Below the pieces are notes generated by a model. That model was not told where the DNA came from, did not search any database, and was given only the letters and a program-made list of their open reading frames with translations. From a virus, in the IMG/VR virus record IMGVR_UViG_3300044612_002410, positions 1 to 25,828 of that record: 25,828 nucleotides of DNA; one strand, given 5' to 3'. Position numbers and translations under genes: made by a program. Shown here piece after piece: positions 1-25,828 of the stretch. Within the stretch, counting starts at the first letter, position 1. Each line of letters begins with the position of its first letter.

Positions 1-384
1 CCTCAGCATCAGGTGGGTCATCAGCCGCTGCATTGCCTCCCTAGCCGTCGCCAGTTCCCCTCGCAGTTCCCGCACGCACTCTGGGCAGCCCCAGGCGTTA
101 GGTGGTTGCTGCCCGTGTGTGGGGCATTTCCGAAGGCGATAGGCCGGGCCAGCTAGGGCTTCAATTTTTAACCGCCTTGATTCCGCCAGAATCGACAACT
201 CTTGATTGATCGCGGCACTTACAACGGCCCGCTCTTGCAATCGCCGATTCTCCACCTCCAGCAGTCGGATCGTCCGCCAGGGCGTCAGCCAGCGGGTGAA
301 GGTGTGAAAGGTTGGCGCTGGTTGGGACTTGCCTGGTGGCCTGGGTGGCCTGGGTGGTCGGGGGAAGTAGGAGGGGCCGGTCAT
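1..384 (-). CDS. Hypothetical phage protein with coiled coil and zinc-knuckle-like Cys/His cluster (partial)
   Basis: The frame is open from an ATG at 384 to the window edge, so 128 codons are visible and the C-terminus is missing. The ATG overlaps the stop of the upstream ASCH-like gene by 4 nt (ATGA), which supports this start. The N-terminus (residues 2-25) is rich in Pro and Arg. Next comes a Leu/Glu/Arg-rich stretch that looks like a coiled coil (about residues 35-75). Near residues 85-105 there is a Cys-x2-His followed about 13 residues later by Cys-x2-Cys, which could bind one zinc ion. No family is recognised. It is the last visible gene of the leftward operon. Function unknown. Confidence 0.6.
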   Translation of the reverse strand, partial: MTGPSYFPRPPRPPRPPGKSQPAPTFHTFTRWLTPWRTIRLLEVENRRLQERAVVSAAINQELSILAESRRLKIEALAGPAYRLRKCPTHGQQPPNAWGCPECVRELRGELATAREAMQRLMTHLMLR

Positions 385-764
385 GGTTTGATTAGGGAGA
401 ACAACATTTGATACGATTGGATTGTTTGGCCAGGCTTTACTAATCGACGGAACCAAGTGTCCATATCTTCTTGGCTGTCAAACCCCTCGATTGCGTATAA
501 ATTCTTAGGAACAACATCAAGAAGTGAACCATGTCCGTAACAGTATTGGGGCTTGTTTGTGGGATCGTTGGATATTTGCATAGGCCTTATGCAATTAACA
601 ACTACAATCGGTCCGTTTACGTGCTTGCTCCGGTACGGTTTATCTTCCCATCGAAACAACTGGATCGGGACACACAATGGCCATGGGTTTGGCCTGATGG
701 TGCTGATTTTGATGCCGTCCATCACCTTTTGATGGAACTGCTCAGCCAGGGGGCGTTTGATCAT
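381..764 (-). CDS. ASCH-like domain protein
   Basis: This 127-residue protein opens with MIKRPLAEQFHQKVMDGIK, followed by STIRPNPWPL. That resembles the start of ASCH/PUA-like domains, where a basic patch precedes a conserved 'k.kTiRpkp' segment. ASCH domains are predicted RNA- or nucleotide-binding folds common in phages; the actual ligand here is unknown. The open frame extends upstream to 827, but the ATG at 764 overlaps the stop of the previous gene by 4 nt, like every neighbour in this operon, so I choose it. The C-terminal half (FDSQEDMDTWFRRL and onward) is not recognised. The ASCH call is by motif memory only. Confidence 0.65.
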   Translation of the reverse strand: MIKRPLAEQFHQKVMDGIKISTIRPNPWPLCVPIQLFRWEDKPYRSKHVNGPIVVVNCIRPMQISNDPTNKPQYCYGHGSLLDVVPKNLYAIEGFDSQEDMDTWFRRLVKPGQTIQSYQMLFSLIKP

Positions 765-1072
765 GGCTGCACCCCCAGCGCCGCTAGACAGGCGGCGTGC
801 TCCGGCGGGGTAACAACCCGCTCCCAATCTCGGCAGTGCAAATCCCAGCCTGCGGACTCATAGGGAGATGACCAGCAGCCGCGCTCGAATCTTGAACGGC
901 TTGTGCGACCGCTGACAATCCAAACGGCTTGGGTCTTGCCCAACCAGAGCAGGGTGATTCGGGTCTCGCTCCAGCCTTCGCCAACATCCTGGCGGCCTTG
1001 AATTGTGTCACCTACCTTCAGCCCCAACTCGCGGGCTTGATCGGCGCAACAAGCAAACTCAGTAGCTTTCAT
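761..1072 (-). CDS. Small conserved phage protein (DUF7241-like)
   Basis: A 103-residue protein with the pattern 'ELGLKVGDTIQGR...GWSETRITLLWLG...AVW' followed by 'SAGWDLHCRDW'. I recall this pattern from a small phage family listed as DUF7241; the family name is from memory and unchecked. Its function is unknown. The start at 1072 is set by a 4-nt ATGA overlap with the upstream stop. The gene is bracketed by a 22-bp direct repeat (761-782 and 1069-1090, one mismatch) that contains the start codon of this gene at one end and of the next gene at the other, so it looks like an exchangeable cassette. The C-terminus (ALGVQP) mirrors that of its neighbour (ALGLQP) because both lie in the repeat. 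Confidence 0.7.
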   Translation of the reverse strand: MKATEFACCADQARELGLKVGDTIQGRQDVGEGWSETRITLLWLGKTQAVWIVSGRTSRSRFERGCWSSPYESAGWDLHCRDWERVVTPPEHAACLAALGVQP

Positions 1073-1090
1073 GGCTGCAACCCCAGCGCC
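761..1090. repeat. 22-bp direct repeat pair flanking a small gene
   Basis: Positions 761-782 and 1069-1090 are identical except for one base. Each copy contains, on the minus strand, the junction GCAGCCATGA where one gene stops and the next starts. The repeats bracket the DUF7241-like gene precisely, with 308 bp between copies. Confidence 0.7.
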
Positions 1091-1449
1091 CGCAGAATCG
1101 CGGTGCGCTCGTCTGCGCGGCCACGGGCGTAGATGGCGCGGCGTACGGTGCTCGGCATGCAGCCAGGCCACAAATCCGCCAGCTCTTCCATCAGCTCCTC
1201 ATCCGTCGCCACCGGCTCGGCGTCGGGCGGCGGGAGCTTGAAGGATTGAGCCTGCTGCTGGCGGGCCCAGGCGATGGCCAGCAGGGCGGCCCGATGCGAG
1301 ACAGGCGGGCCGCCATATAGCCACTCGTGAGACGCGATTGATTTCCATCGCTCCATCAGCTCGTGGCTCGGCATCTCAGCCGGGCCATCGGGCAAGACGG
1401 GTGGGATTGAGTAGGGATCGCTTTTGAACAACCGTTGCAACCAGTTCAC
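1069..1449 (-). CDS. Hypothetical phage protein, GTG start
   Basis: A 126-residue protein beginning VNWLQRLFKSDPYS. The GTG at 1449 overlaps the stop of the upstream gene (GTGA), matching the 4-nt overlaps seen throughout the operon. The longer ATG start at 1530 would run across the upstream gene and gives an unnatural Arg-rich leader, so I reject it. The C-terminal third (DEELMEELADLWPG, then STVRRAIYARGRADERTAILRAL) is helical and basic and could bind nucleic acid, but no family is recognised. Its position next to the replication initiator operon suggests an early role; this is inference. Confidence 0.6.
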   Translation of the reverse strand: MNWLQRLFKSDPYSIPPVLPDGPAEMPSHELMERWKSIASHEWLYGGPPVSHRAALLAIAWARQQQAQSFKLPPPDAEPVATDEELMEELADLWPGCMPSTVRRAIYARGRADERTAILRALGLQP

Positions 1450-1730
1450 GCTGCCACCCCCAGACCGCGTGTGCGGGCGAAATGGATCGTCCACTCGACG
1501 ACATCGGCGCCGGGGTTGACGCGCTGCCATGCGTCGTACTCAGCCCGTAGGACCGTGTGGCTGAGCTGGTCGGCAGTGGGCTGGTCGTCAGGGGCCAGTA
1601 GGCGGTCCTCCAAGGCGCTGACGCGGGCCAGGATGTCGTCCCATGCCTTAGCAGTGGGAGGCTGCTCTAGCAGGGCCTGCTGAAGGTGTGTGATGCGTTC
1701 TTCAATGGTTGCTGCCATCAGGGTGGCCAT
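1446..1730 (-). CDS. Small coiled-coil phage protein
   Basis: A 94-residue, mostly helical protein (MATLMAATIEERITHLQQAL and onward) with heptad-like Leu spacing over residues 8-45 and an acidic middle. Two starts are possible. The ATG at 1730 has an ACCACCACC sequence 14 nt upstream, a feature shared with many starts in this window. The ATG at 1718 overlaps the stop of a 21-codon ORF (TGATG). I keep the longer form. Its stop overlaps the GTG of the next gene. Function unknown. Confidence 0.55.
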   Translation of the reverse strand: MATLMAATIEERITHLQQALLEQPPTAKAWDDILARVSALEDRLLAPDDQPTADQLSHTVLRAEYDAWQRVNPGADVVEWTIHFARTRGLGVAA

Positions 1731-1783
1731 CGGAATTCGCTGCGGTGGTGGTCGGCTGCTGCCGTCTCCAAATCGTAAGCCAT
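1718..1783 (-). CDS. Possible 21-residue leader or bridging mini-ORF
   Basis: An ATG at 1783 opens a 21-residue ORF (MAYDLETAAADHHRSEFRWP, then P) whose stop overlaps an internal ATG of the coiled-coil gene as TGATG. Several gaps between genes in this window hold such tiny ORFs. It could couple translation across the 93-nt gap between the genes at 1824 and 1730, or be chance. No Shine-Dalgarno sequence is evident. Confidence 0.2.
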   Translation of the reverse strand: MAYDLETAAADHHRSEFRWPP

Positions 1784-1823
1784 GGTTGCCGCTTTTGTAA
1801 AGCCGTGGGGCGGTTGCGCCGGG

Positions 1824-2567
1824 TCAGCGGCTGCCCATAAACTCGGCCACCACCCGATCGGGCGCCACCGGCTTGAGTTCACCCTCACGGGCAAGGACGA
1901 TCAGCTCATCTGCCAATGCGGGGTTTCTCAGCACCCAAGCGGCGGCGATTGCGGATCCATCCTGATCCATTGACCAATAGCCCTGCAAAGCCTTCTCGAA
2001 CCACCACCGACCCAGTTTGAGCTGAGCAGGTGTCCACTCACGATCGTCCACGCCATGGGCGCGTAGCCTTTCGACCGCCTGCACTATTCCCTGCACATGG
2101 GCCTGGCGCTGCTGTGGGGGGCGTTGCGATGGCTGCCATGGCTGACAGTGGTCTGACGCCGCAACCAGCGGCAGAGCATCTGCTGGGGTGTGCTCCGGCA
2201 GTGTTCTGACCAGTTCGTGAAACTGCTCAGGGTTCGCCATGCGATGGGCAAGGTCATGCCGCAGGCCCCGTTCGTAAAGCGGCAGAAGGGTGACCACCTC
2301 CTGCCCTCGCTCGGTGCGGGTGGACCGTCTCACCGGGTACAGATACCGCATTATTACTACATGTAACTCAATGTCCCTGGGGCGGTCAGGGTCAAGTGTG
2401 AGTTGCTGAGCCGCGTAAAGCAGCATTTCGCTGTCAAGGTCTAGCTTTGCGCGAGACGGAAACAAGCCCCAGGCTGTGACGAGCGCTGACGCGGTGAGCG
2501 TCTTTGCCATGGGGTTTAGCTGTTGCATCCCAGACATGAATGCCTGAAATTCTTCAACCTCGATCAT
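1824..2567 (-). CDS. Hypothetical replication-operon protein
   Basis: A 247-residue protein directly after the O-like replication initiator, with an ATGA overlap at 2564-2567. The in-frame ATG at 2582 lies further back inside the initiator gene. The ATG at 2567 has a good AGGTGA Shine-Dalgarno 5 nt upstream, so I prefer it. Residues 1-110 are helical, and around 145-165 there is a Gln/Pro-rich linker. In lambda-type phages the gene after O encodes a helicase loader, so such a role is possible by position only: there is no Walker A motif and no recognisable DnaC or P signature. Function unknown. Confidence 0.6.
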   Translation of the reverse strand: MIEVEEFQAFMSGMQQLNPMAKTLTASALVTAWGLFPSRAKLDLDSEMLLYAAQQLTLDPDRPRDIELHVVIMRYLYPVRRSTRTERGQEVVTLLPLYERGLRHDLAHRMANPEQFHELVRTLPEHTPADALPLVAASDHCQPWQPSQRPPQQRQAHVQGIVQAVERLRAHGVDDREWTPAQLKLGRWWFEKALQGYWSMDQDGSAIAAAWVLRNPALADELIVLAREGELKPVAPDRVVAEFMGSR

Positions 2568-3625
2568 CGGATCACCTCGCATAGCACAGTCTGTTGAGAT
2601 GCAATGCCGGCTGCTGCGGCGGCCCTGCGAGCGTCACGGGCCTTGATGTAGGCCACAGCCTGCGCGGCGGCTTCATCCTGGTTCAAACGGCGGTTTATGG
2701 CCGGTGATGCTTTCGCCAGTCCGTTTGCTTTGGTTCCAAACTGCTCCCAATTTTTGAACTTCAGCGACTGCCAGCGCTTGCCATCGATTCCGGCGGTGAT
2801 GCCATCCTGCAGTTGACCGCGCAGGATTTCGACGCCCCCTCGCGGGTCTTCCAGGATTTTGCGGGCTTCCCCCATCATGCGATCCCATGCCGCAGGGGTC
2901 ATCTGGCCTGATCGTGCTGGCCAGAATGCCAACAGGTCAGCGGTTGCGGGGGCTAGGTCTTTCGGCACGTCATCAGCTGACGGCGTGAACTTGGGTTTGC
3001 GGGGCTTCACGGGTTTTGGTTTGGGCGGTGGTAGTGGCTCGGCAACGATACCGCCTTCCTGGGCGATGGGAACTTCAGTTATGGGTGCCATGGGTGCCAT
3101 GGGTTCAGCCGGGATCACTTCCTGGTGGTCCTCCCGTGCGCTCCCCCCGCTGGGGGGTAAGGGGGGTTCTAACTCTTGTTCAATTCCTCTTGTTAGATCC
3201 CTCTTGTTAGGGTACCCCTTTTGGGGGAGGGGTCCCCTACCCCTTTTGGGGGAGGGGTGGGGTGCCCCTTTTGGGGTATCCCCCTTTTGGGGGAGGGGTC
3301 CCCCTTTTGGGGGAGGGGTCTGCTCGTATCTCACATGAAAAAGCGCCGTCTGCCCCACTCGGTCAACACGACTGATCCAGCCGTTTTGCACAAGCCACCG
3401 CAGGCTTGATCGAACGTGGTCCTCCTTCATGCGGCACTCCATGGCCAACCGAGCGATTGATGGGAACGCCTGGTCGTTCTGGCCGGCGTAGTGCCACAGC
3501 CAGGAGTAAACAAAGAGGGTGCCCTTGCGATCTGCGCAGGCTTCGAGCAATGCGATCGGTACCTGGGCAAAGCGCGGCCGCGTTATCCGCGCTGCCGGCT
3601 CAGCAGCGCCTGAGGCTTGTGTCAT
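2564..3625 (-). CDS. Lambda O-like helix-turn-helix replication initiation protein
   Basis: A 353-residue protein. Residues 15-100 form a winged-helix domain typical of phage O-like proteins: 'FAQVPIALLEAC' leads, followed by 'AFPSIARLAMECRMKEDHVRSSL' and 'LVQNGWI'. Residues about 104-140 are a Pro/Lys/Gly-rich linker encoded by five copies of a short DNA repeat, so origin iterons may lie inside the gene as in lambda. A Pro-rich linker follows (about 155-215). The C-terminus (about 215-353, including 'AFWPARSGQMTPAAWDRM') probably contacts the helicase or its loader. It is the first gene of the leftward operon; the ATG at 3625 is the natural start. The HTH call is firm, the O-like role is inferred from domain order and internal repeats. 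Confidence 0.75.
   Translation of the reverse strand: MTQASGAAEPAARITRPRFAQVPIALLEACADRKGTLFVYSWLWHYAGQNDQAFPSIARLAMECRMKEDHVRSSLRWLVQNGWISRVDRVGQTALFHVRYEQTPPPKGGPLPQKGDTPKGAPHPSPKRGRGPLPQKGYPNKRDLTRGIEQELEPPLPPSGGSAREDHQEVIPAEPMAPMAPITEVPIAQEGGIVAEPLPPPKPKPVKPRKPKFTPSADDVPKDLAPATADLLAFWPARSGQMTPAAWDRMMGEARKILEDPRGGVEILRGQLQDGITAGIDGKRWQSLKFKNWEQFGTKANGLAKASPAINRRLNQDEAAAQAVAYIKARDARRAAAAAGIASQQTVLCEVIR
3173..3208. repeat. Three 8-bp CTCTTGTT repeats at 14-bp spacing, next to the iterons
   Basis: CTCTTGTT occurs at 3173-3180, 3187-3194 and 3201-3208, each copy exactly 14 bp from the previous one. The stretch is distinctly richer in A+T than its surroundings and directly borders the G/C-rich iterons. 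This looks like an unwinding element with short direct repeats beside initiator binding sites. Spacing of 14 is not a multiple of 3, so the pattern is not driven by protein repeats. Confidence 0.5.
3215..3319. repeat. Five direct repeats (iterons) inside the O-like gene, candidate replication origin
   Basis: The 19-mer CCCCTTTTGGGGGAGGGGT is found exactly at 3215-3233, 3240-3258, 3281-3299 and 3301-3319, with a 13-nt partial copy at 3265-3277. The start-to-start spacings are 25, 25, 16 and 20 bp. As 25, 16 and 20 are not multiples of three, successive copies are read in different frames, so selection acts on the DNA rather than the protein. In lambda, the O-binding iterons also lie within the O gene, next to an A+T-rich segment, and the same layout is seen here (repeats at 3173-3208). 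Each copy can also form a CCCC-TTTT-GGGG hairpin. Confidence 0.6.
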
Positions 3626-3626
3626 G

Positions 3627-3696
3627 TAGAATCTTGCCGTTGGGTGTTTCTGTTGACCGAAGCCCTCCGCGCCTGGATCGCTCGGGGGGCTTTTTT
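3627..3696 (+). ncRNA. Possible short OOP-like antisense RNA
   Basis: A TAGAAT hexamer at 3627-3632 and the intrinsic terminator at 3661-3696 would together give a plus-strand RNA of about 55-60 nt. It would be antisense to the leader of the replication initiator gene, which starts at 3625 on the other strand. Lambda OOP RNA is a short antisense transcript made beside the origin and ended by a terminator. There is no convincing -35 box, so this is a hypothesis supported mainly by a terminator that no annotated plus-strand gene explains. Confidence 0.3.
3661..3696 (+). terminator. Intrinsic terminator between divergent operons
   Basis: AGCCCTCCG (3661-3669) pairs with CGGGGGGCT (3683-3691): nine base pairs including one G-T wobble, with a 13-nt loop, followed by a run of six T on the plus strand. 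No plus-strand gene precedes it, so it either blocks readthrough towards 3873 or ends a short RNA. On the minus strand it has no T tract and would only be a leader hairpin of the initiator mRNA. Confidence 0.7.
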
Positions 3697-3736
3697 GTGC
3701 CTGGCGCCAGGGCGAGCCCGGGCCAGCACCGGCCCA

Positions 3737-3742
3737 TCATAG
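3737..3742 (-). promoter_or_regulatory. Candidate -10 element of the leftward replication operon
   Basis: Read on the minus strand this is TATGAT, about 110 nt upstream of the initiator start at 3625. No clear -35 box is present at 16-18 nt. The placement fits a leader that contains the hairpin at 3661-3691. Confidence 0.3.
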
Positions 3743-3783
3743 GATCACCGCATCAATCCGCTTCCGCAGCCCGGCCGCCACGG

Positions 3784-3813
3784 TTCCCAAACGGCTTAGG
3801 GGGATGGTAGAAT
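3784..3813 (+). promoter_or_regulatory. Candidate promoter of the rightward recombination operon
   Basis: A TAGAAT -10 box at 3808-3813 (5 of 6 matches to TATAAT) stands 18 nt after a weak -35 box TTCCCA at 3784-3789. It lies about 60 nt before the ATG at 3873. Together with the minus-strand element at 3737 this makes a back-to-back control region at 3626-3872; no protein gene is seen in that interval. Confidence 0.45.
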
Positions 3814-3872
3814 TGCAAAGCCAGGGGAAGCCCCACGGCTGTCACCCTGGCATCACCACCACCGGAGCCCCT

Positions 3873-4277
3873 ATGGCACACGATGAATTTCCACCGCTGA
3901 CGGCAGAGGCGGATAAAGTCTTAAGCGCGGGAATCAAAGCCACAGTTTCCGCTGACAATCCAGGCGGTATCCACGCACAACGCATCTTCGCCGCTGCCGT
4001 GATTCGTGAGTCGGTGCGGCAGGCTGGCCCTTTTACTGTTGGAACTGGCTTGAACGGCGAAGTTCTTGAGGACGGCGAAGTTGTTGAGGTTGTTGCACTC
4101 AAACGCATCGCTGACGGCCTGCACGCCCTGCCCCCACCCCCGCCAACGCGGGAGCAGATGGAAGAAGCGCTGCAAAGCTTGGTTGGGCGTTTGGATTTCC
4201 ACCCAGAAAGCCAATTTGCGCAGGAGGCAGCAATCCTTGCGGCCGGCATCGCCCACCACTGCAAGGTGCAGCCATGA
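3873..4277 (+). CDS. Hypothetical phage protein, first gene of recombination operon
   Basis: A 134-residue acidic protein starting MAHDEFPPLTAEADK. The frame is open back to 3804, but the ATG at 3873 is preceded by ACCACCACC (3855-3863), the same leader motif found before other starts here. The middle contains 'NGEVLEDGEVVEVV', and a Pro-rich stretch (LPPPPPTREQM) separates two helical halves. The stop overlaps the ATG of the Rad52-like gene (ATGA), so the two are probably translated together. No family recognised; a partner of the annealing protein is conceivable by position only. Confidence 0.6.
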   Translation: MAHDEFPPLTAEADKVLSAGIKATVSADNPGGIHAQRIFAAAVIRESVRQAGPFTVGTGLNGEVLEDGEVVEVVALKRIADGLHALPPPPPTREQMEEALQSLVGRLDFHPESQFAQEAAILAAGIAHHCKVQP

Positions 4278-5176
4278 GCGACGCAACACCCGCCCACCGT
4301 GCTGGTTTTTCGCTAGAGCAGATCGCAGCCTTAGCGGCACCGCTTGATCGCGCCAACGTTAAGCAGCGCGAGCAGTCTAGCCAAAAACTCAGCTATATTG
4401 AAGGCTGGGTTGTAATCGCAGAAGCCAACCGCATCTTTGGCTTTGACGGCTGGCAGCGTGAAACTGTCACGCTTAAGTGTGTCTCTCAGCTAGAGCGCTC
4501 AGTAGGCAAACAACAAAGGCCCGGCTGGGGTGTCACCTACAGCGCCCGCGTGCGCATCACCGTCACTGCTGGCGGGCTGCAGCCAATCATCCGCGAAGGC
4601 AGCGGCGCTGGTCATGGCATCGACGTGGACCTAGGACAGGCCCATGAATCCGCGCTCAAGGAGGCAGAGACCGACGCGATGAAGCGGGCCCTGATGACTT
4701 TCGGCAACCCGTTTGGCCTAGCCCTTTACGACAAGCTGCAGCGGGAGGTAGAGGGTGATGCCCTGCCCCCGCCAGGTTCCCAGCGACCGTTTTCGCAGCG
4801 AACCCAACAAGCGGGCTCTTCTGCTCCGCGCCAGTCAGCGGCAGCCGTTGTTCGACGGGGCCCTGTCGCTGGCCAGCCAGCCCCCGCCACCCAGGCACTC
4901 AGCAGCGCCGCGCCACCTAGCGCCACCACCCAGCCCCTTAGCGGCCCTGCGGCCACCACGGCGGCGGCTATTACGGCGTGCCAGGAGGCGGGGCTTACCG
5001 CGCTCGGCATCGCTGCCATGTGCCACGAATTGAGCGCTGGGCAGTGTGGCGCTGTTGCGGGCTTGCCTCTGAAGACTCAAGAGAAGCTGATCACGGCTGG
5101 CGTATCTGCCGCATCTGCCGCCAAGTGGAACGCCGCCGGAGCGAATGCTGCAGATGCCGGCGCCGAGTCCGCCTGA
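4274..5176 (+). CDS. Rad52-like single-strand annealing protein
   Basis: A 300-residue protein. Residues about 13-155 match the Rad52/Rad22 annealing core: 'LDRANVKQR', 'LSYIEGWVVIAEANRIFGFDGW', the 'REGSGAGHGIDVD' loop, and 'ESALKEAETDAMKRALMTFG' with 'NPFGLALYD'. This core forms rings that bind single-stranded DNA and pair complementary strands. Residues 160-235 are a Pro/Ala/Ser-rich disordered linker, and the Ala-rich C-terminus (about 236-300) may bind partners such as SSB. The ATG overlaps the upstream stop by 4 nt. SSB and a RusA-like nuclease follow, which makes a coherent recombination module. Confidence 0.9.
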   Translation: MSDATPAHRAGFSLEQIAALAAPLDRANVKQREQSSQKLSYIEGWVVIAEANRIFGFDGWQRETVTLKCVSQLERSVGKQQRPGWGVTYSARVRITVTAGGLQPIIREGSGAGHGIDVDLGQAHESALKEAETDAMKRALMTFGNPFGLALYDKLQREVEGDALPPPGSQRPFSQRTQQAGSSAPRQSAAAVVRRGPVAGQPAPATQALSSAAPPSATTQPLSGPAATTAAAITACQEAGLTALGIAAMCHELSAGQCGAVAGLPLKTQEKLITAGVSAASAAKWNAAGANAADAGAESA

Positions 5177-5186
5177 CCACCGGCCC

Positions 5187-5216
5187 GCCGGGGCCCACCC
5201 GGCAACCCATTTTATT
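5187..5216 (+). terminator. Weak hairpin with T-rich tail after the Rad52-like gene
   Basis: GCCGGG (5187-5192) and CCCGGC (5198-5203) form a perfect 6-bp stem with a 5-nt loop, followed by AACCCATTTTATT. The T tract is interrupted and distant, so this may be an attenuator rather than a full terminator, lying between the Rad52-like gene and the small gene at 5236. Confidence 0.3.
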
Positions 5217-5235
5217 AACTCCCAGCCATCCTCCA

Positions 5236-5502
5236 ATGAACCTCTACAAAATTAGCCAAGATTCTAACTGCAACTACGACACTTACGACAGCGCTGTAGT
5301 TTGTGCTGAAAATGAAGAAGTAGCAAGAAACATGAACCCTGGGAGCTTAATCGATGAAGATCCGCCAAAGCTAATGGATTGGCTTAACCACCCCGAATAT
5401 GCGTGGTGTGAAAATCCCGATTTGGTTAAAGTAGAATTAATTGGCAGCGCTGCTCCTGGACTGCCGCAAGGTGTTATCTGCGCAAGTTTTAACGCAGGCT
5501 GA
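5236..5502 (+). CDS. Small acidic conserved phage protein
   Basis: An 88-residue protein (MNLYKISQDSNCNYDTYDSA, then VVCAENEEVARNMNP) ending 'GVICASFNAG'. I recognise the pattern 'YkisQ..n..YDTYDsaVV.A..eeeAr..hP....W......V.v..iG.A..g...G.I.aSFNAG' as a widespread small phage family of unknown function. The open frame extends upstream through the 3' end of the Rad52-like gene, but the ATG at 5236 begins the conserved part. It sits between the annealing protein and SSB, and its codons are more A+T-rich than those of its neighbours. Confidence 0.7.
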   Translation: MNLYKISQDSNCNYDTYDSAVVCAENEEVARNMNPGSLIDEDPPKLMDWLNHPEYAWCENPDLVKVELIGSAAPGLPQGVICASFNAG

Positions 5503-5554
5503 TTGTTACTTTTTTAAGACTCCCACCTGGCAACATTCATTAACCCCAACCACC

Positions 5555-5935
5555 ATGGCATCACTCAACGTCTGCTCATTCACCGGTCGCGCTGGCAAAG
5601 ATCCTGAAGTCCGTTACTTTGAGTCCGGCAAAATGGTTGCTGAGTTCAGCATTGCCATTGACGACTGGAAGCGCGATAAAAAACCCCTTTGGCTCGACCT
5701 CAAAATCTGGGGCAAGATCGCCGACGTGGCAGCCAACTACGTGCGCAAGGGCAGCATGATTGCCGTCTCTGGCCAGCTTGAAAAGGAAACCTGGACAGAC
5801 AGAGGATCGGGAGAGGAAAGAAGTAAGATTGTACTCAACGTCAAGGATCTCACCTTGCTGGATAGCAAGAAAGACTCAGAAGCCAGCGGTTTCGGCGGGT
5901 CCGCCCCCGATGATGACGACGACATCCCATTCTGA
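5555..5935 (+). CDS. ssb: Single-stranded DNA-binding protein
   Basis: A 126-residue SSB. The OB-fold covers residues 3-103 ('LNVCSFTGRAGKDPEVRYF', 'FSIAI', 'PLWLDLKIWGK', 'VRKGSMIAVSGQL'). The C-terminal tail is DDDDDIPF, the acidic tip that recruits replication and repair partners. It is shorter than most bacterial SSBs because the disordered linker is only about 15 residues long. The start at 5555 follows AACCACC directly. The stop and the next start share one base (TGATG). It coats single strands during phage replication and works with the Rad52-like protein. Confidence 0.95.
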   Translation: MASLNVCSFTGRAGKDPEVRYFESGKMVAEFSIAIDDWKRDKKPLWLDLKIWGKIADVAANYVRKGSMIAVSGQLEKETWTDRGSGEERSKIVLNVKDLTLLDSKKDSEASGFGGSAPDDDDDIPF

Positions 5936-6588
5936 TGAAGCCCATCACCTTCCTGGTTGAAGACATGGCGCCCGCACCCCAGGGCAGCAAACGTCATGTC
6001 GGCAAGGGGGTGATGGTCGAATCTTGCAAAAACGTCAAGCCATGGCGGTTGTTGGTGGCCAAGACCGCCATAACCGTGTGCCAGCCTGTCTGTAGCGACT
6101 GGGCAGACTGGCGGTGGGCCGCCTGGTTGGCGTTGCGCCAAGCTCCCGATCTCACGGCGGCCGAACTGCTCAAGGTGGTTGGCCCTCGCCGGTATCAGAT
6201 CACCATGGCGGCCGTGAGCGGGTTTCTTCCAGGCCTCAGATCCTGCATGGCCCGACAGGATGCCTACGTGCTCCAAGGGCCAGTGCGAATGTCTGCGGTC
6301 TTTCGGTTCCATCGGCCCGCCAATCACTACCGCAGGGATGGCACCCTAAAGCCACTGAATGAGGCCCTGAGCAGTGCAACCAGCCAAGAGGCGCCGCTGT
6401 ATCACTGCGTTCAGCCTGACTGGAGCAAGCTGCAGCGCTCCACCGAAGACGCCCTTACCGGTTTGCTGTATCAAGATGACGCCCGGCTTGTTGGCGGTAG
6501 TTGCGAAAAACGCTGGTGCGTTGGCGACGAACGGCCAGGAGCGCTGATCACTCTGATTCCCCTTAGCCGCCAACAGCGAAGCCCCTAA
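5935..6588 (+). CDS. rusA: RusA-like Holliday junction resolvase
   Basis: A 217-residue RusA-family endonuclease. The N-terminus has 'APAPQGSKR' and 'VMVESCKNVKPWR' typical of phage RusA proteins. The metal site region is 'PDWSKLQRSTEDALTG' (161-176) and 'YQDDARLVG' (179-187). E. coli RusA uses D70, D72 and D91. Here the second Asp is replaced by Ser164, while Asp162 and Asp181/182 remain; I believe this variant is common in phage members. An insertion of about 60 residues (50-110) makes it longer than the usual 120-150. It should cut four-way junctions before packaging. It overlaps ssb as TGATG. Confidence 0.8.
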   Translation: MKPITFLVEDMAPAPQGSKRHVGKGVMVESCKNVKPWRLLVAKTAITVCQPVCSDWADWRWAAWLALRQAPDLTAAELLKVVGPRRYQITMAAVSGFLPGLRSCMARQDAYVLQGPVRMSAVFRFHRPANHYRRDGTLKPLNEALSSATSQEAPLYHCVQPDWSKLQRSTEDALTGLLYQDDARLVGGSCEKRWCVGDERPGALITLIPLSRQQRSP

Positions 6589-6835
6589 CGATCAACGCCA
6601 GGGGCCCCGCCTACCACCACCGAGCTGCCTCGGTGCGCAACAGGAACCACCCCGCTGCTCCGCCATTGTAGCAGCAGCAAGGACTACGGATTGTTGCGGA
6701 TCTGTAAGCAGGTGCGGAGTTCAGGGGTTATGATCTGGGGGTGAGGGCCGGAGCAATTCGACCCTCGACAACTTTCACCACCACCCGGCGAGGACCCTGA
6801 GCGGCCCCGGATGGTCACCACCACCCCCAAGAACA
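6589..6835 (+). promoter_or_regulatory. Non-coding region with hairpin and candidate promoter
   Basis: No gene is seen in these 247 bases. A perfect 7-bp hairpin, CACCGAG-CTGC-CTCGGTG (6618-6635), follows the resolvase gene but lacks a T tract. A TATGAT -10-like hexamer lies at 6729-6734 without a good -35 box. Two ACCACCACC stretches (6777-6785 and 6817-6825) precede the start at 6836. The likely role is to end one transcript and start the next. Confidence 0.4.
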
Positions 6836-7213
6836 ATGACCACCTTCAAAGCTGCTCTTAAGGCCGACTGGGCCCCTGCAATCGAATCCACTGCACGTTT
6901 CGTTGGCATGTTCATTGCCTGCGTGATCGTCGCTGCCGACTGGCTGCGCTTCACCTGGCAGCACCCATGGGCAGGGTTGCGGGCGCTGGAGTTTCCCGCC
7001 GCTGCCAGCTCCCCTCGATCTGCGCCCGTGGCACCCCTGGCCATCGAGATCAGCCCCGCCCTTGATGCGGCCCTGGACCAGGCGATAGGGCTAACCCGAC
7101 CAGCCAGGCCCGTGGGACTGGACGGGCTGGTCCTGGCCCCGGAATCAATCGCCCCAGCCCCAGCACCCCGCAAACGCGGCCGTCGCGCCACCAGGCAACC
7201 GAAGGTGGCGTAA
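6836..7213 (+). CDS. Small single-span membrane protein with basic tail
   Basis: A 125-residue protein with one predicted membrane segment (about residues 22-38, 'FVGMFIACVIVAADWL'). A Pro/Ala-rich middle and a strongly basic C-terminus (RKRGRRATRQPK) follow. The ATG at 6836 has ACCACCACC 10 nt upstream and begins ATGACCACC, a start context seen repeatedly in this window. It is a single-gene unit between two non-coding stretches, and the next genes run in the opposite direction. No family recognised; the basic tail could contact nucleic acid or phospholipid. Confidence 0.55.
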   Translation: MTTFKAALKADWAPAIESTARFVGMFIACVIVAADWLRFTWQHPWAGLRALEFPAAASSPRSAPVAPLAIEISPALDAALDQAIGLTRPARPVGLDGLVLAPESIAPAPAPRKRGRRATRQPKVA

Positions 7214-7217
7214 AGCC

Positions 7218-7246
7218 AAAAAAAGGGGGCCCATCCCGGCCCCCTT
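7218..7246 (-). terminator. Strong terminator of the 9257-7264 minus-strand unit
   Basis: AAGGGGGCC (7223-7231) and GGCCCCCTT (7238-7246) form a perfect 9-bp stem with a 6-nt loop. Seven A residues at 7218-7224 give a T tract when read on the minus strand, so it is a classic intrinsic terminator for the gene ending at 7264. On the plus strand it lies right after the stop at 7213 but has no immediate T tract. Confidence 0.85.
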
Positions 7247-7263
7247 CGTCCTCTTGGGTATTT

Positions 7264-7821
7264 TTACCCAGCCGCTTCATGCTGTCGATCCCATGTGCTC
7301 GCAAGCTGACCATTGGTCAGCGCTTCACGGGCTTCTTCCAGCATCTCAAGTGCTACACCAAGGGCCATCATGCTGCGGCGATCACCCGCACGCTGGGTTC
7401 GCAGCTTCAGTTGCTCAACCTTGCGGCTGGCCTCCACCACCGACCCCACCGCTTCCTGCACTTCACGGGTCATCGGGTCATAGTGCTCAACGACTGGCGC
7501 CATCGCCTGCGTTACCGGCCGCACCGATGCCACCCGCGCTTCCGGTTGAGCGCTTGGCACCACCCTCACCACTTTGATCAGCTTGCTGGCTTGATGCTCC
7601 CGCCATTGCTCGGCTGCTACCGGATCACGCCATTCAAACGCCGGGTGCAGTGGCGCCTCTTCGGGGCGGGCTTCATCGACTACCGCCGCAGGCTTGATCG
7701 TGCCATCACGGCGGCGAATGCGGTCTAGTTCGCTGCCAGCCGTCTGGGCATCAATGCCTAGCACCTCATCGCCATCTTCGATCCTGAAAGTGAATTCGGG
7801 TTCAGCTTTTGTGGGATTCAT
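7264..7821 (-). CDS. Conserved phage protein of unknown function
   Basis: A 185-residue protein starting MNPTKAEPEFTFRIEDGDEV. It contains 'ARPEEAPLHPAFEWRDPVAAEQWREHQASKLIKVVRVV', a pattern I recognise from many phage proteins encoded near recombination genes ('earPe.sPLH..FeW.D..Aae.yR..qAr.LI...rv'). The function of that family is not known to me. The C-terminal half (about 105-185) is helical. The frame opens at 7860, but the ATG at 7821 begins the conserved part. It is followed by a strong terminator and preceded by the pentamer repeat array, through which its mRNA would probably have to pass. Confidence 0.7.
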   Translation of the reverse strand: MNPTKAEPEFTFRIEDGDEVLGIDAQTAGSELDRIRRRDGTIKPAAVVDEARPEEAPLHPAFEWRDPVAAEQWREHQASKLIKVVRVVPSAQPEARVASVRPVTQAMAPVVEHYDPMTREVQEAVGSVVEASRKVEQLKLRTQRAGDRRSMMALGVALEMLEEAREALTNGQLASTWDRQHEAAG

Positions 7822-7891
7822 TTGATCAGTGGATAAAGGGAATGAGGGGGGCCCATTCAAGCCCCCATTTTGCTGCCATTTGGCATCTGCG

Positions 7892-8580
7892 ACAACGCCG
7901 GCAATGCCTTGCGGTGCCTTGCGCCGTCAATCCAGGCCACGCCTGCCGGGCAAGGCCGTGCAACACCGTAGGCCGTCAAGCCAGGCCACGCCTGCCTTTC
8001 TATTCCTTGCGATGCCTTGCAAACCAGTCCTAGCCACGCCTGCGACGCCATGCCTCTCCAGTTCACGCCATGCCTTGCTAGTCCTGCAGGGCCAATCCCG
8101 GCCTACCGATCCATGCCTGCCTCGCGTTACCAATCGCTGCCTTGCCTAACCATGCCTGCCGTGCCATGCCGTTCCTCGAACGCGCCTGGCCTCGCCCCAC
8201 CGTGCCTGCAGTGCCACGCGGAGCCATACCGGTCCACACCACGCCTGCCAATCCGATCCTGGCCCATCCATCGCTGCCTCACCTGCCACGCCTGACCTGG
8301 TAATGCCCAGCCTCGCCTGCCGCGACTGTTCGTGGCTCTCCGGGCCTTGCCTTGCCTGCATCGCCGTACCTTGCACTATCCCGACCACGCCTAGCCAGCC
8401 GTGTCTGAACAGGCCGTGACTTGCGAAGCCATGCCTGCCCTTCCGGGCCAACCTGATCGTGCCACGCCTGCCAATCCTTGCCACGCCCTTTCGTGCGGAG
8501 CCTTGCCTATCCGGCCATGCCAGCAAAACCTTGGGACGCCGCGCCTTGCCTATCCGGCCATGCCAGGCCCTGGCTGCCGT
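7892..8580. repeat. Array of degenerate 5-nt repeats (NNGCC-like), about 690 bp
   Basis: The plus strand here is built from units such as ATGCC, TTGCC, ACGCC, GTGCC and TACCG that keep a 5-nt rhythm with phase slips. The minus strand therefore reads GGCAN/GGCNN. Longer copies are embedded: a 25-mer at 7923-7947 and 7972-7996 (one mismatch), and an exact 24-mer at 8500-8523 and 8543-8566. Both strands have open frames (for example minus 8146-8772), but these give low-complexity Gly/Ala/Arg/Trp strings, as expected from the repeat. It fills the gap between two minus-strand genes, so it would be transcribed as a long structured spacer. I recall similar GGCAN-type tracts from other phage genomes. 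Confidence 0.8.
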
Positions 8581-8609
8581 AAAGCAATCGCCAGGGCCAT
8601 GATCAATCA

Positions 8610-9257
8610 TCAGACGATCTCGAACAGGCCAAAGCCCAGCCCCGCGCTGTTTTTGCTGTCGGGTCGTCCCTCGCCGATACCAACCTGAAGCCCTACTCGG
8701 CTGATCAGGTTGACCAGGTCGGCCGAAGTAAACATTCCGGCGTCGTACCGGATTCTTAAGTTTGCCGCCCACTCTCGATACATTGGACGGCAGCGTAAAT
8801 CAATGACGCCCGTGGCATTACGAGTAGGGGCTGTCCATTCCTCTGCTTTCCCCTCCGTCAGCCGGACCAAAGGGGCGCCGTCAACCCGGTCGAAGCCATC
8901 GGCGTACACGCTGAATGCCAATTTGGCGTGGGTCATTTTGACCCCGACGGTACGACAGGCGGAAATGGCGCCGTTCCTGAATGCGGCGGCATGGACGCCC
9001 TCCCACCCCTCCATCGCGACGTGCTTGGCGCTCTCAAAAAGAGCGTTAAAATCCTTCGCCTCGCGCACCTTCTTGCCCCTGGCGGTGCTACCCGCTTCTT
9101 GCGTGGCTTTCATCTGCTCCATAGCCTTTGCACTGAACCTGTTGATCACCAATGGACTGGTGCCCTTGACTTTGATCTCAATGAGCCTGAAATCGGGCGC
9201 CTTGATGGTAATCGCCTCTTCCGGTGCCTGGGTTTTAGTCTTGGTGGTGGTTGCCAT
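8610..9257 (-). CDS. Conserved phage protein with Gly-rich C-terminus (possible RAMP-like fold)
   Basis: A 215-residue protein. Recognisable conserved parts are 'IKVKGTSPLVINRFSAKA' (residues about 27-44), 'GVHAAAFRNGAISACRTVGVKMT', and the C-terminal 'VGIGEGRPDSKNSAGLGFG' with 'LFEIV'. I have seen this family in many siphoviruses near recombination genes; no function is established that I know of. The C-terminal Gly-rich loop before a final beta strand resembles the G-rich loop of RAMP/Cas7-type RNA-binding proteins, which is only a visual likeness. I choose the ATG at 9257, preceded by GCCACC, because the longer frame to 9419 overlaps the Gp157-like gene. The repeat array begins 30 nt after its stop. 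Confidence 0.75.
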   Translation of the reverse strand: MATTTKTKTQAPEEAITIKAPDFRLIEIKVKGTSPLVINRFSAKAMEQMKATQEAGSTARGKKVREAKDFNALFESAKHVAMEGWEGVHAAAFRNGAISACRTVGVKMTHAKLAFSVYADGFDRVDGAPLVRLTEGKAEEWTAPTRNATGVIDLRCRPMYREWAANLRIRYDAGMFTSADLVNLISRVGLQVGIGEGRPDSKNSAGLGFGLFEIV

Positions 9258-9369
9258 GGTGGCGTTCTCGATGATGGAGTTTGAAGATTGGTGCCGTGCC
9301 TGCCGCTGGCCGTAAGCCGTTGCGGTCTTGAAATGGTATCGTACGTAGGGCAATACGAAACCACCACCG
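9258..9369. promoter_or_regulatory. Divergent promoter region
   Basis: These 112 bases separate the minus-strand gene starting at 9257 from the plus-strand gene starting at 9370, so promoters for both should lie here. On the plus strand TTGCGG followed 16 nt later by TACGTA is a weak candidate. ACCACCACC ends one base before the ATG at 9370, which argues for a role in translation or the leader rather than in RNA polymerase binding. Confidence 0.3.
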
Positions 9370-9960
9370 ATGACCACCGCCAAGGCCAAGCCTGCTACCG
9401 CCACCAACAAGCCCAGCAACCTGTACGCCCTGACCTGCGACGCCTACCACCTGGAAGTCGCCATCACCGAAGCCGCCGAAGGGCTGGTCAGCGATGATTC
9501 CCAGGTGGTCGCCGCTGCCGAAGCCGAACTGGAGGCGCTGATAGCCGCTGGCGAAGGCGCCAAAGATGCCTTGCTGGCTAAAGCCGATTCCTGGTGCTGG
9601 GTGATCGACCGTCTGCGGGATCAGGCCGCTTCCCGCAAGGCCCACGCCGCCCGCTTGGTGGCACTGGCCCAGGCCGATGAGCGCAAGGCCGACACGATGC
9701 TGGACAAGCTGACCGATCGGCTCCTGTTTTTGGATCCTGCCGCCACCAAGTTTGATCTGCCCAGCCACCAACTGAAGAGCACCAATGTTTCCACCGTCGA
9801 GATTGACGACGACCTGCTGCCCGAGGATCTGCCCGCCAAGTACCAGCGCACCAATACCACCACGCAGATTGACCGGGCAGCCCTCAAGACTGCCCTGAAG
9901 GGGGGCGCCGAAGTTAAGGGGGCCAGCCTTCTGGAGTACCGCTCCTGGCGCCTGGGTTGA
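9370..9960 (+). CDS. Siphovirus Gp157-like protein
   Basis: A 196-residue protein matching the Sipho_Gp157 family. It has an N-terminal helical region with many Ala/Glu residues, 'ADSWCWVIDRLRDQAASRKAHAARL' (about 76-100), 'DKLTDRLLFL', a beta segment 'STVEIDDDLLPEDLPAKY', and 'DRAALKTALKGGAEVKGASLLEYRSWRLG' at the C-terminus. The family was first named from Streptococcus thermophilus phages and linked to phage resistance there; its biochemical role is not clear. In many phages it neighbours the annealing protein and SSB. It begins ATGACCACC with ACCACCACC immediately upstream. Confidence 0.85.
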   Translation: MTTAKAKPATATNKPSNLYALTCDAYHLEVAITEAAEGLVSDDSQVVAAAEAELEALIAAGEGAKDALLAKADSWCWVIDRLRDQAASRKAHAARLVALAQADERKADTMLDKLTDRLLFLDPAATKFDLPSHQLKSTNVSTVEIDDDLLPEDLPAKYQRTNTTTQIDRAALKTALKGGAEVKGASLLEYRSWRLG

Positions 9961-9988
9961 ACTTGCTGCACCACCACCATCGCCCGCC

Positions 9989-10369
9989 ATGCTCACCTGC
10001 CCCCACTGCGGCATCGCAATCCGCGATCAACCGCCCACCAGTCCCGACGACCAACCGCTAGACAGCGAATCCGCCCGCCAGTTGCAGAGCATTGAGGCCG
10101 AATTGGCGCGGGTGAGGGCTGCGATACAACCGCAGCCTGCCCCGGTGCCAATCGAGGATCTAAAGCTATCAACGCGGGCCTACGGCGCACTGAGGCGCAA
10201 AGGGATCCACACCCTGGCCACGCTGCTCACCTACAGCAACTTCGACCTGCTGGACATTCGCAACTTCGGCCCCAACTCGCTAGGCGAAGTGCAGTTGGCC
10301 TTGCATCTGCGAGGCTTGAAGTTGCGGAAAGAGCGACTGCTGCCACGGACTGGACGGGCTCGCAGTTGA
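9989..10369 (+). CDS. Small protein with RNA polymerase alpha C-terminal-like domain (alpha-CTD protein 1)
   Basis: A 126-residue protein. Residues 3-8 hold one CPHC zinc-type pair, residues 28-46 a short helix ('ESARQLQSIEAELARVRAAI'), then a Pro-rich hinge. Residues 54-113 ('PIEDLKLSTRAYGALRRKG', 'LLDIRNFGPNSLGEVQLAL', 'LRGLKL') align without gaps to bacterial alpha-CTD. The Arg matching E. coli R265 is kept (R63), as are the Gly, Ser and Glu of the 'nLGkKSLtEi' loop, but K298 and N268 are replaced by Asn and Gly. R265 contacts UP-element DNA, so DNA binding is possible. No alpha N-terminal assembly domain is present. The next gene encodes a longer relative. It could replace, block or redirect alpha-CTD at promoters; the role is inferred. 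Confidence 0.8.
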   Translation: MLTCPHCGIAIRDQPPTSPDDQPLDSESARQLQSIEAELARVRAAIQPQPAPVPIEDLKLSTRAYGALRRKGIHTLATLLTYSNFDLLDIRNFGPNSLGEVQLALHLRGLKLRKERLLPRTGRARS

Positions 10370-10400
10370 TTACTTAACCAGATAGCCACCACCGATTGCC

Positions 10401-10889
10401 ATGTTCCCTTGCCCCAACCCCAACTGCAAAGGCTTTGAACGGCGTGTATTGGAGTCTCGCTACGAGCCCAGTCGCGCTGCTATCCGCCGCCGCTGCATCT
10501 GCAAAACTTGCAGATTTACCTTTACCACGGAGGAGAAAGTTCGGATTGCCAAGAAAGAGCAACGGCCAATTACGGGCGCATCAGATCAGCCGTTGGTGCC
10601 CATCACACTGGAAGCCCGACTGAATGGCATCGAAACTGAGCTGGCAGCAGTCCGGCTGGAAATATCCCAGGCACCACCAGCCACTGTGCCTATCCAAGAG
10701 CTTGAACTTGGCGCGTACGCTTACGGCTCGCTAAGGCGGCAAGGGATCACCACCGTTGACGACCTGGTCAAACTCTCAGGCGCGGACCTGTTGGGCCTGC
10801 GCAACTTTGGCCATCAATCGTTGAACGACGTGCGTGTGGCCTTGGCGTTGCGGGGACTGGCCCTGCGCCGGGAGCGGGCTAGCCCATGA
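10401..10889 (+). CDS. NrdR-like zinc ribbon fused to alpha-CTD-like domain (alpha-CTD protein 2)
   Basis: A 162-residue protein. Residues 1-46 resemble the NrdR zinc ribbon: 'CPNPNC', 'RRVLESR', 'AIRRRCICKTC' and 'FTFTTEE', giving a four-Cys site (C4, C9, C34, C37). The NrdR ATP-cone is absent. After a helix ('LEARLNGIETELAAVRLEI', 70-88) and a Pro-rich hinge, residues 96-155 are an alpha-CTD-like domain ('VPIQELELGAYAYGSLRRQG', 'LLGLRNFGHQSLNDVRVAL', 'LRGLAL'). The residue matching R265 is Tyr106, so contact with UP-element DNA by the usual mode is unlikely. The helix, hinge and CTD are clearly homologous to the preceding gene, so the pair arose by duplication. A zinc-ribbon DNA-binding head with a polymerase-like tail suggests a promoter regulator. 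Confidence 0.8.
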   Translation: MFPCPNPNCKGFERRVLESRYEPSRAAIRRRCICKTCRFTFTTEEKVRIAKKEQRPITGASDQPLVPITLEARLNGIETELAAVRLEISQAPPATVPIQELELGAYAYGSLRRQGITTVDDLVKLSGADLLGLRNFGHQSLNDVRVALALRGLALRRERASP

Positions 10890-10890
10890 T

Positions 10891-10920
10891 CGTTCATTGG
10901 TAGTCTGAGGCTGCCGGGTC
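10891..10920 (+). repeat. 30-bp direct repeat, copy 1
   Basis: This copy matches 11161-11190 at 27 of 30 positions. Each copy contains a GGTAG...CTGCC hairpin with a 7-base loop; the stem is the same in both copies and the loop differs at two positions. Copy 1 ends 21 nt before the start at 10942. The pair brackets the small membrane protein gene 10942-11148. Confidence 0.7.
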
Positions 10921-10941
10921 GGTCTCATCCTTGCACAACTA

Positions 10942-11148
10942 ATGGTGAACACATTGCGGTTTTCAAAAATCATTGATGACGCGAGCCTGCTTCCACTGGC
11001 TCCGCTTATGCTGACCCAAAACAGCAGATCGAAAGCTATTCGAGTAGCTGGTGTCGTTGCTCATTATGTATGGTTTTTGCCAGGGGTCTATCTTTGGATT
11101 GCAGTGGTCATATTGCTTGCCATACCCGCAATGATTCAGGACGCCTAA
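10942..11148 (+). CDS. Small membrane protein between two 30-bp repeats
   Basis: A 68-residue protein whose C-terminal half contains a hydrophobic stretch ('VWFLPGVYLWIAVVILLAIP', residues 43-62) that should form one or two membrane passes. An Arg/Lys-containing N-terminal part would stay in the cytoplasm. It is flanked by imperfect 30-bp direct repeats and has lower GC than its neighbours. Alternative starts within the frame are possible; I keep the first ATG at 10942. Small proteins with a 'vWf.PG' motif next to the membrane are common in phages, with no known function. Confidence 0.5.
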   Translation: MVNTLRFSKIIDDASLLPLAPLMLTQNSRSKAIRVAGVVAHYVWFLPGVYLWIAVVILLAIPAMIQDA

Positions 11149-11160
11149 TCGCAAGCGTGG

Positions 11161-11190
11161 CGTTCATTGGTAGCCTGATGCTGCCGAGTC
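11161..11190 (+). repeat. 30-bp direct repeat, copy 2
   Basis: The second copy of the repeat at 10891-10920, 270 bp away. It ends 29 nt before the start at 11220, so both copies stand at a similar distance upstream of a gene. It may be a duplicated regulatory hairpin or a recombination boundary. Confidence 0.7.
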
Positions 11191-11219
11191 CATTTACTAC
11201 CATTTTTTCACCACCAGCC

Positions 11220-11696
11220 ATGTTTGATCCAAACAGCATCACGCCATCGGAAGAGTTGCTGGAGGGCTGGGGCCATGCCGGCCCTGACTCTTCCATTCAT
11301 GACAGCGAACTCTTCAAGGACTACATCATTGCCGCCCGCTGGGGCGCCGCCCAGGCCGTCAAGGCGCTGCGGCATCAGTGGCCGGAGCCGATTACGGATA
11401 GGCGACCGACCGCCGAGGATGGGGATAAGACTGGGTGGGTGCAGACCTGGGATGAACACGGCCACATAGATCTAGTTGACTATAGGCACACCAATGGACT
11501 CCCCTGGCTTCACGCCCCCAACTGGCGCCCGGAGCCCGAGCCCACGCGGAAGCAGAAGGCGCGGGCTCTGCTGGACGCAGTCAGCATTCACTCTGAGCCC
11601 TTCACAGCGGAACAAGTTGAGCTGCTTCGTCAGGTTGTGGAGCCGGCGCCGGAAGCCACGCCATGGCCGCCCCAAGCCACTGAGCCCCGATTGTGA
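11220..11696 (+). CDS. Hypothetical phage protein
   Basis: A 158-residue acidic protein. The central segment 'RRPTAEDGDKTGWVQTWDE', followed by 'NGLPWLHAPNWRP', resembles the 'RpPteeDad..G.V........W......PW' motif of small proteins common in phages and cyanobacteria, whose function is unknown. The C-terminal part is helical ('KARALLDAVSIHSEPFTAEQVELL'). The frame extends back to 11070 through the preceding gene and repeat, but the ATG at 11220 follows CACCACC (11209-11215) by 4 nt, so I choose it. Confidence 0.6.
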   Translation: MFDPNSITPSEELLEGWGHAGPDSSIHDSELFKDYIIAARWGAAQAVKALRHQWPEPITDRRPTAEDGDKTGWVQTWDEHGHIDLVDYRHTNGLPWLHAPNWRPEPEPTRKQKARALLDAVSIHSEPFTAEQVELLRQVVEPAPEATPWPPQATEPRL

Positions 11697-11725
11697 CGGT
11701 TCGCTAAGTGCTTTGCCTTTTTGGC

Positions 11726-11778
11726 TTTACGAAAGCGGGGGATGCGGCTTATGATTTGTGGACCGGGGCGAACCCGGT
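11726..11778 (+). promoter_or_regulatory. Candidate promoter and leader hairpin
   Basis: TTTACG (11726-11731) and TATGAT (11750-11755) are separated by 18 nt. A perfect 6-bp hairpin, ACCGGG-GCGAA-CCCGGT (11762-11778), would lie right at the 5' end of the transcript. It could protect the mRNA or regulate the gene starting at 11801. Confidence 0.45.
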
Positions 11779-11800
11779 AGCCACCACCGCCAGCCAGCCC

Positions 11801-12088
11801 GTGACCCAAGCCTTAGCCGACGCCCTGACCACCATCGGCAGTCACCCGTTTTGCACTGAAACAAAAATCGAGCAGGGTGACACCGATAGCCTGCACTTCT
11901 TCATCGAAAACGACAAGGTTGGGGACCCCTCATGGCCCGCTGACCTTGAGGCTGACCTAGCCAGCTACGACCAAGACGGTCGCCCCTACAAGGTCACCGT
12001 CTACCTGCCCCAGGAGCAGGACGACAGCGAGCCCGACGATCAGGGCCCCACAGCTGCGGAGCGCAACCCCAGCATGTTGCGCAGGTGA
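11801..12088 (+). CDS. Small acidic hypothetical protein, probable GTG start
   Basis: The frame opens at a GTG at 11708, but that would place a promoter-like box and a hairpin inside the coding part. The GTG at 11801 follows CCACCACC (11781-11788), the leader motif of this window, and gives a 95-residue protein (VTQALADALTTIGSHPF and onward). The C-terminus is very acidic and polar (PQEQDDSEPDDQG). No family is recognised. Confidence 0.5.
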   Translation: MTQALADALTTIGSHPFCTETKIEQGDTDSLHFFIENDKVGDPSWPADLEADLASYDQDGRPYKVTVYLPQEQDDSEPDDQGPTAAERNPSMLRR

Positions 12089-12134
12089 TTGCTGCCATTT
12101 TCACCCCACACCCTCACACACCGCCCCATTGCCA

Positions 12135-12395
12135 ATGCCAGCCACCCACACCCCCCGCCAAACCCCAGTAGCCGCCGTTATGGCTTACCTACTGGATCAG
12201 GCAGAAACAATCGCCCGCGCCATTGAGAACAACGCCTGCGAAGACGGCGAGCCTCTGGATGACGCCGTAGCTCGCACCTGGGTCAACCGTCTGGACATGA
12301 TCGCTGGCGTGCTGACCCGCGCCTCCAAAACGCAGCGGCGCCAACCCTGCTACCTCCCCGCTTACCCGTCGTGTACCGGCAAAGAGCTGGCGTAA
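12135..12395 (+). CDS. Small helical hypothetical protein
   Basis: An 86-residue protein, largely helical ('VAAVMAYLLDQAETIARAIENNA', then 'DDAVARTWVNRLDMIAGVL'). An in-frame TTG at 12129 precedes the ATG at 12135; the ATG is preferred. The leader is C/A-rich with no Shine-Dalgarno. Unknown family. It is a plausible short phage regulator by size only. Confidence 0.5.
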   Translation: MPATHTPRQTPVAAVMAYLLDQAETIARAIENNACEDGEPLDDAVARTWVNRLDMIAGVLTRASKTQRRQPCYLPAYPSCTGKELA

Positions 12396-12426
12396 CTTCC
12401 TTTTTTTACACATTTTTCACATTGCC

Positions 12427-12627
12427 ATGACCTCTAAAACGTCTAACTCATCCGGTGGCATTGGTTTTACCGGTGCTTTGCAAATTGTGTTTATTGTTCT
12501 TAAGTTGACCAATAATATCAATTGGCCGTGGATATGGGTTTTGGCACCAACATGGATTTCTTTTTGCATTGTTGTTTTAATAATCGCTATAGGCGTTATT
12601 TGCGCTTTTTGGCTTGATCGAAAATAA
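12427..12627 (+). CDS. Small conserved phage membrane protein
   Basis: A 66-residue protein with 'GGIGFTGALQIVFIVLKLT' and 'WPWIWVLAPTWISFCIVVLI', giving two membrane segments around residues 14-28 and 37-60. I recognise the pattern 'GGIGf.glL.ivFivLKLtgvI.WsWwWVLsPlWi' as a very common small phage membrane protein of unknown function. The gene is markedly richer in A+T than its surroundings, as is its T-rich leader (12396-12420), which suggests a separate origin. Confidence 0.75.
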   Translation: MTSKTSNSSGGIGFTGALQIVFIVLKLTNNINWPWIWVLAPTWISFCIVVLIIAIGVICAFWLDRK

Positions 12628-12652
12628 CACTACTTTCACGCTCAATGCTTTT

Positions 12653-12826
12653 ATGGTCTACCTCATCACCTACCACCCCGATTCCCGTGACCCACTCACT
12701 ACCAGCCAGCCGCCCATTCAATCGGAATGGATCACCCCAAAAGGGTGGTCGGCCGAGCGGGCAAAAACCACCTTTGAGTTACGGCATCCTGGAGCCATTG
12801 TCCTTCGGTGCGACTCGATCCCGTAG
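12653..12826 (+). CDS. Small hypothetical phage protein
   Basis: A 57-residue protein (MVYLITYHPDSRDPLTTS, ending 'SAERAKTTFELRHPGAIVL' and onward). The C-terminal 'f...hPgA.v' motif resembles short phage proteins in which a C-terminal strand follows a helix. An in-frame TTG at 12614 would overlap the upstream membrane protein gene, so the ATG at 12653 is preferred. Function unknown. Confidence 0.5.
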   Translation: MVYLITYHPDSRDPLTTSQPPIQSEWITPKGWSAERAKTTFELRHPGAIVLRCDSIP

Positions 12827-12863
12827 GTTACCGATGCCCTGTCGGCAGCTTGACAACAGCAAG

Positions 12864-13031
12864 ATGGATTCTGCTGTGATTACCATCCTCCTGCTACTGG
12901 GCAACCACCTGTTGCTGTGGCTTTTGGTTGCAGGCGGGGCGTTGCTGTTCTCGCAAGCAATGATGATGCGCGACGCCGTGCAGATCCTGCAGTACCAACG
13001 CTCAGTTGCCCCGGTGGTTTCCAATGACTGA
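12864..13031 (+). CDS. Small single-span membrane protein
   Basis: A 55-residue protein (MDSAVITILLLLGNHLLLWL and onward) with one long hydrophobic segment (residues 4-28) followed by a helical cytoplasmic tail. A longer form from the ATG at 12834 is possible and would add ten polar residues. The stop overlaps the next gene's start by 8 nt. No family is recognised; a small spanin- or holin-like role cannot be excluded but nothing supports it. Confidence 0.45.
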   Translation: MDSAVITILLLLGNHLLLWLLVAGGALLFSQAMMMRDAVQILQYQRSVAPVVSND

Positions 13032-13398
13032 AGCCACCGCATCGGCGCCGTGCTGCGGAAACTGCCACTACAGCATGGTAAATCAAGTCGAACATCGGCT
13101 CACCTGCAACCGCTACGCACCTAAAGCTGAATCGTGCTACGGCACGGGCCCAAGAGATACCGTCGGCGACTTTTGGGCTTATTGGCCTTCTGTCTCTAGC
13201 GCCGACTGGTGCGGGGAGTGGGCATTGCCTCCTGAAGTTGACTTGGCGCCGCCAACCCTGCAAGAAGTACAGGCTCTTGCCGACTTTATGGCCATGACCG
13301 GCCCCCCGTCCCATGGCGATACCTCGCCGCTTCCTGCCAGCGACCAGCAGGAAGCCCCCCCGACCACCTACGACCAATTCGAGGACCCTCTTGCATGA
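13024..13398 (+). CDS. Cys-rich putative zinc-binding phage protein
   Basis: A 124-residue protein with 'CCGNCHYS' and 'LTCNRYAP', then 'WAYWPSVSSADWCGEW'. The spacing (C-x2-C, then a Cys about 14 residues on, and a distant WCGEW) matches a small phage family with the pattern 'CrnC.y.......CrR.pP.....WP.V...dwCGef'. These are presumed zinc proteins of unknown role. The C-terminal 50 residues are Pro/Ser/Gln-rich and disordered. It is the start of a run of genes with 4-8 nt overlaps. Confidence 0.65.
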   Translation: MTEATASAPCCGNCHYSMVNQVEHRLTCNRYAPKAESCYGTGPRDTVGDFWAYWPSVSSADWCGEWALPPEVDLAPPTLQEVQALADFMAMTGPPSHGDTSPLPASDQQEAPPTTYDQFEDPLA

Positions 13399-13586
13399 CC
13401 TACCTAGCCACCACCTACAAGCTCGGCTGGTACCTCAAGCGCACGCCAGGCCCTGGCCGCCGCGCTCTCGTTGGCTCCGAAGTGTTTCAGCATGACCAGT
13501 TCGACGCAGTAATCGCCAAGACCAAGAGCTTGTTGGATGAAGGCTTTGAGGTGCGGATTCTCCCGCTGCCAACGGTGAAGCCATGA
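13395..13586 (+). CDS. Small hypothetical protein
   Basis: A 63-residue protein (MTYLATTYKLGWYLKRTPGP and onward) with a basic, aromatic N-terminus and an alternating strand-helix-strand look near the end ('FDAVIAKTKSLLDEGFEVRIL'). Its start overlaps the upstream stop (ATGA) and its stop overlaps the next start in the same way. No family recognised. Confidence 0.55.
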   Translation: MTYLATTYKLGWYLKRTPGPGRRALVGSEVFQHDQFDAVIAKTKSLLDEGFEVRILPLPTVKP

Positions 13587-13786
13587 CCGCTTGGCAACTC
13601 CACGCAACCGAGCCCGAAGTCCGACCCCAGGGCACCGGCGACGACAACATCTGGGAAGGCGTCATACGCCCAAGGCCTGACCAGCTTTACCCAGGCGTCA
13701 AGGTCGCCAACTGCCCCGGCAAGGATGCGGCCATGGGCGTGATCGGCCGCGAATTGCGGCAGCATTGGCCGGAGGTGGCGGCATGA
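13583..13786 (+). CDS. Small hypothetical protein
   Basis: A 67-residue protein (MTAWQLHATEPEVRPQGTGD and onward). Both ends are linked to neighbours by ATGA overlaps, which supports the start. The start lies in the 13-mer TGAAGCCATGACC (13576-13588), which recurs at 17787 and 24484 around other starts. Function unknown. Confidence 0.55.
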   Translation: MTAWQLHATEPEVRPQGTGDDNIWEGVIRPRPDQLYPGVKVANCPGKDAAMGVIGRELRQHWPEVAA

Positions 13787-14097
13787 GCGTCCGCCAAGAA
13801 AATCGGTTCAGGGCTCAGAGCATTACCCGCTTTCGCCAAGCCGGCATCCTTGCCGGTCAGCTTGAGTCGCTGCGCCGCGAGCAGCGACGACCAGACCAGC
13901 AAGTCGCAATGCCGATTGCGGCCAGCCGGCGACAGGTGCGCTATTGGATGCGCCTAAACGCCGAGGACTGCGAGGGCCCAACTCAGCTGGCAGAAGCGGC
14001 AAACATTGCGCTTGTTCTTCCCCACAGCGCAATGGACGATCCCGATCATTGGATCTGGGATGAAGCCTTGAATGCGCAGGAGTGGCCTGATGTTTAA
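13783..14097 (+). CDS. Small basic hypothetical protein
   Basis: A 104-residue protein with a basic N-terminal half ('RQENRFRAQSITRFRQ', 'ESLRREQRRPDQQ') and an acidic C-terminal half ending 'DDPDHWIWDEALNAQEWPDV'. It reads 'EDCEGPTQLAEAANIAL' in the middle, which suggests a short helical domain; residues 'SRRQVRYWMRLN' are not assignable. The ATG at 13783 overlaps the upstream stop (ATGA), and its own stop overlaps the methyltransferase start by 8 nt. Confidence 0.55.
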   Translation: MSVRQENRFRAQSITRFRQAGILAGQLESLRREQRRPDQQVAMPIAASRRQVRYWMRLNAEDCEGPTQLAEAANIALVLPHSAMDDPDHWIWDEALNAQEWPDV

Positions 14098-15565
14098 CCC
14101 CGATTTTTACCCCACGCCCCCCGAAGTGGCGGCGCTGATGCTTGACCCCCTCCACATGCGGGGGAAGACCATCCTGGAGCCCTCTGCGGGTAGCGGCAAC
14201 CTGATCGGCGAATGCCTCAACCGTGGCGCTGCAGAGGTGCTGTGGTGCGAAGCGGAAACCAAGCTAAGGGGCATTCTGGGCAGCATCCGCAACGCCACAC
14301 CAGCCCAAAGCTGTAGCGATTTCCTGCGGGTCCACTCCGCCGACGTGTCGCACATCGACATGATCGTGATGAACCCGCCATTCTCGGCGGATGAGCGGCA
14401 CATCCTTCATGCCTGGGAGATCGCTCCTGCAGGCTGCGAGATTGTGAGCCTGTGCAACTGGAACACCGTCAGCGACTGGCGGGGAAACAGCCTCACCAGC
14501 AAGCCCGGCCCGCGCTCACAGCAGCAGATCGGACACCTCACCGAGGCCTACGGCAGCACAGAAAACCTAGGCGAATGCTTCACCACCGCCGAACGCCCCA
14601 CCCGCGTCAGCGTCGGCATGGTGCGCCTCACTAAACCTGGGCAACGTGTAAGCGCCGCTGATGAGTTCGACGGGTTCTTTCTGGGCCCTGATGACATCGA
14701 AGCCCAGGGCGAGGGTTTGATCCCCTACCGCCGGTCCCGCGATATCGTGAACCGGTACGTGGAAGCCTGCCGCATCTACGACGAACAGGTGGAGGCCGGC
14801 GTCCGCCTGCGGAACGTGCTCGATGGGTTCTTCGGCAGGGATCTGGGCCTGCAAGTCACGATCGAAGGCCAAGCCGTCACCCGCAACCGATTTCGCAAGG
14901 ATCTACAGAAGGAGGCATGGAAGCATGTCTTCGCCGAGTTCCTGCCCGCGCAGATGGCCACCAGCCAGTTAGCGAAGGACATTAACCGGTTTGTGGAAGA
15001 TCAATCCAAGATCCCATTTACGGAGCGGAACATCTACCGAATGCTTCAGATCGTTGCTGCCACTCAGGATCAGCGGGTGGATCGTGCGGTAGAGGAAGCA
15101 ATCGACAGCCTCACCAAGCACACCAGGGAAAACCGCTGGGGTGTCGAAGGCTGGGTCACGAACAGCGGCTACATGCTCAACCGCCGCTTTGTCCGCGCTT
15201 ACATGGCCGAGCGCAGCTGGGATGGTCGTGGCGTCAATGTCAAGACCTACGGCACGCAGAGCGATGAGATCCGCGACCTGATCAAAGCGCTGTGCTTTAT
15301 CACGGGTCGCGCCTACGGAGAAGTGGCGCAACCTGCCAAGCCGACCGGCGATGGCGCTTTCTGGCCTGGGGAGTGGTACAACTGGGGGTTCTTCAAGTTC
15401 AAGGCGCACCTTAAGGGCACGGTGCATTTTGAGTTCCTGGACGAGGAGGTCTGGGCTGCCGTCAATGCCCGTTACGCCCGCATCAAGGGGCAGGTGCTAC
15501 CCGAGCAGCTGGCCAAGAAGCGCCCTAAGCGCAAAGCTGCTGAACCCGTGCCCACCGCAGCATGA
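14090..15565 (+). CDS. DUF4942-type DNA methyltransferase (probable N6-adenine)
   Basis: A 491-residue protein. The SAM-binding motif I is 'ILEPSAGSGNLI' (residues 28-39) after 'FYPTPPEVAALML', and motif IV is 'MNPPF' (94-98), the signature of amino-methyltransferases acting on adenine or cytosine N4. The C-terminal half carries a DUF4942-like region with 'DEIRDLIKALCFITGRAYGE', 'WGFFKFKAHLKGTVHFEFLD' and 'NARYARIKG'. These proteins are frequent in phages and plasmids and often lack a matching restriction enzyme, which fits protection from host restriction. No restriction gene is seen nearby. I prefer the ATG at 14090 over the one at 14072, since it begins the conserved part. Confidence 0.85.
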   Translation: MFNPDFYPTPPEVAALMLDPLHMRGKTILEPSAGSGNLIGECLNRGAAEVLWCEAETKLRGILGSIRNATPAQSCSDFLRVHSADVSHIDMIVMNPPFSADERHILHAWEIAPAGCEIVSLCNWNTVSDWRGNSLTSKPGPRSQQQIGHLTEAYGSTENLGECFTTAERPTRVSVGMVRLTKPGQRVSAADEFDGFFLGPDDIEAQGEGLIPYRRSRDIVNRYVEACRIYDEQVEAGVRLRNVLDGFFGRDLGLQVTIEGQAVTRNRFRKDLQKEAWKHVFAEFLPAQMATSQLAKDINRFVEDQSKIPFTERNIYRMLQIVAATQDQRVDRAVEEAIDSLTKHTRENRWGVEGWVTNSGYMLNRRFVRAYMAERSWDGRGVNVKTYGTQSDEIRDLIKALCFITGRAYGEVAQPAKPTGDGAFWPGEWYNWGFFKFKAHLKGTVHFEFLDEEVWAAVNARYARIKGQVLPEQLAKKRPKRKAAEPVPTAA

Positions 15566-15594
15566 GCACCTTCTACACCCACCTTTCGCCATGA
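15562..15594 (+). CDS. Possible 10-residue bridging mini-ORF
   Basis: The ATG overlaps the methyltransferase stop (ATGA), and the mini-ORF (MSTFYTHLSP) ends with an ATGA overlap onto the start at 15591. It spans exactly the gap between two genes and could carry re-initiating ribosomes across. It may also be the scar of a lost gene. Evidence is the arrangement only. Confidence 0.2.
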   Translation: MSTFYTHLSP

Positions 15595-15860
15595 CCACCC
15601 AAACCGCCTACGACGGCCTCACCGACGACGGCTGGCACCTAATCCTCACCGCCAGACCCGCGCTAGGCCGATGGGCCCTCAGGTTCGTATTCTCAACCCT
15701 TGGCGGTCGCGTCAAGGAGCGACACGCCGCATGGAATGGCCGTGGATGGGTTGAGGGGCTGTGGCGCCCCATGCCCGATAGCCAGACCCACGCCATTGCG
15801 ACGGCCTGGCTGAAGGCCAATCCCGTACCGGTGCCTAGCATTGGGGGAGGTAAGCCATGA
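15591..15860 (+). CDS. Small hypothetical protein
   Basis: An 89-residue basic protein (MTTQTAYDGLTDDGWHLILT and onward) with Trp-containing strands ('WALRFVF', 'AAWNGRGWVEGLW') that suggest a small beta fold. It begins ATGACCACC, and its stop overlaps the start of the Pol X-like gene (ATGA). The run GGGGGAGG upstream of that start could act as a Shine-Dalgarno for the next gene. No family recognised. Confidence 0.55.
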   Translation: MTTQTAYDGLTDDGWHLILTARPALGRWALRFVFSTLGGRVKERHAAWNGRGWVEGLWRPMPDSQTHAIATAWLKANPVPVPSIGGGKP

Positions 15861-16381
15861 GCATCGGTCCCCGCATCCCCCTGGCCGAAGCCCTGGCTAT
15901 CTGCGCAGACACCGTGGCAGACCTACGCCCGCATTGCCTGAAAATCGACGAGGCAGGGTCAGTCCGACGCCGCCGCCCAACCATCGGCGATCTGGAGATC
16001 GTATGTTTGCCCGACCGCGACACCCTTGAATCGACGCCGCTGTTTGCCGGTGGCTTTGCAATGGCTGTGGAGCAGTGGCCCGGCGTCGTGGGTAATCCTG
16101 ACGGTCGGTACACCCAACGGATGCTCCCCTGCGGGTTGAAGTTGGATTTGTTCATGCCGCATCCCGATGGTTACGGCCTGATTCTGGCCATCCGAACCGG
16201 GTCAGCCGACTGGTCGCACAAGGTTTTAGCCACTGGCTGGAGGCGAGCCGGCTTCCATTCAGACAAGGGCCTGCTGCGCCGCGAGGATGGATCGGTGGTT
16301 CCGTGCCGCACCGAGATGGAACTGTTCGACACTATCGGGCTGCGATGGGTTGAGCCGGTGGACCGAGAGGTTGGGCCGTGA
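15857..16381 (+). CDS. Small Pol X-like nucleotidyltransferase
   Basis: A 174-residue protein containing the palm-domain signature of Pol X/nucleotidyltransferases: 'EAGSVRRRRPTIGDLEIVCL' (residues 32-51), giving catalytic Asp45 and Glu47, with a third acid in 'GLKLDLF' (Asp97). The 'AIRTGSADWSHKVLATGWRRAG' segment (111-132) is typical of phage members that lack thumb and HhH domains. Usual Pol X enzymes have two Asp in the GDxD motif; Glu at the second place is allowed in several nucleotidyltransferases. Substrate unknown: DNA end-filling, RNA or protein modification are all possible. Preceded by a good Shine-Dalgarno, GGGGGAGG. Confidence 0.75.
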   Translation: MSIGPRIPLAEALAICADTVADLRPHCLKIDEAGSVRRRRPTIGDLEIVCLPDRDTLESTPLFAGGFAMAVEQWPGVVGNPDGRYTQRMLPCGLKLDLFMPHPDGYGLILAIRTGSADWSHKVLATGWRRAGFHSDKGLLRREDGSVVPCRTEMELFDTIGLRWVEPVDREVGP

Positions 16382-16554
16382 ATGAATCCCTGCGCCCCGA
16401 AACCCAAGCGATCCTGGCCGCCATCAACGGCTACGGCAGCGACAGCCACGAGATCGCCGCCCAGGCCTTCCGCGCCCTGGCGCTTCTGACCTGCGCTCCG
16501 ATGCCGATTGATCGCGGCCAACTGATTCGTATTGCTGAGGAACTTGACCCATGA
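16378..16554 (+). CDS. Small hypothetical protein, GTG start
   Basis: A 58-residue helical protein beginning VNESLRPETQAILAAINGYG. The GTG overlaps the stop of the Pol X-like gene (GTGA), and the stop overlaps the next ATG (ATGA). These matched overlaps are the main support. The ORF has few rare codons and shares the GC-rich third positions of its neighbours. No family recognised. Confidence 0.5.
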   Translation: MNESLRPETQAILAAINGYGSDSHEIAAQAFRALALLTCAPMPIDRGQLIRIAEELDP

Positions 16555-16964
16555 CCACCCCCACTCCCCGCGAGGCCCTGGCCCGGTTGATTGAGCTGGA
16601 CGACCAAGCGCCAACGGCGTTTGGGATTGGGACCGGTCCGCAGTGGCTTGCCGATTGGTATCAGGCCATCCATCAGGCCCGCCAGGCGCTGGCCCCAAAG
16701 ATCGTCATGAATCAAGCGGCATGGCTAAATGTTGCAATTTGCGCCGCTCAGCGAGCCAAAATTGCCATACAAGAAGCCAAGAGTCTTAAGCCTGAAGACC
16801 CTAAGCGTCGCCTCCTGGTTAATCGAGAAATCGACGAATTTGATACTGTCAACATGGCTTTTAATCGTGCCGCTGGCACTAGGGTTTTGCTTGATTCTGT
16901 TACGTTTCGCTGGATGTTTGACTATTCAGAACTTGACCAATCTGTCATTGAAGAGGCCCCATGA
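16551..16964 (+). CDS. Hypothetical protein with compositional break
   Basis: A 137-residue, mostly helical protein. Residues 1-52 are encoded by GC-rich DNA ('TPREALARLIELDDQAPTAF'), while from about residue 53 (MNQAAWLNVAICAAQ) the codons are distinctly richer in A+T. This could be a fusion of two short genes or a shared junction. The start overlaps the upstream stop as ATGA, and the end overlaps the next start in the same way. Unknown family. Confidence 0.5.
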   Translation: MTTPTPREALARLIELDDQAPTAFGIGTGPQWLADWYQAIHQARQALAPKIVMNQAAWLNVAICAAQRAKIAIQEAKSLKPEDPKRRLLVNREIDEFDTVNMAFNRAAGTRVLLDSVTFRWMFDYSELDQSVIEEAP

Positions 16965-17200
16965 GCACCCCCAAGCCGCTGAGCACCGCTTGCGCGGCGG
17001 TGCTGGATGCGTACGAAACCACTCTTGGGGTATCGCCAGGCCTTGCCGCTGCATTCCGCGCCGCTGCAGCGCAAATTGCCGCAGAGGATGTCCCGCCCCA
17101 TGTAACGGGCGATGCTTATTGGCCGTGGCGAAACGGTCGCGCTACGGCCAAGGAACATTTGCTCGCCATCGCCACCGAACTGGAGGGGATCAATGGCTGA
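16961..17200 (+). CDS. Small Ala-rich hypothetical protein
   Basis: A 79-residue protein with an Ala-rich helical N-terminal half and 'WPWRNGRATAKEHLLAIATEL' near the end. The start is fixed by an ATGA overlap. An ATG at 17193 inside its last codons opens a 13-residue mini-ORF leading to the next gene. No recognised family. Confidence 0.5.
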   Translation: MSTPKPLSTACAAVLDAYETTLGVSPGLAAAFRAAAAQIAAEDVPPHVTGDAYWPWRNGRATAKEHLLAIATELEGING

Positions 17201-17234
17201 CCCCATCACAATCACCCCTGAAATTGAACCATGA
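17193..17234 (+). CDS. Possible 13-residue bridging mini-ORF
   Basis: MADPITITPEIEP, overlapping the end of the previous gene by 8 nt and the next start at 17231 as ATGA. It fills the 30-nt gap between the two genes. It may allow re-initiation or be a remnant. Confidence 0.2.
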   Translation: MADPITITPEIEP

Positions 17235-17518
17235 CAACCCCCGCGCTTTGCTTCCAGGCTCGCCCCGTTGGGGATGAGTACGTCGGCTATGTGTTTACGG
17301 AAACCAGGGGCAAGGCCAAAGCGTTGGCCATGCAATCCGATCCCGGCAACTCACCGCCTTACCTAGCCGAAGACTTTACGCAATGGTCAGTTCGTCGCTG
17401 GCAGCAGCTAGACGGACGGATGCCGGCAGGCGCCGCCTTGTGGTGTCCGCAGGACGTGCCAGATGGCAGTGACATTGACCCAATTGCCTTGTGGACTGAC
17501 TTTTCATTTTTCCCTTGA
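17231..17518 (+). CDS. Small hypothetical protein
   Basis: A 95-residue protein (MTTPALCFQARPVGDEYVGY and onward) with aromatic-rich beta-like segments and an acidic end ('GSDIDPIALWTDFSFFP'). The central 'TRGKAKALAMQ' looks like a short helix used by small phage proteins that resemble a KOW or PUA strand-helix unit, but I cannot assign it. Similar bases (TGAAATTGAACCATG and TGAAGATTGAGCCATG) surround the starts of this gene and the next. Confidence 0.5.
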   Translation: MTTPALCFQARPVGDEYVGYVFTETRGKAKALAMQSDPGNSPPYLAEDFTQWSVRRWQQLDGRMPAGAALWCPQDVPDGSDIDPIALWTDFSFFP

Positions 17519-17528
17519 AGATTGAGCC

Positions 17529-17786
17529 ATGCTGACTCCTGACTGGTTAATGAACCCCGCAACCGAAACCCCACCACCTGCCGACCGTTTCCGCCTTGGC
17601 GACATCTGGCGATCGCCGCGCGGGAAGGATTGGCAGGTGGACAAGATCGAAAGCCGAATCGCAAGACTGCGGGCCTTGCATAACCGACACAGCACCCAAT
17701 GGCGAGGGATTTACGACACCGGCAAAGACATGACCAACGCATGGGAGCGGATCGAATCTGCTGCTGCCCCCTTTGTTTACCCTTGA
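17529..17786 (+). CDS. Small basic hypothetical protein
   Basis: An 85-residue protein with a central basic helix ('KIESRIARLRALHNRHSTQW') preceded by a beta-like segment 'RLGDIWRSPRGKDWQVDKI'. That order resembles small phage proteins with an N-terminal SH3-like strand pair, but no firm family can be given. A second Met at residue 8 is a possible alternative start. One HIP1 octamer (GCGATCGC) lies inside the gene at 17609. Confidence 0.5.
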   Translation: MLTPDWLMNPATETPPPADRFRLGDIWRSPRGKDWQVDKIESRIARLRALHNRHSTQWRGIYDTGKDMTNAWERIESAAAPFVYP

Positions 17787-17793
17787 TGAAGCC

Positions 17794-18042
17794 ATGACCG
17801 ACCAATTTCCTGACAAAACGGCCAGCCTGACCGACTCCGACCGGATGGCCCTGGCGGTGTGCGTTGCGTCTTTGCCTGGTTCAAGCCCATGCAAGGCCCC
17901 ATGCAACGCCTGTCGCCAAAGCTCTGCCGCCACCGCCCATGCCATTGCCCAGATCCTGCGCGAGCGGCACGGTGGTAGCAGCACTACCGCTGACTGGCTC
18001 GATGGGGTTGGGTGTCGCCCGCATGGGGGGTCGCAACCGTGA
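17794..18042 (+). CDS. Small Cys-containing hypothetical protein
   Basis: An 82-residue protein with 'SSPCKAPCNACRQSSAATAH' in the middle, a Cys cluster that could bind a metal. The ATG at 17794 lies in the repeated 13-mer TGAAGCCATGACC. Between the upstream stop and this start there is a three-codon ORF (ATGAAGCCATGA, 17786-17797). The stop overlaps the GTG of the next gene. No family recognised. Confidence 0.5.
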   Translation: MTDQFPDKTASLTDSDRMALAVCVASLPGSSPCKAPCNACRQSSAATAHAIAQILRERHGGSSTTADWLDGVGCRPHGGSQP

Positions 18043-18221
18043 CCACCCCCAAGCAGCCCGGCTGGGGCCTGCGCATCCTGGAAGTGCGCTCCACCAACGG
18101 CACCCCAGAGGTATTGATTCTGCCCCCCGATCACGAAGCGCCCTACTGGGCGGACCTCCGCCAGATTGCTCAGCACAAGGCCCGCGCTATCTACGAACCC
18201 ATCACCCCCAGCACCAAATGA
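18039..18221 (+). CDS. Small hypothetical protein, GTG start
   Basis: A 60-residue protein (VTTPKQPGWGLRILEVRSTN and onward, with 'APYWADLRQIAQHKARAIYE'). The GTG overlaps the upstream stop (GTGA), and the stop overlaps the dCTP deaminase start (ATGA), so both ends are coupled. The longer start at 18012 lies inside the upstream gene and is not needed. No family recognised. Confidence 0.5.
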   Translation: MTTPKQPGWGLRILEVRSTNGTPEVLILPPDHEAPYWADLRQIAQHKARAIYEPITPSTK

Positions 18222-18901
18222 CCACCACATCCGAGCAACAGGAAACCATTCTCCCAAACCACGGCCCGACCTACACTCCCAGCCCATCCGGCCCCATTCC
18301 CGACTGGCGCATCCGCCAGCTTGCGGAGCAGGGCATGATCAGCCCGTTCGAGCCGGGGAAGATCCGGCATGTGGAGGCGCATTTTCCCGGCGCCCCGTGG
18401 GACACCGACAAGCGCCCGGTCATCAGCTCCGGCACCAGCTCCTACGGCTACGATCTCACGCTCTCGCCCGAGGACTTCCGCATCTTCCGGCATGTCCCTG
18501 GCTTAATCGTTGACCCTAAGAACTTTGATGACCGCTGCCTGGCTAATGCAGAGCTGCACCACCATGAGCGGGATGGTGACTATTTCATCCTCCCTGGGCA
18601 CACCTACAGCCTTGGGGCAGTAATCCCCTACCTCAAGATCCCGCCCAACGTAACGGCCCAGTTTATCGGCAAGAGCACCTACGCTCGCTGCGGGATCATC
18701 GTGAACCTCACCCCAGGCGAAGCTGGTTGGGAAGGGTACCTGACTCTGGAAATCAGCAACTCATCCGGGGCCGACTGCCGCATTTATGCCAACGAGGGCA
18801 TCTGCCAGGCGCTGTTCTTTGAAGGGCTGCCATGTGACAACGCTTACGGCGAGGGCAAGTATCAAAAGCAGCCGGCTGGCGTGACATTGGCGAAAGTTTG
18901 A
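18218..18901 (+). CDS. dcd: dCTP deaminase
   Basis: A 227-residue Dcd-family enzyme of the trimeric dUTPase fold. The signature 'FIGKSTYARCGIIVNLTPGE', 'GWEGYLTLEISNSS' and 'ANEGICQALFF' covers the active site, with the Arg of 'ARCG' and the Glu of 'TLEIS' as known key residues in Dcd. The N-terminal 'SYGYDL' motif is also present. It makes dUTP (or dUMP in bifunctional forms) from dCTP, which leads to dTTP. It is followed at once by thymidylate kinase, a logical metabolic pair. Start set by ATGA overlap. Confidence 0.9.
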   Translation: MTTTSEQQETILPNHGPTYTPSPSGPIPDWRIRQLAEQGMISPFEPGKIRHVEAHFPGAPWDTDKRPVISSGTSSYGYDLTLSPEDFRIFRHVPGLIVDPKNFDDRCLANAELHHHERDGDYFILPGHTYSLGAVIPYLKIPPNVTAQFIGKSTYARCGIIVNLTPGEAGWEGYLTLEISNSSGADCRIYANEGICQALFFEGLPCDNAYGEGKYQKQPAGVTLAKV

Positions 18902-18919
18902 CGAATGAAGGTGTCGCCG

Positions 18920-19576
18920 ATGACCAACCCAACCCCAGCCCGTGGCCGATTTGTGGTCCTCGAAGGGATCGACGGCTGCGGCAAGACCACGCAGCTGGAG
19001 GCCCTGCGCCAATGGCTACCTGGCAGCGGCCTACTGTCCCCTGGCGCCCGCGTGGTTGTGAGCCGAGAGCCTGGGGGGACCGCCCTGGGTCAGGCGTTGC
19101 GGGAGCTGCTGCTGCACCCTCCTGGGGAAGCGGCCCCGGTGCCCCGTGCAGAGCTGCTGCTGTATGCCGCCGACCGGGCCCAGCATGTCGAAACCGTTTT
19201 GTGGCCGGCGCTCAAGGCCGGGGATTGGGTGCTGTGTGATCGCTTCACCGGATCGACCGCCGCGTATCAGGGCTATGGCAGGGGCTTGGACTTGGGGCTG
19301 ATTAACAAGCTGTCAGACATCGCCAAAAACTGTCTGCGTGCCGATCTGACCCTCTGGCTAGACGTGTCCCTGGCCGAGTCCTGTCGCCGACGTGGTGGCC
19401 AATTAGCCGACCGCATTGAGGGGGAGGGGGTGGCGTTTCTGGGCCGTGTAGTCGATGGATTCGAGGCCCGGGCTGGCCGATGGGACTGGACCCGCATCAA
19501 TGCAAACCAGCCCGTAGCTGCCGTGACGGCGGACTGCTGCTGCGCCATGGTCCGCCAGTTTGGGGGGCGGGCATGA
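18920..19576 (+). CDS. tmk: Thymidylate kinase
   Basis: A 218-residue dTMP kinase. The P-loop 'EGIDGCGKTTQLEAL' is near the N-terminus, 'SREPGGTALGQALRELLL' matches the dTMP-binding motif, and 'CDRFTGSTAAYQGYGRGLD' contains the DR(Y/F) signature. 'WLDVSLAESCRRRGGQLADRIE' leads into the lid. It converts dTMP to dTDP. An ATG at 18905 would add five residues; I prefer 18920 because AAGGTG lies 8 nt upstream. No thymidylate synthase is visible in the window. Confidence 0.9.
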   Translation: MTNPTPARGRFVVLEGIDGCGKTTQLEALRQWLPGSGLLSPGARVVVSREPGGTALGQALRELLLHPPGEAAPVPRAELLLYAADRAQHVETVLWPALKAGDWVLCDRFTGSTAAYQGYGRGLDLGLINKLSDIAKNCLRADLTLWLDVSLAESCRRRGGQLADRIEGEGVAFLGRVVDGFEARAGRWDWTRINANQPVAAVTADCCCAMVRQFGGRA

Positions 19577-19598
19577 CCCTGGCCGATACATTTCCTGC

Positions 19599-19642
19599 AT
19601 TGCACTTCCCAATATGCAATAATGGCTTAGACTTTCTATAAT
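19599..19642 (+). promoter_or_regulatory. Promoter with overlapping inverted-repeat operator
   Basis: A perfect TATAAT lies at 19637-19642, 17 nt upstream of the TTG start at 19659. No good -35 box is seen. Instead the inverted repeat ATTGCA (19599-19604) and TGCAAT (19615-19620), 10 nt apart, covers the -35 region, so a dimeric activator or repressor may bind there. The stretch 19577-19658 is A+T-rich compared with the genes around it. This should drive the ParB-methyltransferase-terminase block. Confidence 0.6.
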
Positions 19643-19658
19643 CATAGAGGTCCGCCCC

Positions 19659-20168
19659 TTGGCAACTCTCAGAGATCTCAAGCCTGACCCCCGCAACGCC
19701 CGCAAGCGCACCGACCGCTCAGCCTCCCTGATTCAGGAGTCGCTACAACGGTTTGGTGCTGCTCGCAGCATCGTGATCGACGAAGACGGCAGGATCCTCG
19801 CCGGCAATGGCACCGTCGAGGGGGCTAAGGCCGCAGGTATCAGCAAGGTGCGGATCATCGAAACCGAAGGTGACGAGATCGTTGCCGTGCGGCGCACCGG
19901 GCTGACAGAGGAGCAGAAGATCGGGCTGGCACTGGCAGACAACCGCACCAGTGATCTGAGCGAGTGGGACGGGTTGATGCTGCAGCAGCTCAGCGAGACG
20001 CACGACGTAACGCCATGGTTTGAGCCGGAAGACTTAGAAGCATTGATTGGCGAAGAAATGGAAATAACAACTGCAGCCAAAGAACACGAAGGGGCAAAAG
20101 AACTAGACCCGGAAAGCTTTTCTGAATTTGATCACAAGTGCCCGCGATGCGGGCTTGAGTTTGACTGA
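19659..20168 (+). CDS. ParB/Srx-like nuclease-fold protein with zinc-type tail, TTG start
   Basis: A 169-residue protein. Residues 3-95 match the ParB N-terminal/sulfiredoxin fold: 'LKPDPRNARKRT', 'LIQESLQRFGAARSIVID', 'GRILAGNGTVEGAKAAGI' and 'LALADNRTSDLSEWD'. The C-terminus 'DHKCPRCGLEFD' has one CxxC pair, as seen in phage ParB-like proteins encoded beside DNA methyltransferases. I choose TTG because no ATG or GTG fits and AGAGG lies 8 nt upstream. It may nick or modify DNA or act with the methyltransferase. The start of the next gene overlaps as TGATG. Confidence 0.8.
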   Translation: MATLRDLKPDPRNARKRTDRSASLIQESLQRFGAARSIVIDEDGRILAGNGTVEGAKAAGISKVRIIETEGDEIVAVRRTGLTEEQKIGLALADNRTSDLSEWDGLMLQQLSETHDVTPWFEPEDLEALIGEEMEITTAAKEHEGAKELDPESFSEFDHKCPRCGLEFD

Positions 20169-21223
20169 TGACAAATCGCCTCCGCCGCTTTCACGGGCCA
20201 TGGAAGTTGACGGACTTAGCCACAGTCCCCAAAACTGGGCTGACAGCTTTTAGCTGCTTTCACTGCGGCGGCGGCTCAACGATGGGCTACAAACTGGCTG
20301 GTTTCAACATGCTGGGCGGCGTTGAGATTGACCCGGAAATGATGGCGATTTACCGGGCTAACCACAAGCCAAAGCACAGCTACCTGATGGGAGTGCAGCA
20401 GTTCAACAAGCTGCCGCTAGACGAGATCCCCGATGAGCTAAAAAACCTGGATCTACTGGACGGCTCGCCGCCGTGCTCATCGTTCAGCATGGCTGGCAGC
20501 AGGGAAAAGAAATGGGGCGATGCTCACCATTTCCGCGAAGGGCAAGTAAAGCAAGTGCTAGACGACTTGTTCTTTCACTTCATCGAGGTTGGCCAGCGGC
20601 TGCAGCCGAAAGTAATTGTGGCTGAAAACGTAAAGGGACTGATTCTTGGCAATGCAAAAGGATACGTTAAGGAGATTTTTGCAGCATTCAGGGAAGCTGG
20701 TTATGACGCTCAGTTGTTTCTGTTCAACGCTGCGCGGATGGGTGTGCCGCAGGCCAGGGAGCGGACGTTCTTCATTGCGCGGCGAAAAAACTTAAACTGG
20801 AATAAGCTCCAAATAGAAATGAAAGAAAATGAAATCAAAATTGGAAGCGTGATAGAAAATGCTTGTCTTGGTAACAAAGTTACATGGTTAACTGAAGAAA
20901 CAAAAAAGTTATGGCAAGCAGTTAAACCAGGAGAACCTTTGTCCAAAGCTCATCCCAAAGGCCATAGATTTAACGCGTATGTAGCGAATCCGAACAGGCC
21001 TGTGTACACAATGGCAGCGTCGCCAGATTCTTTGCCAATACACTGGAAAGAACCACGCAGGTTTGCAGGGCAAGAAGTTTGCAGGGTGCAGTCTTTCCCA
21101 GATGATTACAACTTTGGCAAACAGGCTGCCGGCTACGTCTGCGGCATGTCCGTCCCGCCTTACATGACGCAGCGAGTGGCGCTGGAGATCGGCCGGCAAT
21201 GGTTCGGGATTGAGTACGACTGA
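20168..21223 (+). CDS. C5-cytosine DNA methyltransferase
   Basis: A 351-residue enzyme. Motif I is 'AFSCFHCGGGSTMGYKLAGF' (27-46), motif IV 'DGSPPCSSFSMAG' (98-110) with catalytic Cys103, motif VI 'AENVKG' (152-157), motif VIII 'QARERTFFIAR' (195-205), and motif X near 'CGMSVPPYMTQRVALEI'. The target recognition region (about 206-295) lies in DNA richer in A+T (20780-21060) than the rest, which suggests exchange of specificity. No restriction endonuclease is nearby, so protection of phage DNA is the likely role. It is coupled to the ParB-like gene (TGATG) and to the terminase (TGATG). Confidence 0.9.
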   Translation: MTNRLRRFHGPWKLTDLATVPKTGLTAFSCFHCGGGSTMGYKLAGFNMLGGVEIDPEMMAIYRANHKPKHSYLMGVQQFNKLPLDEIPDELKNLDLLDGSPPCSSFSMAGSREKKWGDAHHFREGQVKQVLDDLFFHFIEVGQRLQPKVIVAENVKGLILGNAKGYVKEIFAAFREAGYDAQLFLFNAARMGVPQARERTFFIARRKNLNWNKLQIEMKENEIKIGSVIENACLGNKVTWLTEETKKLWQAVKPGEPLSKAHPKGHRFNAYVANPNRPVYTMAASPDSLPIHWKEPRRFAGQEVCRVQSFPDDYNFGKQAAGYVCGMSVPPYMTQRVALEIGRQWFGIEYD

Positions 21224-21546
21224 TGGCAGCCAAAGGCAGCACCCAGGCACAGACCATTGAACGCGCAGCACGCTTTGCTCGCATCATTGCCAATGGTGGC
21301 CGCCGCTCGGACTGCCTTCAGTACGCTTCAAAAAACTGGGGGGTAAGCAGTCGCACCGCTGACAACTACCTAGCCATTGCCCGTGATCAGCTTGCCGCTG
21401 ATTGGGACATGGAACGCCCGCAAATGATCGCTGACCTCTTGGCTCAGTGCTCAACCTTGCAGCTAGAAGCCAGGAAGGCTGGCCAGTTGCACATCGCCCT
21501 AGGCGCAATCAATACCGCTGCCCGGTTGGCGCAGCTTTGCTCATGA
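21223..21546 (+). CDS. terS: Probable terminase small subunit
   Basis: A 107-residue helical protein. Residues 12-55 ('IERAARFARIIANGGRRSDC' then 'SSRTADNYLAIAR') look like a helix-turn-helix followed by a linker helix, as in phage TerS DNA-recognition domains, and the rest is helical ('LDLLAQCSTLQLEARKAGQL' type pattern). It overlaps the large subunit by 4 nt and the methyltransferase by one base. Position and size match a TerS that recognises the packaging site; there is no single diagnostic motif. Confidence 0.7.
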   Translation: MAAKGSTQAQTIERAARFARIIANGGRRSDCLQYASKNWGVSSRTADNYLAIARDQLAADWDMERPQMIADLLAQCSTLQLEARKAGQLHIALGAINTAARLAQLCS

Positions 21547-22982
21547 CGATCTGCGGCACCCGCTCTGGCCATGTTCTGATGCCGCCGCCTTTGGTAACCG
21601 ATCAGCAGGCACAAGAACTAGACATTCCCGCCACCCTCGCCCGGATCCGTGACGACCTCCATGGTGGGCAGGTTGAGCTATTTGATGACACCACCACCCG
21701 TGAGATCGGCGTGGCCGCTGGCTACGGGGCAGGGAAGACCCTTGGCGCTTGCGCTAAAGCCTTTCAGCTCGCCGTGCTCAACCAGGGCTTCATCGGCTGC
21801 GTGTTGGAGCCCACGGGGCCGATGTTGCGGGACATTTGGATCAGGAAGTTTGACGACTTCCTGGATCATTACGGCATCCCCTACACCTTCCGCGCCACAC
21901 CCCTTCCCGAGCACGTCCTCCACCTGCCCGAAGGTGATACGCCCGTAGTTGCCCGCAGCTTTGAGAACTACAAACGCATCGTCGGTCCTGACTGGGCATG
22001 GGCGCTGATTGACGAGGTTGACACGGTGCAGGAGTACATCGCCGCACGGGGCTACGAAAAAATCCTTGGCCGGATCCGGGTCGGTCATGTCAGCCAGATT
22101 GTTTCCCTGTCAACTCCCGAAGGGTTTGTCTGGCATTACAAGACGTTTGGCACCGTGGAAGCCCAGGACGATCCTGGTAAGCGGCTGATCAGGATGCGCA
22201 CTCAGGACAACCCGCACTTGCCCGACGCCTACTTGGACAACCTGCGCACCCGCTACACCGGGCCAATGCTTGTGGCCTACATGGATGGCATCTACGTCAA
22301 CCTGAAGACCGGTCAGGTGTACGACCGGTTCAGTCGTGATCACCACGTCAAGCCCCTGCCCGATGGGCTGCGGGACACCGATCAGATTTTGGTTGGCATT
22401 GACTTCAACGTGGGCAATATGTCTGCCGTCATGCTGGTAGTGCGTGGCCGGATCGTTCATGCCTTTGCCGAGATCATGGGCGCACATGACACCGACGACA
22501 TGTGCCGAAAGATCCGCAAGCGGTTCCCTGAACGTGCGATCTGGGCTTATCCCGATGCCAGCGGCGCCAACCGCAGCACCAACGCCAGCCTCTCGGACAT
22601 CGGGATCCTGAAGTCCTACGGCTTCATCAACTACGCACCTGACGCCAATCCCCTGGTACGTGATCGGGTCAACGTGGTGCAAGCTCTGCTATTGAATGCC
22701 AAAGGCGAGACGCGGTTCTATATCACCAAAGACTGCCCACGGCTGATCGAGGCACTAGAGCGCCAGGGCTATAACGAACAAGGCGAACCGGACAAGAAGA
22801 CCGGTTACGACCACCCCAATGATGCCGTCGGCTATCCCCTTCACCGCCTGTATGCCGCTGAGTTGGGCTACGGTCCTGGTGGCCCCATGCGTGTCACCAC
22901 CGCCACCTACGGCCATGGCACCCACGCCCCGCCACCACGGGATCCGGTGCCAAGGCGATCGCCTATCCCCGGCTTCCGATGA
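21543..22982 (+). CDS. terL: Terminase large subunit
   Basis: A 479-residue packaging motor. Walker A is 'AAGYGAGKT' (58-66), Walker B 'WALIDEVD' (153-160). The nuclease domain has 'ILVGIDFNVGNMSAVMLV' (282-299, Asp287), 'AYPDASG' (Asp338) and 'DHPNDAVGY' near the C-terminus. The protein cuts concatemers and pumps DNA into proheads. It overlaps terS (ATGA) and the next gene (ATGA). A second in-frame ATG at 21579 is possible. One HIP1 octamer lies near its 3' end. Confidence 0.92.
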   Translation: MTICGTRSGHVLMPPPLVTDQQAQELDIPATLARIRDDLHGGQVELFDDTTTREIGVAAGYGAGKTLGACAKAFQLAVLNQGFIGCVLEPTGPMLRDIWIRKFDDFLDHYGIPYTFRATPLPEHVLHLPEGDTPVVARSFENYKRIVGPDWAWALIDEVDTVQEYIAARGYEKILGRIRVGHVSQIVSLSTPEGFVWHYKTFGTVEAQDDPGKRLIRMRTQDNPHLPDAYLDNLRTRYTGPMLVAYMDGIYVNLKTGQVYDRFSRDHHVKPLPDGLRDTDQILVGIDFNVGNMSAVMLVVRGRIVHAFAEIMGAHDTDDMCRKIRKRFPERAIWAYPDASGANRSTNASLSDIGILKSYGFINYAPDANPLVRDRVNVVQALLLNAKGETRFYITKDCPRLIEALERQGYNEQGEPDKKTGYDHPNDAVGYPLHRLYAAELGYGPGGPMRVTTATYGHGTHAPPPRDPVPRRSPIPGFR

Positions 22983-23416
22983 CTACCCAACCCACCCAGG
23001 ACACACCCATGACCCGCGAACTCATCGACCACAAAGTCAACCCTGCCAATGATTTACTCAAAATCACAGTCGAAGACGGCCCCGGCGCTGGAGGGGCTCA
23101 TCACTTTTACATGATTAGTGGTTTTGACATTTTGAGTAATCCTTCGACTGCGGAAATAAGTTTTGCAGATGGAGTGCCTAATGTTTTTCCTTTTCTATTT
23201 CAGAATGGTCCAATTAACGAAGTCGGCGTCAATGGCGTTACTCACGAAGCTTTAATTGCGATCGTGATTGATCGCCTTCGTTGTTTTCAGTCTGGACCTT
23301 ACGCTTGCGCTGAAAATGCCTGCGCTTTGACCCAGCTAGAAGCAGCATTAGCGTCTTTGCACAGCCGCACCCGCGCCCGCATGGATCGCGGGGTTGAAGG
23401 CACCCACCAGAAGTAG
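22979..23416 (+). CDS. Tad1-like (Acb2/Tad1 family) candidate anti-defence protein
   Basis: A 145-residue protein. Residues 17-60 ('KVNPANDLLKITVEDGPGAG', 'HHFYMISGFD') form an N-terminal beta region. Residues 74-145 ('FQNGPINEVGVNGVTHEALI', 'DRLRCFQSGPYACAENACAL', 'LHSRTRARMDRGVEGT') form the conserved second part, with two helices. I recognise this from phage proteins annotated in the Acb2/Tad1 hairpin family. Tad1 binds the cyclic ADP-ribose signal of Thoeris, and Acb2 binds CBASS cyclic nucleotides. The family link is from memory, so the function is inferred. The gene overlaps terL by 4 nt, and its middle part is lower in GC. A second ATG at 23009 is possible. Confidence 0.6.
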   Translation: MTTQPTQDTPMTRELIDHKVNPANDLLKITVEDGPGAGGAHHFYMISGFDILSNPSTAEISFADGVPNVFPFLFQNGPINEVGVNGVTHEALIAIVIDRLRCFQSGPYACAENACALTQLEAALASLHSRTRARMDRGVEGTHQK

Positions 23417-23448
23417 CCCATCGCATTATCCGCCAACCCCCCGAACCC

Positions 23449-23706
23449 ATGGACACCACCCCCCGCGACCCGCACCTTCCGCCCCCTGCGGTCGTTGATT
23501 GGCTGCTGGAGCGGAACTGGTCGGAGATGATCCCGGTTACCAACATTCAATATGGAGGGGCAAAGCCTCACGGTATGACTAAAAGCAAGCTGTGGAAATA
23601 CCAGATAGCTGGCCCTGAATTTGGCGAAGACTATGGGGGTCATATCTTGTTGCCCGTAGAAGTGCTGGACGTTTTGCGCAAGGATGCTGAGGCACGCAAC
23701 CCATGA
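23449..23706 (+). CDS. Small hypothetical protein
   Basis: An 85-residue protein (MDTTPRDPHLPPPAVVDWLL, then 'WKYQIAGPEFGEDYGGHILL'). A Pro-rich N-terminus precedes a short helix and beta-like segments. The start follows CCCCGAACCC, which recurs before the start at 23949. The stop overlaps the next start (ATGA). No family recognised; it lies between the Tad1-like gene and the sigma-like gene in what looks like an accessory stretch. Confidence 0.5.
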   Translation: MDTTPRDPHLPPPAVVDWLLERNWSEMIPVTNIQYGGAKPHGMTKSKLWKYQIAGPEFGEDYGGHILLPVEVLDVLRKDAEARNP

Positions 23707-23927
23707 ACATCTTCCGCCTATTCCGCCAGCTCCGCCTGTACGCACTCGCCCAACAGCTAGTCCCATTCCACCTGCCAGCTTCGGATCGTGAACTACGCCG
23801 CTGGGATGCTCTTGGCGAGGCTTACGTCGCCCTACTAGAGATCAAGCACGCAGACAATCTGCAAGTTGCCCGCGAGCTTGCGGAGGACTCTTCCAATCGC
23901 GTCCGTGAATCCTGCCGCCGGCAATGA
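23703..23927 (+). CDS. Small basic helical protein
   Basis: A 74-residue, Arg- and Leu-rich helical protein (MNIFRLFRQLRLYALAQQLV and onward, ending 'SSNRVRESCRRQ'). The amphipathic N-terminus could bind a membrane or partner. The ATG overlaps the previous stop (ATGA). Its own stop overlaps the ATG of a 12-residue mini-ORF (23924-23962). Unknown function. Confidence 0.5.
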   Translation: MNIFRLFRQLRLYALAQQLVPFHLPASDRELRRWDALGEAYVALLEIKHADNLQVARELAEDSSNRVRESCRRQ

Positions 23928-23962
23928 CCACCAACCAACCCCGAACCCATGAACACCCCTGA
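23924..23962 (+). CDS. Possible 12-residue bridging mini-ORF
   Basis: MTTNQPRTHEHP, starting ATGACCACC at an ATGA overlap with the previous stop and overlapping the start at 23949 by 14 nt. It may bridge translation over the 21-nt gap or be the remnant of a gene swap at this boundary. Confidence 0.2.
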   Translation: MTTNQPRTHEHP

Positions 23963-24107
23963 ACCAATGGAAACCAAAGTGGCCATGTCCGAAGAACTGA
24001 AGGCGGAATTTGAAAAGCTACGAAACCAAAACCGGACTTTTGTGATTTGCTTCTACCTTCAATCCCTCGCAATCCTGATATTGACATTTGGTCCTCTTCT
24101 GCAGTAA
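23949..24107 (+). CDS. Small single-span membrane protein
   Basis: A 52-residue protein: a charged helical N-terminus ('MSEELKAEFEKLRNQNR') followed by one membrane segment ('FVICFYLQSLAILILTFGPL'). The ATG at 23949 follows the repeated CCCCGAACCC; inner Met codons at residues 7 and 13 are alternatives. The stop overlaps the next ATG (TAATG). Function unknown; size and shape are common for phage membrane accessory proteins. Confidence 0.5.
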   Translation: MNTPEPMETKVAMSEELKAEFEKLRNQNRTFVICFYLQSLAILILTFGPLLQ

Positions 24108-24169
24108 TGACCACCATCTCCAACCCGCTATTCCTGGCTTTCGATGATCACCCTGCCCCAAACCCCTGA
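24107..24169 (+). CDS. Possible 20-residue bridging mini-ORF
   Basis: MTTISNPLFLAFDDHPAPNP. It begins in TAATG at the stop of the membrane protein gene and overlaps the start at 24144. Its first 22 bases match the start of the sigma-like gene (24491-24512) with one mismatch, so it may be a duplicated gene boundary rather than a gene. Confidence 0.25.
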   Translation: MTTISNPLFLAFDDHPAPNP

Positions 24170-24494
24170 AAACGCCATGATCACGCCAACGATCCGAGTT
24201 GCAAAAGGGCCATGGAGCCCAAATATGCAAGTCTTGATCTCACATAACCAGCCAGGCAATGGTGGGATCTTTGTGGCCGAACCGCTTACCTTTAGGCCGC
24301 TTGAGTCTTACCAGATCCCCGAGCCACAGCTTGAACTGAACAACTCAGAAGCCCAATCACTGATGGATCAGTTATGGCAATGCGGCATTCGGCCAACTGA
24401 GGGGACGGGCTCCGCTGGCGCCATGGCGGCTACCCAGGCCCACCTAGCCGACCTTCGCCGGCTGATCTTTGAGGACGAACGGCTGAAGCCATGA
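24144..24494 (+). CDS. Conserved small phage protein
   Basis: A 116-residue protein whose C-terminal half, 'AQSLMDQLWQCGIRPTEGTG', followed by 'GAMAATQAHLADLRRLIF', matches a motif I know from many phage proteins ('aqaLmD.LW..GlRPtegtGSaG.laAt..HL.DMr.lv'). The N-terminal part is a variable beta region. The role is unknown. ATG at 24144 or 24177 could be used. The gene is enclosed by a 22-bp direct repeat (24107-24128 and 24491-24512). Confidence 0.65.
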   Translation: MITLPQTPENAMITPTIRVAKGPWSPNMQVLISHNQPGNGGIFVAEPLTFRPLESYQIPEPQLELNNSEAQSLMDQLWQCGIRPTEGTGSAGAMAATQAHLADLRRLIFEDERLKP

Positions 24495-25582
24495 CCACCA
24501 TCCCCAACCCGCAACCGCAACCCACCGATGGCAACCCTGAAGCTCCCACCAGCTCCCTTGTCCCAACTGGTCGGCAAGCCGGTGGCGGGGACGTGGCGCC
24601 TTCGCCAGTCGTCGCAGGGGAGCCACCTGGAGTTGTTCCGGTTCGGGGGGAGCTGGACACCACCATCGCCGGATGTGAGGATCCACCTGACCCCCGCCCA
24701 CGTCGTGCTACTCGATCGCGGCGAGCTGTTCGTGCAGGAGAACCCCTTGAGCAGCCAGTCAAGCCCGGCAGCCCGCCACGTACCGAGCTGTCAGAGCGAC
24801 TGATCGTCGAAAACCAAGGGCTTGCCCGCAAAGCTGCCAACAAATGGTCGAGGCTGTGCGGTCGGCCCTATGACGACTTCATCGGCCCCGCGTTGGAGGG
24901 GCTGGTGAACGGCTGCCGTCGTTACGATCCCGAGCGCATCAACCCTGGTACCGGTCGCCCGTATGCCATCTCTACCTGCGTCTGTCAATACATCGAGGGG
25001 CAAATCAAGCATCACATTAGGGATCATGGCTATGACGTAAAGATGCCGTCAAAGTGGCGTGAGCACTACCCTAAGGTGCGCCGGCTGCTGGCCGAAGGCT
25101 TGAGCCTGGCCCAGATAGTGGAGGCCATTCCCGCCTTCACCGAGGCTGAGATCACCGAAATGATGGGTGCCATGATCGGCACTGTTGAGTTAGTTGATGA
25201 GATCACCTTGCTCGGCGATCACCAGCCCGTGGTCACTGATGAGAGCATCGCAACGGCGTTGTTTCGCCTTACCGAACGGGCATTCAACAACCTCCGGCCC
25301 GCTGATCGTGGCCTGTTGGAGCGATGGTCCGCCGATCCGTTCAAGCGACCCTACCCTTATGGGTCGATGACTCAATTCCACAACCGACTGAAGATCCAAC
25401 TGCGCGGCAAGACCCTACAGCAGTTTCGCCAGGGGATGCTCGGCCTTGACGTGGCAACCGCACCACCAGCGCCTAAGGCCCGCAGCCCGCGCCAGCCCCG
25501 GCCCGCCGTTGCTCCAGTGGTTCAGCCGTCGCTGTTCGGCCGCAACCAGCGCAAGCCACATCCTAGGGCAGTAAAGCTATAG
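24491..25582 (+). CDS. Sigma-70-like factor (region 2)
   Basis: A 363-residue protein. Residues about 98-190 resemble sigma region 2: 'SERLIVENQGLARKAANKWS', 'DDFIGPALEGLVNGCRRYDP', 'PYAISTCVCQYIEGQIKHHI' and 'VKMPSKWRE', which follow the order of regions 2.1-2.4. Residues 196-230 ('AEGLSLAQIVEAIPAFTEAE') look like a helical region 3 or 4 unit, and 250-320 another helical part. The tail is Pro/Arg-rich. Residues 1-95 are Pro-rich and overlap a second open frame with better codon bias, so the true N-terminus is uncertain. Such factors can switch host RNA polymerase to late promoters. It precedes the portal gene. Confidence 0.75.
   Translation: MTTIPNPQPQPTDGNPEAPTSSLVPTGRQAGGGDVAPSPVVAGEPPGVVPVRGELDTTIAGCEDPPDPRPRRATRSRRAVRAGEPLEQPVKPGSPPRTELSERLIVENQGLARKAANKWSRLCGRPYDDFIGPALEGLVNGCRRYDPERINPGTGRPYAISTCVCQYIEGQIKHHIRDHGYDVKMPSKWREHYPKVRRLLAEGLSLAQIVEAIPAFTEAEITEMMGAMIGTVELVDEITLLGDHQPVVTDESIATALFRLTERAFNNLRPADRGLLERWSADPFKRPYPYGSMTQFHNRLKIQLRGKTLQQFRQGMLGLDVATAPPAPKARSPRQPRPAVAPVVQPSLFGRNQRKPHPRAVKL
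24528..24803 (+). CDS. Out-of-frame gene overlapping the sigma-like N-terminus
   Basis: A 91-residue ORF in a different frame, within the region coding for residues 12-104 of the sigma-like protein. Its sequence looks like a real folded protein ('PLSQLVGKPVAGTWRLRQSS', 'HLELFRFGGSWTPPSPDVRI', 'LTPAHVVLLDRGELFVQENP'). Its codon third positions are mostly G or C, whereas the sigma frame here uses many T and A third positions and encodes low-complexity Pro/Arg. So this frame may be the main coding frame in the overlap. No family recognised. The stop at 24803 lies just inside sigma region 2. Confidence 0.5.
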   Translation: MATLKLPPAPLSQLVGKPVAGTWRLRQSSQGSHLELFRFGGSWTPPSPDVRIHLTPAHVVLLDRGELFVQENPLSSQSSPAARHVPSCQSD

Positions 25583-25623
25583 CAGGCCGGAAAGCTCCAG
25601 TAGCAGGCTAATAGTGGGCGCTG

Positions 25624-25828
25624 GTGAAGTCGAGTCATCCTGGAACTGACCCCAAGCTGCCGAGTTTTCAGCACCCGGTCCTGAAGGAGCATCAGGAAGA
25701 CCTGGAGCGTGCCTATGACGCCTGGCATTGCCTCAAGGGTGATGAGATCAAGCGTAAATACTTACCAGCCGAACCAGCCGAGCCACCTACCGCCTACGAA
25801 GGACGATTGGGTCGCGCTGTGTTCAGCG
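25624..25828 (+). CDS. DUF4055-like portal protein, N-terminus only
   Basis: The frame is open from a GTG at 25624 to the window end; the closest upstream in-frame stop is TAG at 25612. The 68 visible residues ('VKSSHPGTDPKLPSFQHPVL', 'DAWHCLKGDEIKRKYLPAEP', 'PPTAYEGRLGRAVF') resemble the N-terminus of DUF4055 proteins, which act as portals in some siphoviruses ('HP.y....p.W...rd...G...vk..g..YLP...g....Yy..r..rA.f'). A portal after the terminase fits tailed-phage order. No Shine-Dalgarno is evident. Confidence 0.65.
   Translation, partial: MKSSHPGTDPKLPSFQHPVLKEHQEDLERAYDAWHCLKGDEIKRKYLPAEPAEPPTAYEGRLGRAVFS

Follow-up and report, generated by a model that had tools for sequence, protein, structure and literature searches.

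The C-terminal domain of the RNA polymerase alpha subunit (alpha-CTD) is a mobile arm by which the bacterial enzyme holds on to promoters. It contacts DNA by its residue R265 (PMC3828302, PMC2988021), and the alpha subunit is a known target of bacteriophages. Phage T4 modifies Arg265 of alpha by ADP-ribosylation, which is performed by Alt and ModA (PMC2988021), and the alpha subunit is also targeted by Rac of phage phiKMV (PMC7552054). The phage described here differs from both: T4 and phiKMV modify or cleave the alpha subunit of the host, whereas this phage supplies copies of one of its domains. The second relevant system is the repressor NrdR, which consists of a zinc ribbon (PF22811) and an ATP-cone. 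NrdR ribbons dimerise via their third strand and contact DNA with R12, R26-R29 and R37 (backbone) as well as with D15 and R17 (bases) (PMC9110341, PMC12176259).

Beside these systems, phage-borne alpha-CTDs are already known as annotations. Protein c00050 of Bacillus phage Goe8 is annotated as 'RNA polymerase subunit alpha', and fold matches were obtained to proteins of Mycobacterium phage Mithril and Rhodococcus phage Finch ('RNA polymerase alpha subunit C-terminal domain-containing protein') and to several proteins of uncultured Caudovirales (111-135 aa, 'RNA polymerase, alpha subunit, C-terminal'). The domain was confirmed with Pfam in Goe8, Zenteno07, Atraxi, Ruegeria phage V16 and three more viral contigs, in which the partner sequences differ; many of the listed 'phage' records (OR84..., MT83...), which are likely bacterial DNA, are left out of this tally. 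Since such proteins are present in the databases, the general idea is not new as an annotation, and the view of the initial annotation that no phage system of this kind had been described has to be narrowed: no functional study of a phage alpha-CTD protein was found in the open-access literature. A separate combination of a cysteine-containing head and an alpha-CTD was seen in a phage contig with terminase-like and portal-like genes (L191, positions 2438-2782), which encodes a 115-aa protein with a CECC head and an alpha-CTD of 66.5 bits.

The window, i.e. the whole stretch of 25,828 bases that was analysed, is an IMG/VR virus record to which none of 50,697 phage records is closely similar. 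Judging from its terminase, which shares 50-55% identity with the enzymes of the Synechococcus and Prochlorococcus phages KBS-S-2A, S-H1 and MED4-184 and is thus closest to cyanosiphoviruses, the record is most likely that of a cyanophage; cyanobacteria therefore appear to be the hosts of this virus. A scan of these three isolated cyanosiphoviruses revealed an alpha-CTD match in none of them. Searches for anti-phage defence families gave no matches.

Table 1. Positions of the alpha-CTD genes, their parts and associated features in the window.
Feature	Position	Strand	Basis
Conserved non-coding element, possible promoter or operator; begins TAAGCCGTTGCGG, GGTAT about 22 bases in, ends GGGCAA	9313..9353	+	Alignment, n = 9 sequences
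Siphovirus Gp157-like gene, directly upstream of the pair, 28 bp gap	9370..9960	+	PF05565, 63.8 bits
P0001, first alpha-CTD protein, 126 aa (CxxC head, helix, Pro-rich hinge, alpha-CTD)	9989..10369	+	ORF, Pfam
P0001, CPHC motif (C4, C7), single zinc-knuckle-like half site	9998..10009	+	Invariant, n = 7 sequences
P0001, predicted helix 26-46, possible dimerisation helix	10064..10126	+	AlphaFold2
P0001, alpha-CTD, residues 53-106	10145..10306	+	Profile match
P0002, second alpha-CTD protein, 162 aa (NrdR-type zinc ribbon, linker, helix, Pro-rich hinge, alpha-CTD)	10401..10889	+	ORF, Pfam, AlphaFold2
P0002, NrdR-type zinc ribbon, profile match to residues 7-45; Cys4, Cys9, Cys34, Cys37, plus Cys32	10419..10535	+	PF22811, three predicted strands
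P0002, predicted helix 70-89	10608..10667	+	AlphaFold2
P0002, alpha-CTD, residues 94-149	10680..10847	+	Profile match, Foldseek
Sigma-factor-like protein (SigF/SigB-type region 2), possible functional partner	24491..25582	+	PHROG, NCBIfam

The two ORFs lie head to tail, 31 bp apart (Table 1). As the initial annotation had proposed from the sequence, both contain an alpha-CTD that aligns without gaps to its bacterial counterpart, here that of E. coli across 59 residues (about 36% identity). The profile search which it had suggested gave significant matches to Pfam RNA_pol_A_CTD (PF03118) for the first (56.4 bits, E 2e-15; 57.3 bits from the DNA) and the second protein (54.1 bits, E 1e-14; 55.8 bits from the DNA), both well above the gathering score of 23.8 bits. 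No better match to an unrelated helix-hairpin-helix family was seen, and the general helix-hairpin-helix model HHH_5 was listed for neither protein in the Pfam scan. When the profile of the whole family was compared to solved structures, only NrdR and RNA polymerase alpha chains were matched (best 60, E up to 0.01). A match by chance or to a generic helix-hairpin-helix was rejected in view of the Pfam scores and of these structures.

Structure prediction with AlphaFold2 likewise gave the helix pattern of an alpha-CTD in both proteins (CTD pLDDT 91-96 in P0001, with a mean of 79.7 for the whole model, and about 91 in P0002). The low pTM values of the models (0.42 and 0.53) are to be expected, because the domains sit on flexible links. 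With Foldseek, the model of the second protein matched the solved alpha-CTDs 1z3e_B, 1lb2_E and 9dvt_A with an rmsd of 0.9-2.0 A, the extremes being 1z3e_B from the complex with Spx (0.9 A) and the Synechococcus alpha-CTD of 9dvt (2.0 A, 37% identity). RpoA models were matched only at positions of about 225 and above, with scores far under the cut-offs (e.g. TIGR02027, 51 versus 227.8 bits); the alpha N-terminal domain is therefore absent from both proteins, as had been noted before, which distinguishes them from RpoA. In Goe8 c00050, too, the scan did not detect an alpha N-terminal domain. Like the pair, the stand-alone 95-aa family PRK07758/NF005841 is small and alpha-CTD-like, and it was matched with 29.6 bits against a cut-off of 115 bits.

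The phage CTDs share fold and profile with cyanobacterial RpoA, to which they are about 45-55% identical. They are closer to it than to E. coli RpoA, which fits a capture from a cyanobacterial rpoA, judged from a domain of only about 55 residues. The equivalents of N294, G296 and S299 are kept in both proteins, whereas K298 is replaced in all copies. A scan of genome contigs with P0002 revealed no cellular relative of the whole protein, and a scan with an alignment of P0002 and its relative L028 (see below) had mainly NrdR proteins among the matches listed, so that a cellular fusion is conceivable. Nearly all of the 386 cyanobacterial genomes contain a single CTD, and the extra weak matches that were inspected belong to unrelated architectures. 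Two other loci were noticed during the genome searches: in a genome from the search of the cyanobacterial phylum, one open frame of 1711 aa contains three high-scoring alpha-CTDs (89-93 bits) (L172, G265:C1:2242190-2242918), and in genome G148 two adjoining proteins of 256 and 255 aa have alpha-CTD-like matches in an architecture unrelated to the phage pair (L183, 6535-8652).

The origin of the tandem by duplication, which had already been suggested, is well supported, because the two proteins share 51% identity across 111 residues of P0001, comprising helix, hinge and CTD (E 6.5e-25). Both genes are maintained as proteins under purifying selection, since dN/dS of the whole genes, calculated for all sequence pairs, was 0.29 for the first (n = 7 sequences) and 0.22 for the second gene; the respective values for the CTDs were 0.23 and 0.13.

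The residue at the position of E. coli R265 separates the two copies. It is Arg63 in P0001 (10175-10177) and Arg in all seven first copies, whereas it is Tyr106 in P0002 (10716-10718) and Tyr in all five second copies. Beside R265, the positions of N268 and K298 are among those that touch DNA. In the window they are occupied by Gly66 and Asn96 in the first and by Gly109 and Gln139 in the second protein. Five of the seven first copies have Asn at the 268 position, the exceptions being the window and contig L003 with Gly, and all second copies have Gly. The proposed division of work, in which the first copy may bind DNA, thus depends on Arg63 and is not borne out at the other two positions in the window. 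With both equivalents lost, binding of UP elements by the first copy of the window is uncertain and may be weak; a role as DNA binder is plausible for the family and weaker for this particular sequence. The second CTD has lost the main DNA contact, yet is better conserved, which fits a role in protein contacts.

At 10175-10205, the first copies of the window and of L003 read RAYGALRRKGI, and the other first copies RANNALKRKGV or RANNALKRVGV. The former resembles the segment YAYGSLRRQGI of the second copy (10716-10748), and the tandem genes may therefore have undergone gene conversion.

The heads of the two proteins, which the initial annotation had described simply as containing cysteines, are of different kinds. 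The first consists of a single CxxC and was not recognised by the NrdR ribbon profile (PF22811) in the Pfam scan. The second is an NrdR-type zinc ribbon that had been missed before; its match is marginal (27.5 bits, cut-off 27.2), and the orthologue in L012 lies just below (26.6 bits). The model of P0002 comprises a three-stranded ribbon, a linker of low confidence, the helix and the CTD. In a hand alignment with E. coli NrdR (E. coli numbering), P0002 keeps R12, R17, R26, R27, R28 and the dimer residue E42 of NrdR and is without R29 and R37 of its DNA face. Glu replaces D15, as it does in both cyanobacterial NrdRs compared, and the segment 'RVLESR' of the cyanobacterial type is retained. P0002 therefore shares with NrdR the ribbon, most DNA-contact arginines and the FTT-E dimerisation strand. 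It differs by a CX4C in place of the first CXXC and by a helix, a hinge and an alpha-CTD instead of the ATP-cone, which the Pfam scan detected neither in P0002 nor in L028. The ribbon was also not detected in Goe8 and Zenteno07. It is the best clue to a head that may bind DNA and dimerise. Small NrdR-type zinc-ribbon proteins were additionally seen in about 25 viral contigs (L036-L060); in those whose sequence was inspected, over about 100-120 aa counted from the start Met, neither an alpha-CTD nor an ATP-cone was recognised by eye.

A more distant contig (L028, IMGVR_UViG_3300031857_001492) carries, at the same position behind a Gp157-like gene, a gene for a single protein of 129 aa. In this protein a complete NrdR ribbon (PF22811, 43.4 bits) is directly followed by an alpha-CTD (53.4 bits) with Arg at the 265 and Asn at the 268 position, and it is the sole alpha-CTD of that record. 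Because one ribbon-CTD gene is found in the same place, the tandem pair seems to have arisen from the fusion by duplication, and the simplest account would be that the fusion came first and was followed by tandem duplication and division. Among the matches listed in the genome search, neither the fusion nor its duplicated, divergent form was found elsewhere.

All eight contigs of close relatives carry the first gene, and six of them also the second. The two exceptions are G007 (66.9 kb) and G008 (35.4 kb), whose records contain no second gene at any place and continue with other genes behind the first; these records are possibly fragments, yet extend well beyond the site of the pair. Since two relatives carry the first gene only and L028 a single fused gene, the tandem pair is not obligatory.

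The neighbourhood of the alpha-CTD genes consists of genes for replication and recombination (Gp157, SSB, Rad52, RusA and a replication initiator), and genes of nucleotide metabolism (thymidylate kinase and dCTP deaminase) are also present in the phage. The conserved element in front of the Gp157-like and alpha-CTD genes is a unique exact match in the window. It is best preserved in contigs which share the upstream gene; L013 and L005, whose upstream sequence differs, retain part of it (TAAGCCGTTGC, GGTAT). Its interpretation as a repeated phage promoter was rejected, as no second good copy occurs in the window. Two repeats were observed: a 30-nt repeat, CGTTCATTGGTAGYCTGAKGCTGCCGRGTC, occurs in two copies of 90% identity, right behind the second gene (10891-10920) and 270 bp further on (11161-11190), and a short G-rich repeat (GGGTACCCCTTTTGGGGGAGGGGTC-like) occurs in five copies at 3210-3320, inside the likely replication initiator gene of the minus strand.

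The protein encoded at 24491, initially described as sigma-like, is indeed a sigma-family relative according to PHROG (sigma, 8e-18) and NCBIfam (SigF, 9e-16), though Pfam reports nothing. BLASTP did not detect homology between this protein and the sigma factor of KBS-S-2A. The gene is present in five relative contigs, i.e. in each that is long enough to reach its place; the four that lack it are either short or do not extend to the expected place, the distance being taken from the window.

These observations lead us to a tentative reading, which we regard as quite possible: both genes may encode dimeric phage transcription adaptors, whose tethered alpha-CTDs would attach to promoters, activators or sigma of the host. 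An ancestral phage gene would have joined an NrdR-type zinc ribbon to an alpha-CTD of the cyanobacterial type and would then have been duplicated. The second copy would have retained the ribbon but given up, in its CTD, the contacts to DNA of the R265 type, and the first would have lost most of the ribbon and retained Arg265. Each protein may self-associate, either by pairing of ribbons as in NrdR or by the helix in front of the hinge, and would present its alpha-CTDs on flexible proline-rich tethers, like the alpha dimer in the polymerase. The CTD of the first copy could make contact with promoter DNA rich in A/T, with a host activator or with region 4 of sigma; in the second, the ribbon would bind DNA and the CTD make protein contacts. 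As a result, the host polymerase may be redirected to phage promoters, or the host alpha-CTDs may be outcompeted, alongside the phage sigma-like factor. This reading is supported by the profile and structure matches to alpha and NrdR, the similarity of the CTDs to cyanobacterial RpoA, the DNA-contact and dimer residues of NrdR that P0002 keeps, the purifying selection, the co-occurrence with the sigma-like gene and the precedent of T4 (PMC2988021). It is weakened by the neighbourhood, in which the pair lies among replication and recombination genes and not next to known transcription factors, by the missing second gene in two relatives, by the loss of N268 and K298 in the first copy of the window, and by the second copy, which lacks R29 and R37 and has only a marginal ribbon match. 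A more specific version, in which a ribbon-guided and a ribbon-less CTD protein form detachable dimeric alpha arms that, with the SigF-like factor, give promoter contacts in trans without replacing alpha, one paralogue contacting DNA and the other protein, is doubtful.

The same neighbourhood would suit a conceivable, if somewhat doubtful, explanation, according to which the alpha-CTD is a mere helix-hairpin-helix DNA-binding module of an accessory protein of replication or recombination and the polymerase is uninvolved. In other phages, too, the domain is fused to unrelated partners in proteins of 115-433 aa, and relatives in Microbacterium phages are annotated just as 'DNA binding protein'. 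HHH_5, which was weakly listed for Zenteno07 and L191, was however not listed for the pair; every solved structure that the family profile retrieved (best 60) is RNA polymerase alpha or NrdR, and the more strongly conserved of the two CTDs is the one without the DNA-contact Arg.

If the proteins instead acted as decoys, which bind host activators or UP elements in the polymerase's stead and shut host promoters down, the missing alpha N-terminal domain would be accounted for, since without it they cannot enter the polymerase as alpha does. The CTDs resemble those of cyanobacteria, and T4 disables the same alpha surface by ADP-ribosylation (PMC2988021). This is nevertheless unlikely, as a ribbon with most of its DNA-contact arginines suggests a DNA-targeted role and the loss of N268 and K298 would weaken a competition for UP elements. 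Still less probable is that the ribbon protein is a nucleotide-blind mimic of NrdR, which displaces the repressor at the NrdR boxes of the host ribonucleotide reductase or, via the alpha-CTD, activates there and thereby supplies dNTPs. The ribbon without an ATP-cone, the preserved DNA-contact arginines with 'RVLESR', and the thymidylate kinase and dCTP deaminase genes of the phage would agree with this. However, NrdR boxes in the window were no better than chance (the best with 5 mismatches in 16 positions, typical of shuffled sequences; phage DNA alone considered), and the ribbon has nearly disappeared from the first protein and is matched just marginally in the second.

Phages which modify or cleave alpha are known, but no study of phages with free copies of its C-terminal arm was found. 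In the fusion of an NrdR ribbon to an alpha-CTD, nature offers a parallel to the designs used for bacterial two-hybrid assays, in which a DNA-binding domain is combined with a polymerase-contacting one. The single gene of L028 and the duplicated form provide a ready comparison for the action of an alpha-CTD in trans. That several phages of unrelated kinds carry the domain, joined to differing partners, points to its repeated capture and perhaps to a shared use, and these small genes are probably tools which steer the transcription of the host.
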